Shown piece after piece: positions 1 through 64,000 of a stretch of DNA of 64,000 nucleotides. The notes under the pieces are model-generated. The model ran no database searches, was not told the DNA's origin, and saw nothing but the letters and a program-made list of their open reading frames with translations. Origin of the DNA: Shouchella rhizosphaerae (lineage in GTDB: Bacteria > Bacillota > Bacilli > Bacillales > Bacillaceae_D); contig NZ_FRBS01000007.1 of the NCBI RefSeq assembly GCF_900142675.1, forward strand, positions 124,001 through 188,000, in the 5' to 3' direction. Position 1 is the first letter of the stretch; each line of letters starts with the position of its first letter. A program made the position numbers and the translations under genes.

Positions 1-64
1 TTTGGACATTTTTGGGTAGCAGCGTATCTCCTGCACAGGAGCCTCACCTAACGAGGAATATATC
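1..64 (-). promoter_or_regulatory. M-box (ykoK leader) Mg2+ riboswitch, truncated by window edge
   Basis: Read on the minus strand, the segment carries the hallmark 5' half of the M-box aptamer: CGTTAGGTGAGGCTCCTG, then GGAGATACGCTGCTACCC, then AAAATGTCCAAA at base 1. This family senses Mg2+ and normally stops transcription of magnesium transporter genes (mgtE, ykoK) when Mg2+ is plentiful. The 3' half, the terminator and the controlled gene lie to the left of base 1 and cannot be seen. A good promoter sits just upstream (82-110). The identification rests on remembered consensus blocks, and several consecutive ones match. Confidence 0.92.
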
Positions 65-81
65 GTTTTCTTGCATGCTTC

Positions 82-110
82 ACTTTACAACTGTTAAGCG
101 GCAATGTCAA
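82..110 (-). promoter_or_regulatory. Sigma-A promoter of the M-box transcript
   Basis: The minus strand has TTGACA (105-110), a 17-nt spacer and TAAAGT (82-87), so transcription would start about 20 bases before the riboswitch core. Bases 111-263, between this promoter and the marR terminator, hold nothing I can support as a gene. Confidence 0.75.
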
Positions 111-263
111 TCGTTTCTTTGTTGAAAATCGGAAAAGCCGATGAAAATGGAATGAAAGAGAAAGCGAGAAAAGGAAAAGAAAGCAGAGGCCATTCTTGCG
201 CAAACGAACGCAGTAGAAAGACGAGTCTTGACGAGGAACGGGCTGTTGCTGCGAGCTGTTTGG

Positions 264-283
264 AAAAGCGGCTTTTGTGCCGC
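264..283 (-). terminator. Probable terminator of the MarR gene
   Basis: On the minus strand GCGGC and GCCGC form a short stem around ACAAAA and are followed by TTTTCC. The stem is only five base pairs and the T-run is short, so it is a weak terminator. It lies 8 bases past the marR stop. Confidence 0.5.
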
Positions 284-290
284 CCCCCCA

Positions 291-731
291 TCAAGGAAGT
301 TGAGCGGCATAGTAACCGATTTTCTTTAATTGATCAATGAGCTGGCGTTTTTCTGCCTCGTCAAGAGAAGCAAAGATGGTGTCAATTGCTTCAGCATGGC
401 GGGGAAAGATGTCAGCCATCCAATCATGCCCTTTTTCTGTAAGGGAAACAAACGTCACACGCCGATCCGTTGGGCATGGCTTGCGGACAATCATCCCTTT
501 TTTTTCAAGCTTATCAACGACATAGGTAATGCTGCTGCTAGCAATCAACACTTTTTCGCCAATTTTTTGGACTGGCTGTTCGCCTTTTGAATAAAGCAAC
601 TCTAGCACGGCAAACTCGGTTGGATTAAAACCGTGTTTTTTAATATCGGCAATCGCTTTTATGCGCACAGACTGAAGCGCTTTCGTCATCACCGTAAACA
701 GCTTCAGCGAATCTGTTTGGCTTTGGTTCAA
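291..731 (-). CDS. MarR family transcriptional regulator
   Basis: A 146-residue winged-helix repressor of the MarR family. Helix-turn-helix and wing are visible: FAVLELLYSKGEQPVQ, then the recognition helix region SSSITYVVDKLEKKGMI and the wing RKPCPTDRRVTFVSLTEKG with the family's DxR motif. I place the start at the TTG at 731 because GAGGTG lies six bases before it. The longer frame from 755 has no ribosome binding site and would begin inside the promoter/operator region. Size and layout are like YkvE, YusO and similar MarR proteins of bacilli. The ligand and targets are unknown. The gene stands alone, and autoregulation is likely because an inverted repeat covers its start region. Confidence 0.9.
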   Translation of the reverse strand: MNQSQTDSLKLFTVMTKALQSVRIKAIADIKKHGFNPTEFAVLELLYSKGEQPVQKIGEKVLIASSSITYVVDKLEKKGMIVRKPCPTDRRVTFVSLTEKGHDWMADIFPRHAEAIDTIFASLDEAEKRQLIDQLKKIGYYAAQLP

Positions 732-741
732 TGGATTCACC

Positions 742-799
742 TCGAAATTAATCATCTCGAATTAGAAATTATAATAACGCAGCTCTTGGTAGCTGTCAA
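742..799 (-). promoter_or_regulatory. marR promoter with candidate autoregulatory operator
   Basis: The minus strand has TTGACA (794-799), 17 nt, then TATTAT (771-776, overlapping TATAAT at 768-773). Just downstream an imperfect dyad with TCGA arms spans 742-761 and would cover the transcription start, the usual place for a MarR operator. The promoter is well formed. The operator is inference from symmetry only. Confidence 0.6.
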
Positions 800-929
800 T
801 TACGGATTTTGTAAATCTATGAGGAAATGTCTGCAATGAGCTGATATTTTTGAATAAAACATTTATACTGTAGTAAATGCACTATGGGCTTTCCCAAAAA
901 ACTAATGGCATTCTGAAAGGATGACAGAA

Positions 930-1277
930 ATGAGAAGCGTACTAACCGTAAAAGAACAACGCAATATTTTAAGAGAAGAATTGGGCAAGTGTATTAATAA
1001 GGTTAAAGAAATGAAAGTCGACGAACAAAGTTTTAAAAACATGAGCCAACATGACCAGCAAGTTTACATTTACCTAGACCGGACGATGCAACGTTTGCGC
1101 ACGCAAATCAATGCATTGGAATTCGTGTTGAATGAAGATACGGAGTTGATCGACCCTTACGCTGACCGTGCAGCAGAAAAGTTGAACATTAACCGCGACA
1201 GCATCTTTAACGCTAAACCAGCTAAAGCAGCAGAGGGCGATTACGAGCTAGATATGAGTAAATTGGAAAAGCATTAA
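930..1277 (+). CDS. Small conserved-looking protein of unknown function
   Basis: A 115-residue, soluble, charged protein that I do not recognise. The first ~75 residues (KEQRNILREELGKCIN, then VYIYLDRTMQRLRTQI) look fully helical and probably form a coiled coil or helical hairpin. The C-terminal 40 residues are polar and likely flexible. There is no signal peptide or membrane segment. I chose ATG 930 over ATG 921 because GAAAGG (915-920) is nine bases before the former and touches the latter. It is monocistronic and ends at a strong bidirectional terminator. Confidence 0.75.
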   Translation: MRSVLTVKEQRNILREELGKCINKVKEMKVDEQSFKNMSQHDQQVYIYLDRTMQRLRTQINALEFVLNEDTELIDPYADRAAEKLNINRDSIFNAKPAKAAEGDYELDMSKLEKH

Positions 1278-1302
1278 AAGAAGGGGTACCCTTCTTTTTT
1301 GT
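1276..1302. terminator. Bidirectional terminator
   Basis: AAAAGAAGGG pairs with CCCTTCTTTT around a GTA centre, with T-runs on both strands. It separates the convergent genes at 930-1277 and 1313-1819. Confidence 0.9.
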
Positions 1303-1312
1303 TTTGCTAGAT

Positions 1313-1819
1313 TCATGTTAATGCTTTTTCATAAGCAAAAAACGGGTCTTTTTTATTCGGATAGTAAAATGTTCCGACTGGTTTATACCCGAGTTTGGCA
1401 AACAGCTTTTGCGCTTTCTTGTTTTTCGAGTATGTATCCATTTTCAAAGAAGCCAAGCCTTGCTCGCGGCAATACGATTCGGCGAACTGAACCAATTTTA
1501 CAGCAACGCCGCTTTGTTGGGCAGCTGGGTCAACAACTAAACGATGAAACGTTCCGGCTGTTTCGTGTTTCGTTTTCCAGCTTAATTGGGACTCGTTAAA
1601 TTCAACTGGAAGGTTTTGATCAATTGAAATGGAACCAACAATCCTCATGTTTTCTAGATAAACATAAAGAGTGCCTTGTTCGATGTCTTCCTGAAAATGG
1701 GCAGCTGTAGGATAGGCGCTCGTCCATTGATCGCTGCCTTCTAAGTTCATTTGCTTGGTTGCATCGATGGCGATTTGCTCGATTTGTGGCAAATCGTTCA
1801 GCGTGCCTTGGCGAATCAT
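1313..1819 (-). CDS. GNAT family N-acetyltransferase
   Basis: A 168-residue GCN5-related acetyltransferase. Motif A, the acetyl-CoA pyrophosphate loop, is RLVVDPAAQQSGVAVKLVQF (residues ~92-111), a Q-x-x-G-x-A/G form. Motif B follows as LKMDTYSKNKKAQKLFAKLG with the usual Y/F-rich end. The ribosome binding site GGAGTG precedes ATG 1819. The acyl acceptor cannot be told from sequence, and small-molecule or ribosomal-protein acetylation are both possible. Beyond its start lies a stretch with decayed coding sequence (see 1927-2049). Confidence 0.88.
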   Translation of the reverse strand: MIRQGTLNDLPQIEQIAIDATKQMNLEGSDQWTSAYPTAAHFQEDIEQGTLYVYLENMRIVGSISIDQNLPVEFNESQLSWKTKHETAGTFHRLVVDPAAQQSGVAVKLVQFAESYCREQGLASLKMDTYSKNKKAQKLFAKLGYKPVGTFYYPNKKDPFFAYEKALT

Positions 1820-1926
1820 TGCATCTCACTCCACTCTATTAGGAAATACGTCGAGCCTAATTTAATAGGAACAGTATGGAAAAAGCGCTCTAAAAATACC
1901 ATAGGTGTGTTGGAAAAGCAAGGCAT

Positions 1927-2049
1927 CTAGTAGCGCTTGCCAAGCTCTATTTTAATGTCATAGCTGCTCGTAATGGAAACGCTGTGCACGTTAATGCAAT
2001 CATCGCCGACCTTTGCCTAGTCTCCCCCAATTAAAATGTCCCAATCGCT
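1927..2049 (-). pseudogene. Possible remnant of a small protein gene
   Basis: On the minus strand one frame reads like the C-terminus of a real protein: AKVGDDCINVHSVSITSS, then YDIKIELGKRY and a stop at 1927-1929. Upstream in the same frame KSDWDILIGGD is cut off by a TAG, and a TGA lies just before that. There is no start codon or ribosome binding site. The best reading is a gene fragment left by decay. A chance open frame of about 28 codons is the alternative. Apart from this and the promoter at 2089-2118, I see nothing in 1820-2156. Confidence 0.3.
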
Positions 2050-2088
2050 CTTTCATTTTTCGATTTTTTTAAAAGTGTTATCATGCAG

Positions 2089-2118
2089 TTGAACATTTGA
2101 ATAAAGCTGGTCTACAAT
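2089..2118 (+). promoter_or_regulatory. Promoter of the aminotransferase-acetyltransferase operon
   Basis: TTGAAC (2089-2094) and TACAAT (2113-2118) are 18 nt apart. The ribosome binding site AGGAGAG follows at 2141. Confidence 0.6.
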
Positions 2119-2156
2119 GAAATAGATAGAAGCTAAAACGAGGAGAGTTGCACAGC

Positions 2157-3437
2157 ATGAGCGATTTGAAAAATTTGTCGACGGCGGAACTGGAGTTAAG
2201 AAAAGAAGAATTGGAAAAGCAATACAACATGTACAAAATGGAAAACATACAGCTTGATATGTCAAGGGGAAAACCTGGACCAGAACAGCTTGACCTTTCA
2301 CATGGCCTCCTCCGTGCTTTATCGGAAGAAGATGTGAAAGCAACCCACAATGGCGATATTCGTAATTATGGCCAGCTGGATGGAATTCCTGAAGCAAAGG
2401 CGCTCTTTGGCGAGTTGCTCGGCGTACAAGCAAGCAACGTATTTGTCGGCGGCAATTCGAGCTTGTCCCTCATGCATGACGCGGTCGCCCGCGCGGTGTT
2501 GTTTGGGACAGGTGAGGGACAGACGCCGTGGGGAAAGCTGCCGAAAGTGAAATTTTTATGCCCATCCCCTGGGTATGATCGCCATTTTGCCATTTGTGAA
2601 TTATTTAATATCGATATGATTGTTGTTAATATGACCGCTGAAGGGCCGGATATGGACCAAGTAGAGGCGCTTGTGGCCAACGATGAAACGATTAAGGGCA
2701 TTTGGTGCGTGCCTAAATATAGCAACCCTAGTGGAGTCACTTATTCAAATGAAACCGTTCAACGTCTAGCTGCATTGAAAACCAAGGCTGAAGATTTCCG
2801 CATTTTTTGGGACAATGCCTACGCGTTTCACCATTTGACAGACACACCAGATGAACTAGCCGATATTTTTGCTGCTTGTGCACAGGCTGGCTACCCTGAT
2901 CGCGTTTACATGTTTGCATCCACATCGAAAGTGACGTTTCCTGGAGCAGGCATTTCTGCCTTCGTTAGCTCAGAAGCCAACCTTGCTTACGCTAAAAAGC
3001 AGCTGTCAGTGCAAACGATCGGATACGATAAAATCAACCAGCTTCGCCATGTGCGCTTCTTTGAGCAAATTGGCGGCGTTGGCGAACTTATGAAACAACA
3101 TGCCCAACTGATCAAACCAAAATTTGATCAAGTCAACCGCACACTAACAGAGGAGTTAGGCGGAAAAGGCATTGCCGAGTGGTCCGAACCGCAAGGAGGC
3201 TATTTTATTAGCCTTGACACGCTAGATGGCTGTGCAAAGCGCGTTGTCTCTTTGGCGAGAGAAGCTGGTGTTATTTTGACAGGTGCTGGAGCCACATTCC
3301 CTTATGGAAAAGACCCGCGTGACCGCAACATTCGGATTGCACCAACATTCCCGTCTGTTGAAGAGTTGAAAAAAGCAATGGAAGTCGTGTCTGTCTGTGT
3401 CGAACTGGCTTCTGTGGAAAAGTTGTTAGCTGCATGA
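2157..3437 (+). CDS. PLP-dependent aminotransferase (AspT / subgroup Ic type)
   Basis: A 426-residue fold-type I aminotransferase of the group typified by the Corynebacterium aspartate aminotransferase AspT (Pfam Asp_aminotransf), not the classic AspB group. Features seen are the N-terminal LDMSRGKPGPEQLDLS signature (~30-45), VFVGGNSSLSLMHD (PLP phosphate region), KYSNPSGVTYS, FWDNAYAFHHL (Asp binding the pyridine N) and FASTSKVTFPGAG, where the lysine is the expected Schiff-base residue. The C-terminal NIRIAPTFPS carries the substrate-carboxylate arginine. Start ATG 2157 has AGGAGAG nine bases upstream; the upstream TTG at 2148 is too close to that site. The next gene overlaps by four bases (ATGA), so the two are translationally coupled. 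The physiological amino donor is not certain. Confidence 0.9.
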   Translation: MSDLKNLSTAELELRKEELEKQYNMYKMENIQLDMSRGKPGPEQLDLSHGLLRALSEEDVKATHNGDIRNYGQLDGIPEAKALFGELLGVQASNVFVGGNSSLSLMHDAVARAVLFGTGEGQTPWGKLPKVKFLCPSPGYDRHFAICELFNIDMIVVNMTAEGPDMDQVEALVANDETIKGIWCVPKYSNPSGVTYSNETVQRLAALKTKAEDFRIFWDNAYAFHHLTDTPDELADIFAACAQAGYPDRVYMFASTSKVTFPGAGISAFVSSEANLAYAKKQLSVQTIGYDKINQLRHVRFFEQIGGVGELMKQHAQLIKPKFDQVNRTLTEELGGKGIAEWSEPQGGYFISLDTLDGCAKRVVSLAREAGVILTGAGATFPYGKDPRDRNIRIAPTFPSVEELKKAMEVVSVCVELASVEKLLAA

Positions 3438-3889
3438 ACATTAGAAGGCTAGAAGCGGGCGAACCGTTGCCATGGACACTCTTGCTATTGGCAGATCCGT
3501 CTGAAAAACTTGTCCAAGACTATTGCCAGCGGGGCACATGCTATGTAGCAGAGGATGAAGAAGGCACGATTATTGGCGAATATGTGTTAGTGCCGACCCG
3601 ACCAGATACGGTTGAACTCGTCAACGTCGCTGTGGAAGAGGCACACCAAGGCAAAAAAATCGGGAAACAGCTTGTGTCGCATGCGGTAGCAACAGCAAAA
3701 AAACAGGGTTATAAAACGATTGAAGTAGGGACAGGGAACTCAGGAGCGAGCCAATTAATGCTTTATCAAAAATGTGGGTTTCGCATCACTCATGTGGACC
3801 GTGATTTCTTTGTGCGTCATTACGAAGAGCCTATTGAAGAGAACGGTTTGCCATGTGTCGATATGATCCGCTTGTCGCAAGACTTATAG
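3434..3889 (+). CDS. GNAT family N-acetyltransferase
   Basis: A 151-residue acetyltransferase. Motif A is NVAVEEAHQGKKIGKQLVSH (Q-G-K-K-I-G binds the acetyl-CoA pyrophosphate). Motif B is IEVGTGNSGASQLMLYQKCG followed by FRI, a form common in YitI/YvbK-like acetyltransferases. The start ATG overlaps the aminotransferase stop (ATGA), so the two are co-translated and may act on the same metabolite pool. The substrate is unknown. A strong terminator ends the operon. Confidence 0.88.
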   Translation: MNIRRLEAGEPLPWTLLLLADPSEKLVQDYCQRGTCYVAEDEEGTIIGEYVLVPTRPDTVELVNVAVEEAHQGKKIGKQLVSHAVATAKKQGYKTIEVGTGNSGASQLMLYQKCGFRITHVDRDFFVRHYEEPIEENGLPCVDMIRLSQDL

Positions 3890-3893
3890 ATGT

Positions 3894-3925
3894 AAAAAAG
3901 GCAGCGAATTTAGCTGCCTTTTTTG
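3894..3925. terminator. Bidirectional terminator
   Basis: AAAAAAGGCAGC and GCTGCCTTTTTT form a perfect stem around a seven-base loop. It serves both the acetyltransferase gene and the convergent map gene. Confidence 0.92.
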
Positions 3926-3956
3926 TGTTATCGACAAAGTCAATCGTATTATCAGA

Positions 3957-4721
3957 CTAAAACGGGCGTTCTTCTTGTTGGTCGGTCAATAGCAATGGGC
4001 CGTCTTTTGTGATTGCGACCGTGTGCTCGTATTGGGCAGACAATGTGCCGTCAACTGTCCGCGCTGTCCAACCGTTAGCATCAAGCGTGCTGTTGTACTT
4101 GCCGATGTTTACCATCGGTTCGATCGTAATGACCATTCCTTCTCGTAAGCGCAGTCCTTTGCCTTGAGCACCAAAATGGAGCACTTGTGGCGGCTCATGC
4201 AACGTTGGTCCGATTCCATGGCCAGTGAAGTCGCGGACAACGGAATAGCCTGCTTGCTCCACATGAGATTGGATCGCGTAACCGATGTCGCCTAGGCGGT
4301 TGCCTACGTGTGCTTGTTCAATCCCTTTGTAAAGGGCTTCATGGGTAATTTTCATCAAATCTGAAGCTTGTTTGGATACATTCCCCACCGCGTAAGTCCA
4401 AGCTGAATCGGCAAGGGCGCCATTAAGGTTAAAAACAGAGTCAATCGTGACAATATCCCCTTCATTTAAAGGCTGTTTTCGTGGGAACCCATGGCAAATT
4501 TCATCATTGATTGACGCGCACGTGGCGTATTTATAGCCGTTATAGCCTTTTTGTTCCGGGGTTGCGCCATGTTTTTTTAAGTAGGATTCAACGAAGTGGT
4601 CAATTTCTTCTGTTGTCACTCCAGGTTTGATCCGTTCCGCAATTTCTTTATGGCAATCGGCTAGCAATTTCCCCGCTTCATGCATTAGCGCAATTTCACG
4701 CTTCGATTTAAGTGTTATCAT
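3957..4721 (-). CDS. map: Methionine aminopeptidase, type I
   Basis: A 254-residue type I methionine aminopeptidase that removes N-terminal Met from new proteins in the cytoplasm. The metal and catalytic residues of the pita-bread fold are visible: His in EICHGFP, Asp in TIDSVFN, Asp in ALADSAW, His in FTGHGIG, Glu in ITIEPMV and Glu in QYEHTVAIT. I place the start at ATG 4721 (MITLKSKRE), with AGTAGG before it. The frame to 4748 adds nine codons without a binding site. It is not in the secY-infA region where the housekeeping map sits, so this is probably an extra, MapB-like copy. It is monocistronic. Confidence 0.92.
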   Translation of the reverse strand: MITLKSKREIALMHEAGKLLADCHKEIAERIKPGVTTEEIDHFVESYLKKHGATPEQKGYNGYKYATCASINDEICHGFPRKQPLNEGDIVTIDSVFNLNGALADSAWTYAVGNVSKQASDLMKITHEALYKGIEQAHVGNRLGDIGYAIQSHVEQAGYSVVRDFTGHGIGPTLHEPPQVLHFGAQGKGLRLREGMVITIEPMVNIGKYNSTLDANGWTARTVDGTLSAQYEHTVAITKDGPLLLTDQQEERPF

Positions 4722-5065
4722 CGTATCGCCTACTTTCTTTCTTAACATATGTGCTTATGGTTGGGCACGTTCACAATAGTGATGCATTCTTCATTAGTGT
4801 AACGCATTTTTGCAAAAGTAGGTAGCAGAGAGGGTGCTTTTTCCAATTTCGTGGGAACGAAAACAATGTTTGTAAAGGTTAAACGAACGTCCACGCCGGA
4901 AACGAGTTGTAAATGGCCTGTATGTTGCATAAACGTAAGTGTAGGCAAAGCAATTGGTGTATTCCATGCAGAAGACCTTATCCTTGCAAAGTTTAAATCT
5001 TTCTGGCTATTATGGACTGGAAAGAAATGCGTATACAGCAATTGGCGCTAGAGGAGGTTATATCG
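4722..5065 (+). promoter_or_regulatory. Intergenic region with the promoter of the flavin reductase gene
   Basis: This 344-base gap between divergent genes has TTGCAA (4984-4989), an 18-nt spacer and TATTAT (5008-5013) on the plus strand. Open frames on both strands inside the gap lack ribosome binding sites and I do not accept them as genes. I see no further structure. Confidence 0.55.
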
Positions 5066-5518
5066 ATGGATGATCGTTTGTTTAAAGCGGCGATGGGAAA
5101 GTTCGCCACAGGCGTCACTGTTGTATTGACGAAGTGGGAAAATGACAACCATGGCATGACAGCAAATGCATTTATGTCTGTTTCCCTAGAGCCGAAGTTG
5201 ATTGTCGTTTCAATTGCTAATAAAGCGAGAATGAAACCGATTATCGAACAATCCGGAAATTATTCGGTCAATATATTGGCCACAGGCCATGAAGAATTGT
5301 CTATGCATTTTGCCGGGCAAAAAGAGTTGGCCCATGTCGACTTTAGCGAGTTTGCAGGCATTCCCGCGATAAAAGGGGCAATTGCGACAATTGCCTGTGA
5401 TGTTCACGATACTGTCGTGCAAGGTGACCACACGTTGTTTTTCGGCAAAGTGAGGGATGTGCTCGTTACAGACCGAGAGCCGCTTGTTTATTACGAAGGA
5501 AAATATAAAAAAATCTAA
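5066..5518 (+). CDS. Flavin reductase family protein (FMN-binding split barrel)
   Basis: A 150-residue protein of the HpaC/flavin reductase-like family. These are small dimeric split-barrel proteins that bind FMN/FAD and use NAD(P)H to supply reduced flavin to partner monooxygenases. Seen are FKAAMGKFATGVTVVLT, GMTANAFMSVSLEPKLIVVS (the flavin phosphate/ribityl segment) and GDHTLFFGKV near the C-terminus. ATG 5066 is preceded by an excellent GAGGAGG. No monooxygenase gene is adjacent, so the partner is unknown. Confidence 0.88.
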   Translation: MDDRLFKAAMGKFATGVTVVLTKWENDNHGMTANAFMSVSLEPKLIVVSIANKARMKPIIEQSGNYSVNILATGHEELSMHFAGQKELAHVDFSEFAGIPAIKGAIATIACDVHDTVVQGDHTLFFGKVRDVLVTDREPLVYYEGKYKKI

Positions 5519-5612
5519 CGTACAAGCGGTAGTCTGGGGCTCGAAGTGGAGAATAAAAGGGAAACGGCTCTCTTTTTAGCAGACTGGATGCACAGGATAA
5601 ATGAAAAAACGG

Positions 5613-5648
5613 GAAAGGGTTTTGATGAAACAGTCAGAACCCTTTTTG
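5613..5648 (+). terminator. Terminator after the flavin reductase gene
   Basis: GGGTTTTGA and TCAGAACCC form a stem with one mismatch around an eight-base loop, followed by TTTTT. Confidence 0.8.
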
Positions 5649-5673
5649 CTATTATGTTGCCTGCTTCTTATCG

Positions 5674-5952
5674 TTAAAAAAGCCCGCCTCGTTCAATATG
5701 AAAGAAAAAGGAAAACAACAAAAAAAACAGTGGGACGAGCGTAATCGCAATGCCGGTAAGACGTGTAGATGGACGAAATTGGAGGGAGAAGCCGCATACC
5801 CATACAACAAATAACAACAAGTAGGCAGGAGCGAATTGCCTGGTGCCTTCCACGTTTTCATTATGGGAGCTTAAATAAAGGGACGCGAGAAAAACTAAGA
5901 TGCCGGCTACAGCGTTAAATGAGTGCCTCAAAATGGCCATAGAAACAGACAA
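5674..5952 (-). CDS. Small three-helix membrane protein
   Basis: A 92-residue hydrophobic protein with three predicted membrane segments: FNAVAGILVFLASLYLS, FAPAYLLLFVVWVCGF and LTGIAITLVPLFFLLFSFFF. No catalytic motif is visible and I do not recognise the family. The start is taken as TTG 5952, with AAGGA six bases upstream; ATG 5940 is an alternative. The binding-site region AAAGGGG is one arm of an inverted repeat (CCCCTTTC at 5954-5961, GAAAGGGG at 5981-5988), so the site may be masked in the transcript. It lies 50 bases after the glycerate kinase stop and may be read with it. Confidence 0.65.
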   Translation of the reverse strand: MSVSMAILRHSFNAVAGILVFLASLYLSSHNENVEGTRQFAPAYLLLFVVWVCGFSLQFRPSTRLTGIAITLVPLFFLLFSFFFHIERGGLF

Positions 5953-6002
5953 CCCCTTTCCTTACAACGTATGCAAACAGAAAGGGGAGAATGCCATGTA
6001 AA

Positions 6003-7157
6003 TTAGTCGTTTCGGTTGTTTTCCAAACCCAGTGCGTACGTTCGAGCGATTTGCTCTGCAACGGCTTCTAAGTAGGCGGCCCCATTGGCAATTGCCTCGT
6101 CCAATGGGATCGCGCCTGGGACAAGAGAAAAGGCTGCGTCAATCCCATGGTCGAAGATCGCTTCATAACCATCGCCTAATTGCCCAGCTACGGCGATGAC
6201 AGGGATTTGTTGTGCTTTGGCTGCTTTCGCCACGCCTATTGGTGTTTTGCCGTAAGGGGTTTGCGAATCGAGCCGTCCTTCTCCTGTCACAACCAGCTCT
6301 GAACCAGCAATTCGCTTATGAAAACCGGTTGCTTCTAAAACGAGCGTAACGCCAGACTCGATTCTTGGTTGAAAGAAGGCGAGCAATCCTGCTCCTAAAC
6401 CGCCTGCCGCGCCAGCGCCAGCAATGTGCTGAACAGATTTGCCGAGCTGTTGTTTAATGACGGCTGCATAATGAGTGAGCGCCCTTTCCATTTCTGCGAT
6501 CATTTCTTGGGTAGCGCCTTTTTGCGGGCCATAAATGGCTGAAGCCCCTTTTGGACCAAGCAGCGTATTATCGACATCACAGGCAATTTCAAGCGAAGCA
6601 TCCGCAAGCAAGGGATGCTTTGTTTCTGTACGAATACGAGCAAGCTTAATAAGGGGGCTACAGCCTTGTTGAAGCTCTTTCCCTTCGGCATCTTCGAGGC
6701 GGATGCCAAGTGCTTGTGCACAACCTGCGCCGCCATCATTCGTAGCGCTGCCGCCTAGACCGAGAATAATCCGTTTAGCGCCCTGTTCCAGCGCGTCTTT
6801 TATTAACTCGCCTGTTCCAAACGTTGTTGTTTTCCGCGGGTCGCGCTTATCTTTTGGCACGAGATGCAAGCCAGACGCAGCTGCCATTTCAATAACTGCT
6901 ATCTGTTCTTTTTTGGCGAAGGCGTAGGCTGCTTCGACTTGGTTGCCGAGAGGTCCTGTTACAGTAGCTGTACGAATTGTAGCGCCAAGTGCATCGGCGA
7001 GTGATTGAACTGTTCCTTCTCCTCCGTCGGCCATAGGGATGCATTCGTAAATGGCATGGGGGAAAACTCGTTTAAATCCTGCTTTAATCGCTTGTGCTGC
7101 TTGGAGGGCTGTCAAGCTTTCTTTAAACGAATCAGGAGCAATTGAAATTTTTTGCAT
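6003..7157 (-). CDS. garK: Glycerate 2-kinase (GarK/GlxK family)
   Basis: A 384-residue glycerate kinase that phosphorylates D-glycerate to 2-phosphoglycerate, the last step of glucarate/galactarate and glyoxylate use. Family signatures are IAPDSFKESLTALQAA at the N-terminus, PMADGGEGTVQSL, ILGLGGSATNDGGAGCAQAL and VTGEGRLDSQTPYGKTPIGV. ATG 7157 follows AAAGGAG; the frame continues 40 codons further upstream but that part has no start signal. A CdaR-type regulator lies 244 bases upstream on the same strand, which fits known control of garK by CdaR. The symbol follows that family and glxK would be equally apt. Confidence 0.92.
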   Translation of the reverse strand: MQKISIAPDSFKESLTALQAAQAIKAGFKRVFPHAIYECIPMADGGEGTVQSLADALGATIRTATVTGPLGNQVEAAYAFAKKEQIAVIEMAAASGLHLVPKDKRDPRKTTTFGTGELIKDALEQGAKRIILGLGGSATNDGGAGCAQALGIRLEDAEGKELQQGCSPLIKLARIRTETKHPLLADASLEIACDVDNTLLGPKGASAIYGPQKGATQEMIAEMERALTHYAAVIKQQLGKSVQHIAGAGAAGGLGAGLLAFFQPRIESGVTLVLEATGFHKRIAGSELVVTGEGRLDSQTPYGKTPIGVAKAAKAQQIPVIAVAGQLGDGYEAIFDHGIDAAFSLVPGAIPLDEAIANGAAYLEAVAEQIARTYALGLENNRND

Positions 7158-7401
7158 CGTTTTCTCCTTTCGTGCATGGAATCGTGGATAGCATCCGTCG
7201 CTATTGAGGAGCGGGTGCCGAGTTTTAAATGCGATTGCGCTAAGTAAACCATGTGAAGGGACTCGCACTGTCAGCAACGTTCCACTTCACAGTTACGCTA
7301 GGCGCCGTTGCATTTAATTCAATATTTGAAATCGGTTACAATAACAATTATAAAGCAACGCTAGCCTGTAAGCACTGTGGCGAAGCACAAAGAAAACGAA
7401 T
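7158..7401 (-). promoter_or_regulatory. garK upstream region with candidate operator
   Basis: The minus strand has TATAAT (7347-7352) without a good -35 box, as expected for an activator-dependent promoter. A small dyad GTTATTGTAAC (7335-7345) lies just downstream. The long leader to garK has no riboswitch I recognise. That CdaR acts here is inference from gene order. Confidence 0.35.
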
Positions 7402-8493
7402 CTACAAGAGTTTTCCTTGTGCTTGTATACCATTTAATTGGTACAGCAAACAGGCGATAAACAAATCAGTTAACTCACGAATCACTTTTGGGTTTTTTCC
7501 AGTCAGCGCCTTGATCTTATTTAAACGGTGGTGGACTGTATTGCTGTGTACAAATTGGTGATTGGCGATTTTCTTAATATCGCCATTATGAATAAAGTAC
7601 TGTTTGATGGTCTCTATCAGTTCAGCAGATTGATTAGATGCGAGCAGTGGAGAGAGTAGCGCCAAAAAAGGTTGAATCGTTCCTGATTGTTGCCACTCGA
7701 ATGCAAGTCCTTCAAGCATTGTTTCCTCAAAGTAGAGCAGACGCTTTTCAGTGGTGGGTACGTCTTCTTCATAAAGAGACAGTGCTGCCCTGGCTATGTT
7801 GCATGAGGAAGCAACGGTGCCAAAGGAATGGGCGACTGGCCCTGACGTGGCGATTAGCAAGCAGTTGTTTTTTTGCAAGAACGATTCGAACCGTTTTTCT
7901 TCAGGACGTGTTTCAAAAAAGAATAATTCTCCACGCTCTTCGTATTGGAAAAAATGGCCGAGTTCTTTCGGGAATGTTTGCTCGTGCGCCTTTGACAACG
8001 CCCAGGCGCGCAGCGGCAGGAAAAGGGAGTCAAGACCAGTTGCTTGGAGCCTTTCCATAAAAGTACGCTCGTTTTCGACTTCGCCAACGACTAAGGCACG
8101 CAGTAATTGGTAGGCAATTCGTTCGTTTTGCCGAAGCTGCTCACTTAAATAAGCTTGGTTGACTAACAATTCGGCTGCCATTTGCACGAGCTCGGCATAT
8201 GGCGCCACCTCCACGGGATTCCCCGTTATGCCGATGACGCCGACTGATTTCCCTTGAAAACGGATCGGCAAATTGATCCCAGGTTTTGTCCCTGAGGGGC
8301 AGTCGCCAGTTGGGTTGATAGAGATCGATTTCCCTGTTCGCAAAACGTCGACTGCAATCGAATGAATGTTAAAAAGCCGCTTTTTTTCACCGCTTGCAAT
8401 CACGGCCCCTTCTGCATTCATGATGTTCACATTACTAGGAACGATGTCCATTGTCCGTGTGACAATTTCATTTGCCAGTTCATGCGTCAACAT
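7402..8493 (-). CDS. cdaR: CdaR family sugar-diacid-responsive regulator
   Basis: A 363-residue regulator. The N-terminal sugar-diacid recognition domain (LANEIVTRTMDIVPSNVNIM, GDCPSGTKPGINLPIRF, VGVIGITGNP) spans about residues 1-135. A linker/GGDEF-like region follows, and a C-terminal PucR-type helix-turn-helix ends in FVHSNTVHHRLNKIKALTGK. Proteins of this type activate uptake and breakdown of glucarate, galactarate and glycerate. A GGGGGTG site precedes ATG 8493. It lies 12 bases after the upstream unknown gene and 244 bases before garK, its likely target. The symbol is by family resemblance. Confidence 0.88.
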   Translation of the reverse strand: MLTHELANEIVTRTMDIVPSNVNIMNAEGAVIASGEKKRLFNIHSIAVDVLRTGKSISINPTGDCPSGTKPGINLPIRFQGKSVGVIGITGNPVEVAPYAELVQMAAELLVNQAYLSEQLRQNERIAYQLLRALVVGEVENERTFMERLQATGLDSLFLPLRAWALSKAHEQTFPKELGHFFQYEERGELFFFETRPEEKRFESFLQKNNCLLIATSGPVAHSFGTVASSCNIARAALSLYEEDVPTTEKRLLYFEETMLEGLAFEWQQSGTIQPFLALLSPLLASNQSAELIETIKQYFIHNGDIKKIANHQFVHSNTVHHRLNKIKALTGKNPKVIRELTDLFIACLLYQLNGIQAQGKLL

Positions 8494-8505
8494 CTAGACA
8501 CCCCC

Positions 8506-9576
8506 TTATTGCTGGACAGACAAGGACTTTGCTTTAATGCGCTCAAACACGGTTTGAACATCTTCTGGCTTTAAAAACTCAATTGGCGATACATGCTTGT
8601 CAAACTGGACTTGATCTGCCTCGACAAGCAGCATATAACGGTCGCCGAGTTTTGCTAAATGGACGGTTTCGCCAAATTCAGCAATGGGCACTTTAATGTC
8701 TGTGTCGCCGAGCTTCATTCGTGTCGAAGCATCAGGCGCATGTTCGGCGATTTGTGCAGACGCTTCCATCACTTCATGGGTAGAAAATTGTTCTTGCAGC
8801 TCTCTCGTTTCGCTTGAAGCCCAAAGCTCGATTTTTTCGGTGAAAGCGTTGCGTTCTTCTACAGAGTGGGCAAATGCTTCCTCTGCATGTTCTTCCATAA
8901 TCGTTTGTACCTGTGTCCGCAAAATTTGCGGCATTGAATCGCCATATTCGACGTAAGGAAGAAAATCTTCGAAGTATCGGGCGTGGGAAGACTGGTGGAT
9001 TTTGACTTCCGCTTGTTCCACCATGCCTTCCTCAATCATATGTGGGTATTGAATTGATTTCATATTTTTCGTTGTAATAGCCCGTTCGACTTTTTTAATC
9101 AGTGTTTTGGAATCGGCAAGCGTGGCGACGTTTTCCTGAAAATCGCATTTGAGCACGAATAAAAATAAGTCACTGTAATACTTTTTGGGCACAGCTTTGC
9201 AAACTAAAAAGACGCCTCCGCGTACTGCGCTTGTCTGTAGATAGGTTTTCACAAAGGCTTCGCTTTCTTTTTGGAAAGCAGCAACTGAGTCGGCCGTTAA
9301 GGCGCGTTGAAAGAGGTTATAATTTGGATTAGAACTTAAAGGATGGCCAGGTTCTGCGACAAAGCGGCCGATTTTAGTCGGCGCTGCGTCTGAATTTGGA
9401 TGGTGCTGGGCTTTTCGTTTGACGATTTTTTTTAGCTCCCCTTCTAAAAAGGCAGAAAGGGGGCTTTTTTCAAAAGCATCGGTGTCTAAAGTTTGGTAAT
9501 GGCTATATTGTTTTGTATCCGTCTCATGGTCGACTTGAACGGCATAAAAAGATAAATATTGAACGGTAAATTCCAT
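8506..9576 (-). CDS. Conserved Bacillus protein of unknown function (possible DUF3900)
   Basis: A 356-residue soluble protein without signal peptide or membrane segments. Conserved-looking blocks are VQYLSFYAVQVDHE at the N-terminus, GELKKIVKRKAQHHP, PTKIGRFVAEPGHP, TSAVRGGVFLVCKA and EEGMVEQAEVKIHQSSHARY. From memory these fit a Bacillus-restricted family annotated DUF3900; no function is known to me. ATG 9576 has AGGAG six bases upstream. It precedes cdaR by 12 bases, so the two are probably one operon, a pairing that does not suggest an obvious role in diacid use. Confidence 0.75.
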   Translation of the reverse strand: MEFTVQYLSFYAVQVDHETDTKQYSHYQTLDTDAFEKSPLSAFLEGELKKIVKRKAQHHPNSDAAPTKIGRFVAEPGHPLSSNPNYNLFQRALTADSVAAFQKESEAFVKTYLQTSAVRGGVFLVCKAVPKKYYSDLFLFVLKCDFQENVATLADSKTLIKKVERAITTKNMKSIQYPHMIEEGMVEQAEVKIHQSSHARYFEDFLPYVEYGDSMPQILRTQVQTIMEEHAEEAFAHSVEERNAFTEKIELWASSETRELQEQFSTHEVMEASAQIAEHAPDASTRMKLGDTDIKVPIAEFGETVHLAKLGDRYMLLVEADQVQFDKHVSPIEFLKPEDVQTVFERIKAKSLSVQQ

Positions 9577-9777
9577 ATCGTACTCCTATTAAATCATCGT
9601 GATTGCTTTTGTTTAACAAACAGTATAGCATGGTGACTGTCAACGACCAAAAGAAAGCAAACTATGGGCTTTTGTCAAATTGGTTGTGTGATATTAATGA
9701 AATCTGCTTGAATCCCCTACATCAAATATAGAATCGGTTATACTAGGTAAAAAGGAGCAAGAGGGGTGTGAAATGCG

Positions 9778-10563
9778 TTGAAGCAAGTCCTGTTTGCTGT
9801 AGGTGCGCTATGGTGTTTGGCAGGCTGCGGACAAAATGACGGCATCTCTTTGACAGAAGATGATGTTGTTCAAACGGAAGGGACGATTGTAGACGTCGAA
9901 TTTGAGGGCGATTACCAAGCGAATGCAGACGCCAAAAGCGTGGGCGTTTCTGGGGAAAGCAGCGAACCTGCACCAACGATCACTTCGTTTGATGTAGACG
10001 CAAATCCGCAAATGAATGTCCTTATAAATAGAAGAACGGAAATATATGTCAAACACTTAAATGATTATTTACGTGTCGACCAGTCCTTTCTAAAGCCCGA
10101 GCTAGAAGTAGAAGTGTATGGAGAACCAACAACGTCTCAACAGCCAGAAGAAACGAAAGCGACAAAAATTGTCATTTTAACAAAAGAATATTCCATTAAA
10201 GGAATTGTATCGAATGTCAATGAAGAGCAAAACACATTCTTTGTTTTAGGGGAAGATGGCCATTATGAATCTGGCACGCGTTTTCATTACGACGTAGCAA
10301 CCGAAGTACTAGAGCTTGTCGATGAGGACGAATATGAACCATTAAAATCACAAGACTTAGAGAGTGGCCTCGTTGTAGAAGTGGTGCCAAGAGGGAATGT
10401 AGAGGAAACTATACCACAGGAAGCAGATGCTGCCCGTGTCGTCGTTGTGGATGAGGATAAAGAAGAGTTAGAGAGCCTTGAGCAGGAAGCAGAAGAAGAC
10501 GAAGATGAGCAAACGGAAGAGCAGGAGTCGGGCTCTGCTGATACAGGGGATGAAGATGAGTGA
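9778..10563 (+). CDS. Lipoprotein of unknown function with acidic tail
   Basis: A 261-residue lipoprotein. The signal peptide ends in the lipobox LAGC (Cys19). The body holds two similar beta-rich halves: GTIVDVEFEGDY with EIYVKHLND, then GIVSNVNEEQNTFFVLGED. The last ~45 residues are almost all Glu/Asp/Gln. The start is TTG 9778 with GAGGGGTG nine bases before it; the ATG at 9773 is in another frame and stops after two codons. The next gene, a lipoprotein cyclophilin, overlaps it by four bases, so both are made together outside the membrane. Function unknown. Confidence 0.8.
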   Translation: MKQVLFAVGALWCLAGCGQNDGISLTEDDVVQTEGTIVDVEFEGDYQANADAKSVGVSGESSEPAPTITSFDVDANPQMNVLINRRTEIYVKHLNDYLRVDQSFLKPELEVEVYGEPTTSQQPEETKATKIVILTKEYSIKGIVSNVNEEQNTFFVLGEDGHYESGTRFHYDVATEVLELVDEDEYEPLKSQDLESGLVVEVVPRGNVEETIPQEADAARVVVVDEDKEELESLEQEAEEDEDEQTEEQESGSADTGDEDE

Positions 10564-11189
10564 TAAATAAGAAACAGATCGGCATGTTCATTGTGGCTTG
10601 CTTTTTGTTGACGCTTGCAGCGTGCGGAGGAACCGACAGCAAGCAAGGGCAAAATGAAGAAGGCGCACCGGACGTAGCTGTGGGAGAGACACCCATTGTC
10701 TCAATGGAAATGGAAAATGGCGGCATTGTGAAATTAGAACTTTATCCAGAGATTGCTCCTAAAACAGTCAATAATTTTGTCGCGCTTGTGGAAGATGGTT
10801 TTTATGACGGCCTGACATTTCACCGGATAATACCAGGGTTTATGATTCAAGGTGGCGATCCAAATGGAGATGGCACAGGTGGTCCAGGTTATGAAATTAA
10901 AGGTGAGTTTTCAAATAATGGTATTGATAACCCCCTCTCCCATGAGCGTGGCGTCATTTCGATGGCAAGAACGCAAGAACCGGATTCAGCCGGCTCCCAG
11001 TTTTTTATTTTGCATGAAGATGCTTTAGACCTTGATGGCGACTATGCTGCCTTCGGAAAGGTGATTGAAGGCATGGACGTAGTCGATGAGATCGCCGAAC
11101 AAACAGAGACAGAAACAGGTGGTGCCCAAGAGGGCAGGCCAGTTGCTGGGCACGAGCAAGTGATTAAAAAAATGACAGTTGAGCGCTAG
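10560..11189 (+). CDS. Lipoprotein peptidyl-prolyl cis-trans isomerase (cyclophilin type)
   Basis: A 209-residue cyclophilin anchored by a lipid: signal segment FIVACFLLTLAAC with the cysteine at the lipobox, then a PpiB-like domain. Visible are FHRIIPGFMIQGGDPNGDGT, with the catalytic Arg and Phe-Met-Gln, then GVISMARTQEPDSAGSQFFI and FGKVIEGMDVV. It should catalyse prolyl isomerisation of secreted proteins between membrane and wall. The GTG start at 10560 overlaps the previous stop (GTGA). Unlike PrsA (parvulin), this is cyclophilin-based; such lipoproteins occur in several bacilli and clostridia. Confidence 0.9.
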   Translation: MINKKQIGMFIVACFLLTLAACGGTDSKQGQNEEGAPDVAVGETPIVSMEMENGGIVKLELYPEIAPKTVNNFVALVEDGFYDGLTFHRIIPGFMIQGGDPNGDGTGGPGYEIKGEFSNNGIDNPLSHERGVISMARTQEPDSAGSQFFILHEDALDLDGDYAAFGKVIEGMDVVDEIAEQTETETGGAQEGRPVAGHEQVIKKMTVER

Positions 11190-11208
11190 AGAGTTCGACT
11201 GTCATTTC
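11173..11208 (+). terminator. Weak terminator after the cyclophilin gene
   Basis: TGACAGT and ACTGTCA form a seven-base-pair stem with a long loop and a short T-run; the stem begins inside the coding sequence. Confidence 0.5.
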
Positions 11209-11297
11209 TGTGCATTCTCCCATAAGTTAGCCAAATGTTTGCTTCTCGCTTTTCTGGGAATGGTTTTATAAAACTCAAAAAAAGGGAGCTGGTTCAC

Positions 11298-12305
11298 ATG
11301 AAAGCAATTGGGTTGTACCGCTATTTGCCGATTGATGACAAGGAGAGTTTAGTAGAAGAACAAGTACCAGATCCTGTGCCAAGCGGTCGGGATTTACTGA
11401 TCGAAGTAAAGGCTGTGTCTGTCAATCCCGTTGATACGAAAGTAAGAGCTCCTAAAGACAAAACGGAGGAGGCGCTTCGTATTCTCGGTTTTGATGCGAG
11501 CGGGGTTGTAAAGGCTGTAGGCGAAGAATGTGTGCTATTTGATGTAGGCGATGAAGTTTATTATGCTGGCAATATTGCGAGGCAAGGATCGAATGCCGAA
11601 TTTCAACTGGTGGATGAACGAATTGTAGGACCAAAGCCAAAATCGTTATCTTTTGCAGAAGCAGCCGCGATGCCGTTAACTTCTATAACCGCTTGGGAAG
11701 CATTGTTTGACCGTCTGCGGATTAGCGAAGGGGATGCAGGGAAATCGATTTTGCTGATTGGCGGAGCTGGAGGCGTTGGCTCCATTGCGATCCAATTAGC
11801 CGCTAAAGCGAACTTGAATGTCATTGCGACTGCTTCAAGACAGGAAACGGCAGCATGGTGCAAAAGCATGGGCGCCCATCATACGATTAACCACAAACAG
11901 GAATTGCTTCCTCAACTTCAAGAGCTTGGCTATAAAGACGTTGATTATATTTTCTGCATGGCTGACACGAATGAGCATTGGGATGGGATGGCTGCTTGCA
12001 TCAAGCCTCAAGGCGCCATTTGTGCGATCGTTGAAAATAAACGGCCTCTTGATATGGGCAAAATACGTTCGAAAAGCGTTACTTTTTCTTGGGAACTGAT
12101 GTTTACCCGTCCTGTCTTCCAAACAGAAGATCAAATTGAACAGCATCGCTTGTTAGTCGATATAGCTGCTATGTTTGATCGTGGTGAATTAAAACAGACA
12201 ATGACAAAAACGCTTTCACCGATGAATGCCGAAACGCTTAAAGAAGGGCATCGGCTGTTAGAACAAGGAAACATGATTGGCAAGCTTGTGATCATAAACG
12301 ATTGA
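11298..12305 (+). CDS. Zinc-type alcohol dehydrogenase-like / quinone oxidoreductase family protein
   Basis: A 335-residue medium-chain dehydrogenase/reductase. The GroES-like N-terminal half contains VNPVDTKVRAP and ILGFDASGVVKAVG. The Rossmann half begins with the NADP loop LLIGGAGGVGSIAIQLA (~residues 152-168) and continues with TASRQETAAWCKSMGAHH. The cysteine/histidine ligands of zinc enzymes are absent, so this is the zeta-crystallin/quinone reductase branch. ATG 11298 follows GGGAG; the frame upstream has no start signal. Likely NADPH-dependent reduction of quinones or enones. Monocistronic. Confidence 0.88.
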   Translation: MKAIGLYRYLPIDDKESLVEEQVPDPVPSGRDLLIEVKAVSVNPVDTKVRAPKDKTEEALRILGFDASGVVKAVGEECVLFDVGDEVYYAGNIARQGSNAEFQLVDERIVGPKPKSLSFAEAAAMPLTSITAWEALFDRLRISEGDAGKSILLIGGAGGVGSIAIQLAAKANLNVIATASRQETAAWCKSMGAHHTINHKQELLPQLQELGYKDVDYIFCMADTNEHWDGMAACIKPQGAICAIVENKRPLDMGKIRSKSVTFSWELMFTRPVFQTEDQIEQHRLLVDIAAMFDRGELKQTMTKTLSPMNAETLKEGHRLLEQGNMIGKLVIIND

Positions 12306-12323
12306 CCATACACTGGCTGTTTT

Positions 12324-12353
12324 CCGTCCTTTGCCAAGAAGGGCGGTCTTTTT
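12324..12353 (+). terminator. Terminator
   Basis: CCGTCCTT and AAGGGCGG form a stem with one G-T pair, followed by TCTTTTTC. Confidence 0.75.
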
Positions 12354-12415
12354 CGCTAAACCGTCCGAAAGGAAAGTTGTATAATAAGGCTGCACAATAA
12401 GAAAGGAGCGATTTG

Positions 12416-13228
12416 ATGACTGTTGTATTTGATTTGCATACCCACCACCATCGCTGTGGCCACGCCCTTGGGGAGATAGAAGATTACATACAGGCGGCGA
12501 TTGAAAAAGGGATGGACTATATTGGCATTGCTGACCACTCGCCGTATTTTTACAGCGATGAAGACCAACTGTATCCGGGCATTGCGATGGGGAAAAGCGA
12601 ATTAGCTAACTACGTCGAAGAAGTGCTGGCGTTAAAGAAAAAGTATAAGCAGCAAATCCATGTCCTACTAGGAATGGAAAGCGACTTTTTTCCAGACCAC
12701 CAAGATCTGTACAAACGTATGTATGAGAAATACCCTTTTGATTACGTTATTGGCTCCGTCCATTATGTAAATGAGGTCAACATTTTTCGAAAAGGGCGTT
12801 GGGAAGGGTTAAATCAGGCAGAGCGTGTCGAAGTGAAAGAGGCCTATTATCGACTGATTCAACAATCTGCAAAAAGTGGAATGTTTCAAGTGCTTGGCCA
12901 TATTGATGCCATGAAAGGATTTTATCCAGCGTTCTCAGCTATTGAAACACCCATTATTGAAGAAACGCTTAAAGTGATTGCCGATGAACAGGTCGCAATC
13001 GAAGTCAATACGTCTGGAAAAACAAAAGATTGTGGTGGTTGGTATCCTTCCCATGAAATATTAGAGCGAGCCCACCATTATGGTGTGTCTGTGTCGTTTG
13101 GGTCCGACGCCCACACGCCTGAGCGCGTTGCTGATGATTATCATGAAGTTCAACGTATGCTAAAGGAGATTGGATTTAAAGAGATGGTTTTCTTTGTTGG
13201 GAAAGAGCGGAAATCCGTGATGTTATAA
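12416..13228 (+). CDS. hisJ: Histidinol-phosphatase, PHP family
   Basis: A 270-residue PHP-domain phosphatase, the HisJ/HisK type used by Firmicutes for the step from L-histidinol phosphate to histidinol. Metal ligands are visible: FDLHTHHHRCGHA (DxHxH), GIADHSPY, LGMESDFF, VIGSVHYVN, LGHIDAM, and the final SFGSDAHTPE. AAGGAG lies seven bases before ATG 12416. No other his genes are adjacent, which matches the stand-alone position of hisJ in many bacilli. A related polymerase/histidinol phosphatase with another substrate remains possible. Confidence 0.87.
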   Translation: MTVVFDLHTHHHRCGHALGEIEDYIQAAIEKGMDYIGIADHSPYFYSDEDQLYPGIAMGKSELANYVEEVLALKKKYKQQIHVLLGMESDFFPDHQDLYKRMYEKYPFDYVIGSVHYVNEVNIFRKGRWEGLNQAERVEVKEAYYRLIQQSAKSGMFQVLGHIDAMKGFYPAFSAIETPIIEETLKVIADEQVAIEVNTSGKTKDCGGWYPSHEILERAHHYGVSVSFGSDAHTPERVADDYHEVQRMLKEIGFKEMVFFVGKERKSVML

Positions 13229-13231
13229 GCG

Positions 13232-13260
13232 AAAAGAGCCTGCCTTGCAGGCTCTTTTTT
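13232..13260 (+). terminator. Terminator after hisJ
   Basis: AAAAGAGCCTGC and GCAGGCTCTTTTTT form a perfect stem with a three-base loop. Confidence 0.93.
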
Positions 13261-13543
13261 AACGGGTATATAGTGAGCAGTGGAAAGAGTAGAGGAGAAA
13301 CCCGGAAATGAGTGTAAAGTTTTATCCATTTGGATAATAAAGCCATTAATCTATGCAATTGACCATGTTTTAAAAATAGGGAGAAGGGCTGGTTTTTTTC
13401 TTTCAGTTAAAAATTGAAGATGAGTTGGGAAAATAGAAAAAGGTATTGGCACAGTCTTTTCTGGAGCCTAAAAATGAAAAAATAGTTCTATTTTCTCGGG
13501 GAAATGACGATTTCTTGAATAGACAAAAGCCCTATGAATTTTG

Positions 13544-13571
13544 TTGTTGTTTTCTGCATTTTCGATATAAT
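13544..13571 (+). promoter_or_regulatory. Promoter of the vpr-sipW-tasA locus
   Basis: TTGTTG (13544-13549), a 16-nt spacer and TATAAT (13566-13571). Farther upstream a perfect dyad AAAATAG-TT-CTATTTT (13479-13494) could be an operator. The rest of the 385-base gap after hisJ is AT-rich, with no gene that I can support. Confidence 0.6.
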
Positions 13572-13613
13572 TCGGTTATGCATGACAAAAAGATTCAGAA
13601 AGGGTGTTTTTAT

Positions 13614-16001
13614 TTGAAAAAAGCGCGTGCATTAAGCGGACGTAAAACGATGTATATGAGTGCGCTGTCTCTTTGTATGGTGGCAAGCTCTGTACCGGTT
13701 GTGCCCCAGTTGGCAATCGCTGAAAGGGGCGAGGCGCAATCGCTCTTTTTAGCTGATGAGATTGATTTGGCCAGTAAAGAAGACGTTTCGGTTATTGTCG
13801 AGTTTGATGAACTTCCAGAACAAGTGGCCCTTGCTGTTTCGAAAGAGCTTGAAGACGATTTGACAGAGGAAGAAGCACGGGAAAATGTAGAAGAATCGCA
13901 TGAGCAATTTAAAGAAACATTGGCCGATGTGCTAGATACGTCCGAGAACGCTTCTTCTTATGTAGAACGGGAATATACGACCATTTTTAATGGAGTTTCT
14001 GTAAACTTGCCAGCAAACAAAGTGGAAGAATTGCTTGAACGTGAAGGCGTAAAAGCGATTTATAGCAATGATGTCATTGAGTTAATCAAGCCTGTTGAGG
14101 AAAAGGCCGTTGATGAGCCTGTGGAAGCAATGATGGTCGACAGCATTCCTTTCCTCGGTGTTCATGAGCTCCATGAACAAGGACTGAAAGGAGCAGGTGT
14201 AAAAGTCGGTGTTATTGATACAGGCATTGACTACGAACATCCAGATTTAAAAGCTGTATACAAAGGCGGTTATGACTTTGTCGACGATGATGACGACCCA
14301 ATGGAAGCGACTTATGAGGACTGGAAAAACTCGGGAATGCCAGAATTTAATGCAAATGGAAGCTCCTATTATACGAGCCATGGCACACATGTCTCCGGTA
14401 CCGTGGCAGGAACAGGAGAAAATGATTCAGAATATGCTGTCACTGGCGTCGCCCCTGAAGTCGATTTGTATGCCTATCGTGTCCTCGGCCCGTATGGCTC
14501 CGGAACAACGGCTGATGTCATTGCTGGCATTGAGCAATCCGTAATGGATGGCATGGATGTGATCAATCTATCACTCGGAAACAATGCCAACGATCCAATA
14601 GCACCGACGAGCATAGCAACAAACAATGCTACCTTGGCTGGAGTGACGGTTGTGACATCAGCTGGAAACAATGGCCGTAATGGGCTCGGCACAGTAGGCG
14701 CTCCTGGGGCAGCAGCATTGCCTATTTCTGTAGGGGCAAGCAATGTTTCTCTTACGATCCCTGAATTTTCGAGTACGTATCAATTAGGAGAGGAAGAGCT
14801 GACAGGCGACCTCCGTGTCATTGCCGAATCGTTTACAGGCAACCTAGAGGATTTCAGCAACCAAACGCTTGAGCTAGTTGATGCCGGGCTTGGTACCGTT
14901 GCAGAATTTGAACAAGTAGACGTAAGCGGAAAAGTCGCTTTTGTGATTCGTGGCGAACTTGCATTTGTTGATAAAATTGCAAACGCTAAAGCAGCAGGAG
15001 CAGAGGCAATCATTATTTATAACAATCTTCCAGGGGATGGCCATAATCCGATCTATGCTGGTGCGGGCCACAACTATGTCCCTAGTTTTTCTTTAACTTA
15101 TGAGGACGGAGAGGCGATCGCTTCATTATTGGAAGATGGGGCAACAGTAACATTTGGCGAAATGAGTGGAAGCGTGACGACCGGTGATTTGCTAGCCGAT
15201 TTTAGTTCACGGGGGCCGGTCAACTACACAGCGGCAATTAAACCGGAAGTTGTTGCCCCTGGGGTCGATGTCCATTCTACCGTACCAAGCTATATGGCAG
15301 GACCGGAGTTCACTGGCGATTATGAGTTTGCTTATCGACGCTCGTCCGGTACGTCGATGGCTTCCCCTCACGTGGCCGGGGTTGCGGCACTCATGATTCA
15401 AGCCAATCCAGAACAGACACCTGCGGACATCAAGACCAAATTAATGAATACGGCTGTGCCAATGACAGAGGAATACAATGTGTTTGAAATAGGGGCAGGC
15501 CGGATCAACCCAGTGGCTGCGATTGAATCAACGGTCATGATTCAGGCATCGATTGACAGTTACCACGTCGAGGACGACCTTTTAGCCTTGATTCAAGACA
15601 AAACAGGCGGGTTAAGCTTTGGTTTCGTTAGTACGGATGCAGGCAATATCCGGGAACGTCACAGCCTACGCTTGACAAATAGCGGTACTGAAGCAAAGAC
15701 ATTCAATGTACATGCATCCTTCCACACTGCCAATGGAACGCTTCCTGCCGGAGAGAATGGCCTTACTCTGCAAACCAATTCAACGATTACGGTGCCAGCA
15801 GGCGAGACAGTCGAGAACAATGCCTTTCTCATTGCACCGAAAACGGCAGCAGAAGGGTTGTACGGAGGGTATATGACGTTGACAAACGTCGCTGACCAAA
15901 GTGAAGTATATCGAATTCCGTTTGGCACGTATGTTTCAGAAGAAGCATTGGTTGCGCAACCAATTGGCACGCCTGTCTATGCTTTCGATTTTGCATCTTA
16001 A
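13614..16001 (+). CDS. vpr: Vpr-like subtilisin-family extracellular serine protease
   Basis: A 795-residue secreted S8 protease. A signal peptide (~1-40) is followed by an inhibitor-I9-type propeptide. The catalytic domain has Asp in VGVIDTGIDYEHPD, His in SHGTHVSGTVAG and Ser in SGTSMASPHVAG. A protease-associated (PA) domain is inserted between His and Ser (about 390-520), and a Fn3-like C-terminal region follows. This order matches B. subtilis Vpr (806 residues), a minor extracellular and cell-wall-associated protease. TTG 13614 has AAAGGGTG seven bases upstream; the frame to 13446 adds 56 non-signal-like codons. It is followed by sipW and tasA, with a terminator between vpr and sipW. Confidence 0.9.
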   Translation: MKKARALSGRKTMYMSALSLCMVASSVPVVPQLAIAERGEAQSLFLADEIDLASKEDVSVIVEFDELPEQVALAVSKELEDDLTEEEARENVEESHEQFKETLADVLDTSENASSYVEREYTTIFNGVSVNLPANKVEELLEREGVKAIYSNDVIELIKPVEEKAVDEPVEAMMVDSIPFLGVHELHEQGLKGAGVKVGVIDTGIDYEHPDLKAVYKGGYDFVDDDDDPMEATYEDWKNSGMPEFNANGSSYYTSHGTHVSGTVAGTGENDSEYAVTGVAPEVDLYAYRVLGPYGSGTTADVIAGIEQSVMDGMDVINLSLGNNANDPIAPTSIATNNATLAGVTVVTSAGNNGRNGLGTVGAPGAAALPISVGASNVSLTIPEFSSTYQLGEEELTGDLRVIAESFTGNLEDFSNQTLELVDAGLGTVAEFEQVDVSGKVAFVIRGELAFVDKIANAKAAGAEAIIIYNNLPGDGHNPIYAGAGHNYVPSFSLTYEDGEAIASLLEDGATVTFGEMSGSVTTGDLLADFSSRGPVNYTAAIKPEVVAPGVDVHSTVPSYMAGPEFTGDYEFAYRRSSGTSMASPHVAGVAALMIQANPEQTPADIKTKLMNTAVPMTEEYNVFEIGAGRINPVAAIESTVMIQASIDSYHVEDDLLALIQDKTGGLSFGFVSTDAGNIRERHSLRLTNSGTEAKTFNVHASFHTANGTLPAGENGLTLQTNSTITVPAGETVENNAFLIAPKTAAEGLYGGYMTLTNVADQSEVYRIPFGTYVSEEALVAQPIGTPVYAFDFAS

Positions 16002-16002
16002 T

Positions 16003-16026
16003 AAAGAAGGGGGGTCCCCTTTTTTT
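16003..16026 (+). terminator. Terminator between vpr and sipW
   Basis: AAGGGG and CCCCTT pair around GGT, followed by seven T. It lies directly after the vpr stop and 18 bases before the sipW start, so sipW-tasA would depend on readthrough or an unseen promoter. Confidence 0.75.
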
Positions 16027-16044
16027 GAGGAAGCTGGTTTATTT

Positions 16045-16575
16045 ATGGTCAACATGTGGATAACAATCGGAAAATTGGCGATTACCGGGATTGCATCGTT
16101 TTTGTTCTTCCTCGTTCTCTTTTTTGTCCTTCAAGGAAAGGGCAGTGACGGCAGAGGACCTGAGCTGTTTGGCTGGACAAGCTATACCATCTTGTCCAAC
16201 AGCATGGAGCCGACATTTTCCGCCGGAGATGTGGTCATCATGAAAAAGAATGAGGAGCCTAGCATTGGCGATGTTGTAACGTTTATGGCTCCTGAACGGC
16301 GCTTGTTCACACACCGGATTGTTGAGAAGTTTGAAAGCAATGGAAAGACGTATTATAAGACGCAAGGCGATAACAACAACGTTGTAGACGAAGACCCAAT
16401 CGTAAAAGAACAAATTGTCGGCACCCATATGTTCACCATTCCTAAAGTTGGTTTAGTTGCTGAAAAAATCAATCAACCAATTGGTTATGGTTTGTTGATT
16501 GTCGTGCCGATTGCTGGGTATTTGCTGTTATCGTTCTACGAAACCATCCAAAAAAAACGCAAGGAGGCTTCTTGA
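16045..16575 (+). CDS. sipW: Signal peptidase I, SipW (ER-type)
   Basis: A 176-residue membrane signal peptidase. One N-terminal segment (KLAITGIASFLFFLVLFFVL) and a C-terminal one (PIGYGLLIVVPIAGYLLLSFY) flank the catalytic part. The nucleophile is Ser in ILSNSMEPTFSAGD. Instead of the bacterial Lys, a His (FTHRIVEKF) stands at the base position, with DED further on. This is the ER/archaeal-type Ser-His arrangement typical of SipW, which matures TasA-type proteins. GAGGAAG precedes ATG 16045 by 11 bases. The stop overlaps the tasA start (TGATG), so SipW and its substrate are translationally coupled. Confidence 0.93.
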   Translation: MVNMWITIGKLAITGIASFLFFLVLFFVLQGKGSDGRGPELFGWTSYTILSNSMEPTFSAGDVVIMKKNEEPSIGDVVTFMAPERRLFTHRIVEKFESNGKTYYKTQGDNNNVVDEDPIVKEQIVGTHMFTIPKVGLVAEKINQPIGYGLLIVVPIAGYLLLSFYETIQKKRKEAS

Positions 16576-17276
16576 TGAAAAAGGTAAAATCATTGAAATT
16601 AGCCATGATCGCTACAGCTTTTGTAGGAGCGTTAGTTATTGTTCTCGGCTCAGGAGGGTCGTTTTCATGGTTTACAGGGGAAACGTCTGCTACTGGGGAA
16701 ATTAAAAATGGAACGCTGGAAATTAACCATGGCGAGGACATTGACGGCAACATCGTTCAAGCGGAAAGTTTTGCTCCTTCACAGCTAATCTTTGGCGATT
16801 GGCTCTCAATTGAAAATACAGGCACCCTTGACACTCATTTGCAAGCAACCTATGACCACTCTGTCGACTTGAATGTACCCATCGATGCGTATAAAGTTGG
16901 CTACATTGCGATTAAGTATACAACAACGCCAGGCAGGGATGTGTATGAAGATGCACAATATAAGTTAGACCAATTGTTTAATGGCATTACTAATGAAGTT
17001 CAGTCTTTTTCACATACGGCCGAGGCAAATGGCGTTGAAGTTGTAGCTGCCTTAATTGATGAACAAGCTTATGACGAAAATGCTGATCAGTTTGTGCTTG
17101 GCGATGGCAGCTTGCAAGGACCTGACAACGAATTTTGGCAATTGGATGAAGGCCAATACATTGATCTTAATTTTGGCGTGAAATTAGACGAGAATGCAGG
17201 CAATGAATACCAAGGAGCTGTTTATACTGCTTCACTTGAAGTATTAGCCAAGCAAACAGACCAAGGCGCGAAATAA
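16575..17276 (+). CDS. tasA: TasA/CalY-family amyloid fibre protein
   Basis: A 233-residue secreted protein of the TasA/camelysin family (Peptidase M73 in databases). The N-terminus (KLAMIATAFVGALVIVLGS) and the following SWFTGETSATGEIKNGTLEI match the SipW-cleaved start of TasA/CalY. The middle LIFGDWLSIENTGTLDTHL and the C-terminal NEYQGAVYTASLEV are also family-like. These proteins form biofilm-matrix fibres and occur on spores. AAGGAGG is seven bases before ATG 16575. TapA, the fibre anchor of B. subtilis, is not encoded here. The perfect hairpin after the stop has been separated from its T-run by an inserted element (17315-17453). Confidence 0.9.
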   Translation: MKKVKSLKLAMIATAFVGALVIVLGSGGSFSWFTGETSATGEIKNGTLEINHGEDIDGNIVQAESFAPSQLIFGDWLSIENTGTLDTHLQATYDHSVDLNVPIDAYKVGYIAIKYTTTPGRDVYEDAQYKLDQLFNGITNEVQSFSHTAEANGVEVVAALIDEQAYDENADQFVLGDGSLQGPDNEFWQLDEGQYIDLNFGVKLDENAGNEYQGAVYTASLEVLAKQTDQGAK

Positions 17277-17288
17277 TTTAGTCAGTGG

Positions 17289-17314
17289 AGGTTGTCGGCA
17301 TTTGCCGACAACCT
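17289..17314 (+). terminator. tasA terminator stem, apparently split by an insertion
   Basis: AGGTTGTCGGCA and TGCCGACAACCT form a perfect 12-bp stem with a TT loop but no T-run follows. TTTGCCGACAACCT occurs again at 17454-17467 and there is followed by ATTTTTTG, so the original terminator probably read straight from stem to T-run. Confidence 0.6.
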
Positions 17315-17453
17315 CAGACTGTAGACAAACGCTCGCATACTTCGTCGTTTGCCTCACTCATATGCTCATGAACCCCCGTTCTATTCGCATCTTCCCTCGG
17401 CTGCACTCCTCGTCTGACAAGCGTTTTCTATCAGTCTGATTGCGGTTAGCGAC
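17315..17453. repeat. MITE-like repeat element, copy A
   Basis: The first 18 bases (17315-17332, CAGACTGTAGACAAACGC) are nearly the inverse of 17421-17438 (GCGTTTTCTATCAGTCTG): terminal inverted repeats. The 139-base stretch is flanked by the 14-bp direct repeat TTTGCCGACAACCT (17301-17314 and 17454-17467). Fifteen bases lie between the right inverted repeat and the right direct repeat, which leaves the exact boundary unsure. It codes for nothing. A related copy lies at 56887. Confidence 0.65.
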
Positions 17454-17497
17454 TTTGCCGACAACCTATTTTTTGTTGTCTACTAAAACAGAAATTC

Positions 17498-18028
17498 CTA
17501 TTTTGCTGGTTGATAAAGGTAGCAGCCTTGTTCATGGCTGTTGACTAAGCCAGCAGCTTCCATAAAAGACTGGCAAGTGGTTGGCCCAACAAAGGCCATA
17601 CCAGCAGATTTTAACGCTTTGCTTAGCGCTATAGCTTGTTCGGAAAGGTTGTCCTGTTTATTTGGAGCAAAGGACCAGATAAAACGGGCAAAGGAGCCAT
17701 GCTCGTTTGCAAGTTTACGAGCTACAGCCGCATTTGTAAGAATGGCACGGATTTTTCCTTCATGGCGAATGATCGCTTTCATTTCTTTTAAGCGCGCCAC
17801 ATCTTCTTCTGTAAAACGGGCCAATGACTCCCAGTTAAAGCTAGCGAATGCTGTTCGGAGCGCATCTCGTTTTTTTAAGACAGTTAGCCAGCTTAATCCT
17901 GATTGCATAAGCTCTAACATAAGCATTTCAAATAGCTGTTGGTCGTCATAAGTAGGGCGCCCCCATTCGCTATCATGGTAGTGCTCGTAGAGGGGGCTGT
18001 TACTTACCCAACTACAACGCTTTGGCAT
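17498..18028 (-). CDS. tag: DNA-3-methyladenine glycosylase I
   Basis: A 176-residue Tag glycosylase that removes 3-methyladenine from alkylated DNA. The zinc ligands are all present: Cys in RCSWV near the N-terminus, His in YHDSEWG, and the C-terminal His-x3-Cys (NSHEQGCY). The helix-hairpin-helix part and the substrate-pocket Glu in FEMLMLELMQSGLSW are intact, followed by TVLKKRDALR. Size fits the family (E. coli 187). GAGGAGG precedes ATG 18028. It lies 39 bases after tenA on the same strand with no terminator between, so it may be in the tenA transcript. Confidence 0.94.
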   Translation of the reverse strand: MPKRCSWVSNSPLYEHYHDSEWGRPTYDDQQLFEMLMLELMQSGLSWLTVLKKRDALRTAFASFNWESLARFTEEDVARLKEMKAIIRHEGKIRAILTNAAVARKLANEHGSFARFIWSFAPNKQDNLSEQAIALSKALKSAGMAFVGPTTCQSFMEAAGLVNSHEQGCYLYQPAK

Positions 18029-18067
18029 AGGAACCTCCTCATATTTGAACGATAAGCCGGAGCACTG

Positions 18068-18742
18068 TTAATAAGCAACCGGCCATTTTTCTTTTACATA
18101 AGCCATTTCCCAAAAACTATACTCTAGTTGACAGCTTTTTAAAAAATGGTCTTGCATCCGTTCTTTTTCTTGTTCGGTAGCATGTGCCGCAAGCTCGTCG
18201 AGGCGTTTACAAAATTGTTTCGTTACCCCCATTTCTCCGTTTGAGCGGTAAAAGGAAATCCAGTCGAAAAATGGATGGTTCGCTTTTGGCTGGAACGTTT
18301 CGTACAAATAGTCGCCGATCGCTTGGTATGTCCACGGACAAGGCAGAAGCACAGCCAATATTTCGGCGAGAGAACCACGGTGGGCGACATCAAGCATGTG
18401 GCGTGTATAGTGGTGGGCAGTTGGGGCGAGAGGCTCATATTGCAAATCTTCATAGCGGACGCCTGCCACCTTGCAAAAATTATGGTGAGGGTGTGTTTCA
18501 CTGTGCAAAATAAAGCCAATTTGTTCCGCGAACATCGCCATGTCTTCGCGGTTTTCGCACCGGCTAATAGCAATGCCGTATATTTGCATAAACGTATTTA
18601 AGTATTCAAAATCTTGTTTGACGTAGTGAATAAGGGAATCTGCGGGCAACGAGCCTTTGCCAATACCTTGTACAAACGGATGGCTAAATATGGCTTTGTA
18701 AATCGGGTCGGCGGTTTTGCGAAGTTCGGCAGTAAAACTCAT
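18068..18742 (-). CDS. tenA: Aminopyrimidine aminohydrolase / thiaminase II (TenA)
   Basis: A 224-residue TenA protein. In bacilli it hydrolyses aminomethyl-aminomethylpyrimidine from degraded thiamin to HMP, salvaging vitamin B1. Visible are FSHPFVQGIGKGSLP, the acidic FEYLNTF near the active site, the catalytic Cys in LLPCPWTYQAIG and the C-terminal Glu in LEYSFWEMAY. ATG 18742 follows AAAGGAGGAG; the frame continues upstream only into the riboswitch. No other thi gene is adjacent, although in many bacilli tenA heads tenI-thiOSGF. A TPP riboswitch at 18826-18910 controls it. Confidence 0.94.
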   Translation of the reverse strand: MSFTAELRKTADPIYKAIFSHPFVQGIGKGSLPADSLIHYVKQDFEYLNTFMQIYGIAISRCENREDMAMFAEQIGFILHSETHPHHNFCKVAGVRYEDLQYEPLAPTAHHYTRHMLDVAHRGSLAEILAVLLPCPWTYQAIGDYLYETFQPKANHPFFDWISFYRSNGEMGVTKQFCKRLDELAAHATEQEKERMQDHFLKSCQLEYSFWEMAYVKEKWPVAY

Positions 18743-18825
18743 AAAAATCGTCTCCTCCTTTTTTTCCACAAAGGGATGCCTGACGCAAAGAAAGGAGAGT
18801 TGCTTTACATGAATAAGCAATTGTT

Positions 18826-18910
18826 CTCCACTTCCCTACGCTGGTACAAGCCAGATCAGGTTCAAAGGGTCAAAGCAGCGCTTTTCTCAGCCAGATGGCT
18901 CCCCTAGTGG
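18826..18910 (-). promoter_or_regulatory. TPP riboswitch (THI element) upstream of tenA
   Basis: On the minus strand the aptamer blocks are in order: GGGGAGCC, GGCTGAGA, GACCCTTTGAACCTGATCTGG and AGCGTAGGGAAGTGG; the ends CCACT and AGTGG form P1. Between aptamer and tenA I see no terminator. Instead CTCTCCTTT (about 18788-18800) could pair with AAAGGAGGAG at the tenA ribosome binding site, suggesting control of translation initiation. The aptamer is certain by consensus; the switching mode is inference. Confidence 0.95.
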
Positions 18911-19076
18911 TTCTTCTTAAAGTGAACCATATCTTCAGACAAAGTGCAATGAATAGCTGTTAACGGTACGTTGCCCACTGGCAAAAAACATTTGCAAGGC
19001 ACGCTAGAAGGTGTTATGATGCTTCGGAGACTAAAAATAGACAGATAAATGAAATATTGTAAGGATGGGAGACAGC

Positions 19077-20090
19077 ATGAAATCATACGTAATTGATCGG
19101 ATGTATAAAGCATCTGCAGGGGTCGCCAATGCAGTGCTTGTTACGTTAGGTATTGGACTTTTGTTTGAATCTTTCGGCAATATTTTTGGTTGGAGTGCGT
19201 TTGTCACAATTGGCTCCATTACTAAAATTCTACTCGCTCCAGCAATTGGCGCCGGGATCGCTTACCAGCTAGGAGGAAACACGCTCGTCATTTATGCAGC
19301 TATGGCTTCGAGTACGGTGGGCGGCAATGCGATTAGTTTTGTCGAAGGGCTGCCAGTTCTCGCACCAGGACAACCTGTGAGCGCTGTTATTGCAGCAGTC
19401 GCTGCGACTTATGTCGGCAAACGAATAACTGGAAAGACGAAACTGGATATGATGGCAATTCCTTTTTCCGGTATTTTTGTTGGCGGGCTTGTAGGACTTG
19501 TTATGGCAGCTGTTACGACACCGATGCTAGAATGGATAAGCGCGCAATTGGCTACGTCTGTACAAGGATCGCCTATTATCGCTCCAATGGCCATCGCTCT
19601 CACATGGAGCATTTTGCTTATGACACCAGCTTCATCGGCTGCACTTGCGATTGCCTTGCAAATGGACCCGATCTCAAGTGGTGCAGCATTAATTGGTTGC
19701 ACAGCTCAGTTTGTCGGTTTCACCCTTATGTCTTGGAAACAAAACGATGCTGGGGCGTTACTTGCCCAAGGGCTTGTCACGCCAAAAGTACAGTTTCCCA
19801 ATTTAATTAAAAACCCGCGCCTCTGTTTGCCTCCGTTTGCCGCAGCAATTATTTGCGCTCCGATTGCTTCACTAGCCTTTCAGTTCCAAGTTTCGTATGA
19901 GCTTGCCGGTTTAGGCTTGAATTCTTTGATTGCGCCTATTACGATTTTTTCCACACAAGGAATAACAGGCTTGTTCATTTTTATAGGCACAGGCATCATT
20001 TTGCCAGGGATCATTTCATTGGCGTTATATGAGTTAATCAAACGGATTGGCTGGGCGAAAACAGGCGATTTGCATATTAAACTGCAATAA
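19077..20090 (+). CDS. Stand-alone PTS EIIC-like membrane protein (PfoR-like)
   Basis: A 337-residue, roughly ten-helix membrane protein of the PTS_EIIC_2 family (the PfoR group). Glycine-rich membrane blocks such as GNTLVIYAAMASSTVGGNAI, AVIAAVAATYVGKRITGK and FSGIFVGGLVGLVMAAVTTP are typical. No IIA or IIB domain is fused or encoded nearby, so sugar phosphorylation cannot be inferred; transport or regulation are both open. ATG 19077 follows GGGAG by five bases; ATG 19065 overlaps that site. It is monocistronic, divergent from the tenA riboswitch. Confidence 0.82.
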   Translation: MKSYVIDRMYKASAGVANAVLVTLGIGLLFESFGNIFGWSAFVTIGSITKILLAPAIGAGIAYQLGGNTLVIYAAMASSTVGGNAISFVEGLPVLAPGQPVSAVIAAVAATYVGKRITGKTKLDMMAIPFSGIFVGGLVGLVMAAVTTPMLEWISAQLATSVQGSPIIAPMAIALTWSILLMTPASSAALAIALQMDPISSGAALIGCTAQFVGFTLMSWKQNDAGALLAQGLVTPKVQFPNLIKNPRLCLPPFAAAIICAPIASLAFQFQVSYELAGLGLNSLIAPITIFSTQGITGLFIFIGTGIILPGIISLALYELIKRIGWAKTGDLHIKLQ

Positions 20091-20170
20091 TGGAGAAGAA
20101 GGTACTTTCAGGCTTACGCCAAACATAGACGTAATGATGGCCAGCCGAGGCTGTCGTTGGAATAGAAGAC

Positions 20171-20201
20171 AAAGCTCAGCGGAAGCTGAGCTTTGTTTTT
20201 T
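20171..20201. terminator. Bidirectional terminator
   Basis: AAAGCTCAGC and GCTGAGCTTT pair around GGAA, followed by GTTTTTTC. It lies between the convergent EIIC-like and TerC genes; the minus-strand T-run is weaker. Confidence 0.85.
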
Positions 20202-20202
20202 C

Positions 20203-21012
20203 TTATCCTTCGATTTTTCGTTCAGCTCGTTTTTCTGACTGCGCTTCTTGTTCGCCATCTTGTGGTTTGCTTGATAAGAACCATCCGGCAATGACAATAA
20301 GAACTAAAACGCCGTAGAAAAAGAGCTTCCAGCCCGTTGAGTGTGGGAATTCGTGTGGGATCCATGCAATCGCATCATGGGCAAGCACTTGCACCGTCAA
20401 CTTGACGCCAACCCAGCCAACAATAATAAATGCGGCCGTTTCAAGGCCAGGCCGTTTTTCGAGCAGTGCAACAAATTTTGTAGCTGCAAAGCGCATGATT
20501 AAGAGGCCGATGAAACCGCCAAGAAAGACGACAATAAATTGGCCGATGTCCATACTGCCGACCGTGCCGAGGTTAGTTGGCGTTAAAGCGGTGGCCAAGG
20601 CAACGGCAGCTAAAATCGAGTCAACAGCAAAGGCGATGTCGGCGACTTCGACTTTTAACACAGTCGTCCAGAAGCCGCTTCCTTTTTTAGCTTTTGCAAT
20701 GCCGGCCTTTTCCTCGCTTTTCTTGACAATATGCTTTCGGTATAAATGGTTTAGCGCAATGAATAATAGGTATGCGGCACCAATCGCTTGAACTTGCCAA
20801 ATGTCGACAAGAAAAGAAATGATAAACAACGAACCTAACCGAAAAACAAACGCGCCAGCCAAACCGTAAAAGAGCGCTTTTTTACGTTCTGTCTCAGGCA
20901 AATGTTTGACCATAATCGCTAGAACTAGCGCATTATCAGCCGCCAATACACCTTCCAATGCAATAAGCACAACAAGCACCCAGCTGTACTCTAAAAGTAA
21001 TGATACATCCAT
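20203..21012 (-). CDS. TerC-family membrane protein, probable Mn2+ exporter (YkoY/YceF type)
   Basis: A 269-residue TerC-family protein with seven to eight membrane helices. Key acidic membrane motifs are LEGVLAADNALVLAIM near the N-terminus and VEVADIAFAVDSILAAVALA in the middle, the paired E/D-rich helices expected to bind metal. FAATKFVALLEKRPGLETAAF and a charged cytoplasmic tail follow. The B. subtilis relatives YkoY (MeeY) and YceF (MeeF) export manganese, some for loading secreted enzymes. A yybP-ykoY riboswitch directly upstream supports the same role here. ATG 21012 has GAGAGG and GGAG upstream. Confidence 0.92.
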   Translation of the reverse strand: MDVSLLLEYSWVLVVLIALEGVLAADNALVLAIMVKHLPETERKKALFYGLAGAFVFRLGSLFIISFLVDIWQVQAIGAAYLLFIALNHLYRKHIVKKSEEKAGIAKAKKGSGFWTTVLKVEVADIAFAVDSILAAVALATALTPTNLGTVGSMDIGQFIVVFLGGFIGLLIMRFAATKFVALLEKRPGLETAAFIIVGWVGVKLTVQVLAHDAIAWIPHEFPHSTGWKLFFYGVLVLIVIAGWFLSSKPQDGEQEAQSEKRAERKIEG

Positions 21013-21081
21013 CGCTCCACTCGCCTCTCTTTAGTTAATGTCCACTCCAGCTCGTTTTCACCAAAGAGAGGAAAAAATACA

Positions 21082-21128
21082 CAAAAAAGACCTCTGCCTT
21101 GGTTTTAAAAACGAGGCAAAGGTCTTGC
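21082..21128 (-). terminator. Riboswitch expression platform terminator
   Basis: On the minus strand GACCTTTGCCTCG and its partner CAAGGCAGAGGTC form a long stem followed by TTTTTTG. The 5' arm (AAGACCTTTGCC) is also the 3' end of the yybP-ykoY aptamer, so metal binding and terminator formation are mutually exclusive. Confidence 0.88.
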
Positions 21129-21231
21129 TAGACATTTATGTATCATGCCAACAACAAAGCCGGTGGAAAATCCACGTAATGACGACTTTGGTTCAAGTTA
21201 TGTCAATAACTTGCAGCTACTCCCCTTTGAA
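21114..21231 (-). promoter_or_regulatory. yybP-ykoY (Mn2+) riboswitch
   Basis: On the minus strand the conserved elements run AAAGGGGAGTAGC, AAAGTCGTCATTACGTGG, CACCGGCTTTGTTG and AGCAAGACCTTTGCC. These are the signature blocks of this riboswitch, which binds Mn2+ and turns on Mn-efflux genes. The terminator at 21082-21128 is the expected switch. This is a direct consensus match from memory, with no substitution in the core blocks that I can see. Confidence 0.95.
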
Positions 21232-21368
21232 GGAATGTTATGCAATTAACGATAGTATACGTGAAGATTAATAGAAACGTCAAGCCTTTTTAAAAAATAG
21301 AATGGACAGGGCATGAATAAGCCTGCTCTTGGGTAAACATGAACTATAAGAGAAAGGTGTGATTCAGG

Positions 21369-22259
21369 TTGGAAAAATACAAACATCACATCGTCGAAAC
21401 AGGAGGCCACACGTTTCACATCGTGTCCGCTGGACAAGAAGATGGAGAACTGGTCCTTTTGCTGCATGGTTTTCCTGAGTTTTGGTACGGATTTCGCCAT
21501 CAAATCAATGCATTGGCAAGAGCAGGATACCGCGTCATTGTGCCAGACCAACGTGGCTATAACCAGTCTGATAAGCCTAAAGACATTAAAGCTTACACGC
21601 TCGATGTCCTTCGTGATGACTGTGTGGCGTTTATTAAAGCGTTTGGGCGGAAACAGGCTTATTTAATCGGTCATGATTGGGGAGGAGCAGTTGCTTGGCA
21701 TCTAGCTGCCTCAAAGCCAGAAGTTGTGAAAAAGCTTGTCGCCATTAATATTCCCCATCCAGCCGATATGCGTGTTGCTTTAAAGAAGCACCCTTTGCAG
21801 CTGTTCCGCAGCGCATATATGCTGTTTTTCCAAGTGCCCCATGCCCCAGAAAAGCTGCTTGCCGCCAGGGATTTTGCCTACTTGGAAGCTGGAATGACGA
21901 AAACAGCCAATGAGCGGGCTTTTACAAAGGCGGAATTGCGTCACTATAAACTGGCTTGGCGGCAGCCAGGAGCGCTGAAAGGAATGCTTAATTGGTATCG
22001 TGCCATCCGTTTCCAAGGGGTAGACAGGAAGACCGAGATTGATCTGCCAGTCTCTGTGCCGACAAGGATCATTTGGGGAGCCAATGACCTGTTTTTAAGA
22101 AAAGCACTCGCACAAGCCAGTTTGAAAAGGTGTAGCAATGGCGATGCCGTGTTAGTAGATGGAGCTACCCATTGGCTCCACCATGAGCATCCTGAAATTG
22201 TGAATCATCTTATGCTTGAGCATTTACAAAAACAAAAAAAGCGGCTTTGGCCTGTGTGA
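21369..22259 (+). CDS. Alpha/beta hydrolase, epoxide-hydrolase-like
   Basis: A 296-residue alpha/beta hydrolase of the epoxide hydrolase/haloalkane dehalogenase branch. Visible are the oxyanion motif LLHGFPEFWYG (HGxP), the nucleophile elbow LIGHDWGGAVAWHLA with Asp as nucleophile, the acid in IIWGANDLFL and the base His in GATHWLHHEHPE. A cap domain with Tyr-rich segments lies between. An Asp nucleophile with HGxP favours epoxide hydrolase. TTG 21369 has AAAGGTG ten bases upstream and no better start is near. Monocistronic; substrate unknown. Confidence 0.88.
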   Translation: MEKYKHHIVETGGHTFHIVSAGQEDGELVLLLHGFPEFWYGFRHQINALARAGYRVIVPDQRGYNQSDKPKDIKAYTLDVLRDDCVAFIKAFGRKQAYLIGHDWGGAVAWHLAASKPEVVKKLVAINIPHPADMRVALKKHPLQLFRSAYMLFFQVPHAPEKLLAARDFAYLEAGMTKTANERAFTKAELRHYKLAWRQPGALKGMLNWYRAIRFQGVDRKTEIDLPVSVPTRIIWGANDLFLRKALAQASLKRCSNGDAVLVDGATHWLHHEHPEIVNHLMLEHLQKQKKRLWPV

Positions 22260-22274
22260 AGCTGTGCCGCGCCG

Positions 22275-22303
22275 TTGCGTTTTGGCAATCAGTCTGGTAC
22301 GAT
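22275..22303 (+). promoter_or_regulatory. Promoter of the hflX leader transcript
   Basis: TTGCGT (22275-22280), a 17-nt spacer and TACGAT (22298-22303). The leader peptide's binding site AAGGGAGG follows at 22318. Confidence 0.6.
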
Positions 22304-22333
22304 ACATGTGTTATCTTAAGGGAGGTTTTTATC

Positions 22334-22372
22334 ATGATCATTACAAAGACGATTGCCAAGGCCGCTAACTGA
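22334..22372 (+). CDS. hflX leader peptide, 12 codons
   Basis: The frame encodes MIITKTIAKAAN and stops at TGA 22370-22372. It has a near-perfect ribosome binding site (AAGGGAGG, eight bases before ATG), better than most genes here, although the product is tiny. It sits about 30 bases after a promoter and 165 bases before hflX, with competing hairpins between. This is the layout of ribosome-mediated attenuation used by antibiotic-inducible genes. The peptide itself probably matters only as a stalling point. Confidence 0.7.
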   Translation: MIITKTIAKAAN

Positions 22373-22392
22373 ATACTGTCTACTGTGTACCA

Positions 22393-22494
22393 GTGTAAAC
22401 GGGAAAGGTGCGTCTAAGTAATGAAGGCCGAACCTTAAATTAAATACCCTCGTTTGCCCACACAGGCTTTTTAGGCGTGTGTATTTTGTTATGC
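22393..22494 (+). promoter_or_regulatory. Candidate hflX attenuator
   Basis: A terminator-like hairpin (CACAC at 22459-22463, GTGTG at 22477-22481, then TATTTTG) competes with pairing of GTGTAAACGGG (22393-22403) with CCCTCGTTTGCCCACAC (22447-22463). AAGGT and ACCTT (near 22405 and 22431) form another local stem. Listeria hflX homologues are known to be induced by antibiotics through leader attenuation. Pairings are by eye and the terminator is weak, so the exact fold is uncertain. Confidence 0.5.
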
Positions 22495-22537
22495 CTAGTA
22501 AAATCAAAATAGACATAACAACTGGAGGACTTATTAT

Positions 22538-23812
22538 ATGCATGAACAATTGAGACAAACGACACAACCAACAATTATTGTGGGTGTGGAGTTGCAAAAA
22601 GACACAGATTTCCACTATTCGATGGAAGAGTTAAACAATTTGGCCGATGCTCTTGATTTACAGGTTGCGGGACAGCTCACGCAAAAGCTGCCTGTACCAA
22701 ATCAAGCGACGTATATTGGTGCTGGCAAAGCGTCTGAACTTTCCATGATGTGTGAATCCCTTGGGGCTACGCTCGTTGTGTTTAATGATGAGCTATCGCC
22801 TTCACAAATCCGCAATCTTGAGAAATTGCTGGAAGTAACCGTATATGATCGGACCATGTTGATTTTAGATATTTTTGGAGAAAGGGCGAAGACGAAAGAA
22901 GCTCAACTTCAAGTAGAAATGGCGCGGCTCCGCTATTTGCTGCCACGGCTCGTCGGCATGCGCGCTTCATTAAGCAGGCAAGGCGGTAGCGGCACTGGCT
23001 TGGCCAACCGCGGCGCCGGGGAAACAAAGTTGGAGCTCGACCGCCGTAAAATTGAAGCACGTATTCATGCGTTGGAAAAAGATCTCGAAGAAATTGTCAA
23101 ACGACGCGAGTTACAGCGCAAACGCCGGAAAAAACAAGCGCTGCCGGTCGTTGCCTTAGTTGGCTATACAAATGCAGGGAAATCATCGCTGATGAATGCG
23201 ATGCTGGACAATGCCGAGGAAAAGCGAGTGTTTGAAAAAGATATGTTGTTTGCCACTCTCGATACGTCTGTGCGTAAAGTGGAACTTGACAAAAACCATT
23301 CTGTTTTATTGGCGGATACGGTTGGCTTTGTTTCTAAATTGCCAACACACCTCGTTAAAGCATTCCGCTCAACATTGGAAGAAGCACGGGAAGCCGATTT
23401 GCTCCTCCATGTCGTCGATTATTCAAATGAACGCCATCGCGAAATGGCAAAGACGACAAATGAAACACTCCAGGCGATGGAAATTGATCGCCCGATGATT
23501 TATGTTTATAACAAAATGGATCGATTGAAAGAGGCATTTCCTCAAGCGCATGGCGATGAGCTGTTTATATCAGCTAAGACTAAACAAGGGCTTGATTTAT
23601 TAGCACAGAAAATAGCAAGCTATGTTTTTCAAGATTTGGAAAAACATCTGTTCATCGTTCCTTATCGTGACGGGGAGGCGGCTGCTTATTTAAACAACCA
23701 TGCCCATGTTCACACACAACGTGCTGAAGAAGACGGCTGGCATATCGTTGCCGATTTGCATGAACGAGACTTGAAGCGGGTTGAAAGCTACTGTGTGTCA
23801 AAAGAACAATAA
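22538..23812 (+). CDS. hflX: GTPase HflX (ribosome splitting / rescue)
   Basis: A 424-residue HflX GTPase, which binds the large ribosomal subunit and splits stalled 70S ribosomes, giving tolerance to some translation inhibitors and stresses. The N-terminal HflX domain includes YIGAGKASEL, VVFNDELSPSQIRNLE and ILDIFGERAKTKEAQLQVE, followed by the linker RGAGETKLELDRRKIE. The G domain has G1 GYTNAGKSSL, G2 FATLDTSVR, G3 DTVGFV and G4 YNKMD. A C-terminal domain follows. GGAGG precedes ATG 22538. A 12-codon leader peptide and attenuator lie upstream, suggesting antibiotic-responsive expression. Confidence 0.95.
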   Translation: MHEQLRQTTQPTIIVGVELQKDTDFHYSMEELNNLADALDLQVAGQLTQKLPVPNQATYIGAGKASELSMMCESLGATLVVFNDELSPSQIRNLEKLLEVTVYDRTMLILDIFGERAKTKEAQLQVEMARLRYLLPRLVGMRASLSRQGGSGTGLANRGAGETKLELDRRKIEARIHALEKDLEEIVKRRELQRKRRKKQALPVVALVGYTNAGKSSLMNAMLDNAEEKRVFEKDMLFATLDTSVRKVELDKNHSVLLADTVGFVSKLPTHLVKAFRSTLEEAREADLLLHVVDYSNERHREMAKTTNETLQAMEIDRPMIYVYNKMDRLKEAFPQAHGDELFISAKTKQGLDLLAQKIASYVFQDLEKHLFIVPYRDGEAAAYLNNHAHVHTQRAEEDGWHIVADLHERDLKRVESYCVSKEQ

Positions 23813-23814
23813 TG

Positions 23815-23855
23815 AAAAAAGCCATTTGAATGCTTCTCGTTCAAATGGCTTTTTG
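23815..23855. terminator. Terminator after hflX
   Basis: AAAAAAGCCATTTGAA and TTCAAATGGCTTTTT pair perfectly around a nine-base loop. It also has an opposing T-run and could serve the small minus-strand gene at 23911-24054. Confidence 0.93.
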
Positions 23856-23910
23856 GCGTAGACAGATGAACACTTGTTTCGTTGTTTTATGACAAAGACA
23901 AATCTGGCTG

Positions 23911-24054
23911 TTACGCGTTTTTTAAATCCGTTTTCGCACGTTCAATTGTCGCCGAGTCGTACCAGTCGCTGTAAGTGAGAATATGTTTAGAAAGCCGCGT
24001 ATTGAAGCGCAGTCTTTTTCGTTCTGTACTGGCTGGTTTGTGGACAGATTCCAA
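23911..24054 (-). CDS. Small basic protein of 47 codons, unknown function
   Basis: On the minus strand a frame starts at TTG 24054, nine bases after an AAAAGGAGG site (24064-24072); the in-frame ATG at 24060 is only three bases from that site. It encodes a basic N-terminal half (KPASTERKRLRFNTR, LSKHILTY) and an amphipathic tail (SDWYDSATIERAKTDLKNA). I do not recognise it. The strong binding site and protein-like composition argue for a real gene. It is convergent with hflX and divergent from aprE. Confidence 0.55.
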   Translation of the reverse strand: MESVHKPASTERKRLRFNTRLSKHILTYSDWYDSATIERAKTDLKNA

Positions 24055-24072
24055 ACCCATCAACCTCCTTTT

Positions 24073-24237
24073 ATTGGTAGCTTTCCCCACTTGAAACCGT
24101 TTTAATCAAAAAACAAAGTGGGAAAATTCTGTTAACTTAATGTTAATAATTGTTTCCCAATAGGCAAATCTTTCTAACTTTGATACGTTTAAACTACCAG
24201 CTTGGACGAGTTGGGATAAAAGTGAGGAGGGAACCGA
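24073..24237 (+). promoter_or_regulatory. aprE upstream control region
   Basis: The region is AT-rich and holds two dyads: TTTCCCCACTT with AAGTGGGAAAA (24082-24125) and GTTAACTTAATGTTAAT (24131-24147). In B. subtilis, aprE is controlled by many regulators (DegU, AbrB, ScoC, SinR), so operators are expected, but I cannot assign these. I see no convincing -35/-10 pair. GAGGAGGG lies shortly before the aprE ATG. Confidence 0.4.
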
Positions 24238-25380
24238 ATGAAGAAACCGTTGGGGAAAATTGTCGCAAGCACCGCACTACTCATTTCTGTTGCTTTTAGT
24301 TCATCGATCGCATCGGCTGCTGAGGAAGCAAAAGAAAAATATTTAATTGGCTTTAATGAGCAGGAAGCAGTTAGTGAGTTTGTAGAGCAAATAGAGGCAA
24401 ATGACGATGTCGCGATTCTCTCTGAGGAAGAGGAAGTCGAAATTGAATTGCTTCATGAGTTTGAAACGATTCCTGTTTTATCTGTTGAGTTAAGTCCAGA
24501 AGATGTGGACGCGCTTGAGCTCGATCCAACGATTTCGTATATTGAAGAGGATGCAGAAGTAACGACAATGGCGCAATCAGTGCCATGGGGAATTAGCCGT
24601 GTACAAGCCCCAGCTGCCCATAACCGTGGATTGACAGGTTCTGGTGTAAAAGTTGCTGTCCTCGATACGGGTATTTCCACCCATCCAGACTTAAATATTC
24701 GCGGTGGTGCTAGCTTTGTGCCAGGAGAACCATCCACTCAAGATGGAAATGGACATGGCACGCATGTGGCAGGGACGATTGCTGCTTTAAACAATTCGAT
24801 TGGCGTTCTGGGCGTAGCACCGAGCGCGGAACTATACGCTGTAAAAGTATTAGGCGCGAGCGGTTCAGGTTCGGTCAGCTCGATTGCCCAAGGATTGGAA
24901 TGGGCAGGGAACAATGGCATGCACGTTGCGAATTTGAGTTTAGGAAGCCCGTCGCCGAGTGCAACACTTGAGCAAGCTGTTAATAGCGCTACTTCTAGAG
25001 GCGTTCTTGTCGTAGCAGCATCTGGTAATTCAGGTGCAGGCTCAATCAGCTATCCGGCCCGTTATGCGAACGCAATGGCAGTCGGGGCCACTGACCAAAA
25101 CAACAACCGCGCTAGCTTTTCACAGTATGGAGCTGGGCTTGACATTGTCGCGCCAGGTGTCAATGTGCAGAGCACATACCCAGGTTCAACATATGCCAGC
25201 TTAAACGGTACATCGATGGCTACTCCTCATGTTGCAGGTGTAGCAGCCCTTGTTAAACAAAAGAATCCATCTTGGTCCAATGTACAAATCCGCAATCATC
25301 TAAAGAATACGGCAACGGGTTTAGGAAACACGAACTTGTATGGAAGCGGGCTTGTCAATGCAGAAGCGGCAACACGCTAA
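24238..25380 (+). CDS. aprE: High-alkaline subtilisin (M-protease / Savinase type)
   Basis: A 380-residue secreted serine protease: signal peptide (~1-27), acidic I9 propeptide to residue 111, then a 269-residue mature enzyme beginning [12 protein letters not shown]. The catalytic triad is Asp143 (AVLDTGIS), His173 ([11 protein letters not shown]) and Ser326 ([13 protein letters not shown]); the oxyanion Asn lies in AASGNSGAG. The mature sequence matches, as I recall it, B. clausii M-protease, and differs from Savinase at a few late positions ([18 protein letters not shown]). This is the strongest species clue in the window. It is monocistronic with a strong terminator. An HTH-TPR regulator lies convergently downstream. 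Confidence 0.97.
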
Positions 25381-25391
25381 TCAATAATAAT

Positions 25392-25425
25392 AACGCTGTG
25401 TGCTTTAAGCACACAGCGTTTTTTA
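25392..25425 (+). terminator. aprE terminator
   Basis: AACGCTGTGTGC and GCACACAGCGTT pair around TTTAA, followed by a T-run. Confidence 0.93.
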
Positions 25426-25464
25426 GTGTGTATGAATCGAAAAAGAGCATAGATCGCCGATTTC

Positions 25465-25506
25465 AAAAAGCGAGCGTAAAGGGCTATTGAAGCTCTTTAC
25501 GCTCGC
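25465..25506 (-). terminator. Terminator of the HTH-TPR regulator gene
   Basis: On the minus strand GCGAGCGTAAAGAGC and GCCCTTTACGCTCGC form a 15-bp stem with one G-T pair, followed by TTTTTG. The plus strand lacks a T-run, so it is one-directional. Confidence 0.9.
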
Positions 25507-25517
25507 AGGATTTGCCG

Positions 25518-26777
25518 CTACACGATGGAAAATTCACGTCTTTTGACTTTCATGGCGTATTTATTTAAGTATTCGTTTGCTTTTTCGTACTCTCCGTTTT
25601 TTTGATACCATTGTGCCAGCTCAATTGCATAGTGGACTGGCTCTTCTTTATTATCAAGCTTATCGAGATGAGGGAGCAGTTCCTGTTCGATAAAGTTGTA
25701 CATCGCATCGTCGGCTTTTAAGCGGTGCGCATAGTAGCGGGCTTGAAGCTCAGAACGTTTGTATCCACGTTTTGCACTAATTTCAATAATTTCATTTAAT
25801 TTTGATTCAATTTGTTTTTTGTCCGTTTTCAATTGGAAGAGAACTTCTATGTCTGCGAGAAGGCTGAATACGTAATTTTGGCTGTCTTTATCGTAGTAAG
25901 CACTGCATTTTGTAAAACATTCATGGCTTTGTTCATAGTTGCCGATTTTTTTAAGCAAGACGCCGTAATTGTACATGGCTTGGTAATAAAGCGTGTCGCG
26001 GCTAAACAAGCGTGTGTTTCGCAAAAGGATTTTATAGAGGCGAAGGGATTCCTCTGTCATATTCATTTGTGTATAATTGACCCCTAGTAACATTTGCGTG
26101 TGAAAAGCGCGAATGTAATTGTCCTCTTGCTTAAAAATTTGAAGCGCCTCTTTTGCATAAATGATGGCTTTTTCTGGCTCATTTAGCTGTGTAAAACACT
26201 GTGCTAGCACAAAAGCGACTTCACGGACAAAAATGTACTTGGAAGAATAGTCTTCACTTTGCAAGTCAAGCAAAATTTCTTTTGCTTCCTTTAAGCGGTT
26301 ACGGTTTACTAGGAGGATGCCGTTGAACAGACGATAAGACAGTTCTTCGATCGCGGACAAATTCGTGCGGTTTTTATCTAAGATGGCTCGCTGCTCTTGG
26401 GCAAGGTGGTTTGCTCCGTTCATCAAATGGTAGCGCATCATGTATAAATGGTACGTATTAATGTAATCCGTTCGGGCAATGATAAATTCCTTCTCGACTA
26501 ATAATTTTTGAATCCGTTTTGCTTCCTGTACATCCACAAATTGTATCGCTTCAATAAAGGCTTCCAGCGACTGCTTAATCTCGTTGTGTTGGGCATATTC
26601 ATCTTCTATATTGACGCCAAGCCGGTCAAGCAAAAGGGAAGCTGTAGCATGGTTGGCCTTATAGATGTTGTTTTCAATTTTGCTAAGGTGTGGAATGGAG
26701 CAAATACCATCAGCGAGTTCTGCCTGTGTCATATTATGCTTAATTCGGTAGTATTTGATTGTTTTGCCTAACTCCAC
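25518..26777 (-). CDS. HTH-TPR transcriptional regulator, RNPP-like
   Basis: A 419-residue protein with an N-terminal XRE-type helix-turn-helix (IKYYRIKHNMTQAELADGIC, SIPHLSKIENN) and a long all-helical C-terminus that reads as tandem TPR repeats, for example EPEKAIIYAKEALQIFKQE, MTEESLRLYKILLRNTRLF, GNYEQSHECFTKCSAYYDK and GEYEKANEYLNKYA. This is the size and layout of NprR (423 residues) and PlcR-type peptide receptors, which control secreted proteases in the B. cereus group. The start is GTG 26777. I found no secreted signalling-peptide gene beside it. Its position next to aprE makes protease control plausible but unproven. Confidence 0.85.
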   Translation of the reverse strand: MELGKTIKYYRIKHNMTQAELADGICSIPHLSKIENNIYKANHATASLLLDRLGVNIEDEYAQHNEIKQSLEAFIEAIQFVDVQEAKRIQKLLVEKEFIIARTDYINTYHLYMMRYHLMNGANHLAQEQRAILDKNRTNLSAIEELSYRLFNGILLVNRNRLKEAKEILLDLQSEDYSSKYIFVREVAFVLAQCFTQLNEPEKAIIYAKEALQIFKQEDNYIRAFHTQMLLGVNYTQMNMTEESLRLYKILLRNTRLFSRDTLYYQAMYNYGVLLKKIGNYEQSHECFTKCSAYYDKDSQNYVFSLLADIEVLFQLKTDKKQIESKLNEIIEISAKRGYKRSELQARYYAHRLKADDAMYNFIEQELLPHLDKLDNKEEPVHYAIELAQWYQKNGEYEKANEYLNKYAMKVKRREFSIV

Positions 26778-26920
26778 GTTTCATCAACCCACTTTGTATA
26801 AGTATCGTTAACCTATTTATAAGAAGCAAAATGTTTAATTTTATATATACTTTATTCGCCAATAATATTTAAATTCCTGCAAATTGAGTGAAAATAATCG
26901 GCCTAACAAAGAGTTTGTTC

Positions 26921-26963
26921 AAAAAAAGCGAGATCCCTTTACGTTAAGGAAGCTCGCTTTTTT
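26921..26963 (-). terminator. Terminator of the CwlK-like gene
   Basis: AAAAAAAGCGAG and CTCGCTTTTTT form a stem extended by CCTT/AAGG. It overlaps the last codons of the 26944-27546 gene. Runs on both strands make it bidirectional. Confidence 0.85.
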
Positions 26964-27546
26964 CAAACTCAGTGTGGGCATGTTGCAATTCTTCGATTGA
27001 ATAGCCGAATGTCATTTGCAAGTGTGGATAATCGGTGAAATTTGCCCAATCTCCTCCCCATTCGAAACCAAGTTCTTTCGCCAATTCTGCGACTTCAAAC
27101 CAATCGGGTTCGCCGTTTTCGTTGCCGTCATAAGCGATGTCCCATAAAGGTTCGCCGCCCTCATCTAAAAGGGCAAAGTCAATAGCAAGGCCAAAATTGT
27201 GGTAAGACTGACCGCCTTTTGCATTTGTGACAATACGCCCATGTTGGTCGCGTCCTTTTTGATAGAGACGGTCTTGTTCTTCAGGGGTGCGGTAACCGTC
27301 TGTAATGAGGATCGAGATACCGATTGCTTCTGCTTCTTCAATCAATTTTTCCGTATAGTCAGCTACCACTGGGTGAAGCCCATCCGCTGGGACAATCTCT
27401 TCTATTTCGACTTCTGTATTGTTTATCGCTGTAAGAGAAGGTTGGACCAAACCGTTGAACCAACCTGTTCTAGAGATAAATCCTGCAATGAACACAAGGC
27501 CGACGCAGATCACCAAAAACAGCAGCAATCGTAAAAATGGCCGCAC
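26944..27546 (-). CDS. cwlK: CwlK-like peptidoglycan L-alanyl-D-glutamate endopeptidase (M15)
   Basis: A 200-residue membrane-anchored M15 peptidase: one N-terminal segment (LRLLLFLVICVGLVFIAGFI), then the VanY/CwlK domain. Zinc ligands are His and Asp in GGQSYHNFGLAIDF and His in DYPHLQM; the catalytic acidic residue lies in GFEWGGDW. DGYRTPEEQDRLYQKG is the usual substrate-side block. The WGGDW-x-F-x-DYPH ending is typical of the CwlK type, which cuts L-Ala-D-Glu in wall peptides. The GTG start at 27546 follows GGAAGGGGGG. It fits with the murein-peptide operon at 40-48 kb. Confidence 0.88.
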   Translation of the reverse strand: MRPFLRLLLFLVICVGLVFIAGFISRTGWFNGLVQPSLTAINNTEVEIEEIVPADGLHPVVADYTEKLIEEAEAIGISILITDGYRTPEEQDRLYQKGRDQHGRIVTNAKGGQSYHNFGLAIDFALLDEGGEPLWDIAYDGNENGEPDWFEVAELAKELGFEWGGDWANFTDYPHLQMTFGYSIEELQHAHTEFEKSELP

Positions 27547-27663
27547 AAAATGCCCCCCTTCCAGACGCTAGCTCTTTTTGTTTATGGTACAAACCAGACT
27601 GGCAGAAAGGCAAGCGAGGCAATTGCCTTATAGAACTCAGCAGGCTAGGGGAAATTCCCCCGT

Positions 27664-29004
27664 TCATTCCTTATGGCGGTTGGCAGCGTCTGCTGTAAAA
27701 TGTGGACTGTTTTTTCGACGTACAAGAAAATAAATAAGCCCAAGGATGGTCCAGATAACGCCAATCGTTAACGCATGTCTATCAATGGAATAAAGCAACC
27801 AAATGCAAAAGGCCGCTCCTAGTGCTGGCAACAGCAAATTTGCCACTGTTCCTTTAAGGGAACGGCGTTTTTCGCGAATATAGTAATGGAACACGACCGA
27901 TGCATTTACGCTAATAAAACCAATAAGCGCTCCAAAACTAATGAATGAGTATATGATTTCCAATTCGCCAAAAATGGCGGTTAAAGAAAGGAGGCCAATT
28001 AGGACAATGTTAAACGTTGGCGTTTTAAAACGCGGATGAACATAGCCAAAAAAGCGCTTAGGCAATGTATTGTCGCGTCCCATCGCGAATAGCAGCCTTG
28101 AAGCACTTGCATGGGAAGACATGGAGGATGAGACCACAGCAACCATTGTTCCAGCAAGGAAGAAGGCGTGCATAAATGCGCCCCCGACGTACTGGGCGAT
28201 TTCCAAAGATGCCGCTTCGGCAGAAATGAACGCATCATAATTAGGATAAACAAGCTGCAGCAAGTAAGAAACAGCTACAAACAAGGCGCCCCCGATTAAA
28301 ACAACTAGTACAATCGCCAGTGGGACTGTTTTTTTCGGATTCTTCGTTTCCTCTGACAAAGTCGAGATCGCATCAAACCCTAAAAAGGAAAAGCAAAGAA
28401 TGGACGCACCTGTAAAAGCGGTTTGGAATGCGAATGTGTCACTAAAAAAGGGCACAGGCGATAATAGCTCGCCAGTGCCTAAGCCATTCATCAAACCACG
28501 AATCATAAAAACAACAAATACGGCAGCAACTAGAACTTGGAACGCGACGAATAACCCAGTTATATTTGCAGTTAACTGTATGCCGAGAATATTGACGGTC
28601 GTAATCGCCGCTGCTAAAATAACGACCCAAATAAACGCGGGCACTTCTGGAAAAGCGGCGTTTAAATAAGCCATGCCAATTGCAAAATTGACCATTGGCA
28701 AAAACAAGTAATCAAGAAGCAAAGACCAACCAGCGGCAAAACCAACATTTGGATGGATGCTTTGTTGCGCATACGTATACGCTGAGCCCGCTTTTGGAAA
28801 GGCTTGGACCATTCGTCCATAGCTATAAGCGGTTAAAAGTAGTGCTGCGATTGTAAACAAGTATGATGTTGCTACATGGCCTTGAGTGAGTTGCGCGACC
28901 ACGCCGTACGTATCAAAGACGACTAGCGGGTCCATATAGGCAAGGCCAATGACGAGCAGCGGTACCAGCGTAAGCGTACGCTTTAACTGCTGTTCTTTCT
29001 CCAA
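27664..29004 (-). CDS. APC-family amino acid permease
   Basis: A 446-residue transporter with about 12 membrane helices of the amino acid-polyamine-organocation superfamily. The first helix region reads VPLLVIGLAYMDPLVVFDTYG, and AFPKAGSAYTYAQQSIHPNVG and FSFLGFDAISTLSEETKNPKKT are standard APC loop motifs. Its closest type is the putrescine/amino acid importer group (PuuP/YbeC-like); the substrate is not readable. TTG 29004 has GGGGGTGG five bases upstream, and the 17 codons before it show no start signal. A good promoter lies at 29035-29063. Confidence 0.9.
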   Translation of the reverse strand: MEKEQQLKRTLTLVPLLVIGLAYMDPLVVFDTYGVVAQLTQGHVATSYLFTIAALLLTAYSYGRMVQAFPKAGSAYTYAQQSIHPNVGFAAGWSLLLDYLFLPMVNFAIGMAYLNAAFPEVPAFIWVVILAAAITTVNILGIQLTANITGLFVAFQVLVAAVFVVFMIRGLMNGLGTGELLSPVPFFSDTFAFQTAFTGASILCFSFLGFDAISTLSEETKNPKKTVPLAIVLVVLIGGALFVAVSYLLQLVYPNYDAFISAEAASLEIAQYVGGAFMHAFFLAGTMVAVVSSSMSSHASASRLLFAMGRDNTLPKRFFGYVHPRFKTPTFNIVLIGLLSLTAIFGELEIIYSFISFGALIGFISVNASVVFHYYIREKRRSLKGTVANLLLPALGAAFCIWLLYSIDRHALTIGVIWTILGLIYFLVRRKNSPHFTADAANRHKE

Positions 29005-29034
29005 AGGAACCACCCCCAAAAAAATGTACACTTC

Positions 29035-29063
29035 ATTGTACGGCTTAGAAAACAAGAGTGCAA
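29035..29063 (-). promoter_or_regulatory. Permease promoter
   Basis: Minus strand TTGCAC (29058-29063), 17 nt, TACAAT (29035-29040). TGTAC occurs twice just around and after the -10 box, a possible operator. Confidence 0.75.
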
Positions 29064-29161
29064 TAGTCCATTTCCCCAGAACGGCATTCTGCTATTTACG
29101 TTCACATTTTTCATTTTGGGATTGTTCTTTGGTATGATGGATAGAAAAGGGAGGAGTGCAC

Positions 29162-29989
29162 ATGATTGTAACGCCTAAATGGCTTTATGACAGGCTTGGT
29201 GAAGTCATCGTCCTTGATGCTCGTTTTGATTTATTTGATGAAAAGAAGGGAAAACAGGCTTATCATGCAGAACATTTGCCAGGCGCTCTATTTATCGATA
29301 TGGCCGAAGAAATGGCGGACAAACGCATCCAAGGGGCAGGGCGCCATCCGCTGCCATCTCCAAAGGACATGGCCCAGATGTTTGCCAAAAAAGGCATATC
29401 AAAAGACAGCAAAGTCGTTATTTACGATGACCAAAATGGTGGAATAGCGGCAGCACGAGCATGGTGGATGCTTGAATTTCTAGGCAACAACAACGCCGCT
29501 ATTCTTGACGGTGGGATTCAGGCTTGGAAGAACAGTGGCTACCCGACGACGGATGAGGTGAAGCCCCCAGATGAGGCGCGATTTGATCCGCATGTGAAGG
29601 AAGATTGGCTAGTTACCGCCGAACAAGTGAAAAATAAGTTGGGAAGCGCTGTTTTGGTTGACTCTCGCTCTAGAGAACGTTATCAAGGGGAACAGGAACC
29701 ACTTGACCCAAAAGCCGGGCATATTCCAGGCGCACTCAATTTTCCGTGGGGCGGCGTGCTGCGCCAGGACGGAAACTGGAAGACTGCTGAGGAACTCGTG
29801 CAGCATTTTGCCGCTCTCCCGCGTGATCGGGAAGTGATTGTCTACTGCGGCTCAGGCATTTCCGCATGTCCAAATGTACTTGCATTAAAGCGGGCAGGCT
29901 TTAAACAGGTCACACTATATGCAGGAAGTTGGAGCGATTGGTCTTCACGCAGCGGTTATCCAGTAGAGACAGGCCACCCAAGCCAATAA
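29162..29989 (+). CDS. Sulfurtransferase (two-domain rhodanese, SseA type)
   Basis: A 275-residue tandem rhodanese. The inactive N-terminal domain runs to about residue 140 (VIVLDARFDL, GALFIDMAEEMAD, AARAWWMLEFLG). The C-terminal domain holds the catalytic Cys in VIVYCGSGISACP. The CGSG(I/V)(S/T)A loop is the mercaptopyruvate sulfurtransferase type rather than CRKGVTA of thiosulfate enzymes. It should move sulfur from 3-mercaptopyruvate or thiosulfate to thiophilic acceptors in the cytoplasm. GGGAGGAG precedes ATG 29162; the GTG at 29156 is too close to that site. Confidence 0.92.
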   Translation: MIVTPKWLYDRLGEVIVLDARFDLFDEKKGKQAYHAEHLPGALFIDMAEEMADKRIQGAGRHPLPSPKDMAQMFAKKGISKDSKVVIYDDQNGGIAAARAWWMLEFLGNNNAAILDGGIQAWKNSGYPTTDEVKPPDEARFDPHVKEDWLVTAEQVKNKLGSAVLVDSRSRERYQGEQEPLDPKAGHIPGALNFPWGGVLRQDGNWKTAEELVQHFAALPRDREVIVYCGSGISACPNVLALKRAGFKQVTLYAGSWSDWSSRSGYPVETGHPSQ

Positions 29990-29998
29990 ATGAAATAG

Positions 29999-30048
29999 AC
30001 TCGCGAGACGGGGTCGGTGCTGTTAGCGCCCACGTCAGCGAGTTTTTT
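29999..30048 (+). terminator. Terminator after the sulfurtransferase gene
   Basis: ACTCGC (29999) and GCGAGT close a long, partly paired hairpin followed by seven T. Confidence 0.75.
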
Positions 30049-30146
30049 TGTGGAGAGATGCTAGGCAGAAAAATGTTCCAGTTGCTATACTAGTAAAAAA
30101 CAATCGCTCCCGCAAATGAGCGATTGAATGAGAAAAAGTGGTGATC

Positions 30147-31379
30147 ATGTTGGCTTTTGCATACGATCAATTTTTGCGCCATTCGTTTTCCACCCTTGAT
30201 CAATTTGTGGAAGAATTAGGCGACTTGCTGAAATGTCCTGTTACAGTAGAAAACAGTCACCATCATTTACTGGCCTATTCAGAGCATGGAGAAGGAACAG
30301 ACCAAGCACGAGTATCCACCATTATCGGCCGTAAAGTGCCAGCGCCGTTAATTCACCGTTTTTGGAAAGACGGGATTATGGCTTCGTTAAATCAATCGTC
30401 TGAACCGATTTCAATTGCTGAGATTCCTGACATGGGACTTGGGCCAAGAGTTGCTTTATCCGTTCGGGACCAGGAAGGTCGTGTGCTTGGTTATATTTGG
30501 GTGTCGGAAACCAATCGAACCCTTACGGCATATGAACAGCAATGGTTGAAAAAGGCGGCTCGAAAAGCAGCACGGCTTATGCAAAAAGCGAATCGATATA
30601 AACGTGGGGAAGCTTCAAATGAGGAGCGACTTTGGAAACTATTGACGAATACCCACGAACTGGGCGACATACCAGAAGAAGTGCGGCAGGAGGAGCGGCA
30701 AAGCAGCATCCTTTTAATCGATTTGGCAAACCAGCTTGAACATATGGAGACTGTACAAACACTATTTGAAAACAGCAACGCTGTGCTTTTTATGTTTGAT
30801 GGTGAATTTTTTATTGCCTTTATTTATGGAAAAGACTTAAGGAAACAAGTTGGCGCCTTTGCTGAGAAACTGCCAGACGGTGTCCACATAGCCGCGGGGA
30901 ATCCTTCGTTTGCCGTTGATGGATGCGCCCGGGCTTATGAACAGGCGAAAGCATTGTTGGAATTGAAAAAGAGGTTTGGCAGCGAGCTCGCGGATTGCTT
31001 GTTCTATTATGAAGCAGGGGCGTACAAATATATACAACCTTATGAAGACACAGCGATGATCGCTGGTGACCATCCAGCAATTGAGCAGTTGCGTGAATAT
31101 GATGCAGAAAATCAAACAAGTCTGTTGGAAACATTGGCCATGTATATCGAAAAAGACGGGCACCTTACCGCCGCAGCGAAAGCGCTTCATGTTCATCCTA
31201 ATTCTCTCCAATACCGATTAAAGCGAATTGCCGAATTGACGGGCTTGCATTTGCGTAACCCAGCTGAACGAATCGGCTTATATTTAGATTTACAGCGCAA
31301 AAAAGCGCAACTTTCGGTGAATTCCACAAATGGCATAGGAAATTTTAGGGTGGATGCCCCAAAGAAAAAAAGACCGTAA
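30147..31379 (+). CDS. adeR: PucR-family regulator AdeR (activator of alanine dehydrogenase)
   Basis: A 410-residue regulator. The N-terminal part (FSTLDQFVEELGDLLKCPVT, GEGTDQARVSTIIGR, IWVSETNRTLT) resembles a GAF-like sensory domain. The C-terminus has the PucR helix-turn-helix (LTAAAKALHVHPNSLQYRLK, RIAELTGLHLRNP). Its direct position 47 bases before ald matches B. subtilis AdeR (YukF), which activates ald in response to alanine. ATG 30147 has AGTGGTG upstream; GTG 30138 is a possible longer start. It reads into ald without a terminator. Confidence 0.88.
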   Translation: MLAFAYDQFLRHSFSTLDQFVEELGDLLKCPVTVENSHHHLLAYSEHGEGTDQARVSTIIGRKVPAPLIHRFWKDGIMASLNQSSEPISIAEIPDMGLGPRVALSVRDQEGRVLGYIWVSETNRTLTAYEQQWLKKAARKAARLMQKANRYKRGEASNEERLWKLLTNTHELGDIPEEVRQEERQSSILLIDLANQLEHMETVQTLFENSNAVLFMFDGEFFIAFIYGKDLRKQVGAFAEKLPDGVHIAAGNPSFAVDGCARAYEQAKALLELKKRFGSELADCLFYYEAGAYKYIQPYEDTAMIAGDHPAIEQLREYDAENQTSLLETLAMYIEKDGHLTAAAKALHVHPNSLQYRLKRIAELTGLHLRNPAERIGLYLDLQRKKAQLSVNSTNGIGNFRVDAPKKKRP

Positions 31380-31426
31380 CTCGGGTATACTAAGAAAATA
31401 AACGTTAACGAGGGAGGTCTTGGCAT

Positions 31427-32551
31427 ATGATTATCGGAATACCGAAAGAGATTAAAAGCTATGAAAATCGGGTAGCGATTACGCCAGCTGGAGTGGATGC
31501 ACTTGTTGGCAGCGGCCACCGTATCGTAGTGGAGGCAGCCGCAGGTATTGGCAGCGGCTTTACAGATGAGGAGTATGAGAAGGCAGGCGCAATCATTGAA
31601 AAAAACGCGAAAGATGTGTGGGCGGCAGCAGACATGATCATTAAAGTCAAAGAGCCGCTTTCTGAAGAGTATCGGTATTTCCGCAAAGGGTTAATTTTGT
31701 TTACGTACTTGCATTTGGCGGCAGAACCTGAGTTAACAAAGGCACTAGTCGACTCAGGCGTGACGGCGATTGCTTATGAGACGGTAGAGATAAACCGGAC
31801 ATTGCCATTGTTAACGCCGATGAGTGAAGTGGCTGGAAGGATGGCAACGCAAGTGGGCGCCCAGTTTTTGGAGAAGACGCGAGGAGGGAAGGGAATCCTC
31901 CTTTCCGGTGTGCCTGGGGTTAAACGGGGCAAAGTAACGATCATTGGCGGCGGCGTTGTTGGCACAAACGCGGCAAAAATGGCTGTTGGCCTTGGCGCTG
32001 ATGTCACTCTGCTTGATGTGAGTGCAGAAAGGCTGCGCCAACTGGACGATCAATTTGGAAATGACATTCAGACGATCATGTCGAACCCTTTAAATATTGC
32101 CAGTGCTGTGGCCGAGGCCGATCTTGTTATTGGCGCCGTGCTCATTCCAGGAGCAAGAGCGCCTAAACTCGTAACGGCAGAAATGATTCAAAAAATGGGG
32201 GCAGGGAGTGTCGTTGTCGACGTGGCTGTAGACCAAGGTGGCATTGTTGAAACAGCTGATAAAGTAACAACACATGATGCCCCGACTTATACGAAGTATG
32301 ATGTCATCCATTATGCTGTCGCTAATATGCCAGGAGCGGTGCCGCGGACATCGACGATTGCGTTGACAAACGTCACCATTCCTTTCGCTGTACAAATTGC
32401 CAATAAAGGCGCTAAAGAGGCATTACGGACGAATTTAGCACTTGCCAAAGGCTTAAATGTAGCGAATGGCTTTATTACGTATGAAGCAGTTGCACGTGAT
32501 CTAAACTATCCTTATAAGCAAGCAGAAGAAGTTTTAGCTGAGTTGCCTTAA
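31427..32551 (+). CDS. ald: Alanine dehydrogenase
   Basis: A 374-residue NAD-dependent alanine dehydrogenase (L-alanine to pyruvate and ammonia), needed to use alanine and for normal sporulation in bacilli. Sequence blocks are [20 protein letters not shown], with the substrate Arg15, then KVKEPL with the catalytic Lys, LFTYLHLA with His96, the Rossmann loop [19 protein letters not shown], and VDQGGIVET with Asp270. GGGAGG precedes ATG 31427. A TATACT box lies upstream with no good -35, fitting activation by AdeR. A strong terminator ends the unit. Confidence 0.97.
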
Positions 32552-32552
32552 A

Positions 32553-32595
32553 CAAAAAGAACGCTTGACCACATGTGGGGCAAGCGTTCTTTTTA
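32553..32595. terminator. ald terminator
   Basis: AAAAAGAACGCTTG and CAAGCGTTCTTTTT pair perfectly around a 13-base loop. It can also stop the convergent lactonase transcript. Confidence 0.93.
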
Positions 32596-32606
32596 TTTGG
32601 CTGCGT

Positions 32607-33662
32607 TTAAAGCGGCGTGCTTAAAAATGCTACACAAACAGGATATGGCACAGAAATATTGGCTTTATGAAGGCTTAGTTTGCCTGTATCTTTGTTTCGG
32701 GAGTAGACGGTTAAATCCCCTGATTCTTGGTTAGAAGCAACGACAATGGACTCGGTTGGATCGAGGCGAAAGTCCCGCGGCCAATTGCCTTCAGTCGAAA
32801 CAAATTCGACTAGGCTCAGTTCGCCAGAATGTTCATTAACACGGAAGCTTGTAATTGAATTGTGCCCGCGATTGCCAACATAAACAAACTTGCCGTCGCG
32901 GGAAACATGGATCGCACTGCCTTGGCTAAGATCTTCATAGCCTTCAGGCAAAGTTGGCACGACTTGAATTTCCTTTAATGTTCCAGGAATCGCATCGAAA
33001 GCACACACAATGACTTCATTGGATAACTCAGTCATAATATAGGCATATGGTTCCGTCGGATGGAAAGCAATATGACGGGGCCCAGAGCCGGGAGTGGCGT
33101 TGAACGTAAAATGTTTTGCCACGTTTTCGCCATCAAGTGTATACAACACGACTTCGTCTGTACCTAGATCGACCGCTACAATGTATCGTTCATCAGGCGT
33201 AAAACCGGCAAAATGGGCATGGGCTTTTTCTTGCCTCTCTGCATTTGGGCCGCTGCCTTTATGTTGAACACTTGCTACTGTTTTTGCGATTGAGCCATCA
33301 TTGTTCAAGGCAAAAGCATGAATCATACCGCTATGGTAGTTGGCGGACAACGCCCGTTTTCCTGCTTTGTCTACACTAATATGGCAAGGTCCACCATCTG
33401 CTGTTATTTCCTTATTGATCGGTTCGAGGGCCCCGGTTTGCGCATTGATGGAAAAGGATTGAATGCCGCCAGCGTCGCCTTCTTTCATAACTGCATAAAG
33501 GAATTGATTGTCATCGGAGATCGTCACATAAGTTGCATCTTTCAACTCAGTCGCTAGCTTAAGATCGGTTATTTCCTTTGTATTCGTATCTAGTGTAAAC
33601 GTATAAACACCTTTGCTATCTCCTTTGGAATAAGTGCCAATGTATCCTCGGTAAATCGCCAA
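32607..33662 (-). CDS. pgl: 6-phosphogluconolactonase-type lactonase (YkgB/Pgl)
   Basis: A 351-residue seven-bladed beta-propeller of the lactonase family (PF10282). Visible are YRGYIGTYSKGDSKGVYTFT at the start, GPCHISVDKAGKRALSANYH, KAHAHFAGFTPDERYIVAVD, GSGPRHIAFHPTEPYAYIM and NWPRDFRLDPTESIVVASN, each a propeller blade with conserved His or Arg. B. subtilis YkgB is a 6-phosphogluconolactonase of this kind (oxidative pentose phosphate path). TTG 33662 has AGAGGAG eight bases upstream; the extra 19 codons before it look non-coding. It lies 57 bases after rarD. Confidence 0.87.
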   Translation of the reverse strand: MAIYRGYIGTYSKGDSKGVYTFTLDTNTKEITDLKLATELKDATYVTISDDNQFLYAVMKEGDAGGIQSFSINAQTGALEPINKEITADGGPCHISVDKAGKRALSANYHSGMIHAFALNNDGSIAKTVASVQHKGSGPNAERQEKAHAHFAGFTPDERYIVAVDLGTDEVVLYTLDGENVAKHFTFNATPGSGPRHIAFHPTEPYAYIMTELSNEVIVCAFDAIPGTLKEIQVVPTLPEGYEDLSQGSAIHVSRDGKFVYVGNRGHNSITSFRVNEHSGELSLVEFVSTEGNWPRDFRLDPTESIVVASNQESGDLTVYSRNKDTGKLSLHKANISVPYPVCVAFLSTPL

Positions 33663-33719
33663 ACCAAACACTCCTCTCGTACAATGTCTCCAACAGTATA
33701 ACCGATTTGCAGAAATCAT

Positions 33720-34628
33720 TCATGTTTTAGCGTTTATTCTTTGCTGACGATGGCCAAGGAGCCGTGAAGAAGTAAAGACAACTAAGCCAACCCAAATGAA
33801 GAAAAACGCGAAAAACTGAACAATGGAAAAGGGCTCGCCAAATACAAAGATTCCTAGCAACAGCATTAATGTTGGCGCGACATACTGTAGAAAACCAATC
33901 AATGAAAAGGAAATCCGCTTTGCCCCATAAGAAAAAAGAAGCAAAGGCACTGCCGTCACCACCCCTGCACCAAAAAGAAGGGCGATCATCAGAGGCGTAA
34001 AGCTAGTTAGTGGATAGGCTGTGAAAAAAGCGAAATAGCAAAGCGCAACAGGGACAACAAGGAGCGTTTCAATGAATAAGCCCCCTGTGGCACTTAATGG
34101 AGCAGCACGTTTAATGAATCCATACAAGCAAAAAGTGAGCGCCATGCCGAAAGAGGCCCACGGAATGTGGCCATCAATGATAATTAACAGCAATACGCCT
34201 ATTGTCGCTGAGGCAACTGCTGCGACTTCCGCTTTGCTCAGTTTTTCTTTTAGGAACAAAGTGGCAAGGACAACATTTAAAAGGGGGTTGATGTAATAGC
34301 CAAGGCTTGCATCAACCACTTTTTCGCCGCTGACGGCAAAGATGAATATAAACCAGTTTAAACTTATTAAAATAGACGCTGCGAAGATGCTCATAAAAAC
34401 GCGTCCGTTCGTAAATACCCATTTCAACTCTGTACGATAATGGGCTTTTTGCTTCGAAAACAAGAGCAGCATAGCGATGAAAACAAAAGCAAACGCGATC
34501 CGGTACATTAAAATATCTAGTGATGGCAAATGTTTTAGCAATGCCCAATAGAGCGGCAACAATCCCCAAATGAAATAAGAACTAGAAGCCGCGACAATGC
34601 CAAATGTATCTCCTCTGTGCGTATTCAA
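33720..34628 (-). CDS. rarD: RarD family EamA transporter
   Basis: A 302-residue, ten-helix permease of the drug/metabolite superfamily with two EamA halves. The N-terminal block ASSSYFIWGLLPLYWALLKH and LGYYINPLLNVVLATLFLKE are RarD signatures, and VAPTLMLLLGIFVFGEPFS is the second-half counterpart. E. coli RarD is linked to chloramphenicol sensitivity; the natural substrate is unknown. The start is TTG 34628 with GGGGAGAG seven bases upstream. It reads toward pgl and could share its transcript. Confidence 0.9.
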   Translation of the reverse strand: MNTHRGDTFGIVAASSSYFIWGLLPLYWALLKHLPSLDILMYRIAFAFVFIAMLLLFSKQKAHYRTELKWVFTNGRVFMSIFAASILISLNWFIFIFAVSGEKVVDASLGYYINPLLNVVLATLFLKEKLSKAEVAAVASATIGVLLLIIIDGHIPWASFGMALTFCLYGFIKRAAPLSATGGLFIETLLVVPVALCYFAFFTAYPLTSFTPLMIALLFGAGVVTAVPLLLFSYGAKRISFSLIGFLQYVAPTLMLLLGIFVFGEPFSIVQFFAFFFIWVGLVVFTSSRLLGHRQQRINAKT

Positions 34629-34694
34629 TTGTCTCTCCCCAATTCACTTTTTTTTTAGTTTACCTTATTTTTGTTTCGCAGGGCGAATAAATAA

Positions 34695-34748
34695 GTTTCT
34701 ATAAGTTTTTGTAGGTTTTTATAGGCAGGCCTTTACCATTCGTATAAG
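34695..34748 (+). promoter_or_regulatory. glnQ promoter with GlnL-box-like repeats
   Basis: Three tandem 10-bp units stand at 34695-34704, 34705-34714 and 34715-34724: GTTTCTATAA, GTTTTTGTAG, GTTTTTATAG. Units two and three contain TTTTGT-N4-TTTTAT, one base from the GlnL site TTTTGT-N4-TTTTGT that I recall from B. subtilis glsA. TATAAG (34743-34748) could be the -10 box, with unit three reaching its -35 position, a class II activator layout. The repeats are seen; binding by GlnL is inference. Confidence 0.6.
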
Positions 34749-34783
34749 CCCAAGAATGGACAAAATCGAGAGGGGGGACAGCA

Positions 34784-35509
34784 ATGATCACATTTGAGTC
34801 GGTAAATAAACATTATGGCGATTTCCATGTTCTGAAAAATATAACAACGACAATTGACCGTGGAGAAGTGGTCGTTGTACTTGGGCCATCCGGGTCTGGA
34901 AAATCAACAATGCTTCGCTGCATTAACAGGCTTGAAACCATCACTGATGGGAAACTGTTAGTCAATGATTTTGCTTTACATGATAAAAAAGTAAATATCA
35001 ATAAATTGCGCCGTGACATTAGCATGGTTTTTCAACACTTTAATTTATATCCCCATATGAATGTATTGGACAATATTACATTAGCCCCACGCCAAGTATT
35101 GAAAGTTTCTAAAGAAGAAGCGGAAGAAACGGCAATGCAGTACTTAACGAAAGTAGGCATACCCGAAAAAGCAAAATCTTATCCATCCCAGCTTTCAGGC
35201 GGACAACAACAACGAGTGGCGATTGCCAGAGGGTTGGCGATGAAGCCGAAAATTATGCTTTTTGACGAGCCTACATCGGCACTTGACCCAGAAATGATAG
35301 GCGAAGTGCTAGACGTAATGAAAACGTTAGCGAAAGAAGGGATGACGATGGTATGCGTCACCCACGAAATGGGATTTGCTAAAGAAGTAGCTGACCGAGT
35401 GATATTTATGGATGAAGGCCAAATTGTAGAAGAGGCGAGGCCTATCGATTTCTTTGAAAACCCGAGAGAAGAAAGGTCACAGCATTTCTTAAGCCGTTTG
35501 CTTCATTAG
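34784..35509 (+). CDS. glnQ: Glutamine/amino acid ABC transporter ATP-binding protein
   Basis: A 241-residue ATPase of a polar amino acid uptake system. Walker A is GPSGSGKST (~residues 35-43), the Q-loop VFQHFN, the signature [15 protein letters not shown], Walker [15 protein letters not shown] and the switch His in VCVTHEMGF. It energises import through GlnM/GlnP. Order Q-H-M-P is exactly that of B. subtilis glnQHMP. A strong GAGAGGGGGG site precedes ATG 34784. Expression is probably glutamine-responsive through GlnK-GlnL, encoded head-to-tail at the far end. Confidence 0.92.
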
Positions 35510-35564
35510 GCTTTAAAAGGCGTATTTGCTGTGGTCATCACATACTTTAAAGGGGGAAAAAGTA

Positions 35565-36386
35565 ATGAAAAAATGGATGAATGGATTGCTTGCAGGAGCG
35601 GCTGTGTTGGCTCTCTCTGCATGCGGTGGTGGCGATGAAACGGTAGACGGAAGCACAGAAAATAGCAATGAAGAAAGCACGCTTGCAAAAATTGAGGAAG
35701 CGGACAAATTTGTGGTCGGAGTCAAATTTGACACAAGGTTGTTTGGCTTAAAGGATCCTGGGACTGGCGAAGTGGAAGGGTTTGACATCGATATTGCCAA
35801 GGAAATTGCAAAAGAGCTGCTAGGCGATGAAAACAAAATCGAATTAAAAGAAGTGACGTCTAAAACACGAATTCCACTATTAGACAATGGGCAAATCGAT
35901 GCCATTATTGCGACGATGACCATTACGGAAGAACGCAAAAAGGAAGTCAACTTCTCTGATGTGTATTTTGAAGCAGGACAGTCGTTATTGGTGGAAAAAG
36001 GCAGCGACATTCAAGGAATTGACGATATCGGGGCTGGAACAAAAGTGCTTGCAGTTAAGGGCGCAACTTCAGGCCAAAACTTGCTAGAACAAGCGCCTGA
36101 TGCCGAAGTGATTGAGCTCGAAAATTACCAAGAGGCATTCTTGGCTCTTCAGTCCGGTCAAGGAGATGCGCTAACTACGGATAACTCCATTCTTTATGGT
36201 ATGGCTGAGGAAAATAGCGATTATGAAGTCGTTGGCGGTACATTTACCGACGAGCCATATGGGATTGCTGTCCGCAAAGGCGACGACGAATTCACGGAAA
36301 AAATCAATGAAATTCTTGCAGACTTAAAAGCTTCTGGCCGGTATGATGAAATTTATGAAAAATGGATCGGCGAGTCTCCAGAATAA
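35565..36386 (+). CDS. glnH: Glutamine/glutamate ABC transporter substrate-binding lipoprotein
   Basis: A 273-residue lipoprotein: signal GLLAGAAVLALSAC with the lipobox Cys, then a periplasmic-binding-protein type II fold (SBP_bac_3). Blocks are FVVGVKFDTRLFGLKDPGTG, GFDIDIAKEIAKELL, AIIATMTITEERKKEVNFS and PYGIAVRKGDDEF. It captures amide/acidic amino acids outside the membrane for the GlnQMP transporter. AAGGGGG precedes ATG 35565. A hairpin follows at 36399, so it is probably made in excess over the permeases. Confidence 0.92.
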   Translation: MKKWMNGLLAGAAVLALSACGGGDETVDGSTENSNEESTLAKIEEADKFVVGVKFDTRLFGLKDPGTGEVEGFDIDIAKEIAKELLGDENKIELKEVTSKTRIPLLDNGQIDAIIATMTITEERKKEVNFSDVYFEAGQSLLVEKGSDIQGIDDIGAGTKVLAVKGATSGQNLLEQAPDAEVIELENYQEAFLALQSGQGDALTTDNSILYGMAEENSDYEVVGGTFTDEPYGIAVRKGDDEFTEKINEILADLKASGRYDEIYEKWIGESPE

Positions 36387-36398
36387 GACTGCTTAGGG

Positions 36399-36430
36399 GA
36401 AAGCGCAAACTTGCGCTTTTGCCCTTTTTA
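36399..36430 (+). terminator. Intra-operon hairpin after glnH
   Basis: AAAGCGCAA and TTGCGCTTT pair around AC, followed by TGCCCTTTTT. This is the usual partial terminator or RNA-stabilising hairpin after a binding-protein gene. Confidence 0.7.
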
Positions 36431-36446
36431 AAAAGGGGGCGAAACG

Positions 36447-37082
36447 ATGATTACAATCTTAATTGACTATTGGGATGCGTTTTTGTCTGGCTTTTTGCAG
36501 ACGTTAAAAGCAAGCACCTATGCCCTTGTAGGCAGCTTCGTCGTCGGCACGCTAATTGCAGTCATGCGCATTTCCACGATCCGTGTACTTAATTGGCTAG
36601 GAACTGCTTACGTTGAGTTTTTCCGTAACATCCCGCTGTTGCTCACTGTCTTTATTTTTTGGCTTGGATTTCGCCTAGGCGGCTTTGAAGCAGGGACGCT
36701 AGGTTTATTGATTTATACAAGCGCCTTTATTGCTGAAGCTATACGAGCAGGCATTCAGGCAATCCCAACCGGCCAGATGGAGGCGGCGCGCTCCTCAGGT
36801 TTAACTTATACACAAGCATTGCGCTTCGTCATTTTGCCGCAAGCGATCAAAACAGTCATTCCCCCACTTGGGAACCAAACATTGAACTTGGTGAAAAACT
36901 CCTCGATTCTTGCAGTAGTGGGAGGGGCTGACTTAATGTACCAAGGCGATATCATTAACAGCATGACGTTTAGTCCGTATGCCGTATATGGCATTGTTGC
37001 GTTATTTTATTTACTTTTAACGATTCCGCTTAGCTGGGGAATCGGCTATTATGAGAAACGCCTTGCTAAAGGGGGCGCCTAA
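36447..37082 (+). CDS. glnM: Amino acid ABC transporter permease
   Basis: A 211-residue permease of the His/Glu/Gln/Arg/opine family with about five membrane helices. The EAA loop, which contacts GlnQ, reads EAARSSGLTYTQALRFVILP (~111-130). The N-terminal LKASTYALVGSFVVGTLIA is the typical first segment. It pairs with GlnP. An AAGGGGG site precedes ATG 36447, and the stop codon abuts the glnP start. Confidence 0.92.
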   Translation: MITILIDYWDAFLSGFLQTLKASTYALVGSFVVGTLIAVMRISTIRVLNWLGTAYVEFFRNIPLLLTVFIFWLGFRLGGFEAGTLGLLIYTSAFIAEAIRAGIQAIPTGQMEAARSSGLTYTQALRFVILPQAIKTVIPPLGNQTLNLVKNSSILAVVGGADLMYQGDIINSMTFSPYAVYGIVALFYLLLTIPLSWGIGYYEKRLAKGGA

Positions 37083-37736
37083 ATGGACTTTCTATCGGCA
37101 TATACGCCATCCAACCTCCTTTATTTATGGGAAGGATTTCAAGTTACATTATTATTGGCATTAATCGCCATCATTTGCAGTTATGTAGTCGGCATTGTAC
37201 TCGGCATTCTTCGCTATGCAAAGATTCCGGTTTTTTCGAGAGTATTAGGCGCGGCCGTTGATATTATCCGCTGTTTGCCTTTGCTGTTAATTTTATTTTT
37301 TACCCATTTTGTTTTGCTACCGGAACTAGGGTTTCAAGTAAGCCCGTTTGTAGCAGCTATTGTCGCTTTGACCGTATTTGAAGGTGCGATGATTTCTGAA
37401 ATTATCCGCAGTGGTTTAAATTCGATTCCGAAAGGGCAAATTGAGGCCGCGCGTTCATCTGGATTGACGTACACACAGACGTTGCGGGCGATTTTGATTC
37501 CTCAGGCAGCACGAAAAATGATGCCACCGACGGTTTCTCAATTCATTGCCCTTTTAAAGGATACTTCGCTTGCGGTCATTATTACATTGCCAGAAGTCAT
37601 GCACCATGCACGCATTCTAAGTGCCCATAACTCCAATTCGGTCTTCGCGATTCTATTCTTTGTCGCGGTCATGTACTTTGTCGTCAATTTTGCATTGTCC
37701 AAAATTGCAAAGAAACTTGAAGCGAAGCACGTTTAA
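37083..37736 (+). CDS. glnP: Amino acid ABC transporter permease
   Basis: A 217-residue partner permease of GlnM with the EAA loop EAARSSGLTYTQTLRAILIP. The helices run from FQVTLLLALIAIICSYVVGI to VMYFVVNFALSKIAKKLE. The AAAGGGGGCG site lies inside the end of glnM and ATG 37083 follows its stop directly. The stop overlaps the convergent glnL stop by four bases, with no terminator visible between the two operons. Confidence 0.92.
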   Translation: MDFLSAYTPSNLLYLWEGFQVTLLLALIAIICSYVVGIVLGILRYAKIPVFSRVLGAAVDIIRCLPLLLILFFTHFVLLPELGFQVSPFVAAIVALTVFEGAMISEIIRSGLNSIPKGQIEAARSSGLTYTQTLRAILIPQAARKMMPPTVSQFIALLKDTSLAVIITLPEVMHHARILSAHNSNSVFAILFFVAVMYFVVNFALSKIAKKLEAKHV

Positions 37737-38602
37737 GCACCTTTTCTACTTTCGTTTGCTTCATCAAAAAGTGCAAATAAAAATTTTTTAATATGAATGC
37801 GTACGACACTATGAGCCATGTCTAAATCGATTTCTTTCATCCGCTGCCTCACTTCACGAAAATCGAAGAAAAGCGGCGCATAATACTCAAATTTTGGATG
37901 AGCGTAATCAGTTAGACCAAGGGAAGCAATGTTTGTCAGTGCTTTTCCTACTGCTCGGCGCATCCGTTGTTCAATGGCCTTTGCCTCTTTTTCTTGATCG
38001 ATAGGTTTGGAAAAGCGGGCTAAGGCCATTTTTTTATATAAAGTACGCAATGAAAGGGGCTCGCTCCCTGTCTCGGCCAAATAATCCATCGCATGGATAA
38101 AGTCTTTGGCGCCTGCTTCGTTTGAAATCCCTAGCTCTGCAAGTGTCCGCCGCGCTGCTCGTTGCAGGGCAACATGCGGATGAGTCGCATGGCTCACATG
38201 AGCTAATGCGAGTTGCATTTCTGGAAGGGAAGGTTGAAGCTGGCGTTTTACATAGGATAAAACAGACTCTACTTCGATCGCATGGATTGGTTTATGAATG
38301 AAAAACTCCACTCCGAGCTGATAGGCTTCACCTACTAATTCTTTATTGTCATTTTGCGAGATCATAACAAAACGCCCACGATAACCAGCAGTTTTCAACT
38401 GCTCAATCATATCAAGACCATCGATTTTCGGCATGAGCAGATCGATTAAGACGATATCCGGTTGGCGAGCAATAATGGCATGAATCGAAGCAGCGTTCCC
38501 TTCATCACTTAAAACAATCTCTCCAAGTCCGGTTTTCTTAATAATGGACGCTAACATACGCCGACAACCAGGCTCATCGTCAATAATTGCGAACGTTATC
38601 AT
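37733..38602 (-). CDS. glnL: Response regulator GlnL (YcbB family)
   Basis: A 289-residue response regulator. The receiver domain spans about 1-125: acidic pocket IIDDEPG, phosphorylated Asp in DIVLIDLLMPKIDG, Ser in FVMISQNDN and Lys in FFIHKPI. The C-terminal YcbB domain (LAELGISNEAGAKDFIHAM, IEQRMRRAVGKALTNIASLG, ALFDEANES) is the GlnL type rather than OmpR or NarL. In B. subtilis GlnL activates glutamine-use genes. ATG 38602 overlaps the kinase stop (ATGA) and follows GGAGGG. Here it sits beside glnQHMP instead of glsA-glnT. Confidence 0.9.
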   Translation of the reverse strand: MITFAIIDDEPGCRRMLASIIKKTGLGEIVLSDEGNAASIHAIIARQPDIVLIDLLMPKIDGLDMIEQLKTAGYRGRFVMISQNDNKELVGEAYQLGVEFFIHKPIHAIEVESVLSYVKRQLQPSLPEMQLALAHVSHATHPHVALQRAARRTLAELGISNEAGAKDFIHAMDYLAETGSEPLSLRTLYKKMALARFSKPIDQEKEAKAIEQRMRRAVGKALTNIASLGLTDYAHPKFEYYAPLFFDFREVRQRMKEIDLDMAHSVVRIHIKKFLFALFDEANESRKGA

Positions 38603-39867
38603 TGTTGATTTCCCTCCAATCGCTTCGTTGGAATAACTAGACAAACTTTTGTGACATGGCTGCGCTCAAATTGCAGGAATCCACCTAAGTCAGTGACAAT
38701 ATGCTGCACGTGAGTCAGTCCGATTCCGGTTGAGGGACTTCCGTCCTCACGATACTTGGTTGTAAAACCCGGTTCGCATAAATGATGCATATCTTCTTCT
38801 GCAATGCCAGCGCCATTGTCAGTCACCTCAAAATAAGTCATCTCATTTTTTTCATAAATAGAAAGTAAAATCGTGCCTTCCTTGTCAATAGATTCGATTG
38901 CATTTGCTAACAAGTTATTTAAGCAACTTAAAAGTTCGACATGTTTATTTGTTAAATAAGTAGATGTTATTTCTTGGCGAAAACGAATACGTTTGTTTAG
39001 AAAAAAGCTATAGCTTTCATTTCCTTTGATGGCAAAATCGCCTAATTGTTTGAGGTTTAACTGCTCAAATGTGTGGTCATGGTTGTTTAGTTTCGCTAAT
39101 CCTGCTTGGATGCGCTGTGCGTCTTTTTTTATTTCGTGAATCTCCTGTGAAATTTGCAATGCTTCTTGGTGGTACGCTGACTGTTCTTGTTTTAGTTTCC
39201 GATAGAGATAGAATGCTCTGTTCGTCATGTTTTCCACTGTTTCAATCACTTTGCTTAAGTAATAGCTTTCGCCGAAAAGGCTTGCACTTACGTTTAATAA
39301 CGTTTCATAGCGTTTTTTTTGTTCTTTTAAGATCGTCTGCTGTTTATGCTGGGCGATGCTGGCGTAAACGCCAAGGACAAAATAAACCCGAATAACGGTA
39401 ACCACCAATAATGCCAACCAATCTGTCCACGACAGAGTCGTAATGTCTTGTAAGACCGAACGGGCAAAGAGCTCAGTTAAATTAGAGGCAATATCAATAA
39501 CGACAACAAATAATCCAAACCAGAGCATGTTCTTTTGGACAAGCTTGGTCGGTAAAAGGGTGATTCCTAAGCCGAAAGCCCAGTAATAAAACATAGCTGA
39601 AAGATGGACAAATAGAACTTCTACAAAAGAGTAGGGATCTTCTAAAAATAAGGTACTTGTTAATACCCGAAACAGTACGACAACCGCTCCTGTCAAAATC
39701 CCCGTTAGAAAAGGGGGGGCTTGCCTAAAAGCAAGGAGCAGAAAAAAGAATGTGCTACTACCCATGCCAAACCGGAATTCCCAACCAAATGGGGCGAAAC
39801 GGAGCTCACCCATTAGAGCAGTCGCCACGCCAATGAAGACGACAGTAAGCCATTTTTTCGAACGCAT
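38599..39867 (-). CDS. glnK: Sensor histidine kinase GlnK (YcbA family)
   Basis: A 422-residue membrane kinase. Five or six N-terminal helices (WLTVVFIGVATALMGELRF to about residue 165) are followed by a helical dimerisation part with the probable phospho-His in SQEIHEIKKDAQRI. The ATPase domain has the N box LNNLLANAIESID, G1 DNGAGI and G2 GSPSTGIGLTHV. This fits B. subtilis GlnK, which senses glutamine and signals to GlnL. AGGTGG precedes ATG 39867; the frame extends 13 codons further without a site. It forms an operon with glnL. Confidence 0.9.
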   Translation of the reverse strand: MRSKKWLTVVFIGVATALMGELRFAPFGWEFRFGMGSSTFFFLLLAFRQAPPFLTGILTGAVVVLFRVLTSTLFLEDPYSFVEVLFVHLSAMFYYWAFGLGITLLPTKLVQKNMLWFGLFVVVIDIASNLTELFARSVLQDITTLSWTDWLALLVVTVIRVYFVLGVYASIAQHKQQTILKEQKKRYETLLNVSASLFGESYYLSKVIETVENMTNRAFYLYRKLKQEQSAYHQEALQISQEIHEIKKDAQRIQAGLAKLNNHDHTFEQLNLKQLGDFAIKGNESYSFFLNKRIRFRQEITSTYLTNKHVELLSCLNNLLANAIESIDKEGTILLSIYEKNEMTYFEVTDNGAGIAEEDMHHLCEPGFTTKYREDGSPSTGIGLTHVQHIVTDLGGFLQFERSHVTKVCLVIPTKRLEGNQQ

Positions 39868-40190
39868 AAGTCCACCTGTTTCATTGAAAAATTGCAAATG
39901 GAACAAAAATTGAGCCCCAAAGCGGGCAATGCAGCACTAGCCGATATCTAGGAGAAATAACGCTATGTCCATATATTATACACAAGGAGTAAAATAAATC
40001 AGCACTTTTATTGTCGTAATGAGAAGTTTTTTAGTTCATTCAGCGTAAGTCTAATGTGCTAAAGTCATGGCTTTGCCAGAAAAGTTGACACGATTCTTTT
40101 TTATTTTCTGCAAGAAGAGCAGGAAAACGATCTTTTTCTTAGAATACTAACTATCATACTGGACAGATAAGGCTGAAGAGAGGGAAATAA
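39868..40190 (+). promoter_or_regulatory. glnK-dppA divergent control region
   Basis: The minus strand has TATAAT near 39974-39979, likely the glnK -10 box. On the plus strand TTGACA (40086-40091) lies upstream of dppA but without a matching -10. TATTTTCTGCAAGAA (40103-40117) matches the left half of the CodY box AATTTTCWGAAAATT well and the right half poorly. CodY control is known for B. subtilis dpp; here it is only suggested. Confidence 0.35.
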
Positions 40191-41012
40191 ATGAACATTT
40201 ATTCGTCAGTTGACATGGAAGGGATCACAGGGCTTGTTGACCGCCAGTTTGTAACGCCCGGCGAACGGTTTTATGAACGGGGCCAACAGTTAATGACAGA
40301 CGAGGTAAACCATGTAGCAGAAGCTGCGTTTGCCTTTGGTTGCAAACGATTTGTCGTCAATGACTCACATGGGAAAATGAATAATTTGCTTGTGGAGCGG
40401 CTTCTTGCAGAAATTGAATTGGTTTCTGGCGAGGTTAAACCGTATTCAATGGTACAAGGGCTCGACGATTCGTTCGACGGCGCTTTCTTTATAGGCTACC
40501 ACTCCAGGGCTTCTATGCCAGGAGTCATGAGCCATACGATGATTTTTGGCGTCCGTTCGATGTGGCTTGATGGCCATGAAATCGGGGAAATGGGGTTAAA
40601 TGCTTATTTAGCCGGCTATTACGGCGTTCCGGTATTGCTTGTAGCAGGAGATGACCAGGCCGCAAAAGAAGCGGAAGCGCTCATTCCTAATGTGACAACT
40701 GCTATAGTAAAAACAGCACAATCCCGTTCGTCTGCTCTCTGTTTAACGCCTGCAAAAAGCAAAGCGTTGTTGCAAACAAAAACAAAGGAAGCTTTAATGA
40801 AAAGCGGCAAAGTGGAACCGCTCATTGCAAACAAGCAGCCTATTTTACATATTGAATTTGCCAATTACGGGCAAGCGGAATGGGCAGCGTTAATGCCTGG
40901 CGCTGAATTAGAGACAGGCACAACTGTTAAATTTGCAGCAAAAGACGTTAAGGAAGCGTACCAGGCGATGCTTGTCATGACTGAGCTTGCCATGCAAACG
41001 ACGTTTTGCTAG
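40191..41012 (+). CDS. dppA: D-aminopeptidase DppA (M55)
   Basis: A 273-residue zinc D-aminopeptidase that splits D-Ala-D-Ala and similar D-amino-acid peptides in the cytoplasm. Metal ligands are Asp and Glu in SVDMEGITG, His in VVNDSHGKM, His in FIGYHSRAS and Glu in HEIGEMGLNAY; His in GVMSHTMIFG is the expected catalytic residue. GAGAGGG precedes ATG 40191. It heads an eight-gene operon with a dipeptide transporter and two cell-wall-peptide hydrolases, as in B. subtilis dpp-ykf. Confidence 0.94.
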   Translation: MNIYSSVDMEGITGLVDRQFVTPGERFYERGQQLMTDEVNHVAEAAFAFGCKRFVVNDSHGKMNNLLVERLLAEIELVSGEVKPYSMVQGLDDSFDGAFFIGYHSRASMPGVMSHTMIFGVRSMWLDGHEIGEMGLNAYLAGYYGVPVLLVAGDDQAAKEAEALIPNVTTAIVKTAQSRSSALCLTPAKSKALLQTKTKEALMKSGKVEPLIANKQPILHIEFANYGQAEWAALMPGAELETGTTVKFAAKDVKEAYQAMLVMTELAMQTTFC

Positions 41013-41027
41013 AAAGAGGCGATCCAC

Positions 41028-41951
41028 ATGCTTAAATATGTGAGCAGACGTTTTTTAGCAATGTTACTCACGTTATGGGTCATTATTACGGCTACCTTCA
41101 CGCTTATGCATGCAGTGCCAGGTTCGCCGCTCAATAGTGAACAGACGACAAATGAAACAGTACGTGCCAATTTAGAAGCTTACTTTGGGCTTGACCAGCC
41201 AGTGATCGACCAGTACTTCTCGTATTTGCAATCACTCATGCAGTTTGAATTCGGGCCTTCGATTGCACAACCAGGCGTATCCGTCAATGATTTAATCGCA
41301 AGAGGCTTTCCTGTTTCTTTGGAACTTGGAGTGTATGCCATTGCCATTGCCCTTGTTTCAGGCGTTATTTTAGGGGTCCTGTCGGCGCTAAAGCGCAATG
41401 GCCTAATCGATTATACGCTAATGACTTTTGCTGTGCTTGGCCTTTCAGTTCCTAATTTCATTTTGGCTGCTTTACTTATACACTCATTTAAAGATTATTT
41501 GCCAATTGCGACATGGCAGAGCTGGCAGCATATGATCTTGCCCGTTTTTGCCCTTGCTACGTCGCCAATGGCGATTATAGCTAGATTAACAAGGTCAACG
41601 ATGGTTGATGTACTGACACAAGATTATATCCGGACGGCACAGGCAAAAGGGCTATCCCCTGTGACAATTGTCGTCAAACATGCGTTGCGAAATGGCCTCA
41701 TGCCTGTTGCGACCATACTGGGCACACTAATCGCCGGCGTTTTAACTGGCAGTTTTGTGATTGAAAAGATTTTTGCCATACCAGGTATTGGTCGTTATTT
41801 TGTCGAAGGGATCAATAACCGCGACTATCCAGTGATTATGGGTACAACGATTTTTTATAGCGCCATTCTGCTGGTTATGCTGTTCCTTGTTGACATTGTT
41901 TACGGTTTTCTTGACCCAAGAATTAAACTGCATCGGAAGGAGGGCCACTAA
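41028..41951 (+). CDS. dppB: Dipeptide ABC transporter permease DppB
   Basis: A 307-residue permease of the Opp/Dpp type with six membrane helices. The N-terminal helix is LAMLLTLWVIITATFTLMHA, the dipeptide-permease signature PGSPLNSEQTTNE follows, and the EAA-like loop is RTAQAKGLSPVTIVVKHALR (~204-223). It forms the pore with DppC. AAAGAGGCG precedes ATG 41028. The stop overlaps the dppC start (TAATG). Confidence 0.93.
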   Translation: MLKYVSRRFLAMLLTLWVIITATFTLMHAVPGSPLNSEQTTNETVRANLEAYFGLDQPVIDQYFSYLQSLMQFEFGPSIAQPGVSVNDLIARGFPVSLELGVYAIAIALVSGVILGVLSALKRNGLIDYTLMTFAVLGLSVPNFILAALLIHSFKDYLPIATWQSWQHMILPVFALATSPMAIIARLTRSTMVDVLTQDYIRTAQAKGLSPVTIVVKHALRNGLMPVATILGTLIAGVLTGSFVIEKIFAIPGIGRYFVEGINNRDYPVIMGTTIFYSAILLVMLFLVDIVYGFLDPRIKLHRKEGH

Positions 41952-42892
41952 TGGCGCTTCTTGATTCGAACCAGCAGCCAGTTGATGACGCTTTATTTAA
42001 AAAAGCGGTACAGACTGACAGTGCCGAAAAAGTCGTTCGTCCCTCTTTGTCTTATTGGCATTCAGCGTGGGTCCGCTTGCGAGAAAACAAATTGGCGATG
42101 TTTGGACTTGCGACGATGGTCGCTCTTGGCGTCATGGCGGTGATCGGCCCATGGATTACTCCTCATAGCGTCACTGCCGGCGATTTAACGAAAGTCAACA
42201 TGCCCCCTTCGTCTGAACATTGGTTTGGTACAGACGAGCTTGGCCGTGATATGTTTGCCAGAACTTGGTACGGTGCCCGAATTTCACTATTTGTTGGCCT
42301 TGCTGCAGCCGCGATCGATTGCCTAATTGGGATTGTTTATGGAGGAATCTCTGGTTACAAAGGTGGGCGCGTCGATTCGACCATGATGCGGATTGTTGAA
42401 ATTTTGTACGGCTTGCCTTACTTGCTAGTTGTCATACTGCTTATGGTTATTATGGGGCCAGGTTTGCTTACGATTATTATCGCGTTGACTGTAACCGGGT
42501 GGGTCGGAATGGCCCGAATTGTCCGCGGTCAAGTGCTGTCATTAAAACAAAATGAATATGTGCTTGCTTCAAAAGTATTTGGCGGGAGCACTTCGCATAT
42601 TATTCGAAAGAGCCTTTTACCGAATACAATGGGGCCGATCATCATCCAAATGACGTTGACCATCCCCTCAGCGATTTTCGCGGAAGCATTTTTAAGTTTT
42701 TTAGGGCTTGGCATTCAAGCGCCTTTTGCTTCCTGGGGATCGCTCGCCAATAACGGTTTGTCCTCTATATTGACAGGCCATTGGTGGCGTCTGTTTTTCC
42801 CTGCCTTTTTCATCTCGCTCACCATGTTTGCCTTTAACGTCTTTGGCGACGGTTTGCAAGATGCACTCGACCCAAAAACAAGGAGGCGGTAG
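41951..42892 (+). CDS. dppC: Dipeptide ABC transporter permease DppC
   Basis: A 313-residue partner permease. The OppC N-terminal domain (SYWHSAWVRLRENKLAMFGL) is followed by SSEHWFGTDELGRDMFARTW, the family's LGTDxxGRD motif, and the EAA loop VLASKVFGGSTSHIIRKSLL. The start ATG 41951 shares one base with the dppB stop, so translation is coupled. Confidence 0.93.
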   Translation: MALLDSNQQPVDDALFKKAVQTDSAEKVVRPSLSYWHSAWVRLRENKLAMFGLATMVALGVMAVIGPWITPHSVTAGDLTKVNMPPSSEHWFGTDELGRDMFARTWYGARISLFVGLAAAAIDCLIGIVYGGISGYKGGRVDSTMMRIVEILYGLPYLLVVILLMVIMGPGLLTIIIALTVTGWVGMARIVRGQVLSLKQNEYVLASKVFGGSTSHIIRKSLLPNTMGPIIIQMTLTIPSAIFAEAFLSFLGLGIQAPFASWGSLANNGLSSILTGHWWRLFFPAFFISLTMFAFNVFGDGLQDALDPKTRRR

Positions 42893-42895
42893 CAT

Positions 42896-43891
42896 TTGGC
42901 TTTATTGCAATTAAAACAGCTGCATATAGCGTTTAAAACATATGGCGGTGAAGTTCAAGCAGTCCGAGGAGTCAATCTGAGTCTGGAAAAAGGAGAAACA
43001 CTTGCTGTTGTTGGCGAGAGCGGCTGCGGCAAGAGTGTAACAGCACAAAGCATCATGGGCCTGTTGCCAAAAGGGAGCGCCGCGATCAAACAGGGAGAAA
43101 TTTTATTTAAAGGCCAAGATTTGACGAAGCTGTCCGCTAAAAAAATGCGCCGTATCCAAGGGAACGAAATTTCGATGATTTTCCAAGACCCGATGACCTC
43201 GCTCAATCCATCATTAACAGTCGGCACACAATTGACTGAAGGCATCCGCAAGCATACGTCAATTTCTGCGAGCGAGGCTAATCATAAAGCGTTGGAAATG
43301 CTTGAAGTCGTGGGCATTGCCAACGGGAAAGAACGGCTAAAGCAGTACCCTCATGAGTTTAGTGGCGGGATGAGGCAGCGTCTCATGATTGCGATGGCGC
43401 TTATTTGCAAACCGGACATTCTTATTGCTGATGAACCAACAACGGCGCTTGATGTTACGATCCAAGCACAAATTTTAAAGCTTTTTAAAGACATTCAACG
43501 GCAGACAGGAGTCGCGATCATGTTAATTACCCATGATTTGGGCGTTGTCGCTCAGCTTGCTGACCGTGTGCATGTCATGTATGCCGGAAAAATCGTTGAA
43601 ACAAGCAATCGCAGAGAGTTGTTTTATAACCCTCAGCACCCTTATACAAAAGGATTGTTACATTCAGTTCCCCGCCTAGACGGCAGTGAAGCTGAGCTTG
43701 AACCAATTGGCGGCACGCCGCCTGATTTATTTGCACCGCCGGCAGGATGTCCATTTGCGCCACGCTGCGCGTACGCCATGGATGTTTGCCGTTCCCATAT
43801 GCCAGCGGAAACGAAGATAACAGGAACGCATGCTGTTTCGTGCTGGCTCCAAGATCCACGCGCCAAACAAGTTTTTAAAGAGTTAGCTTAA
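42896..43891 (+). CDS. dppD: Dipeptide ABC transporter ATP-binding protein DppD
   Basis: A 331-residue ATPase. Walker A is [13 protein letters not shown], the Q-loop [11 protein letters not shown], the signature [15 protein letters not shown], Walker [15 protein letters not shown] and the switch His in ITHDLGV. The C-terminal oligopeptide extension with cysteines ([18 protein letters not shown]) may bind an iron-sulfur cluster as in other OppD-type proteins. The start is TTG 42896 after AGGAGGCGG. It works with YkfD as the second ATPase. Confidence 0.93.
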
Positions 43892-43904
43892 AGGGGGAAG
43901 CACG

Positions 43905-45551
43905 ATGAAAAAGAAATGGTATTATGCTCCACTAGCGGCAAGCTTTGTATGGACGCTCGCGGCTTGTACAACCGGGACGTCAACTGACGAAAATCCACCA
44001 GAAACAACAGAGGGGGAAACAGGAACAGAAGAAAAAGCAGAGGAAAAAATCTTGATTTTGAACAATGGCAATGAGCCTGTCTCTTTGAATCCACAAATTG
44101 CGTTCGAAGCAGTTTCGAATGCGCCGCTGAATAACATAATGGAAGGGCTTACACGGCTTGGTTCTGACCATACGCCAGAGGAAGCTACAGCTGAGAGTTG
44201 GGAAATCTCTGATGACGGTTTGACGTATACGTTCCATATCCGCGATGATGCCAATTGGTCCAATGGGGAGCCTGTGACAGCAGAAGACTTTGAATATGCC
44301 TGGAAAGAACTTGTCAATCCAGAGACCGCTTCCTCAGCAGCTTTTTTAGCTGAATTGATTGAAGGGGCTGCTGAATACAATGCAGGAGAAGGCTCAGCCG
44401 AGGATATGGCCGTGACGGCTATCGATGACAAAACACTTGAGGTTGTATTGACTAGCCCGCAACAATATTTCCTTAGCATCATTGCCAATCCATCGTTTTT
44501 CCCAGTTCATAAAGCAACAGCAGAAGAAAACCCTGATTGGCATACAGAAGCAGACACGTATGTAAGCAACGGTCCATTTGTCCTCGTTGGTTGGGACCAT
44601 AACTCGGAATTGCGGATGGAGAGAAACGACCAGTATTGGGATGCGGAAAATGTCGCTCTTGACGGTGTCAAATGGCTCATGCTTGAAGATGCAATGACTG
44701 CCTACCAAATGTATGAACAAGGAAACCTTCATGCAGCCGCACCGCCGGCAGACATGGCCGAACAGCTGATTGCAGAGGGAGAGGTTGACCTATTAGAACA
44801 AGCAGGCACATACTTTTACCGGTTTTTAGTGACTGAAGAGCCGTTCCAAAATCAAAAAATCCGCCAAGCATTTGCCAAAGCAGTTGACCGCCAGGCGATA
44901 GTTGATAGCGTCATTCGCCAAAACCAGGAACCTGCAGGAGCATTTGTTTCCTACGGATTTACCGAACCTGGCGGCGGTGACTTCCGTGAATCAGGCGGCG
45001 ATTTGCTTGAGTATGACCCAGACGAAGCAAAAGCATTGCTTGAAGAAGGGATGGCGGAAGAAGGCTATTCAGAATTGCCTCCTGTCACGCTTTCATATAG
45101 CTCAGGAGTGGATGAGCATCAGCGCATTGCTGAAACACTCCAACAAATGTATCAAGAAAACTTAGGCGTTTCCGTTGAGCTGGCAGTCGTTGAATCAAGT
45201 GTTTTCCTAGATCAGCAACGCAATTTAGAACTGCAAATGTCCCGGTCTTCATTTATCGCCGACTACGCTGATCCAGTCAACTTCCTTGAAAGTTTTGTCG
45301 CAGGCAGCTCTATGAACCGGACTGGTTGGGAGAACGAAGAGTATGATCGGTTGATTGCCGAGTCTAAGGAGGAAGGCGAGGAAGAGCGGCGGTTTGCGTT
45401 GCTCCATGAGGCAGAAGCACTGTTAATGGAAGAAATGCCGATTTTCCCTCTTTACTTTTATAACCAGCCAATCTTAGAAAACGACTCCGTGACAGGCGTT
45501 GTCCGCCATCCTGTTGGCTATATTGAGCTGAAATGGGCTGACATTAATTAA
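43905..45551 (+). CDS. dppE: Dipeptide/oligopeptide-binding lipoprotein DppE
   Basis: A 548-residue SBP_bac_5 protein: lipoprotein signal FVWTLAACTTG, an acidic linker, then the two-lobed binding domain. Family blocks are GNEPVSLNPQIAFEAVSNAP, FHIRDDANWSNGEPVTAEDF, SNGPFVLVGWDHNSELRME and FQNQKIRQAFAKAVDRQAIV. It captures dipeptides or murein tripeptides at the cell surface. AAAGGGGG precedes ATG 43905. DppE of B. subtilis binds murein tripeptide, matching the wall-recycling enzymes that follow. Confidence 0.93.
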   Translation: MKKKWYYAPLAASFVWTLAACTTGTSTDENPPETTEGETGTEEKAEEKILILNNGNEPVSLNPQIAFEAVSNAPLNNIMEGLTRLGSDHTPEEATAESWEISDDGLTYTFHIRDDANWSNGEPVTAEDFEYAWKELVNPETASSAAFLAELIEGAAEYNAGEGSAEDMAVTAIDDKTLEVVLTSPQQYFLSIIANPSFFPVHKATAEENPDWHTEADTYVSNGPFVLVGWDHNSELRMERNDQYWDAENVALDGVKWLMLEDAMTAYQMYEQGNLHAAAPPADMAEQLIAEGEVDLLEQAGTYFYRFLVTEEPFQNQKIRQAFAKAVDRQAIVDSVIRQNQEPAGAFVSYGFTEPGGGDFRESGGDLLEYDPDEAKALLEEGMAEEGYSELPPVTLSYSSGVDEHQRIAETLQQMYQENLGVSVELAVVESSVFLDQQRNLELQMSRSSFIADYADPVNFLESFVAGSSMNRTGWENEEYDRLIAESKEEGEEERRFALLHEAEALLMEEMPIFPLYFYNQPILENDSVTGVVRHPVGYIELKWADIN

Positions 45552-45611
45552 AAGGCATGAGGGGAGAGGGCGCTCTTCCCTCATGCCCGTTTTGCAAAGG
45601 GGGAATGGCTT

Positions 45612-46550
45612 GTGGAGGCTATCTTACCAAAAGCGTTAAAAAAGGGTGATGTCATTGGCGTGGTCGCTCCGGCAAGTCCACCAGATCTCGCCCGTATTGA
45701 AAAAGCAAAATCTTTGTATGAAGAGATGGGGCTTCAGGTGTTGCTTGCTCCCTCGGTAGGCAAACGCCACGGTTACTTAGGGGGCACGGATGCCGAGCGT
45801 GTGGCTGATTTGGAAGCGATGTTTGCCAATGAAGACGTGCGTGGCGTGTTTTGTGCTTGCGGAGGATATGGAACACCAAGAATTGTAGACCGCCTGAATT
45901 ACAAATTAATCGCCGAACATCCGAAAGTATTTTGGGGTTATAGCGACATTACGTGCTTGCATGTTGCGATCCATCAGCAAACAGGGTTAGTGACGTTTCA
46001 TGGGCCCATGCTTAGTTCTGACCTTGGCAATAGCGAATTGGAAGGGGCAACATTAGCCGGATTATCACAGATCATGGCGCCTCGCCAGCAAGTGTTTGAG
46101 CAAACACGTCAGCCGTTGCGCGTTTTAGCACAAGGCATGGCTACAGGGAAATTGGTTGGTGGGAATTTGACGTTGCTTGCTAGCATGATCGGAACGCCCT
46201 ATGAAATCGATACAAAAGACGCTCTTTTGTTTATTGAAGAAATTGAGGAAGAACCCTATCGAATTGACCGAATGCTAAACCAGCTTAGGCTTGCCGGAAA
46301 GCTTGATGATGCTGCAGGTTTTGTTATCGGCAACTTTAACGGCTGTGAGCCGAAAAAGCGCCAACATTCGTTTACACTGCAAGAAGTATTGGATGAATAT
46401 TTTTCTGCATCTGGCAAGCCGTGCATAAGCGGTTTTCAAATTGGCCATTGCTCGCCTGCATTGTCTGTTCCATATGGAGCCATGGCCGTTTTAGATACGG
46501 AGCGCAAACGTTTTGTCGTTGAAGCTGGTGTGAGGGGGGAAGGGCAATGA
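45612..46550 (+). CDS. ykfA: Muramoyltetrapeptide LD-carboxypeptidase YkfA (S66)
   Basis: A 312-residue S66 peptidase that removes terminal D-Ala from wall tetrapeptides. Blocks are KGDVIGVVAPASPPDLARI, FCACGGYGTPRIVDRLN, the nucleophile Ser in VFWGYSDITCLHVAI, KLVGGNLTLLASMIGTPYEI, Glu in LFIEEIEEEPYRIDRML and His in FQIGHCSPALSVPYG. The start is GTG 45612 after GGGGG. The stop overlaps the ykfC start (ATGA). Confidence 0.92.
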   Translation: MEAILPKALKKGDVIGVVAPASPPDLARIEKAKSLYEEMGLQVLLAPSVGKRHGYLGGTDAERVADLEAMFANEDVRGVFCACGGYGTPRIVDRLNYKLIAEHPKVFWGYSDITCLHVAIHQQTGLVTFHGPMLSSDLGNSELEGATLAGLSQIMAPRQQVFEQTRQPLRVLAQGMATGKLVGGNLTLLASMIGTPYEIDTKDALLFIEEIEEEPYRIDRMLNQLRLAGKLDDAAGFVIGNFNGCEPKKRQHSFTLQEVLDEYFSASGKPCISGFQIGHCSPALSVPYGAMAVLDTERKRFVVEAGVRGEGQ

Positions 46551-47452
46551 AGGAAGCACAGGCAGCTGAGCCAGTTGTGACACTTTGGACATCAAAGGAT
46601 TCGCCAAGAGCGATTGACGAAAAAATAATCTGTGCAACCAGTTGCTATGAAGAGTGGCTTGAACAACTTTCCTATAACGAGCGCTTAGCACTTTGTACGG
46701 AAAACCGCGTCCAAAGCCAGGTTTTGTTTGGCGAGGCTGTGCTGATCATACAGGAAGTAGGCAAGTGGGCTGAAGTGCTATTACCAAACCAGCCAACTAC
46801 GAAACATAAGGAAGGGTACCCAGGATGGATCCCCCTTTGCCAGCTCCAGGAAAAAAGCCCTCCTGCTATGAAAACAGTCCGGATTTCAAGCACGGTCGCG
46901 CCGTTGTTTACTGAAAAACATCAAAAATGGCTGACGCTTAGTTTTGGTACAGAACTAGCAGTCGTGGAAGTTGAAGAGTATGTCATCCATGTCGACACGC
47001 CTCTTGGAACAGGGATTGTTAAACGGACTGATATAGAAGAGGGGCCGAGGGAACGGACAGGGGAGGCATTGTTAAAAAGCGCTCGCCAGTTTATTGGTCT
47101 TCCCTATCTATGGGGAGGAATGAGTGGATTTGGTTTTGACTGCTCCGGGTTTGTTTATGCGATCCATCGTGCCAGCGGCATTCTTATTCCGAGGGATGCC
47201 TCCAATCAAGTCTTGACCGGGGAAATCGTTGATACAAGCAGGCCGGCTATCGGCGATTTGCTCTATTTTGGTCATGACAATGGAACAGGAGCGATTCACC
47301 ATGTAGCCATGTACGCTGGCAATGGAGAAATGATTCATGCTCCAAAAACAGGGAAAACAGTCGAGCAAATTCCCCTTGCTGGAACTATATATGAAAAAGA
47401 ACTTTGCGCAGTGCGCCGTTTTTTAAGCGCGCCTAGTTGGAGGGACATTTAG
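46547..47452 (+). CDS. ykfC: Gamma-D-glutamyl-L-diamino acid endopeptidase YkfC (NlpC/P60)
   Basis: A 301-residue cytoplasmic NlpC/P60 enzyme with two N-terminal SH3b-like domains (to ~165), then the catalytic domain: Cys in [15 protein letters not shown], His in [19 protein letters not shown] and a third polar residue after it. In B. subtilis YkfC cuts gamma-D-Glu-Dap in free murein peptides that begin with L-Ala. ATG 46547 overlaps ykfA by four bases. In B. subtilis the epimerase gene ykfB stands between these two; here there is no room for it. Confidence 0.92.
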
Positions 47453-48456
47453 TGAGTGAGCCGCTTTTGGAAGTGACGGATTTAAAAAAACATTTTGCTA
47501 TACGCAAAAACCAAACGCTTAAAGCGGTCGACGGCGTTTCTTTTGCCATTAAGAAAGGAGAAATGCTAGGACTTGTTGGCGAATCAGGCTGTGGAAAGTC
47601 AACGCTTGGCCGCACAATCCTTCGTTTGTATGAACGAACGTCTGGGTCGGTGAAGTTTAAAGGCACCGATGTCCATAAAACTGGACAAAAGCAAGCAAAA
47701 GCACTGAATCGAAGCATGCAAATGATTTTCCAAGATCCATACGCTTCATTAAATCCTCGTTCTGTCGTAATGGACATTATTGCCGAAGGAATCGACATCC
47801 ATCAGCTCTATACAGGGAGCCGCCGTAAGGAAAAGGTTTATGAGCTGTTGCAAACAGTTGGTTTAGGCGCTGAGCATGCCAATCGCTATCCACATGAATT
47901 TAGTGGCGGCCAACGGCAAAGAATTGGCATTGCTCGCGCTCTTGCCGTCGATCCAGAGTTTATTGTTGCTGATGAGCCCATTTCGGCTTTAGACGTCTCC
48001 ATCCAAGCACAAATAGTCAATTTGCTACGTAAACTCCAACGTGAAAAGGGATTAACCTTTTTGTTTATTGCCCACGACTTATCGATGGTCCGCCATATAA
48101 GCGATCGCATTGGCGTGATGTATTTGGGCAAACTAGTCGAGCTGACAACAAGCGAGGCGCTTTATAAGAATCCACTTCACCCATACACAGAAGCATTGCT
48201 TTCAGCGATTCCGATTCCAGACCCAGATTTAGAAGACAAGCGTGAGCAAATTTTGCTAAAGGGAGAGATTCCAAGCCCGCTTTCGCCGCCAAGTGGCTGT
48301 GTTTTTCGGACACGTTGCCCGAAAGCAATGGAGCGATGCGCGCTCATTGAACCGCAAATGCTGGAATACCAGCCCGGCCATTTTGCAGCTTGTCATCTAT
48401 ACGAAGGCACCACGCCGAAACATGGAGAAGCCGCTGCGGCTGCGACTCACGGTTAA
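47452..48456 (+). CDS. ykfD: Oligopeptide ABC transporter ATP-binding protein YkfD (DppF/OppF type)
   Basis: A 334-residue ATPase: Walker [14 protein letters not shown]-loop [11 protein letters not shown], signature [15 protein letters not shown], Walker [15 protein letters not shown], switch His FIAHDLSM, and the C-terminal Cys-containing extension [18 protein letters not shown]. It supplies the second nucleotide-binding subunit for the DppBC pore. The start is GTG 47452, sharing a base with the ykfC stop, with TTGGAGGG before it. It ends the operon. Confidence 0.92.
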
Positions 48457-48489
48457 CTAGCCCGTTTGGAGCAAGTGCTAAAATACGTT

Positions 48490-48524
48490 TACCCCCTGCC
48501 TTCATTTGGCGAGGGGGGTCTTTG
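48490..48524. terminator. Terminator between ykfD and the HxlR gene
   Basis: ACCCCC and GGGGGGT close a G/C-rich stem extended by CC/GG around TTCATTT. T-runs are short on both sides. Confidence 0.65.
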
Positions 48525-48525
48525 A

Positions 48526-48867
48526 TTAAGATTGTTCGTTTGTTTCAGCGTATGTCCTGTTGAGGTGGTCCGTATGGTTCTTTCCCCACTCGTGCATGGC
48601 GTCTAAAACAGGCTGTAAGCTTTTCCCATATTCAGAAATGGAGTATTCCACTTTGGGCGGGATTTGTGGATAAACTTTTCTCTCTACAATATCATGAGAT
48701 TCTAACTCTCGAAGTTGTGATGTTAACATTTTTTGGGTTATGCCCGGAATAGCACGTTTCAATTCATTAAACCGCATAACGTCATGTGTCATTAACTGAA
48801 ATAAAATTTTATGTTTCCATTTTCCGACCAGAATTTCTAACGCTGTATCTACTTCGCAGGATTCCAT
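48526..48867 (-). CDS. HxlR-family regulator (YodB/HypR-like)
   Basis: A 113-residue winged-helix protein. The HxlR signature ALEILVGKWKHKILFQLM is followed by RFNELKRAIPGITQKMLTSQ, LRELESHDIVERKVYPQIPP and KVEYSISEYGKSLQPVLDAM. A single Cys at position 4 (MESCEVD) stands where the redox-sensing cysteine of YodB-type repressors lies. ATG 48867 follows AAAGGAG; the frame upstream is promoter DNA. It is divergent from a nitroreductase, the usual arrangement for quinone- or hypochlorite-sensing HxlR repressors. Confidence 0.9.
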   Translation of the reverse strand: MESCEVDTALEILVGKWKHKILFQLMTHDVMRFNELKRAIPGITQKMLTSQLRELESHDIVERKVYPQIPPKVEYSISEYGKSLQPVLDAMHEWGKNHTDHLNRTYAETNEQS

Positions 48868-48970
48868 CGTTTCCACTCCTTTTAACAGTTTCTTTTTATA
48901 TACTATATGACAAACAAAGGGATATAGACAATCTTTTTGCCTGGCCTTTTTAGCCTCTATAGTTTCTTTT

Positions 48971-48996
48971 ATTATACTAACGTACTTTAAAGTGCG
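48971..48996. promoter_or_regulatory. HxlR operator and regulator promoter
   Basis: CGTACTTTAAAGTGCG (48981-48996) is a 16-bp palindrome with one mismatched pair. On the minus strand it lies directly upstream of TATAAT (48971-48976), inside the spacer of the hxlR promoter, so binding would shut off the regulator. The nitroreductase promoter is expected just to the right. Confidence 0.6.
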
Positions 48997-49062
48997 TACT
49001 GTTTTATTCATTGGGGATTGGATAGACTAAAAAAGAAAAACCATACAAAGGAGAGAATTTCA

Positions 49063-49659
49063 ATGGCTACTTTTTTTGAAGCAATTGAGAAACGGCGTTC
49101 CTATTACGCAATTAGCAAAGACCCTGTCGCATCAGATGAACGCATTAAAGAAGTCGTCGAGCATGCTGTAAAACATGTTCCGTCTGCGTTTAATTCCCAA
49201 TCAGCACGCGTGATCATTCTGCTTGGAAAAGAACATGACAAGTTTTGGGATTTAACGACAGATGCTTTAAAAGCAGTAGTTGGAGACGGAGACTTCTCAG
49301 GCACACAACAGAAAATGGATGGATTCAAAGCAGGGTACGGCACTGTATTGTTTTTTGAAGACCAGGAGCCAATTCTGAAGCTACAAGAGTCTTACCCGCT
49401 TTATGCAGAAAACTTTCCGATTTGGTCAGAGCAATCCTCAGGCATGCATCAACTTGCTGTATGGACTGGTTTAGAAAACGAAGGATTTGGTGCTTCGTTG
49501 CAACATTATAACCCGATTGTTGACGAATTGGTGATAAAAGAATGGAATGTACCAGAAACGTGGAAACTTCGTGCGCAAATGCCTTTTGGCAAACCTGTGC
49601 AAGAGCCAGGAGAGAAAGAATTTCTGCCGCTTGAAGATCGTGTTAAATTATATAAGTAA
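49063..49659 (+). CDS. Nitroreductase family protein
   Basis: A 198-residue FMN-dependent NAD(P)H oxidoreductase of the branch that includes yeast Frm2/Hbn1. Visible are FFEAIEKRRSYYAISKDPVA with the FMN-binding RRS, HVPSAFNSQSARVIILLG, the mid-domain WSEQSSGMHQLAVWTGLENE and WKLRAQMPFGKPVQEPGEKE, a strongly conserved C-terminal block. It probably reduces quinones, nitro compounds or lipid-derived electrophiles. AAAGGAGAG precedes ATG 49063. A divergent HxlR gene is its likely repressor. Confidence 0.9.
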   Translation: MATFFEAIEKRRSYYAISKDPVASDERIKEVVEHAVKHVPSAFNSQSARVIILLGKEHDKFWDLTTDALKAVVGDGDFSGTQQKMDGFKAGYGTVLFFEDQEPILKLQESYPLYAENFPIWSEQSSGMHQLAVWTGLENEGFGASLQHYNPIVDELVIKEWNVPETWKLRAQMPFGKPVQEPGEKEFLPLEDRVKLYK

Positions 49660-49663
49660 TACG

Positions 49664-49702
49664 AAAAGCCAGTTGAGTTTATGTCCTCAACTGGCTTTTT
49701 GA
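49664..49702. terminator. Bidirectional terminator
   Basis: AAAAGCCAGTTGAG and CTCAACTGGCTTTTT pair perfectly around TTTATGTC, between the convergent nitroreductase and Usp genes. Confidence 0.93.
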
Positions 49703-49724
49703 TTGCCGCGACAAGGCAACAATC

Positions 49725-50411
49725 TTATTTTCGCAACGCTTCTTCTTTTAATTGTGGATAAATTTTGGTCGGCTCTGTCACACGGTCATCAGTAATGTGG
49801 ACTTGGCACATTTTGTTATGGCGCATAAACTTGAAAATGCCGTTATTGAAGTCCGTTCCCGTTTCTTTGAAGAATATGCCTTCATATTTAGCATCTTTCG
49901 TATGGCTGAACATAAGACGATACCCTTCTTCGTCTTCTACAAGATAGGCACGCACGCCTTTTTCAAAGTGGCCTTCGAGTCCTTTGATCGCCCGGTCACA
50001 GGAAACGACGTGGAAATCGACGAAAGGAATCTCGCGGAGAAGCACGTTCATAAAGGAACCTTTCGTAATTTCTTCCCATCGGCTTTTAGCTGTTTGGCCG
50101 ATAATGATTTGCGTAATATGATGTTCTCTCGCCACTTCAGCGATTACTTTTACCGCCGGTTTCTTTTCATTATCACGAATAATAAATTCTTCAACATCAT
50201 ACTCTTCCGCCAGCTCTTTCCACCTATCAATATAGGCCGATTTTTCGGCATCTAACTCATCATAAGGGAGTGGGTCAACCGTTAATATATATAAAGGGCA
50301 GTCAAGCATGTTAGCAATTTTAGCACCGCGTTTAATTAACCGTTCGCCGTTTGGCCCGTAATAAACGCATACGAGGATGCTTTCATCCATGCGTCCTTTA
50401 GCTTTTTTCAT
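49725..50411 (-). CDS. Usp (universal stress)-like protein related to the KdpD Usp domain
   Basis: A 228-residue soluble protein. The first ~135 residues form a Usp/HUP fold: ILVCVYYGPNGERLIKRGAK, CPLYILTVDPLPYDE, AREHHITQIIIGQTAKSRWE and a G-S-like loop TKGSFMNVLLREI. This is closer to the Usp domain of KdpD-type proteins than to UspA. The C-terminal 90 residues (VEDEEGYRLMFSHTKDAKYE) are unfamiliar. GAGGTG precedes ATG 50411. It is divergent from the Mrp antiporter operon and has a structured leader, so a role in ion or nucleotide (c-di-AMP/ATP) sensing is plausible but inferred. Confidence 0.8.
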   Translation of the reverse strand: MKKAKGRMDESILVCVYYGPNGERLIKRGAKIANMLDCPLYILTVDPLPYDELDAEKSAYIDRWKELAEEYDVEEFIIRDNEKKPAVKVIAEVAREHHITQIIIGQTAKSRWEEITKGSFMNVLLREIPFVDFHVVSCDRAIKGLEGHFEKGVRAYLVEDEEGYRLMFSHTKDAKYEGIFFKETGTDFNNGIFKFMRHNKMCQVHITDDRVTEPTKIYPQLKEEALRK

Positions 50412-50471
50412 AAAAGATCACCTCAGTTAATTATGTTATCGAACCAACAATGAAAATGACGTTTAGGTCTG

Positions 50472-50558
50472 AATATGGCTTCTGCCCTCAGTCAGCTCAT
50501 TGCCACCGAGGCATATTGAAAACTTTGTTATTATATAACGGCGATGGACGAATTTCAA
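50472..50558 (-). promoter_or_regulatory. Promoter and structured 5' leader of the Usp gene
   Basis: Minus-strand promoter: TTGAAA (50553-50558), 17 nt, TATAAT (50530-50535). The leader then folds: AATATG pairs with CATATT (50472-50517), enclosing GCCTC with GAGGGC and a GCAGAAGCC segment. About 60 bases follow to the ATG with no terminator. It resembles a riboswitch aptamer in compactness, but I cannot assign a known class. Confidence 0.5.
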
Positions 50559-51037
50559 TTGTTTCTACAAAAAAGATTAAATTTCTTTCTCCTCTTTATT
50601 GAATGCCAATTACGTTCGTTTGCTTGGGCCGACATACTGCCTGTGACATTTTTGTGTGGCCCAAGGCGTATTGTGTGCATTGCCTTTAAAAATAGTATAT
50701 ACTTTTAATCGACAAGTAAATCACCAACGGTTCATTTTTTACAAACAACCCTCATGCTTTTTTGGCCTTCCCTCGTGCTCTGGAAAAGTATATAAAAGGC
50801 CTAGCGTCCAAAGCAGGCGAATTGGCTTTTCCGTGCAGCATCCACTCCGTTGCGCGATTTCGAGCTGGCATAAAGCAGACATTCCAATATTTTGCTTTCA
50901 TCATACACTTTCTCTCTAGGAAGCACAAGCTTTGATTGGCTTGGTTTTTTTAGGGTACACTTGGAAGGACATAAGCGAAAGGAATGAATACGTACATAGA
51001 TTTACGCAGTTTAACTTGAGAAAAAGGAGGTCGCGTT
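50559..51037 (+). promoter_or_regulatory. mrp upstream region
   Basis: The mrpA promoter candidate is TTGATT (50932-50937), 18 nt, TACACT (50956-50961). A strong isolated hairpin, CTTGGGCC with GGCCCAAG (50625-50667), has no T-run on either strand. A possible 11-codon frame (50984-51019) lacks a well-placed binding site. The remaining ~280 bases show no gene. Confidence 0.5.
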
Positions 51038-53455
51038 TTGTACACTGTAAACATTGCTATTTTAACACCTTTTATAGTCGCTCTTTTCATCCCCTTCCTA
51101 TATAAAAGGTTATCTGCCATTCATACGGGTTGGTTTGTACTGGCTGTACCAGTCGCCCTTTTCGCGATATTGGCTAGTTATATTCCAGCTGTTGCTAATG
51201 GAGAAACATTCTATTCCTCAATCCCTTGGCTGCCGTCACTTGGCATTAATTTTACAGCGTATTTAGACGGGTTAGGTTTAATCTTTGCGTTGCTTATCAC
51301 AGGCGTTGGAAGCTTGGTGATCCTCTATTCGATTTATTACCTTTCGAAAGAACGGGAATCATTGCATCATTTTTATATTTATTTACTCATGTTTATGGGA
51401 GCTATGCTCGGCGTTGTGTTTTCAGATAATTTGCTAGTGCTTTATGTATTTTGGGAATTAACGAGCATTTCATCGTTTTTGCTTATTGCTTACTGGCACC
51501 ATCGCCGCCAATCTCGATACGGCGCCCAAAAATCGATGTTGATTACGGTGATGGGCGGAATTGGCATGCTTGCTGGATTTTTAATGCTTAGTTCGTTTGC
51601 AGGCACATTCAGCGTAAGAGAAATTATTGGCGGGATGGGCGACTATGCTAGCCATGCCCTCTTTGTGCCAGCGATGCTACTCATTCTATTAGGTGCATTT
51701 ACGAAATCAGCCCAATTTCCGTTTCATATTTGGTTGCCTGACGCCATGGAGGCGCCAACGCCTGTTAGTGCGTATCTCCACTCAGCTACAATGGTCAAGG
51801 CGGGCATTTACTTAGTTGCCCGGTTTACGCCTGTTTTTGGCGGAGAGGCCGTTTGGTTTTGGGTTGTCAGTATCGTAGGAATTGTGACGCTATTCTGGGG
51901 CTCATTTACAGCAATTCGCCAAACCGATTTAAAAGCCCTTCTTGCTTACTCGACGATCAGCCAATTAGGATTGATTATGACATTGCTCGGGCTCGGTTCG
52001 GCAGCGCTGCATTTTGAGGTTATAGACAATCAATCTTTTTATTATTCACTCGCGATTTTTGCAGCTTTGTTCCACCTCGTAAACCATTCGACGTTTAAAG
52101 GGGCACTGTTTATGGTTGTAGGTATTGTCGACCATGAAACAGGGACGCGGGACATTCGCAAGTTAGGCGGATTGATGACAGTCATGCCAGTCACGTTTAC
52201 AGTAGCGGTGATTGGCAGCTTTTCGATGGCAGGTTTGCCTCCGTTTAATGGCTTTCTAAGCAAAGAAATGTTTTTTACGGCCGTTTTGCGCATAATAGAG
52301 CTGCCATTTTTCTCAGTTGAGACATGGGGGCTGCTATTTCCGATCATTGCATGGCTGGCGAGCGTGCTCACCTTTGTCTATTGTTTGATTCTCATATTCA
52401 AAACGTTTTTTGGTGAACATCAGCCAGAAAAACTGGAAAAGTCAGCGCATGAAGCACCGTTTGGCATGCTTGTCTCGCCTGTTATTTTAGCGAGCCTGGT
52501 TGTCGCGTTCTTCTTCTTCCCGAATGTATTAGGCGAATTTTTGCTTAAACCAGCATACGGGGCCGTTATGCCTGCGTTTATAGATGCAGGAGTATTCGAC
52601 TATCAGATCAAGGCGTGGCACGGGATCAATACAGAATTGCTCATGACGCTAGGGATTGTTGGTTTAGGTCTAGTTCTATACCGGTCGTTGCCACGTTGGG
52701 TTGGTGTGTATTCTCTCTTTCCGGCAATGCTATCGCTTGATCGCCTATACAATGGAGCGCTGATTTCGGTTGAAAGACGCTCGAATGAAATAACAAACCG
52801 CTATATGACAGGGAATATGTACCACTATTTGCTCTATATATTCCTTGTGATATTGGGGCTTGTATATACGGTTGCCTTAACGACAGGCGCGTTGTCTTTT
52901 AATGTCTCGAATGATGCTCCTATTAGTATTTATGAAGGAATTCTCGCCGCTGTAATGGCGATTACAGCGATTTCAATCCTATTTGCTAAATCCAGAATGA
53001 CTGGCATTCTTTTAAACGGCGTTCTTGGTTATTTAGTAGCATTGTTTTTTGTCTTTTTCCGTGCCCCTGATTTAGCGCTGACACAGCTTGTCATCGAAAC
53101 GGTAACAGCTGCATTGTTCTTGCTTTGTTTTTATTTCCTGCCTGATTGGGACAAACAAAAGCACAAGACGAAGCCAAAGCTACTCAACGGGCTTATTGCA
53201 GTGGCAACAGGAGCCATGGTGACTGTTCTGGCGCTGTCAGTCAACAGCAATCGCTTGTTTGACTCCATTTCCGCTTTTTATGAAAATGCCTATGAACTTG
53301 CAGGCGCAAAGAATATTGTTAACGCCATTCTCGGCGACTTCCGTGCATTCGATACGATGCTTGAAGTCGTAGTGTTGCTTATAGCTGGTCTTGGCGTGTA
53401 TGTGCTTATCAAGCTGAAGGCGAGTAAGGGGGGACGTGACCTTGAAGGCAAATGA
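51038..53455 (+). CDS. mrpA: Na+/H+ antiporter subunit MrpA
   Basis: An 805-residue membrane protein, the largest Mrp subunit. The NuoL-like part (about 1-500) includes the quinone-antiporter core LYVFWELTSISSFLLIAYWH with the key Glu, HIWLPDAMEAPTPVSAYLHS, ATMVKAGIYLVARF with the Lys, and LLAYSTISQLGLIMTLLGLG. The C-terminal part adds the MbhD-like block VFFRAPDLALTQLVIETVTA and an MnhB-like end. Mrp exchanges cytoplasmic Na+ for external H+ and is essential for growth at high pH in alkaliphilic bacilli. TTG 51038 follows AAGGAGG. Confidence 0.97.
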   Translation: MYTVNIAILTPFIVALFIPFLYKRLSAIHTGWFVLAVPVALFAILASYIPAVANGETFYSSIPWLPSLGINFTAYLDGLGLIFALLITGVGSLVILYSIYYLSKERESLHHFYIYLLMFMGAMLGVVFSDNLLVLYVFWELTSISSFLLIAYWHHRRQSRYGAQKSMLITVMGGIGMLAGFLMLSSFAGTFSVREIIGGMGDYASHALFVPAMLLILLGAFTKSAQFPFHIWLPDAMEAPTPVSAYLHSATMVKAGIYLVARFTPVFGGEAVWFWVVSIVGIVTLFWGSFTAIRQTDLKALLAYSTISQLGLIMTLLGLGSAALHFEVIDNQSFYYSLAIFAALFHLVNHSTFKGALFMVVGIVDHETGTRDIRKLGGLMTVMPVTFTVAVIGSFSMAGLPPFNGFLSKEMFFTAVLRIIELPFFSVETWGLLFPIIAWLASVLTFVYCLILIFKTFFGEHQPEKLEKSAHEAPFGMLVSPVILASLVVAFFFFPNVLGEFLLKPAYGAVMPAFIDAGVFDYQIKAWHGINTELLMTLGIVGLGLVLYRSLPRWVGVYSLFPAMLSLDRLYNGALISVERRSNEITNRYMTGNMYHYLLYIFLVILGLVYTVALTTGALSFNVSNDAPISIYEGILAAVMAITAISILFAKSRMTGILLNGVLGYLVALFFVFFRAPDLALTQLVIETVTAALFLLCFYFLPDWDKQKHKTKPKLLNGLIAVATGAMVTVLALSVNSNRLFDSISAFYENAYELAGAKNIVNAILGDFRAFDTMLEVVVLLIAGLGVYVLIKLKASKGGRDLEGK

Positions 53456-53864
53456 TGTCATTTTACGGACAGTGACGAAAGTGGCCGTTTTCATCATTTT
53501 AACGTACGGCGTTCATTTATTTTTAGCCGGGCATTACGAACCTGGCGGCGGCTTTGTCGGGGGACTCGTCCTCTCTTCGGCATTTGTGCTGATGTACTTG
53601 GCATTTGATATCGAAACCGTGCAAGGAGGCATGCCGATCGATTTTAAAATGGTTGCAGGGGCAGGGGCTTTCCTCTCTGTGGCCACGGGGACGGCGTCGA
53701 TTGCCTTTGGTGTTCCTTTTCTTACTCAAGAAGAAGTCCATCTACCTTTGCCGATTTTAGGTGATGTGGCGTTTGCGTCTGTCATCTTGTTTGAAGCAGG
53801 TGTCGCACTCGCCGTTATTGGCACTGTCATTACTATTATTCTGAGTATAAGTGAGGATGTTTAG
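53442..53864 (+). CDS. mrpB: Na+/H+ antiporter subunit MrpB
   Basis: A 140-residue, four-helix subunit: FIILTYGVHLFLAGHYEPGG, GFVGGLVLSSAFVLMYLAFD and FAKLP-like loops end in ALAVIGTVITIILSI. HYEPGGGFVGG is the MrpB signature. TTG 53442 has AAGGGGGGAC eight bases upstream and overlaps the mrpA stop by 14 bases; GTG 53436 is too near the site. Confidence 0.93.
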   Translation: MKANDVILRTVTKVAVFIILTYGVHLFLAGHYEPGGGFVGGLVLSSAFVLMYLAFDIETVQGGMPIDFKMVAGAGAFLSVATGTASIAFGVPFLTQEEVHLPLPILGDVAFASVILFEAGVALAVIGTVITIILSISEDV

Positions 53865-53867
53865 CTT

Positions 53868-54212
53868 ATGGAAACTATGATGTCTCTATTGGTCGGCGTG
53901 CTTGTTACGGTCGCCACTTATTTAATCCTTTCCAAAAGCTTGCTCCGTGTGATTTTGGGCACTGCCATTATGTCCCACGCTGTTCACTTGCTCATTATGA
54001 TTATGGGCGGCTTTTCGGGAGACTCAAGCGCCCCGTTGCTTGGGGAGGAAGCAACTTCTTACACAGACGCACTCCCACAGGCGCTCATTTTAACTGCAAT
54101 TGTGATTAGCTTTGGCGTAACGGCGCTTTTCTTAGTATTGGCCTATCGGACGTACCGAGACTTAGGCACGGATGATCTTACAAAGTTAAGGGGACTCGAT
54201 GATGATGAATAA
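53868..54212 (+). CDS. mrpC: Na+/H+ antiporter subunit MrpC
   Basis: A 114-residue NuoK-like subunit with three helices: LLVGVLVTVATYLILSKSLL, GTAIMSHAVHLLIMIMGGFS and DALPQALILTAIVISFGVTA. The loop PLLGEEATSYTDALPQALIL is the MrpC/NuoK hallmark. It follows mrpB by three bases and overlaps mrpD. Confidence 0.95.
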   Translation: METMMSLLVGVLVTVATYLILSKSLLRVILGTAIMSHAVHLLIMIMGGFSGDSSAPLLGEEATSYTDALPQALILTAIVISFGVTALFLVLAYRTYRDLGTDDLTKLRGLDDDE

Positions 54213-55692
54213 TTTACTTGTACTGCCGATGGTTCTCCCGCTGCTTGTAGGCATCCTTCTCATTTTTTTGCGGCCTTTTGTCAAATGGCAGCGAGTCATT
54301 AGTTTTGCGACGTTGCTCTTTACTTTTGGTCTTAGTATTTATTTGTTGCTTCATGTTCAGCAAGAAGGCATTATAACGCTTGATTTTGGTGGTTGGTCTC
54401 CTCCATTTGGTATTTCTTTTGTCGGCGATTCGTTTTCATTGTTGCTAACGGCCACGACCTATTTCATTGCCACCATTTGTTCGCTTTACTCGTTCTCAAC
54501 CATGGGCAAAGACAAAGAAAACATGTTTGTTTATCCTCTTGTCCACTTGCTGTTGGCGGGCGTTTCTGGCTCGTTTTTAACAGGCGATTTGTTTAACTTG
54601 TATGTCTGTTTTGAAGTCATGCTTCTTGCTTCGTACGCCTTGATCGTGCTTGGCGGAGAACGTGTCCAGTTGCGGGAAGCAATTAAGTATGTGCTTGTCA
54701 ATGTCCTATCTTCTTTTATTTTCTTAATTGCCATCGCTTATTTATACGGTGTGACGGGGACGTTAAACTTGGCCCATTTGTCGGTGCGGATTGCTGAAGC
54801 TGGTCAACCACCAATCCTAACGACAATTGCGATTGTTTTCTTACTCGTCTTTAGTTTAAAAGCTGGCTTGCTCCTTTATTTTTGGTTGCCTGGCGCATAC
54901 GGGGCGCCGCCTATGGCCATAGCAGCGTTGTTTGGGGCATTGCTTACCAAAGTAGGGATATATGCATTGTTCCGCTTCTTCACGATGTTGTTTTACCACG
55001 AACCAGAACTAACCCATACGATCATAGCGGTTATGGCGATTGTGACAATGGTTGGTGGCAGCATTGGAGCGGTCGCTTACAATGATTTGCGGAAAATTGT
55101 TTCTTATAATGTTGTCATCGCAGTAGGCTTTATTTTGAGCGGACTTGCGATCTTCAACGAAGCGGCGATTGAAGGTTCGATCTATTACCTTGTGCATGAC
55201 ATGATCGTCAAAGCGTATTTGTTTTTATTAGTAGGTGTAACGATTTATTTATCAGGAACACAACGACTTGAACGGATGAGTGGCATGATTCGCAACTATC
55301 CGTTACTAGGCTGGCTGTTTTTCCTGGCAACCATTTCACTAGCTGGTATTCCGCCATTAAGTGGGTTTGTCGGCAAAGTGTTTGTCGCACAGGGTGCCAT
55401 TGACGGCCAAGCGTTTGTTCTATTGGCCGTTACGCTCATTTCAAGTATATTTGTCCTTTATTCGCTGTTGCGGATTTTCCGCACTGTGTTTTGGGGCGAA
55501 ACGATTATTGGCACTGACGAGATGGTTCCACTGAGAACAGGCATGATCCTCCCTTGCGCTCTTCTTGGTGCAGCAACACTGGCATTAGGTCTCGGCGCTG
55601 AAAGTATTTCTGGCATTGTCCAAGATGCAGTAAATACGTTGCTAAACCCACAAGTCTATATTGATGCTGTGTTAAATCGAGGAGGCGCTTAA
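54199..55692 (+). CDS. mrpD: Na+/H+ antiporter subunit MrpD
   Basis: A 497-residue NuoM/N-like subunit with about 14 helices. Functional blocks are LYVCFEVMLLASYALIVLGG with the membrane Glu, AGLLLYFWLPGAYGAPPMAI, AALFGALLTKVGIYALFRFF with the Lys, and SIYYLVHDMIVKAYLFLLVG. Overlap with mrpC is 14 bases. Three consecutive ATG codons (54199, 54202, 54205) follow AAGGGGA; the second is as likely as the first. Confidence 0.95.
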   Translation: MMMNNLLVLPMVLPLLVGILLIFLRPFVKWQRVISFATLLFTFGLSIYLLLHVQQEGIITLDFGGWSPPFGISFVGDSFSLLLTATTYFIATICSLYSFSTMGKDKENMFVYPLVHLLLAGVSGSFLTGDLFNLYVCFEVMLLASYALIVLGGERVQLREAIKYVLVNVLSSFIFLIAIAYLYGVTGTLNLAHLSVRIAEAGQPPILTTIAIVFLLVFSLKAGLLLYFWLPGAYGAPPMAIAALFGALLTKVGIYALFRFFTMLFYHEPELTHTIIAVMAIVTMVGGSIGAVAYNDLRKIVSYNVVIAVGFILSGLAIFNEAAIEGSIYYLVHDMIVKAYLFLLVGVTIYLSGTQRLERMSGMIRNYPLLGWLFFLATISLAGIPPLSGFVGKVFVAQGAIDGQAFVLLAVTLISSIFVLYSLLRIFRTVFWGETIIGTDEMVPLRTGMILPCALLGAATLALGLGAESISGIVQDAVNTLLNPQVYIDAVLNRGGA

Positions 55693-55727
55693 GTATGGAA
55701 GGATCGACAACAAAGGGGGGTGGTTCG

Positions 55728-56210
55728 ATGTTCGGACAGCTTTTGCTAAACATTTTGATTGCCTTTCTGTGGGTATTATTGCAAGATGAGGACCAGTTTT
55801 ACTTTTCAACGTTTTTTGCCGGCTATTTAGTGGGGATCGGCATTCTTTATGTGATGCGCCGTTTCTTTTTTAACGAATTTTATTTGCATAGGCTGTTTGC
55901 GGTAGTGAAACTGTTGTTCATTTTCATCCGTGAGCTCTTTTACTCGAGCGTCGTGCTCATCAAGCAAATTTTAAGCCCAAAACTAAAAATCACCCCGGGA
56001 ATTTTTACGTATCGAACAGAGTTAAAAAGTGATGTAGAGATAACGGCCTTAGCACTTTTGCTTACGTTGACGCCTGGTTCTGTCGTGATTGAAATTTCCC
56101 CATCGAATGATGTTTTTTACATCCATGCGATGGACATCCCCGAATCTAAAAATTCGGTTCTCCGGGCAATGACTACATTTGAGAAAGCGATTATGGAGGT
56201 GACGCGATAA
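55728..56210 (+). CDS. mrpE: Na+/H+ antiporter subunit MrpE
   Basis: A 160-residue subunit: N-terminal helices LLLNILIAFLWVLLQDEDQF and FAGYLVGIGILYVMRRFF, then the cytoplasmic MNHE domain TYRTELKSDVEITALALLLT, LTPGSVVIEISPSNDVFYIH. ATG 55728 follows AAAGGGGGGTGG; the frame from 55695 adds 11 codons rich in Gly and would be atypical. The stop overlaps the mrpF start (TAATG). Confidence 0.95.
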   Translation: MFGQLLLNILIAFLWVLLQDEDQFYFSTFFAGYLVGIGILYVMRRFFFNEFYLHRLFAVVKLLFIFIRELFYSSVVLIKQILSPKLKITPGIFTYRTELKSDVEITALALLLTLTPGSVVIEISPSNDVFYIHAMDIPESKNSVLRAMTTFEKAIMEVTR

Positions 56211-56494
56211 TGTTTGGAATGGCGATGGTCGCATCTCTTGTGCTTTTCGCAGTAGCTATTGGCATTTGTGCGTTCAGGATTATAAAAGGGCCGACGATGC
56301 CAGATCGTGTCGTTGCCTTGGATACGATTGGCGTCAATTTAATTTCGATTGCTGCGATCGTGTCGATTATCCTTGATACAAAAGCGTTTTTGGAAGTTAT
56401 TTTAATTATAGGCATTCTCGCGTTTATTAGCACCATTGCTTTCTCGAAGTTTATAGAGAGGGGTGTCATTATTGAACGCAAGCGTAACCGGTGA
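56210..56494 (+). CDS. mrpF: Na+/H+ antiporter subunit MrpF
   Basis: A 94-residue, three-helix subunit. IKGPTMPDRVVALDTIGVNL is the MrpF signature with the conserved membrane-edge Asp, followed by IAAIVSIILDTKAFLEVILI and a C-terminal helix. ATG 56210 shares a base with the mrpE stop. Confidence 0.95.
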   Translation: MFGMAMVASLVLFAVAIGICAFRIIKGPTMPDRVVALDTIGVNLISIAAIVSIILDTKAFLEVILIIGILAFISTIAFSKFIERGVIIERKRNR

Positions 56495-56864
56495 ACTGCT
56501 GGCTTCTATTTTGATTATTGTTGGTGCGATAATGAGTGTGATTAGCGCGATTGGCATTATCCGCCTTCCTGATGTGTATACAAGGTCCCATGCCGGCACA
56601 AAAAGTGCAACGCTTGCCGTTTTGTTGACGTTGACAGGTTGCTTTATCTATTTTTGGCTTGCAGACGCTTATATTAGCATTCGCCTCATACTCGGCATTG
56701 TATTTGTGTTCTTAACAGCGCCGGTGGCGGGACATTTGATTACGCGTGCAGCATATCGGTCTAAAGTACCACTTACGGAAGAAAGCGTAGAAGATGAACT
56801 GAAGGAAGTTTTAAACAAAGAAAATTACAACGAACCAGTTGAGCACACGGATGCAAATAAATAA
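56472..56864 (+). CDS. mrpG: Na+/H+ antiporter subunit MrpG
   Basis: A 130-residue, three-helix subunit: ILIIVGAIMSVISAIGIIRL, then the signature PDVYTRSHAGTKSATLAVLL, and LILGIVFVFLTAPVAGHLIT with a charged tail. TTG 56472 has GAGAGGGG eight bases upstream and overlaps mrpF by 23 bases; GTG 56463 abuts the site. It completes the set mrpABCDEFG and ends at a hairpin. Confidence 0.93.
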   Translation: MNASVTGELLASILIIVGAIMSVISAIGIIRLPDVYTRSHAGTKSATLAVLLTLTGCFIYFWLADAYISIRLILGIVFVFLTAPVAGHLITRAAYRSKVPLTEESVEDELKEVLNKENYNEPVEHTDANK

Positions 56865-56865
56865 T

Positions 56866-56886
56866 GGGGCGTGTGCACGCCCCTTT
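56866..56886 (+). terminator. mrp operon terminator
   Basis: GGGGCGTG and CACGCCCC form a perfect stem around two bases, then TTTAG. The T-run is short. A repeat element begins directly after it. Confidence 0.65.
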
Positions 56887-57040
56887 AGACTGTAGACAAA
56901 CGCCCCGATCCACTAGCGTTTGTCTCGGTCAGCTGCTTTGAACTGAACAATCGTTTCCTATGCAAGGTGACCCCTGTTCTATTCGCCTCTTTTCTCGCCT
57001 TCACTTATCGGCTGACAAGTGTTTAAATGAATCTAGCGTT
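56887..57040. repeat. MITE-like repeat element, copy B
   Basis: It shares with copy A the 17-base start AGACTGTAGACAAACGC (56887-56903), the core GTTCTATTCGC (56976-56986; copy A 17378-17388) and CTGACAAG with following TTT (57012). Its right end (GTGTTTAAATGAATCTA) is a degenerate inverse of its left end. It has ~23 extra internal bases relative to A. It sits directly after an operon terminator, as A does. No coding sequence. Confidence 0.6.
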
Positions 57041-57088
57041 CGGGCTGCTGTTTTGACAGACGGCTCTTTTTTGTGGAAGTGCAAAGGG

Positions 57089-57940
57089 TTAATGGCTGTT
57101 GCCTAGACTCCCCTCCTGTTTCCAATGTGGCGTTTTGCCATAATGCTCATAAACGGTTTTTTCATCCTCTTTTGTCAGCTCTTTTTCTTGTGAATGGGCA
57201 GGTGCCGACTCAATTTGGGCTTTACTCGTCTTGACAAGAATCGCATGGTCATGCCAAGCAACTTCTTCGACGTCTTCCACGAGGACGAGCACAAGCTCCC
57301 GCTGCAAAAAACCTCCTGTATCAACGACAAAATAACGGACAAGCCAGTCATCTGCTTTTTCAATGATGAAATCTACGACTTTGCCGACTTTGCCGCCCTT
57401 GGCATGAATGGTATACCCGGTTAGTTCTTCCAGGCTAAATAGGCGAGTTTGTTCTTGGTATTGTGCTTCTGTTTGAGCTTCGTTTGCACCTGTCCGTATT
57501 GCATCGGCTGTGCCTTCCGGGTTTTTGCGCTCTGGGATATGAACAGGCGGGATTAGCGGCGCACTTGCTGGAGAACCGGCTCCATATGTTTGATTGAGGG
57601 GGGCTGCGGGCCCAAACCAATAAAGTGGCCAGCCATAATGCTCGTTCAGTTCCTTTTCATATTTCCGGTTAATGGGTGCATGTTCTTCTGGCTTCGGGCT
57701 ATCTTTAATTTGAGCTTTCGTCGCATCAACGTCGATGGCCATGTTTTCTTTATCCACGTTCGAAAATGCATGGGGACTTAAGAGGACTTTACCGCCAAAA
57801 AACCAAGTGCGTGTATCTCCAACAAAGTAGCGAAGGTGCAACGTGTCTGCATCCACATAAAAATCAGCAAGTGAACCAAGTTCCCCATCGGTGGCGCGCA
57901 TCGTGTACTTTTCGAGCGTTTTTGCATGGATCAGCATCAT
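57089..57940 (-). CDS. PRC-barrel domain protein with two barrels
   Basis: A 283-residue soluble protein. Two PRC-barrel units are seen: residues ~5-75 (YTMRATDGELGSLADFYVDA, HLRYFVGDTRTWFFGGKVLL) and ~168-240 (GYTIHAKGGKVGKVVDFIIE, WLVRYFVVDTGGFLQRELVL), each followed by a short YEKELNEHYGWPLYW-like or YEHYGKTPHW motif, so the protein is an internal duplication. PRC barrels occur in RNA-processing and photosynthetic proteins, and many stress-related bacterial proteins carry them with unknown function. GGAGGGAG precedes ATG 57940. Monocistronic. Confidence 0.85.
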   Translation of the reverse strand: MMLIHAKTLEKYTMRATDGELGSLADFYVDADTLHLRYFVGDTRTWFFGGKVLLSPHAFSNVDKENMAIDVDATKAQIKDSPKPEEHAPINRKYEKELNEHYGWPLYWFGPAAPLNQTYGAGSPASAPLIPPVHIPERKNPEGTADAIRTGANEAQTEAQYQEQTRLFSLEELTGYTIHAKGGKVGKVVDFIIEKADDWLVRYFVVDTGGFLQRELVLVLVEDVEEVAWHDHAILVKTSKAQIESAPAHSQEKELTKEDEKTVYEHYGKTPHWKQEGSLGNSH

Positions 57941-58031
57941 TTTCTCCCTCCAGAATTCGTATTAATGTTCGTATAGCCGTTTTCGACGTAGACCAAACGC
58001 AAATCTTTTTTAGGAAAATCAAAAAAAGGGG

Positions 58032-58100
58032 TTAAAATCGAACAGCAAAAGAAGTACAATAATCTAGAAAGCGTTATCATTTAATATGAGATCGATCTCA
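58032..58100 (+). promoter_or_regulatory. Sugar-operon promoter with cre site and palindrome
   Basis: TTAAAA (58032-58037), 17 nt, TACAAT (58055-58060). AGAAAGCGTTATCA (58066-58079) matches the CcpA cre consensus TGNAANCGNWNNCA at all but one fixed position and covers the transcription start, so catabolite repression is likely. TGAGATCGATCTCA (58087-58100) is a perfect 14-bp palindrome just before the ribosome binding site, perhaps for a specific repressor. Confidence 0.65.
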
Positions 58101-58114
58101 GAGGAGGGGTAAAA

Positions 58115-59083
58115 GTGAAATTAGGCGTGTTTACTGTCCTATTTTCGGAAAAGCCGTTTGAAGAAATGCTAGACCACGTAAAAGCGCTTGGCCTAGAAAC
58201 AATCGAGATTGGTACAGGAGGGTATCCTGGGAACGCGCACTGCAATCCAGGCGAACTACTCGAAAATGAGACGAAATTGAAAGCGTTTAAAAAGGCAGTA
58301 GAGGATCGCGGTTTGACGATTTCTAGCTTAAGCTGCCATGGCAATGCCCTAACGCCAGATGCCGATTTTGCTAATCAGTCGCATGATGCCTTTGTGAAAA
58401 CAGTCCAATTGGCAGAAAAGCTAGAAGTGCCAACCGTTACTACTTTTTCAGGAACGCCAGGCGCGTATGAAGGCGCAAAGCAGCCTAGTTGGCCTGTCGC
58501 CCCGTGGCCGAACGAGTATGGAGATATATTGAAATGGCAATGGCAAGAAAAACTGATCCCTTACTGGAGCGAATGGGGCCAATATGCAGCTGATCACAAT
58601 GTCAAGGTCGCCCTTGAACTGCATGGTGGTTTTTTAGTGCATTCGCCAGCGACGTTGTTAAAACTTCGTGAAGCGTGTGGCGAAGCGATTGGCGCAAATG
58701 TAGACCCGAGCCATTTATGGTGGCAAGGAATCGATCCAGTTGCAGCCATTAAAATTCTAGGCAAGCATAACGCCATCCACTTTTTCCATGCAAAAGATAC
58801 GTACATCGATCAAGAAAATGTCAATATGCACGGTTTACTTGATATGCAATCTTACGCAAATATGCAAGATCGGGCTTGGTACTTCCGCTCAGTTGGCTAT
58901 GGGCACGACCTGAAAACGTGGGCGGATATTATTAGTGCTCTGCGCCTTGTAGGTTATGACGGGGCAGTCAGCATTGAACATGAAGATGGGCTAATGTCCA
59001 TTGACGAAGGTTTCCAAAAAGCCGTTGCCAATTTGCAGCAAGTTTTAATGAAAGAGCCAGCTCCAGACATGTGGTGGCTGTAA
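58115..59083 (+). CDS. Sugar phosphate isomerase/epimerase (xylose-isomerase-like TIM barrel)
   Basis: A 322-residue AP_endonuc_2/IolE-like enzyme. Metal-site blocks are IGTGGYPGNAHCNP, SSLSCHGNALTPD, VALELHGGFLVH with the Glu, NVDPSHLWWQGIDP with Asp-x-x-His, FFHAKDTYID and VSIEHED. It probably epimerises or isomerises a keto sugar made by the neighbouring oxidoreductase, as YcjR and IolE-type enzymes do. The start is GTG 58115 after GAGGAGGGG. First gene of a three-gene operon under CcpA-type control. Confidence 0.88.
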   Translation: MKLGVFTVLFSEKPFEEMLDHVKALGLETIEIGTGGYPGNAHCNPGELLENETKLKAFKKAVEDRGLTISSLSCHGNALTPDADFANQSHDAFVKTVQLAEKLEVPTVTTFSGTPGAYEGAKQPSWPVAPWPNEYGDILKWQWQEKLIPYWSEWGQYAADHNVKVALELHGGFLVHSPATLLKLREACGEAIGANVDPSHLWWQGIDPVAAIKILGKHNAIHFFHAKDTYIDQENVNMHGLLDMQSYANMQDRAWYFRSVGYGHDLKTWADIISALRLVGYDGAVSIEHEDGLMSIDEGFQKAVANLQQVLMKEPAPDMWWL

Positions 59084-59097
59084 GGAGGAAAAAGACA

Positions 59098-60135
59098 ATG
59101 TCGAAATTGAAAGTAGCAGTAGTTGGCTGTGGGTCGATTGCCATCCACCGCCATGTACCTGAATATGCGGCCAATCCAAATGTAGAACTGGTCGCTTTTT
59201 GTGACCTAAACATCGAAGTCGCCCAAAAACTCGCTGATCAATATGGAGTCAAGCAGGTATACGACTCCCACGAAGCGATGCTTAAAGAGGCAAAAATGGA
59301 TGCAGTTAGTGTATGTACACAAAATGTGGACCATGCACGAGTGTCGATTGATGCAGCAAACGCAGGTTGCCATGTATTGTGCGAAAAACCAATGGCTACT
59401 TCGATTGAAGAAGCGCAACAAATGATTGACGCCGCTAAAGCCAACAATGTCAAGTTGATGATAGGGCACAATCAAAGGCTTATGCCGCCCCATGTAAAAG
59501 CGAAAGAAATCTTGCAATCTGGAAAAATCGGCAAGCCGTTAACATTTAAAACGACATTTGGCCATGGTGGCCCTGATTCCTGGAGCATTCAAGGCAAAGA
59601 CACATGGTTCTTTCAAAAAGACAAGGCTTTTGTTGGGGCAATGGGTGATTTAGGCGTCCATAAGATTGACTTAATGCGCTGGCTTTTTGACGAAGAAGTG
59701 GCTGAAGTGGCTGCATTTGTTGAGACGCTCGATAAGGATGCCGATGTAGACGATAATGCGACAACGTTACTGCGCATGGAAAACGGAGCCATTGGCACAA
59801 TGGCGGCAAGTTGGACGTACTACAAAGGTGAAGACAACACGACATCGATTTACGGCGAAAAAGGTGTGTTGGAAATCCACGATGATCCTAATGTCCAAGT
59901 TGTTGTAAAGCTAGCCGATGGCACCATTGAAAGGTATTCAGTGGGGGCAATTGCCACCAATGAAGCTGGAGGCCAAGTTGCAAGTGGTGTGATTGACGAG
60001 TTTGTTGATGCGATTGCCAATGACCGCATGCCTTCCATTACAGGAGAATCGGCAATGGAATCACTACGCACTGTCCTTGCAGCGCTGGAGTCAACGAAGT
60101 CCAAAACGTTTGTGTCTGTAGCAACGATCAAATAA
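59098..60135 (+). CDS. Gfo/Idh/MocA family oxidoreductase
   Basis: A 345-residue NAD(P)-dependent dehydrogenase. The Rossmann start is KVAVVGCGSIAIHRHVPEY, followed by the catalytic HVLCEKPMATSIEEA (EKP) and MIGHNQRLMPPHVKAKEIL; the C-terminal half carries GDLGVHKIDLMRWLF, with D-x-G-x-H-x-x-D. Such enzymes oxidise sugars or inositols to keto derivatives. ATG 59098 follows AAGGAGG; the frame from 59071 overlaps the first gene without a start signal. It likely acts with the two TIM-barrel enzymes on either side. Confidence 0.92.
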   Translation: MSKLKVAVVGCGSIAIHRHVPEYAANPNVELVAFCDLNIEVAQKLADQYGVKQVYDSHEAMLKEAKMDAVSVCTQNVDHARVSIDAANAGCHVLCEKPMATSIEEAQQMIDAAKANNVKLMIGHNQRLMPPHVKAKEILQSGKIGKPLTFKTTFGHGGPDSWSIQGKDTWFFQKDKAFVGAMGDLGVHKIDLMRWLFDEEVAEVAAFVETLDKDADVDDNATTLLRMENGAIGTMAASWTYYKGEDNTTSIYGEKGVLEIHDDPNVQVVVKLADGTIERYSVGAIATNEAGGQVASGVIDEFVDAIANDRMPSITGESAMESLRTVLAALESTKSKTFVSVATIK

Positions 60136-60146
60136 GGGGGAAAAGC

Positions 60147-60890
60147 ATGGATAAATGGGGAATTGCCTTATTTACACTGCGTGACGAGCTGGCAAAAGAC
60201 TTTAAAGGCACATTAGCAAAAGTAAAAGAAATTGGGTATGCGGGTGTCGAATTTGCAGGTTTTGGCGGCCACTCTGCTTCAGAGATAAAAGCAATGTTAG
60301 AGGAAGTTGGTCTAGAAGCATGGTCCAGTCATGTGCCTCTTGCTCAGCTTCGTGAGTCTCTTGACGATGTACTTGCCTACCATAAAGAAGTCGGCGTTCA
60401 ATATATTGTCTGTCCATACTTAACGCCAGAAGAGCGGCAGGCAAAAGACGATTACCTCGAATTGGCGAAAGATCTTGAAACGATTGGAAATGCCTGCAAA
60501 GAAGCTGGCATTGGATTTTGCTACCATAACCACGATTTCGAATTGCAAACATTCGATGGCGAGTATGCCCTTGATTTGTTGTTAAGCCAGACAACAGAGG
60601 AACATGTGCAATTAGAATGTGATACGTACTGGGTCGAGTTTGCCGGTGTGGATGCCAAACGTTACATGAACCAATACACTGGACGTGTGCCAATGGTTCA
60701 TTTGAAAGACATGAAAGCAACCGATAAGTCGTTTGCCGAAGTTGGAGAGGGAACATTGGATATAAAAGACATTATCCAGGCAGGGAAAGAAGCAGGGGCT
60801 CGCTACTTTTTTGTCGAACAGGACATTTGTGAGCGTTCCCCTCTAGAAAGCATTTCAATTAGCTTTAACAACATACAACGCTTGTCTTAA
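60147..60890 (+). CDS. Sugar phosphate isomerase/epimerase (AP_endonuc_2 family)
   Basis: A 247-residue TIM-barrel enzyme: GIALFTLRDELAKDFKGTLA, IGYAGVEFAGFGGHSASEIK, GIGFCYHNHDFELQTFDG with the H-N-H-D motif of this family, LECDTYWVEFAGVDA, MVHLKDMKA and FFVEQDICERSP. It belongs to the same superfamily as the first gene of the operon but a different branch, perhaps acting on the 3-keto sugar or its hydrolysis product. AAGGGGG precedes ATG 60147. A strong terminator follows. Confidence 0.88.
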   Translation: MDKWGIALFTLRDELAKDFKGTLAKVKEIGYAGVEFAGFGGHSASEIKAMLEEVGLEAWSSHVPLAQLRESLDDVLAYHKEVGVQYIVCPYLTPEERQAKDDYLELAKDLETIGNACKEAGIGFCYHNHDFELQTFDGEYALDLLLSQTTEEHVQLECDTYWVEFAGVDAKRYMNQYTGRVPMVHLKDMKATDKSFAEVGEGTLDIKDIIQAGKEAGARYFFVEQDICERSPLESISISFNNIQRLS

Positions 60891-60892
60891 AA

Positions 60893-60930
60893 AATGAAAC
60901 GCCCAAGCCATGTGGGCGTTTCATTTTTTT
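60893..60930. terminator. Bidirectional terminator
   Basis: AAATGAAACGCCCA and TGGGCGTTTCATTT pair perfectly around seven bases, with T-runs on both sides. It separates the sugar operon from the convergent YcaQ-like gene. Confidence 0.93.
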
Positions 60931-60932
60931 AC

Positions 60933-62084
60933 CTATAATAAACAATCATAGGCAACTTGTTTTGCGCCGACACGCTTGGCTAATTGTTCCAAAGCGTGGG
61001 CAAACGCTTTTTTTCTCGTTGGAGTCCATTTGAATGACGGCTCAACCACAATGTTCTCAATATGTAAAGTAGCCGTTTCCCGATTCATTAATGGCGAAAT
61101 TTGGCCAATTAGTTTTCCATGCCAGAGAATCGGCATTCCATAGGAGCCCACTTTCCGGGCTGCTTTTGGCGTGTAAATTTCCCAGCGGTAGTGGAAGTCG
61201 TAAATATCTTGCAAACGTTCTCTCCGCCATAAAAGAGGGTCTAGCGGCGATAGGAAGGCAATGCCTTTAGGTTGGTTGTCGCTATGTGAAAGCAGCTCGT
61301 CCACATCTGTTGAAAGCACGGCATAAGGCCGTTTTACGCCCTCAATCGCCACTTCAGTCAAGACGCCCTCCTCAACAAGCTGTGCGTGCCATTTTTTTCG
61401 CATTGCAGCTCGGTGCTTCTGCCATCCATAACGGGGATCGTCAGCGCTAAATAACCGGTACGCGCGGGCATATTTAAGGAGTAACGCCCTTGTCCGTTCT
61501 TGTGTCGACAAAGGCGATTTCAAGTAATGGTTTGGAATCGCGTCTTCCGTTAATGCAAAAAACCGTTTCGCCCCCTGGCGTTTTACAACTTGGATTTGCC
61601 CTGTTAGGAAAAGCAATTGCAAGGCATGAGACGTTTCTTTAGTGGAGGCGCTGTTTGTATCCCAACCACCAATCACTTTTCGTTCGCTTTGAAAGGCGTT
61701 TGAAGCGAGAGGACCTTCGGTTGCCAGCCGGTTGAATATGACGCGAATGGCATCCTTGTGGGCGGATAAATCGGAAGCGCAAGCTGTTAAGAGCCGCTGC
61801 CGAACATCTTCAAACAAGGGAAAGTCGGCGATCGGCAATAAGCAGGCAGCTTGGGCGTAGTATTCGAATGCTTGCTGCTTTTCAAGCAGCTGCTCTAATT
61901 CAGCTGGGTCATACCGTTTCATTCGCAAACTTGCAGTCAAATGGTGGTTACGCTCAATAACCGCAACAGGATCAAGTTGAATCGCTTCCAAGCCATTAAG
62001 AAGGTCGGGCATGCTTGAATAGCGTGTGGCAATAAATGTTTTATGCAAAAAGGCCCGTGCCGTTTTTTTCGATATAAGAAGCAA
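60933..62084 (-). CDS. YcaQ/AlkZ-like winged-helix DNA glycosylase family protein
   Basis: A 383-residue protein of the HTH_42 family, whose members YcaQ and AlkZ unhook DNA interstrand crosslinks. The catalytic-type motif Q-L-D lies in LEAIQLDPVAVIERNHHL (~residues 34-51), followed by winged-helix repeats (LLFLTGQIQVVKRQGAKRFF) and the C-terminal beta domain IAFLSPLDPLLWRRERLQDI and YDFHYRWEIYTPKAARKVG. The start is TTG 62084, with AAAGGA 11 bases upstream, a little far. Monocistronic. Substrate specificity cannot be read. Confidence 0.85.
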   Translation of the reverse strand: MLLISKKTARAFLHKTFIATRYSSMPDLLNGLEAIQLDPVAVIERNHHLTASLRMKRYDPAELEQLLEKQQAFEYYAQAACLLPIADFPLFEDVRQRLLTACASDLSAHKDAIRVIFNRLATEGPLASNAFQSERKVIGGWDTNSASTKETSHALQLLFLTGQIQVVKRQGAKRFFALTEDAIPNHYLKSPLSTQERTRALLLKYARAYRLFSADDPRYGWQKHRAAMRKKWHAQLVEEGVLTEVAIEGVKRPYAVLSTDVDELLSHSDNQPKGIAFLSPLDPLLWRRERLQDIYDFHYRWEIYTPKAARKVGSYGMPILWHGKLIGQISPLMNRETATLHIENIVVEPSFKWTPTRKKAFAHALEQLAKRVGAKQVAYDCLL

Positions 62085-62204
62085 TGGACGATCTGTCCTT
62101 TCTATAGAAAATGCAAGGCGACAAAAAACAAAAATAGAGGAGGAGCGTTAGCTGGCAATATAGGCTTTTCCCAGTGAGAATGGCACATCAAAATCAGCGC
62201 CAAG

Positions 62205-62837
62205 CTATGCCGCTTGGCTCCGTTGTTTTTCTTCGTTGCGGACAAATCCCGTATGGGAAAACCACATGAGTAAAAAGACGGGGACTGACACACCGAAAAA
62301 AGGAAGAACGCCTGGAAAACGAAGCATGAGTATAGAGATACCAAATGATGTAATTAGCATGCCTATGCTCAGAAAAGGACGAACAAGCACATGAAGGACT
62401 GCATGTTTTAATAGGCGAAAAATGGGCATCTCGTAATGGACAAATAACGTAAACGCGTAAACGGCTGTTAATATATACAAAAGGCAAAGAAGAAGAATCG
62501 GCATGGCGAGCATCGTCACATAAGGGTTGGTATGGTTGTAAATAAACATGACATCAACGACTAGGACAAAACCAATTAGGGCGAGTATCCAGCCGAGGCG
62601 CTGTACTTTCCAATAGTCTTTTTTAAAGTACGAAAGGAATGTTTTAAACAAAGGAATATCTGTTTCTCCACGAATCCACTGGCGGCAAATGGCAAAGGCA
62701 GCCTGTGTTGCTGGGAACAAACCGCCAACAATCAGTCCAGCAAATGTAAACCCAAGCCAAAGCAAGTTGACGATGGCAAGCCGCATGATCCACTCGGCAG
62801 CTTTGTAAATCCCTCCCATGAATCCATTCATTTCCAT
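62205..62837 (-). CDS. YesL-like membrane protein (DUF624)
   Basis: A 210-residue membrane protein with five helices: WIMRLAIVNLLWLGFTFAGL, LFPATQAAFAICRQWIRGE (the conserved PAT-A-F-x-x-RxWIRG motif of DUF624), ILALIGFVLVVDVMFIY, LAMPILLLCLLYILTAVYAF and a C-terminal pair. In B. subtilis yesL belongs to a rhamnogalacturonan gene cluster; here there is no such neighbour. ATG 62837 has AAGGTGG eight bases upstream. Function unknown. The 120 bases after its stop hold nothing recognisable. Confidence 0.85.
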   Translation of the reverse strand: MEMNGFMGGIYKAAEWIMRLAIVNLLWLGFTFAGLIVGGLFPATQAAFAICRQWIRGETDIPLFKTFLSYFKKDYWKVQRLGWILALIGFVLVVDVMFIYNHTNPYVTMLAMPILLLCLLYILTAVYAFTLFVHYEMPIFRLLKHAVLHVLVRPFLSIGMLITSFGISILMLRFPGVLPFFGVSVPVFLLMWFSHTGFVRNEEKQRSQAA

Positions 62838-62878
62838 TGCACTAACCACCTTTTGAAAGCGTTATCCTAATTGTACCA

Positions 62879-62920
62879 CAAAAAAAGGAAGACGGCTTAT
62901 TAAATTGCCGCTCCCTTTAC
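62879..62920 (-). terminator. Terminator of the 62930-63238 gene
   Basis: On the minus strand AGGGAGCGGC and GCCGTCTTCC form an imperfect stem around AATTTAATAA, followed by seven T. Confidence 0.8.
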
Positions 62921-62929
62921 ATCGCTCAC

Positions 62930-63238
62930 TTATTTTAAATCTTTCACGACTTCTTTTGTTTCAATTGTCCCTAAATCATAAATGATTTGATACAACTCTT
63001 GAAGTTCATTTTGTGTGGCTTCTTTTTCTTGGTCGGCTTTCTTTTCTTGGAACGGGTGTTGAAAAACTTGCTCCTCACGAAAGTCTTCAGATCGGATTTG
63101 CTCCAGCAGCGCTTTAATTTTGTCTGCTTCCTCATCAGTTGCATAGATCTCATATTGGATCGAGTTGTCAGGCGTTTTTGTGGTCGAGAGGCGCATCATT
63201 GCCATATCAATTGTAACAAAATAACGTTTTCGGCCCAT
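62930..63238 (-). CDS. Small conserved-looking protein of unknown function
   Basis: A 102-residue acidic protein that I do not recognise. The first ~40 residues look beta-rich (KRYFVTIDMAMMRLSTT, IQYEIYATDEEADKI). The middle and end are helical and highly charged (EKKADQEKEATQNELQELYQ), likely a coiled coil. GGAGGG lies eight bases before ATG 63238. There is no signal peptide. Monocistronic, with its own terminator. Confidence 0.8.
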   Translation of the reverse strand: MGRKRYFVTIDMAMMRLSTTKTPDNSIQYEIYATDEEADKIKALLEQIRSEDFREEQVFQHPFQEKKADQEKEATQNELQELYQIIYDLGTIETKEVVKDLK

Positions 63239-63273
63239 TGCAATCGTCCCTCCAATTTTTTCTGTTCCCTCTT

Positions 63274-63352
63274 GATACCCGATTCTTCCTTTTTTACACC
63301 TACACGGTTTAAAAAAGGAAGAACGTGTTTCGTTTTCAGAATTTTGGGTATC
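63274..63352. repeat. Nested inverted repeat in a divergent intergenic region
   Basis: Outer arms GATACCC (63274-63280) and GGGTATC (63346-63352) enclose perfect 13-bp arms TTCTTCCTTTTTT (63283-63295) and AAAAAAGGAAGAA (63311-63323). No T-run follows on either strand. It could be a MITE fragment or a structured leader. The rest of 63239-63573 has only a binding-site-less 29-codon frame (63406-63495) and, near 63534, a possible TATAGT box. Confidence 0.55.
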
Positions 63353-63573
63353 AAAACAGAAAGCGACACACTAAGACATAGAACCTGTATCTCTAACATA
63401 CAATAATGGATATGCCAAGCTTACAACTAGCGGAACAATTAACCAAGCCATACCCTGTCTATGCTTATGGCAAACCGTTGAATGATCGTCAATAAATCCT
63501 ACCTGAAGGGGATTTTCTATCGGGACGAGCTGTGCTATAGTGAAGAAATTAAACCTTTGAGGAAGGTAGGACT

Positions 63574-64000
63574 ATGCTCAAACTTGTTATCCCTTTTGTT
63601 TGCGCACTCGTGGTTATGACAGCTTGTGGAGGCGATTCTCATCCGCAACTACATGAAAAGGAAATGAAAAAAGGCGGCGATTCTGCACCTGTTTTTTTCT
63701 TAGAAGAGCGTTATTTTAACGAAACCGAGGTCGTAAATGGGCAAATGACCATTATGAATCCGGACAATATTGTGGTCAACGTCAATAAAGACTACCGTCT
63801 TCCCGAAGATTATCGACCTGGCGACTTAACCATACCGAATGTTCCTTTTCCTTTTGATGAGGAAGATGACAGGCGTTATCTCAGGGTGGAAGCTGCCGAA
63901 GCTTTGGAAGCATTGTTTGCTGCCGCAGCAGAGGAAGGCTATGACCTGTTTGCCATATCAGGTTTTAGATCATATGAACGGCAAGAGCTTTTATATGAAG
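63574..64000 (+). CDS. VanY-type D-alanyl-D-alanine carboxypeptidase lipoprotein, 3' end beyond window
   Basis: The first 142 codons of a lipoprotein: signal peptide LVIPFVCALVVMTACGG with the lipobox Cys at 18, a spacer, then FFLEERYFNETEVVNGQMTI, PDNIVVNVNKDYRLPEDYRP and DLFAISGFRSYERQELLYE. The SGFRSYE(R)Q block is the start of the M15B (VanY/LdcB) catalytic domain; the zinc ligands would lie past base 64000. It should trim terminal D-Ala from wall peptides at the membrane surface. ATG 63574 follows GAGGAAGG. Confidence 0.85.
   Translation, partial: MLKLVIPFVCALVVMTACGGDSHPQLHEKEMKKGGDSAPVFFLEERYFNETEVVNGQMTIMNPDNIVVNVNKDYRLPEDYRPGDLTIPNVPFPFDEEDDRRYLRVEAAEALEALFAAAAEEGYDLFAISGFRSYERQELLYE

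Follow-up and report, generated by a model that had tools for sequence, protein, structure and literature searches.

A geneless IS1182-type MITE between the tasA hairpin and its T-run in Shouchella rhizosphaerae, and whole-hairpin target duplication in its family

Results

The DNA analyzed here (the window) is a stretch of 64,000 nucleotides from Shouchella rhizosphaerae (genome G000), in which a sipW-like and a tasA-like gene are followed by a hairpin, a short geneless element and a convergent tag gene. The features are listed below with the evidence for each.

15901..16575, + strand: sipW-like signal peptidase ORF, upstream of tasA (NCBIfam and Pfam profile matches)
16572..17276, + strand: tasA-like gene, whose terminator is the one hit (Pfam Peptidase_M73)
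17289..17314, + strand: original tasA terminator hairpin, the target, here without its T-run (same 26 bp in the empty alleles of G001, G010 and G011)
17315..17467, + strand: IS1182-type MITE, geneless, 153 bases in the window copy (own-genome matches, consensus, and absence at the same place in three relatives)
17315..17329, + strand: left terminal inverted repeat of the MITE, CAGACTGTAGACAAA (near-identical ends on the IS1182-family IS of G001; same 15 bases in ISEfa7)
17444..17467, + strand: hairpin at the element's right end, a probable fusion with the lost right copy of the target hairpin (copy comparison, folding)
17468..17475, + strand: ATTTTTTG, the tasA terminator's original T-run, which lies 153 bases beyond the stem here (adjoins the stem in G001)
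17498..18028, - strand: tag, DNA-3-methyladenine glycosylase I, convergent (Pfam PF03352, TIGR00624)
56866..57024, + strand: second, decayed copy of the same MITE family (hairpin 56866-56883, left end from 56886, body piece 56970-57024)

The names tasA and sipW stand for family matches of moderate strength. The sipW-like ORF scored 113 bits against the NCBIfam SipW model NF046067 (under its cut-off of 190) and 102.6 bits against TIGR02228 (above cut-off), with a Pfam S26 match too. The tasA-like gene scored 26.8 bits against Pfam Peptidase_M73 (cut-off 22.5), and the NCBIfam search returned no match for it; tasA homologues were present in 12 of the 13 genomes of the genus. The tag gene scored 207 bits against PF03352 and 185 bits against TIGR00624 (under the cut-off of 232.5). 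A search of window positions 16000-18500 against Rfam 15 gave zero matches up to E 1, and nothing in a promoter scan of the tasA region exceeded shuffled sequences.

Behind tasA, the stem at 17289-17314 (AGGTTGTCGGCA / TGCCGACAACCT) is perfect over 12 bp, and the fold of 17285-17320 has an energy of -24.1 kcal/mol (z -7.2). The 14-mer TTTGCCGACAACCT has two copies 139 bases apart, 17301-17314 and 17454-17467, and only the second is directly followed by ATTTTTTG. The intervening segment opens at 17315 with CAGACTGTAGACAAACGC, a near-inverse of 17421-17438. The preliminary description of this DNA had reported the perfect stem without a T-run, the recurring 14-mer followed by ATTTTTTG and the near-inverse left end, and a check of the sequence agrees with each. 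It had read the arrangement as a non-autonomous mobile element that split the tasA stem from its T-run and duplicated 14 bp of target, with fifteen unexplained bases at the right edge.

The genome-wide search that it had proposed found many further copies. With 17289-17467 as query, the own genome gave at least 45 match rows at E 0.001 or better (73-100% identity) with the best 40 of 112 candidates scored, some rows being pieces of one copy and one a palindrome matching itself; 29 of the 45 begin at query bases 24-27 (window 17312-17315). Matches were found in at least six of the 13 genus genomes, the own genome among them; with at most 40 candidates scored in each genome, the counts of this search are lower bounds. 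Allowing one mismatch at most, the 18-base left end was counted 39 times in G000, 65 in G001, 63 in G010, 69 in G011 and 9 in G008; overall it was found in 11 of 60 genomes, and its reversed control in none. These short dispersed copies without a transposase gene, together with the likeness of the ends to IS1182-family elements (below), identify 17315-17467 as an IS1182-type MITE, and the mobile, non-autonomous character proposed earlier is thereby borne out by a dispersed family. The family consensus, built from 51 other near-complete copies, is 154 bases long and ends in TTTGyCGACAACCT(C/T), so the element extends beyond 17438. By this consensus, the fifteen bases described as unexplained are the element's own right end. 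So is the right-hand 14-mer, and the supposed 14-bp target duplication gives way to a different unit, normally the whole hairpin (which would be 26 bp at this site).

The decayed copy elsewhere in the window consists of the hairpin GGGGCGTGTGCACGCCCC, then TAGACTGTAGACAAACG, and a body piece 82% identical. At 18 further loci of the own genome (L063-L079 and L057) the left end alone was seen; about 14 of the 18, judged by eye, have it right after a hairpin, many with an A-run in front. Such left-end-only loci may be decayed copies that retain the terminator of a neighbouring gene.

We compared the tasA site with one genome per species, that is, with other species of the genus. In G001 (tasA 99% identical to that of G000), the stop codon is followed by 12 bases, by AGGTTGTCGGCATTTGCCGACAACCT and then directly by ATTTTTTGTTGTCTACTAA, the stem running straight into ATTTTTTG with the element absent. 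G010 and G011 (tasA 98% identical) have the same 26-bp hairpin followed by TGTTTGTTGCC, again without the element, and the more distant species displayed have unrelated sequence behind tasA. The empty site predicted by the preliminary description thus exists in three relatives, in agreement with its view that the element splits the stem from the T-run. That description had also named two outcomes that would speak against it, the same arrangement in every strain and the lack of further copies; among the genomes compared, one per species, neither was seen. As a side observation, the hairpin in the tasA 3' regions of G001, G010 and G011 (L111, L113 and L112, respectively) aligns with the right-end hairpin of the element.

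We then searched the three relatives with the joined flanks of seven other occupied sites. A contiguous match with one hairpin was present in at least one relative at six of the seven: in 3/3 relatives for L163 and L012, in 2/3 for L166, and in G001 only for L009, L015 and L017. At L173, the joined-flank search gave an empty allele in none of the relatives. With tasA included, empty alleles were found at 7/8 sites. At L017, which is occupied in G000 and empty in G001, about 150 bases interrupt the matches in G010 and G011, and those genomes probably carry the element there too; at L015, several kilobases separate the flanks in these two genomes. The patterns at L015 and L017 point to loss or exchange of the element at some sites. 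Since G001 is closer to G000 by tasA than are G010 and G011, its empty L017 site suggests that exact loss may also happen.

The target-site rule was derived from 80 stretches, namely the window and 79 loci, 40 of which came from relatives and were picked as high-scoring full-length matches. Both element ends were present in 52 stretches; the remaining 28 were incomplete and left unscored, and in several of these decayed stretches the left side alone has a hairpin (e.g., L019, L020 and L023). The target hairpin flanks both sides in 51 of the 52 near-complete copies, 45 of them scored and six, with gaps or mismatches in the repeats, by eye (L015, L165, L170, L180, L201 and L202). The sole near-complete copy without a second hairpin is the one in the window. 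Some of the 52 copies represent the same site in different genomes, and the number of distinct hairpins is 43. In 35 of 37 distinct scored duplications (all except L171 and L198), both edges fall within 2 bp of independently found hairpin edges, and in 32 within 1 bp. An end-to-end stem of at least 7 bp is present in 40/45 scored MITE duplications (exceptions, L011, L169, L171, L189 and L200), compared with 0.33% of random segments of the same length, a pool that includes real ones, and 0/405 segments shifted by 3-11 bp within the same flanks. The duplications measure 21-31 bp in MITE copies and 21-35 bp in IS copies, tracking the hairpin; a MITE with a constant short target duplication is ruled out by these lengths.

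Among the 43 distinct sites, 32 lie within 130 bases of an open frame (at least 45 codons) ending towards the site, and 21 have such a frame on both sides. Scored by a simple rule, 27 sites have an A-run and/or a T-run, and 16 have neither, the window being wrongly counted among these. "Terminator" is therefore a weaker description of the target than "hairpin": the hairpin is the constant feature of target sites and the T-run a common one.

A candidate source of transposase was found in G001. NCBIfam model NF033551 (IS1182 family) matches intact genes there, and the transposase, with DUF772 and DDE domains, scores 483 bits (cut-off 270). In G001, five elements, 1536-1537 bp long, are bounded on both sides by CAGACCGTAGACAAA, CAGCCTGTCGACAAA or sequences close to these, which resemble the left (TAG) and right (TCG) ends of the MITE. 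Four of the five are flanked by exact hairpin duplications of 21-28 bp, and L091 by none. A PDB search with the transposase gave no solved relative (best E 0.93). In G000, the model matches seven pieces; the IS pieces are a stretch of about 550 bases at 76% identity, two of about 250 bases at 84%, and shorter ones, no intact copy being seen, and following the partial matches revealed no long autonomous copy in the stretches looked at. The assembly consists of 13 contigs, and all seven NF033551 pieces lie at contig ends (C2, C4, C5, C7, C9, C10 and C12), where breaks in the assembly may conceal intact copies. Because no intact matching IS was seen in G000, the helper transposase is taken from G001: the ends and target behaviour of the MITE match those of the autonomous elements, which suggests that it was mobilized by an IS1182-family transposase.

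Hairpin duplication recurred in other genomes: in 8/9 copies of G045 (none at L148), in 7/9 copies looked at in G022 (L155 imperfect, L154 masked) and in a Sutcliffiella horikoshii plasmid copy, where a 30-bp hairpin is duplicated. The copies of G037 are cut by contig ends, and both of those displayed have a hairpin at the visible end. It was not found in the G016 and G017 stretches or in Staphylococcus and Escherichia coli plasmid elements. As a separate observation, an ISCfr1 copy on an E. coli plasmid (L267) is flanked by the 9-bp direct repeat CGGCCGATT, which contains the palindrome CGGCCG.

In a survey of 299 genomes of the phylum, 190 match NF033551, 51 of them above cut-off. Nine of the 30 loci taken show hairpin duplication (eight plain, 22-35 bp, and L259 imperfect) by an exact-repeat search, which would miss decayed duplications. 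In a transposase tree made by a quick method (44 rows), the hairpin-duplicating phylum rows cluster with the G001 element, except L255, and no duplication is seen in the other 21 rows of the outer part, a Staphylococcus haemolyticus element and a second G001 type among them. The labels change eight times on the tree, compared with a mean of 13.2 for shuffled labels (0/500 as low), a count that includes L124, a wrong frame labelled hairpin. Seven unlabelled rows sit amid the hairpin-duplicating ones (L091, L160, L236, L239, L240, L246 and L264); six of them keep a hairpin at an end, L240 having two different ones. L255 (G293), with a 31-bp hairpin duplication, branches elsewhere in the IS1182 transposase tree, so hairpin duplication may have had more than one origin or have been retained in more than one lineage.

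What distinguishes the window copy is its right end. The last bases are TTTGCCGACAACCT, at whose C the other near-complete copies have T in 48/51 and C in 3/51; it also has G where 51/51 others have T, a change that weakens the end hairpin. The stretch 17440-17476 folds at only -5.2 kcal/mol (z -0.31), which is no improvement on shuffled sequences, compared with -9.7 for the family's right-end hairpin. Aligned along its full length, the tasA hairpin scores 16 against the right-end hairpin of the element; the 42 other target hairpins score at most 12, and 10 of 20,000 shuffled hairpins reach 16 (best, 19). An ordinary insertion at tasA would be expected to place the element end ahead of a hairpin copy and hence to carry TTTGyCGACAACCT twice, about 27 bases apart; deletion between these repeats would merge the right target copy with the element end and part the tasA stem from its T-run. 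Most likely, then, the right-hand hairpin copy fused with the similar right end of the element, a single-copy case favoured by the resemblance of the two hairpins. Given fusion, the 14-mer seems to be mostly element sequence. The tasA hairpin is common to G000, G001, G010 and G011 and is therefore older than this insertion; the tasA terminator may itself be a captured older element end.

The empty allele folds at -20.4 kcal/mol with six U behind, and the terminator scan that picks up the tasA terminator in G001 does not do so in the window. It is plausible, on this modelling, that sipW-tasA transcripts run through the element. A long fold of 17285-17476 reaches -64.3 kcal/mol, 4.3 kcal/mol better than the fold that keeps the local left hairpin; in it the left arm pairs with the right one ahead of the T-run, and termination at the old T-run would be possible.

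Discussion

We consider it very probable that 17315-17467 is a MITE mobilized by a hairpin-targeting branch of the IS1182-family DDE transposases and that the right-hand copy of the tasA hairpin later collapsed into the element's end. The proposed branch would use DNA hairpins, often intrinsic terminators, as targets, and the transposase would join the two ends of the element to the hairpin at its 5' feet, one on each strand. Filling in of the single-stranded hairpin on each side would then copy the entire hairpin, the outcome seen in our collection, and would leave the length of the duplication to the target, as in the 21-35 bp observed. For rightward transcripts, the right hairpin copy would keep the T-run, and for leftward transcripts, the left copy would keep the A-run. 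If the terminator can survive in this way, insertion may be nearly neutral.

Other readings of the tasA site concern its history. The window copy might never have had a right-hand hairpin, no duplication having been made because the element entered at the hairpin's 3' foot or because repair failed. The window shows none, and the published IS1272 and TnSha1, as far as the available text of PMC5678879 and PMC4923244 goes, leave none; since the other 51 near-complete copies have both hairpins, and IS1272 removes the hairpin that is intact on the window's left, we regard this as improbable. To a similarly low degree we credit the possibility that the occupied allele is ancestral and that precise deletion between the 14-mers produced the empty ones. 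Recombination of 17301-17314 with 17454-17467 would yield the exact G001 sequence, and L017, present in G000 and apparently in G010 and G011 and absent from G001, suggests exact loss; yet all three close relatives are empty at tasA, G010 and G011 are slightly more distant, and one insertion is simpler than repeated exact deletions. Their emptiness favours insertion at tasA without proving it.

The nature of the repeats is less in question. If the conserved 18-mer beside hairpins were part of a functional terminator or antisense signal, its persistence at some 14 of 18 decayed loci would be explained; the empty alleles at most sites tested, the like ends on transposase-bearing elements and the duplicated targets make this very unlikely. 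Least credible, to the point of being negligible, is that the hairpins on both sides are cargo of the element: their pairing in nearly every near-complete copy fits, but their sequences vary by site (37 distinct ones scored) and the empty allele holds one copy. We retain duplication of the target hairpin, followed at tasA by a probable fusion.

Replacement of a stem-loop in the manner of IS1272 agrees with the hairpin target and is ruled out by hairpins that are kept and duplicated. The nearest known relative is ISEfa7, whose branch shares the NF033551 transposase model and the terminal repeat CAGACTGTAGACAAA. The ISEfa7 and G001 transposases share 59% identity, and the MITE's left end is the same as the 15-base ends of ISEfa7; unlike ISEfa7, the 154-bp element is geneless, and the single ISEfa7 copy examined has a hairpin on the right side only. 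A Staphylococcus haemolyticus IS1182 transposase, which may not be that of IS1272, is 24.5% identical over 39%. Among other elements that adjoin hairpins, group IIC introns, which encode a reverse transcriptase, insert behind terminators and make no duplication, and REP-targeting IS elements insert at or beside hairpins, their REP targets being one repeated sequence.

Some IS1182 members target palindromes (Siguier et al., as cited in the available text of PMC5678879 and PMC4923244). According to the same portions of these two papers, IS1272 (IS1182 family) and TnSha1 resemble our elements in targeting hairpins, often terminators, of no fixed sequence; IS1272 differs in that it replaces the hairpin and duplicates none, where here the whole hairpin is duplicated (PMC5678879; PMC4923244). 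The window copy shows no duplication and yet keeps its left hairpin, unlike IS1272-type removal. Wan et al. drew whole-hairpin duplication as a hypothetical pathway b, with no case given in the text available (PMC5678879). MITEPye1 is likewise an IS1182-type MITE with intergenic copies, unlike ours with 1-3 copies per chromosome, 4-bp direct repeats and no hairpin target mentioned in the portion available (PMC11578231). The IS1182-family ISPse1 also differs, being listed with 4-bp repeats and, in the accessible part, without mention of a hairpin target (PMC3281130), and the available text of a review of bacterial MITEs leaves IS1182 unmentioned (PMC10969869). Our literature search, which covered titles and abstract starts, with most subscription journals and ISfinder outside it, found no paper on whole-terminator duplication, so the phenomenon may be recorded elsewhere. 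As far as these partial sources go, hairpin targeting with hairpin loss is known from IS1272.

The prediction for S. rhizosphaerae is that the 3' end of the sipW-tasA message would be changed relative to its nearest relatives. For the family, we lean, by a modest margin, towards a broader view, in which a widespread DDE transposase branch gauges the target by the shape of the DNA, with the hairpin feet as joining points; duplications would then have no fixed length, each insertion would rebuild the terminator it hits, and the element ends would have become terminators in turn. If this is true, terminators are self-repairing landing sites, which would help to explain how elements of this kind can build up dozens of copies with little harm. 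The dataset supplies many natural whole-hairpin duplications, some with empty sites, and makes strand transfer at hairpin feet directly testable. It also shows how mobile DNA can displace or create terminators.
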